Positions 1 through 5,644 of a stretch of DNA of 5,644 nucleotides are shown piece after piece. Each line of letters opens with the position of its first letter. Position 1 is the first letter of the stretch. Both the position numbers and the translations under genes were made by a program. Below the pieces are notes generated by a model, which saw nothing but the letters and a program-made list of their open reading frames with translations, was not told where the DNA came from and searched no databases. The DNA is from Nitrospinota bacterium. GTDB taxonomy: Bacteria > Tectomicrobia > Entotheonellia > J063. The stretch covers positions 1 through 5,644 of the forward strand of contig RFHZ01000494.1 of NCBI GenBank assembly GCA_003696125.1. The letters run 5' to 3'.

Positions 1-194
1 CCAGACATGGCAGGAGAGGCAGAGGTAATAGAACTGGTACTCTACGCTGACACTGATCCCTGTCCCTAAGGTCACCCCATTGATGCGAACAGTCTCCTTC
101 AGGTGATAGAGGTATAAACCCCACCCTTCCCCCAGAGAGAGGAAAGGGAGAAGAGGAGGGCTACGAATAGCAGAAGACCTGTCTTCCAAAGCAT
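1..194 (-). CDS. N-terminal part of an exported c-type cytochrome, cut by the window edge and apparently frameshifted
   Basis: The ATG at 194-192 has an AGGAG Shine-Dalgarno (203-207) eight bases upstream and opens a textbook signal peptide (MLWKTGLLLFVALLFSLSSLW). This frame stops at TGA 101-99 after 31 codons. The next frame is then open to the window edge and reads HLKETVRINGVTLGTG, ISVSVEYQFYYLCLSCHVW, giving a heme-binding CLSCH at the edge. One extra base between about codon 20 and codon 31 would join the two halves; the C5 run at 129-133 (G5 on the coding strand) is a candidate spot. Upstream in the second frame only a GTG (208-206) is available, and it gives no usable export signal, which a c-type cytochrome needs. 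It follows the decaheme gene by 36 bases and is probably the last visible member of the same operon. The missing base may be a sequencing error, a real inactivating mutation or recoding. Family beyond multiheme cytochrome is not recognisable. Confidence 0.6.
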
Positions 195-202
195 ATCCCT
201 GA

Positions 203-207
203 CTCCT
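203..207 (-). promoter_or_regulatory. Ribosome binding site of the leftmost cytochrome gene
   Basis: AGGAG on the minus strand, eight bases before the ATG at 194. It supports that ATG and its signal peptide as the true start, and so supports the view that the downstream cytochrome frame is reached through a frameshift rather than from the GTG at 208-206. Confidence 0.6.
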
Positions 208-230
208 CACCCCGGTGACTGCCCTCTTCC

Positions 231-1616
231 TTACTTCCACCGGTAGCTCTTCGGGTTGTGGTCCTTGCCATGACACTTCAGGGTGCAGGCCCCTCCATCG
301 CTCCGGTGCTCGTACCGGATCTGTCCACCAGATGAGCTGACAACGGCCGTGTTAAAGACGATCAGGTGGGCACTGGTGGTTCCGTGAATGTTATAGTGAC
401 AGGTTTTACACGAGGTTTGGGCGTCTTTTACCGTATGCACATAGTGGAAGTTCTTGGACCCACTGCTGGTTCCATCCCGGAAATGGGTGTAGGTGCTGTT
501 TGAAGCCCGGGTGTCGGTCAGGTACTGGGTGGAGACGTGACAGTCAAAGCAGACATCGGTAGAGGGAGGGGAAGAGTTATCACCGGTAAAATAGGCCTTT
601 TTCAGGATGGGAGCGTAGATCGACCCGTGGGGACCCCGCACCCCTGTATTGTCACTGGTATGACAGTCCGTGCAGTACACCTGGCTTGTCGCCGTCAGCG
701 GGGCCACCAGGGTCCGGGAATCGATATCGGTGTTCTTCCCCACCGCTTCGACCGGATGAAACGAGCCGTTCGCCGGATCAAACTCGGCCGCCTTGTCCGT
801 GGTTCCGGCCGGGAGCGTGGTCCAGCTCGAGTGACACTTGTAGCAGATCTCGTACTCCTTTACCGCCGTGGTATCCGCCGGGCCGGTATAGGTCAGGGTG
901 CGTCCCAGTCCTACCACGATGCGGCTCACCCCTTTAAGGCGGCTGCTGGCATCCGGAGGCGAAGGCGAGTCGGTCTTGGCCCAATGGGGATTATGGCAAT
1001 CCACACATTCGGCATGCCGGTTGGCCGTACCGAACTTGCTGCTGTCCCCTCCCTCATCAGCGGCATGCCGGCCAGAATAGGTGGTTACCGGATGGCTGGA
1101 CACCTTGCCGATCTCGGTGTACACGTCGCTCGCCGGGCTCCCATCGTGGCACTCCTTACACAGATTCTCCTCCCGTCGCCACACCATATGCGGTACCAGG
1201 CCGGTGCCGTCTTTGTACCCGTGAGGATTGTGGCAGTTGACACACTCTCCCCAATCACCGGCCTGGCGGGCCGGGGGAGGAGAAGGCCATACCATCGAGG
1301 CGCTGGTGGCATGCGTGGAGAGGTCATAGACTGCCTGTCCCTGGTAGATCTGTAGAGCCCCTGCCCCGTTGTGACAGCTATAGCAGAGAGCATTGGTATG
1401 ATCGGCAAAGGGGAAAAAGGGGTAACCGGAATGGGGCAGGTGACACTGATTACAGTCCCCACGAGGCAAAGACACATCTCGCTGCACCCCGCTGAGCGGG
1501 TCACCATGTTTCGTCAGGGTATACACCCCTCCATAAGCGAGGAGGAGGGCAGGGAAGAGGGCAAGGGTAAAACAGATACCTAGAGTCATGCGCACGCAGC
1601 GTTGAGCCTGCTTCAC
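231..1616 (-). CDS. Exported decaheme c-type cytochrome of the paired-CXXCH type
   Basis: A 461-residue protein with a signal peptide (about residues 1-28, hydrophobic run TLGICFTLALFPALLLA) and ten heme sites. Nine are CxxCH, with first cysteines at 55, 78, 125, 153, 204, 258, 315, 356 and 403; the tenth is CTLKCH at 444-449, a CX3CH variant. The sites fall into five pairs spaced 23 to 54 residues apart, as in doubled-CXXCH domain proteins, and several are followed by a second histidine (CHLPH, CHNPHG, CHNPHW) suited to bis-His ligation. No catalytic site is evident, so electron transfer is the likely role, in the periplasm or outside the cell. The start is GTG, with GGGAGGA four bases upstream and directly after the stop of the propeller gene, so the two are co-transcribed. 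It is not a close relative of the OmcS-like cytochromes upstream: the heme order and length differ. The specific partner is unknown. Confidence 0.93.
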   Translation of the reverse strand: MKQAQRCVRMTLGICFTLALFPALLLAYGGVYTLTKHGDPLSGVQRDVSLPRGDCNQCHLPHSGYPFFPFADHTNALCYSCHNGAGALQIYQGQAVYDLSTHATSASMVWPSPPPARQAGDWGECVNCHNPHGYKDGTGLVPHMVWRREENLCKECHDGSPASDVYTEIGKVSSHPVTTYSGRHAADEGGDSSKFGTANRHAECVDCHNPHWAKTDSPSPPDASSRLKGVSRIVVGLGRTLTYTGPADTTAVKEYEICYKCHSSWTTLPAGTTDKAAEFDPANGSFHPVEAVGKNTDIDSRTLVAPLTATSQVYCTDCHTSDNTGVRGPHGSIYAPILKKAYFTGDNSSPPSTDVCFDCHVSTQYLTDTRASNSTYTHFRDGTSSGSKNFHYVHTVKDAQTSCKTCHYNIHGTTSAHLIVFNTAVVSSSGGQIRYEHRSDGGACTLKCHGKDHNPKSYRWK

Positions 1617-1620
1617 TTTT

Positions 1621-1627
1621 TCCTCCC
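1621..1627 (-). promoter_or_regulatory. Strong Shine-Dalgarno of the decaheme gene
   Basis: GGGAGGA lies between the TAA of the propeller gene (1630-1628) and the GTG start at 1616, with a four-base A spacer. The whole intergenic region is 11 bases, so the two genes share a transcript and the GTG start is well supported. Confidence 0.75.
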
Positions 1628-3043
1628 TTAGCGGACTATGGCCATGGCATAAGGGCGTTTCCCTACCGGAATGGTTGCCTTGACCTGACGCGAGGCGGTA
1701 TCGATGACCGTGACACTATCCGACCCCTGATTCACCACGTAAAGCTTTCCCCGGTCCGGGTCCAGAGCCAGGTAATGGGGAGCCTTTCCCACCGTTACCG
1801 CATCGATTTCGCTGTTCAGAACGGTATCAAACACGGAGACGCGCTGTAGATGGCTTTGGGCCAGGAATACCCTCCCCTTTACCTCATCGGGCAGTACCGC
1901 TGCGGCTGGACCGGCATTGAGCATCTGGGTGACGCGCAGCAGAGGCAGGGAGAGCAGGGCAAGCTGGGGAGAACCCAGGTGAGAGACAAAGGCCTGCGTT
2001 CCGGCCAGATCGATAGCCACATCGGAGGGACGGAAATCGACGGCAATCGTGGCCATGACCTGGTTACGAAAGGTATCGATGACCGAGATCGTATTCGAAG
2101 CGCTGTTGACCACCAGGAGCCTGTCTCCCTGCGGAGTTATGGCCACCGCTACCGGTCTCTGGCCTACCGGGATGGTCTGGATGAGCTGGAAACTCGTTGC
2201 GCTGACGACCGAAACCGTATTTAAAGCCGTATTCACCACATAGAGGGTCTGTCCATCCGGCGTGATGGCCAGGTCAGAAGGATTTCCCCCCAGCTCCAGG
2301 TTTATGGTGTGCAGGACCCGGCTGGTGTTGACGTCGAGCACGGTCAGGGTATGGGAAGCGGCGTTTACGACAAAGGCTCTGGAGGAGTCCGGAGCAACCA
2401 CAATCCCCCGCGGTTTTTCCCCTACGGCCAGCACAGAGATGACCTGGTCGGTGGCGCGATCGATTACCGAGACGGTATCCGAGCCCTCATTGCTCACATA
2501 GGCCAGGACTCCACGGGGAGCATGGGACTTGCCTGCGAAGAGAAAGGCAGGATGAAAGATGGTTTCCCGCTCGATACTCCCCTCTACTTCCCAGGTCATG
2601 AAGAGCGGGGTCACCTCTCCAGGACGGATGGTGAAAGTGGTGTTGAAGCGAAAAGCCTCCTTGGGGAGAGCAAGATCGATCGTCTTCCCCTCCTGGGAGA
2701 GCTGGGCTTTCCGGATGCGGGCAAGAAGAGCGGTGTACCTCCCCTCTGGGAGGAAGGTTTCTGCCAGGAGGAGTTGTCCTCCTACAATCTCCAGGGAGTG
2801 GAGGCGGAGAGGGTGGGACAGCAGGGAAAAGCGGGCACCATCTTCCCGCTCTACGTCTAGAGAGGCCAGTTCTACCGTGATAGCAAAAGGGGTCTTGCTG
2901 GGGCCGTTCAGATAGAGGAGAAAGCGCCCTTCTCCTGCTCTCTTCTCCGGAGGGGGGAAGGGAGGAAAGGCACTGCAGGCGACCAGGCCCAGTGCGAGCA
3001 GGATACCCAGAAAGCGTAGAGTGTATCGCCACCTCTTTTGCAC
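1628..3043 (-). CDS. Outer-membrane lipoprotein: DUF4382-like N-terminal domain plus seven-bladed YVTN/YncE-type beta-propeller
   Basis: Counted from the GTG at 3043 it has 471 residues. A lipoprotein signal ends in LVAC with Cys23, the only cysteine in the protein; serine follows, which favours sorting to the outer membrane. Residues about 37-170 form a beta-rich domain whose pattern (VELASLDVE, then LPEGRYTALLARI, then an FNTTFTIRPGE strand) resembles DUF4382; this is a fold-level impression. Residues 178-471 hold seven repeats of about 42 residues with the YVTN signature (YVVN, NTVSVID, ATIPVGKRP, DVAITPDG). Blades 5 and 6 are degenerate. It binds no heme. Such propellers act as protein-binding platforms; lying between nanowire-type and decaheme cytochrome genes, it may anchor or assemble cytochromes at the cell surface (inference). 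A GTG nine bases further upstream (3052) is possible but has no spaced ribosome site. Confidence 0.9.
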   Translation of the reverse strand: MQKRWRYTLRFLGILLALGLVACSAFPPFPPPEKRAGEGRFLLYLNGPSKTPFAITVELASLDVEREDGARFSLLSHPLRLHSLEIVGGQLLLAETFLPEGRYTALLARIRKAQLSQEGKTIDLALPKEAFRFNTTFTIRPGEVTPLFMTWEVEGSIERETIFHPAFLFAGKSHAPRGVLAYVSNEGSDTVSVIDRATDQVISVLAVGEKPRGIVVAPDSSRAFVVNAASHTLTVLDVNTSRVLHTINLELGGNPSDLAITPDGQTLYVVNTALNTVSVVSATSFQLIQTIPVGQRPVAVAITPQGDRLLVVNSASNTISVIDTFRNQVMATIAVDFRPSDVAIDLAGTQAFVSHLGSPQLALLSLPLLRVTQMLNAGPAAAVLPDEVKGRVFLAQSHLQRVSVFDTVLNSEIDAVTVGKAPHYLALDPDRGKLYVVNQGSDSVTVIDTASRQVKATIPVGKRPYAMAIVR

Positions 3044-3048
3044 CGTCG

Positions 3049-3056
3049 TCACCTCT
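3049..3056 (-). promoter_or_regulatory. Ribosome binding site that favours the GTG at 3043 over the one at 3052
   Basis: AGAGGTGA on the minus strand overlaps the upstream GTG (3052-3050), so it cannot serve that codon. It stands five bases before the GTG at 3043-3041, which makes the shorter form, starting with Gln-Lys-Arg after Met, the better choice. The lipoprotein signal is intact either way. Confidence 0.6.
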
Positions 3057-3070
3057 AACCGGATGCCTCG

Positions 3071-4102
3071 TCATTGATAATGGCACTGCTGGCACGTCTG
3101 CAGCATAGACGTGCCATCCTCCAGGGTGGCCGTGGTCTCGTCGTCAAAGATTAACCCCTTGCGATTCGGAGAGCCGTGTGCCTTATGACACGAACCACAG
3201 AAGACCTCGTTGTCGCTGGTACCGGCCGTGCCCGGGATGGTTCCGCTCGGTGAGACCACCGGGACCCGGGAAGCCAGGGCCGAAAACCAGTGTGACGGGT
3301 CGATATGCTGATTCGCCACCCCTTCCGCCATGGTCACATCGCGTGTCGGATGCCTGAGCCAGGGGGTGGTCCCGGTATCGCCGCTTGCCGACCCCCCCAT
3401 GTTGGCAGCTCCACCCGCACCGTGGAAATTCCCATGACAGCCGGAGCACCATTCAGAGAGCCCGAAGTCGGTCGAGCTGACCTGAGTCTGGCGGTATCTG
3501 ATGTTGCTGGCCGCGTAGTGGGTGGCCATCGGTGTATCGGCGAGTTGTTGAATGGCATAGGTACCGCTGTACGTGGTTCCGGTCATATAGGTCACATACT
3601 TCCCAGACCCGGTTCCCGGGTTGGGTACCAGGTTCCGGTAGTAAGCATTCCCATGCGGGTCGTGGCAGTGCTGGCACTGGAGGCCCGGATTACTCCAGGT
3701 CCCGCCCGGAGGAGCTGCCGTAGAACCCAGGGTATGCCCTGTCCCCTCCACCCCATCCCCCTGCACATTCAGTTGCCCGGCCGCCCGGACATAGCTGTTC
3801 GTGTTGGTTCCTCGCACATCCGGCGTATCGGTTCTCCCATCGTGACAGGAGAGGCAGATCTGGCTTTGGGTATTCTTAAGCAGATAGGGGAAAGGACCAC
3901 CCGGGGCCAGGAAGGGGTCAGGGCCAGGTCCTCCCCCGTACAGATGGGTTTCGCTATAATGGATAACATGACAGTCAGAGCAGAGGAGGGTGTTGGCGTA
4001 GTGGAAATCCCCGGCACCAGCGGAGAATATACTCCAGCCGAGGAGAAAGCCGGAGAAGATCAGAGTCCGAATACCTGAATACGCTCTTCCATAGGGTAAC
4101 AT
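3071..4102 (-). CDS. OmcS-like hexaheme c-type cytochrome (putative extracellular nanowire subunit)
   Basis: From the ATG at 4102 the product has 343 residues, with a signal peptide (hydrophobic LIFSGFLLGWSIFS) likely cut near AGAG/DFHY. Six CxxCH sites have first cysteines at 41, 83, 143, 219, 302 and 337. Order and surroundings follow Geobacter OmcS: FH seven residues before the first heme cysteine, CxxCHxxH at heme 1, a GH motif before CHDPHG, then SEWCxxCH with a nearby FH, LRHP, CHKAHGS and a C-terminal CxxCH. This points to secretion and to stacking of bis-His hemes in a filament that carries electrons outside the cell; polymerisation itself is inferred. OmcS is somewhat longer (about 430 residues). 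The frame stays open to a TTG at 4135, but that would put a charged stretch (RERGKG) ahead of the signal peptide, so ATG is preferred although its Shine-Dalgarno (AAGGG at 4116-4120) is distant. The lipoprotein gene follows closely. Confidence 0.9.
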   Translation of the reverse strand: MLPYGRAYSGIRTLIFSGFLLGWSIFSAGAGDFHYANTLLCSDCHVIHYSETHLYGGGPGPDPFLAPGGPFPYLLKNTQSQICLSCHDGRTDTPDVRGTNTNSYVRAAGQLNVQGDGVEGTGHTLGSTAAPPGGTWSNPGLQCQHCHDPHGNAYYRNLVPNPGTGSGKYVTYMTGTTYSGTYAIQQLADTPMATHYAASNIRYRQTQVSSTDFGLSEWCSGCHGNFHGAGGAANMGGSASGDTGTTPWLRHPTRDVTMAEGVANQHIDPSHWFSALASRVPVVSPSGTIPGTAGTSDNEVFCGSCHKAHGSPNRKGLIFDDETTATLEDGTSMLQTCQQCHYQ

Positions 4103-4178
4103 GTGGGTTACAACACCCTTCCCTCTCTCTCGCAACGCCTCTATGGTCCCGCATACACCCGATGGTTCCTACAAGGAT

Positions 4179-4184
4179 ATTATA
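4179..4184 (-). promoter_or_regulatory. Candidate -10 box of an internal promoter
   Basis: Perfect TATAAT on the minus strand inside an AT-rich patch, about 77 bases upstream of the ATG at 4102. No good -35 stands at 16-18 bases; the nearest match, CTGACA at 4197-4202, leaves only a 12-base spacer. If active it may depend on an activator that binds upstream, for instance near the palindrome at 4215-4227. The expected transcript start is near 4171-4173. Confidence 0.35.
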
Positions 4185-4214
4185 CTCAATATTTCCTGTC
4201 AGGGACGGGGTGGA

Positions 4215-4227
4215 CTGGCCATGCCAG
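4215..4227. promoter_or_regulatory. Short palindrome, possible operator half-sites
   Basis: CTGGC-CAT-GCCAG is a perfect inverted repeat with 5-bp arms and a 3-base centre, about 31 bases upstream of the TATAAT box. The position suits an activator site, but arms this short arise often by chance in GC-rich DNA, and no regulator family is recognised from it. Confidence 0.2.
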
Positions 4228-4280
4228 GCTTCCCCGGCAAAGAAGAAGCCAGGACAGGGAATCTTGGTGTGGGCAACACC

Positions 4281-5321
4281 TTACTTGTTGTGGCACTGCT
4301 GGCAGCCGGCCTTATGGGTGTCACCGGCGCCGATGGAATACTCCCAGCGCAGGCCAAAGGCGTTTCCCGATCCGTGGGCCTTATGACAGGAGAGGCAGAA
4401 GACCTCGTTGTTGGCGGCAACGGTACGCGCTTCGGTAAAGTTCGTTGCTCCCTGCACCAGGAAGGGGAGCCGGCCGATGCTGAATCCGTTGGTGCCGTTG
4501 ACCCAGTTATTCGGATCGGTATTGGCGCCTGACCGGTTTATGGGGGCATACTTCCCGCTCTCGCTGTAGGTCCCCGGATGTTTCTTATGCGGGCTGGTCG
4601 TGGTCACGTAGAACACACTGGAGTGATGACAGGACGAACACATGTTGGTGACCTCTCGCCAGGTGTTATCCCCCGCAGCAGGAGCAGCGTACCCGACATG
4701 ATCTTGACTGTATTTGTTGATACCCGTGGTATCGGTAAAGGCGATGATGGGAGGCTCGCTGCCAGGAGCCGAGGCCCACTGGAGATTACGGTAGTTCCCG
4801 TTCCCATGCGGGTTATGGCAGTCGGTACAGGTCACCTGGGCCACCGGAAACTGGGCCGGAATATTGAAGTGACAGCGGGTACAGAGAGAACCCGGATTGG
4901 CCCCGAGATTGTGCCCGTTGTAAGTCGTCGTTTCAGGATCGGCCGGGAAAAAGCCAGCAGCACGCTTGTCTCCCAACCCGTTCACATCATCCTTCAAGAC
5001 ATCCGGCACCCCGACCTGGCCGTCGTGACAGGAGAGACACACCTGCAGGGCCGTTGCCTGCCGGAGCAGCTTCGAGTTGGGGGTGGTAGACCAGGGATAA
5101 GTCTCCGGTGGACCACCGGGAGGAGACGAGCTGTTTCCCCCGCTGTAGCTGTGCTGCTGGCTGGCATGCATGGCATGGCAGTCGGAGCAGACCAGGGTAG
5201 AGCCGTTGTGGTACGGAAGCGGAATGCTCGGCGGAGCGGCCCGGCAAATCCAGGGAAACCCACCCAGGAGCAGGGCCATGGTCAATCCCACCATCAGCCG
5301 TGCCACAGGCCAGAACCTCAC
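4281..5321 (-). CDS. OmcS-like heptaheme c-type cytochrome with one extra heme site
   Basis: A 346-residue exported protein with a signal peptide (VARLMVGLTMALLLGGFPWICRA, cut near residue 28). Seven CxxCH sites start at Cys 45, 95, 147, 165, 228, 309 and 340. It is a paralogue of the six-heme protein encoded downstream: both share YH/FH seven residues before heme 1, CSDCHxxH, CLSCHDG, a GH-LG motif, HGN-YRNL, the block NEVFC-SCHKAHGS and a C-terminal CQQCH. The extra site is CTRCH at 147-151, only 13 residues before the CTDCHNPHG motif, where the paralogue has a proline/glycine-rich loop. As in OmcS, a role as an extracellular electron-carrying, filament-forming cytochrome is likely; polymerisation is inferred. 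The start is GTG 5321 with an excellent GGGGAGGTGA six bases upstream. The next gene follows after 178 bases, so separate expression is possible. Confidence 0.92.
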   Translation of the reverse strand: MRFWPVARLMVGLTMALLLGGFPWICRAAPPSIPLPYHNGSTLVCSDCHAMHASQQHSYSGGNSSSPPGGPPETYPWSTTPNSKLLRQATALQVCLSCHDGQVGVPDVLKDDVNGLGDKRAAGFFPADPETTTYNGHNLGANPGSLCTRCHFNIPAQFPVAQVTCTDCHNPHGNGNYRNLQWASAPGSEPPIIAFTDTTGINKYSQDHVGYAAPAAGDNTWREVTNMCSSCHHSSVFYVTTTSPHKKHPGTYSESGKYAPINRSGANTDPNNWVNGTNGFSIGRLPFLVQGATNFTEARTVAANNEVFCLSCHKAHGSGNAFGLRWEYSIGAGDTHKAGCQQCHNK

Positions 5322-5327
5322 CTTCTT

Positions 5328-5337
5328 TCACCTCCCC
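5328..5337 (-). promoter_or_regulatory. Strong Shine-Dalgarno fixing the GTG start of the heptaheme gene
   Basis: GGGGAGGTGA on the minus strand, six bases before the GTG at 5321. It picks this in-frame GTG over the internal GTG and ATG codons of the signal peptide and suggests efficient translation. Confidence 0.75.
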
Positions 5338-5365
5338 TCTCTGTCCAGTCCACAGTGAATCCCCT

Positions 5366-5404
5366 GTTTCCCCTTCCTCTCCGCCGACGGGAGGAAGGGG
5401 AAAC
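5366..5404. repeat. Perfect 14-bp inverted repeat (hairpin) between the right-edge gene and the heptaheme gene
   Basis: The arms at 5366-5379 (GTTTCCCCTTCCTC) and 5391-5404 are exact reverse complements around an 11-base centre; a T-G and a C-G pair can extend the stem to 16 bp with a 7-base loop. It sits in the 119-base gap, 37 bases after the stop at 5441 and 44 bases before the next ribosome site. No U-run follows on either strand, so it is not a standard intrinsic terminator. It may stabilise or separate the mRNAs of the two cytochromes, cause partial termination, or be a dispersed repeat unit. Confidence 0.7.
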
Positions 5405-5440
5405 GTCCTGCCTGCTGGCTAGCACCAGTGAGAGGAGGGG

Positions 5441-5644
5441 TTAGATCCCTTTCTTATGGCACTTGTTACAGGTGGCCTTGATGGTGGCGGTTCCTGTTCC
5501 GGTATCCCCGTTCTCGATCTTGAGCTGTCCCCCATTAGTAGGGTCGTTAAAGGTATAGATCAGCCCGAAGGGGTTTACTGAGCCGTGAGCCCGGTGACAG
5601 GACATACAGGACGGTGTGTTATCCGTGGCCGGGATGGTTCCCGA
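5441..5644 (-). CDS. C-terminal end of a third OmcS-like multiheme cytochrome, cut by the window edge
   Basis: The last 67 codons are visible, ending in TAA at 5443-5441. They contain CMSCHRAHGS and, 43 residues further on, CNKCHKKGI at the very end. The visible part starts with SGTIPATDN and parallels the tail of the six-heme protein (SGTIPGTAGTSDN, then CGSCHKAHGS and a C-terminal CQQCH). The CxSCHRAH block and the CNKCH ending are also those of OmcS, as I recall that sequence. It is therefore a third member of the tandem family and the most upstream gene seen. Its total heme number, start and promoter lie outside the window. Read-through into the heptaheme gene is possible, but a strong hairpin lies in the gap. 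Confidence 0.85.
   Translation of the reverse strand, partial: SGTIPATDNTPSCMSCHRAHGSVNPFGLIYTFNDPTNGGQLKIENGDTGTGTATIKATCNKCHKKGI

Follow-up and report, generated by a model that had tools for sequence, protein, structure and literature searches.

Three OmcS-like cytochrome genes stand side by side in the window, by which we mean the whole 5,644-nucleotide stretch of DNA analysed here, and the question that they raise is what a locus with several such copies makes. OmcS is the building block of the electrically conducting cytochrome nanowires of Geobacter. The original prediction took the three divergent copies to specify either several distinct extracellular filaments or one mixed filament.

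Cytochrome genes of the window

The window is the entire contig C836 of a MAG of 4.18 Mb (990 contigs, completeness 94.8%, contamination 8%). All of its genes are on the minus strand and follow one another, as transcribed, from the end of A through B, C and a lipoprotein with a YVTN propeller to a nine/ten-heme cytochrome. The features referred to below are as follows.

5441..5644, minus strand: A, C-terminal part (hemes 5 and 6) of an OmcS-like cytochrome; truncated ORF with two CXXCH
Contig C300, L019:5178-6131: remainder of A, completed through a 92-base overlap
5366..5404, minus strand: strong hairpin between A and B, with 14-nt perfect arms
4281..5321, minus strand: B, OmcS-like cytochrome with seven CXXCH
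5166..5189, minus strand: CSDCHAMH of B, heme 1 and His16-equivalent
4869..4883, minus strand: CTRCH of B, additional heme site between OmcS hemes 2 and 3
4623..4640, minus strand: CSSCHH of B, heme 4 site with a B-specific second His, a candidate ligand of the extra heme
3071..4102, minus strand: C, OmcS-like cytochrome with six CXXCH; likely start ATG at 4102, ORF open to TTG at 4135
3959..3982, minus strand: CSDCHVIH of C, heme 1 and His16-equivalent
1628..3052, minus strand: lipoprotein with a YVTN/YncE-type beta-propeller
231..1616, minus strand: cytochrome with nine CXXCH and one CX3CH, of a doubled-CXXCH family

The presence of three tandem OmcS-like cytochromes, which had been noticed from the sequence of the window, was confirmed in the ORFs at 3071-4135, 4281-5321 and 5441-5644. 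Composite A, put together from two contigs, has 355 amino acids and six hemes. Shuffled proteins of the same composition, which served as a control for the cytochromes of the window, contained a mean of 0.02-0.03 CXXCH motifs and a maximum of 2. All of the OmcS-like motifs that had been listed around the heme sites were found, namely FH or YH seven residues ahead of heme 1 (H34 and C41 in C, H2 and C9 in OmcS), CxxCHxxH, CHxPHG (as CHDPHG or CHNPHG), CxSCHxAH (as CGSCHKAH or CLSCHKAH) and a terminal CQQCH; the six-heme protein C also carries SEWCSGCH at 3434-3457 and LRHP at 3347-3358.

Each of A, B and C has the six proximal and the six distal histidines. The distal residues fall in the columns H2, H16, H110, H147, H257 and H335 (OmcS numbering), which are nearly all conserved across 65 aligned rows, and the His16 column, corresponding to the second His of CxxCHxxH, is kept in 64 of them, including A, B and C. 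We take His16 of OmcS to be the residue that serves as a ligand to a heme of the neighbouring subunit. The existence of a cross-subunit heme ligand in OmcS has been described (PMC12954529, PMC12307469).

Kinship with OmcS in sequence and fold

A family profile made from eleven members, with OmcS left out, was compared with the PDB and matched OmcS (6EF8/6NEF) at an E value of 2.4e-57 over residues 1-406 of 407. In this full-length match, positions 26-332 of the 332 in the profile align with residues 1-406 of 6EF8, and the heme sites follow one another in the OmcS order. The next PDB family reached by the same profile was the NrfA-type cytochrome c-552 (E 1.7e-7), and no soluble periplasmic cytochrome matched better than OmcS. 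When C alone was searched against the PDB, OmcS was the sole match (E 3.8e-7); a phmmer search with B alone did not reach OmcS, and B does align within the family. The identity of A, B and C to OmcS is 25-27%.

An AlphaFold2 model of C, a monomer without hemes, was made from 58 sequences (pLDDT 67, pTM 0.73); an earlier model from 11 sequences had a pLDDT of 33 and was discarded. In a Foldseek search with the pLDDT 67 model, 6ef8_A was the better of two matches (E 9.8e-3, TM 0.38), and a VIA comparison with OmcS aligned 231 residues at an rmsd of 3.9 Å, with a modest Z of 8.7. Other PDB folds for C came down to a single further Foldseek match with an E value of 4.3, the absence of more proving nothing. 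OmcS thus comes ahead of all else in the PDB as a match to the model of C; the fold match is modest by itself but agrees with the sequence result, and the kinship of A, B and C with OmcS is strongly supported.

Compared with OmcS (6EF8, 6NEF), the three proteins agree in the order of the six c-hemes and have the six distal histidines in register, His16 included. They differ in their place in the tree (see below), in the seventh heme that B has between hemes 2 and 3, and in the loop ahead of heme 6, which is much shorter.

Extension of the cluster over two further contigs

The end of contig C300 overlaps the start of the reversed window by 92 nt at 95.7% identity, with 4 mismatches and the frame of A kept, and the end of C816 overlaps the start of C300 by 140 nt at 98.6%. 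Both junctions are exact end-to-end dovetails that leave the reading frames intact. In GC content and tetranucleotide usage, C816, C300 and C836 are closer to other contigs of the bin than to the loci of other genomes, and the mismatches at the break suggest strain variation. We took A as one gene because the overlap is in frame, the contigs are alike in composition, and an A-type gene end, B and C lie in this order on one contig of G323, a genome of another phylum.

The joined cluster begins with an ORF that, judged by its sequence, appears to be the end of an outer-membrane beta-barrel (terminal Phe; no Pfam family above the cut-off), followed by CsgG/LpoB/GNA1162-like lipoproteins. Next are a lipobox-bearing prolyl isomerase of the SurA/PPIC type, a lipoprotein with 26 hemes, a cytochrome with 16 and an NHL propeller, and the last part consists of A, the hairpin, B, C, the YVTN propeller and the nine/ten-heme cytochrome. 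The source genome encodes cytochrome c maturation proteins, and no MtrB/PioB-type porin was found in it.

Both neighbours of C in the window have relatives that adjoin OmcS-like genes elsewhere, the YVTN lipoprotein in G174, G323, G179, G046 and G172, and the nine/ten-heme cytochrome in several genomes. Similar neighbourhoods were seen at about 15 other loci, and several OmcS-like genes per locus are common. In G172 (L103), one run comprises CsgG-like lipoproteins, an isomerase, a 26-heme and a 16-heme cytochrome, an NHL protein, two OmcS-like genes and a YVTN protein, which is nearly the same order of companions as in the joined cluster. The family was found in 20 of 386 genomes spread over the domain and in 30 of 80 genomes of one phylum; it was absent from all four other examined genomes of the phylum to which the window belongs, and a scan of genome contigs gave one relative only, in an Elusimicrobia MAG.

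Likeness to the osc genes and to other systems

Shen et al. 2025 are said to describe OscH as containing a prolyl isomerase, OscEFG as channel-like and OscD as propeller-like. According to passages of two reports on G. sulfurreducens, omcS, omcT and oscC share one operon with GSU2500-GSU2493, and the osc genes, which include one for a 26-heme cytochrome (GSU2495/OscI), are proposed to act in folding (OscH), secretion (OscE, F, G) and filament morphology (OscD) (PMC13194489, PMC12977616). Parts of these types, i.e. a folding factor, channel-like proteins, a beta-propeller and a 26-heme cytochrome, adjoin the OmcS-like genes here, and the joined cluster matches the osc kind as far as family type, heme number and published descriptions go. 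Both have adjoining OmcS-like cytochromes, a 26-heme cytochrome and proteins of the types proposed to fold and secrete the filament protein and to shape the filament. In contrast to the osc genes, the present cluster belongs to another phylum, has an additional nine/ten-heme cytochrome and two propellers, and carries its OmcS-like genes 3′ of the companions, whereas they are 5′ in Geobacter.

In a Desulfobacterota operon (MAG QYQD01), just as in C816/C300, a prolyl isomerase adjoins a 26-heme cytochrome; the passage of PMC12246660 that deals with this operon also gives a 12-heme cytochrome, states that the isomerase sequence holds 5 heme motifs, and reports no adjoining OmcS-like tandem. Likened by description, two further sets of OmcS-related proteins have been proposed to form wires, namely DA_402 of Desulfurivibrio alkaliphilus, which also has seven hemes (PMC12545173), and OmcX, OmcS-like and Apc2a of ANME-partner sulfate reducers (PMC10553843). 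As with the window family, these cytochromes lie outside the OmcS clade and occur several per genome (PMC12545173, PMC10553843).

A, B and C are old paralogs

A family tree with 62 rows puts A, B and C in three clades with separate support (96/91, 100/99 and 98/87, respectively), and every one of these clades also holds proteins of other genomes and phyla. A branch with support of 98/90 separates OmcS 6EF8 from all of them, and none of the three groups with OmcS (GSU2504). The tree does not support a recent local duplication as the origin of the three genes, and we regard them as old paralogs.

The additional site that B has between hemes 2 and 3 also occurs in its two orthologs, and, among the 65 rows, a second His directly after the heme 4 His occurs in these three proteins only. 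From its position in the sequence, this second His is a candidate ligand of the extra heme. The confinement of the extra heme and the CHH motif to one clade points to a single event. The idea that seven hemes are one ancestral trait of the family was rejected, as the extra site occupies three distinct positions, depending on the row. DA_402 is reported to lack a paired His for its seventh heme (PMC12545173), whereas the extra site of B goes with the CHH found in B-type proteins only.

A hairpin follows the first gene

The A-B gap, with its hairpin of 14-nt arms, folds at a z of −3.9, and in this genome A is the only one of the three genes with a strong hairpin behind it. The corresponding gap of G323 contains a hairpin of 11 bp whose sequence differs. 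We counted perfect stems of at least 9 bp within 110 nt of the stop codon, the A gene of the window not being among the 65 OmcS-like genes scored. Such hairpins follow 25 of these 65 genes, compared with 15 of the 257 other genes in these loci (Fisher 2.5e-10). When only genes with a close follower on the same strand were considered, the counts were 19 of 48 OmcS-like genes and 6 of 152 others (Fisher 4e-9). These Fisher values are not clean because the rows are related; several families contribute all the same. In tandem sets the hairpin is mostly 3′ of the first copy, with G174 as an exception and G046 having one after both.

The hairpin is not an ordinary intrinsic terminator, given that it has no T-run and that a terminator scan made no call there; an Rfam search of the window gave no match. 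In G. sulfurreducens, omcS has a monocistronic transcript besides one shared with omcT (PMC2680965), and internal terminators in other operons are reported, in a passage of PMC9045158, to set stoichiometry.

Discussion

We consider it probable that the window covers the 3′ portion of an osc-type cluster for the production, folding and secretion of a putative OmcS-family filament, with A as its main subunit. That part of the original prediction that saw a nanowire locus here is borne out by the kinship with OmcS and by the osc-type assembly surroundings, which make such a locus more likely, whereas several filaments or a mixed one are less likely than one main subunit. Because the paralogs are old and conserved and a strong hairpin follows the first gene only, one main subunit with two minor partners fits better, and we infer that A is the former and that B and C are the latter.

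In such a cluster, the cytochromes would be exported, loaded with heme, folded with the help of the isomerase and passed through the barrel or a CsgG-like channel. A, the copy with the hairpin behind it, would polymerise head to tail at the surface, where the second His of CxxCHxxH of one subunit would complete a heme of its neighbour and so give a continuous heme chain for electrons. The hairpin may let the first gene, A, be made in excess, in the manner of the extra monocistronic omcS transcripts. B and C would be minor members (base, tip, adaptor or alternative subunit), and the large multiheme companions may feed the filament from the periplasm.

A more specific reading, which is possible but rather doubtful, is that A-B-C is a conserved heteromeric nanowire kit in which A provides the bulk and B, with its extra heme, and C are dedicated minor subunits. 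The hairpin would then act as a transcript end or stabiliser that yields A in excess, and B and C might initiate the filament, anchor it, cap it or connect it with the outer-membrane machinery. We know of no dedicated minor subunit described for a cytochrome nanowire.

It seems unlikely that A, B and C each form a filament of their own or co-polymerise into one mixed filament, given that OmcS is the sole known wire-former among the tandem copies of G. sulfurreducens (PMC12977616) and that the hairpin after A only, in the present genome, points to unequal amounts. All three do keep every heme ligand of OmcS, the His16 column included, and the maintenance of separate paralogs over long times, together with the common occurrence of multiple OmcS-like genes per locus, would be consistent with such filaments.

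Less probable still is an OmcS fold without filaments, the three proteins serving as monomeric electron carriers at the surface or in the periplasm. The equivalent of His16, which in OmcS presumably serves the neighbouring subunit, is kept in all but one of the 65 rows, and the genes stand beside an osc-type set for secretion and folding; both argue against simple carriers. What speaks for them is the position of A, B and C outside the OmcS clade, the existence of OmcS homologs without a known wire (OmcT, OscC and OmcJ; PMC12977616) and the dispute over the electron-transfer role of cytochrome filaments (PMC11077965, PMC13194489).

An assembly artefact, in which C300 and C836 would derive from separate places or strains and the tandem trio would not be a single locus, is hardly tenable: 4 mismatches in 92 overlapping bases and a bin contamination of 8% would allow it, but the exact dovetails at both junctions with frames kept, the like composition of the three contigs and the single G323 contig with an A-type end, B and C stand against it, and the window in any case holds both B and C.

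The preferred reading, a filament with A as its main subunit, places what appears to be a nearly complete OmcS/osc-type nanowire cluster, split over three contigs, in an uncultured bacterium of a sparsely sampled phylum, with a gene neighbourhood that is common to several other lineages. Given that the three old paralogs have stayed side by side and that the first is followed by a strong hairpin, the role of tandem OmcS-like copies becomes directly testable.

Hairpins downstream of OmcS-like genes

Perfect, strong hairpins lie 3' of OmcS-like genes far more commonly than they follow the other genes of the same loci, and most of them lack a T-run. Where OmcS-like genes stand in tandem, the hairpin is usually found behind the first copy. 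The sites are as follows.

Window 5366-5404: hairpin between the OmcS-like gene cut by the right edge and its neighbor
Loci L051, L091, L092, L094, L097, L099, L102, L111, L115, L119 and L124-L140: hairpins downstream of OmcS-like genes

Companion and variant cytochromes

Some genomes carry the 26-heme and 16-heme companions of the OmcS-like genes as separate genes and others as a single 42-heme gene (loci L020/L060, L051, L054 and L100 as against L019, L053, L091 and L103), so the two appear to be a pair that has undergone fusion or splitting. Some OmcS-like proteins contain only five CXXCH motifs, the third site of OmcS being missing and the neighboring sites retained:

L103:10736-11791
L104:9433-10635
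L098:10861-11910
L098:17180-18337

An ORF of 1768 residues in genome G268 (L098:1673-6979) has 12 CXXCH motifs and an OmcS-like stretch inside, and is adjoined by several more OmcS-like and NHL genes.

In the window, the cytochrome encoded at 231-1616 has, in addition to nine CXXCH motifs, a CX3CH motif (CTLKCH, protein position 444) that may bind a tenth heme. An open frame on the minus strand (1-180), which ends with CLSCHVW and crosses the left edge, may be the beginning of a further cytochrome gene.

In the Elusimicrobia locus, a gene (L018:5915-7054) between two OmcS-like genes resembles, as judged by eye, glutamyl-tRNA reductase (HemA). If true, its position amid OmcS-like genes would link the cytochromes to heme supply.
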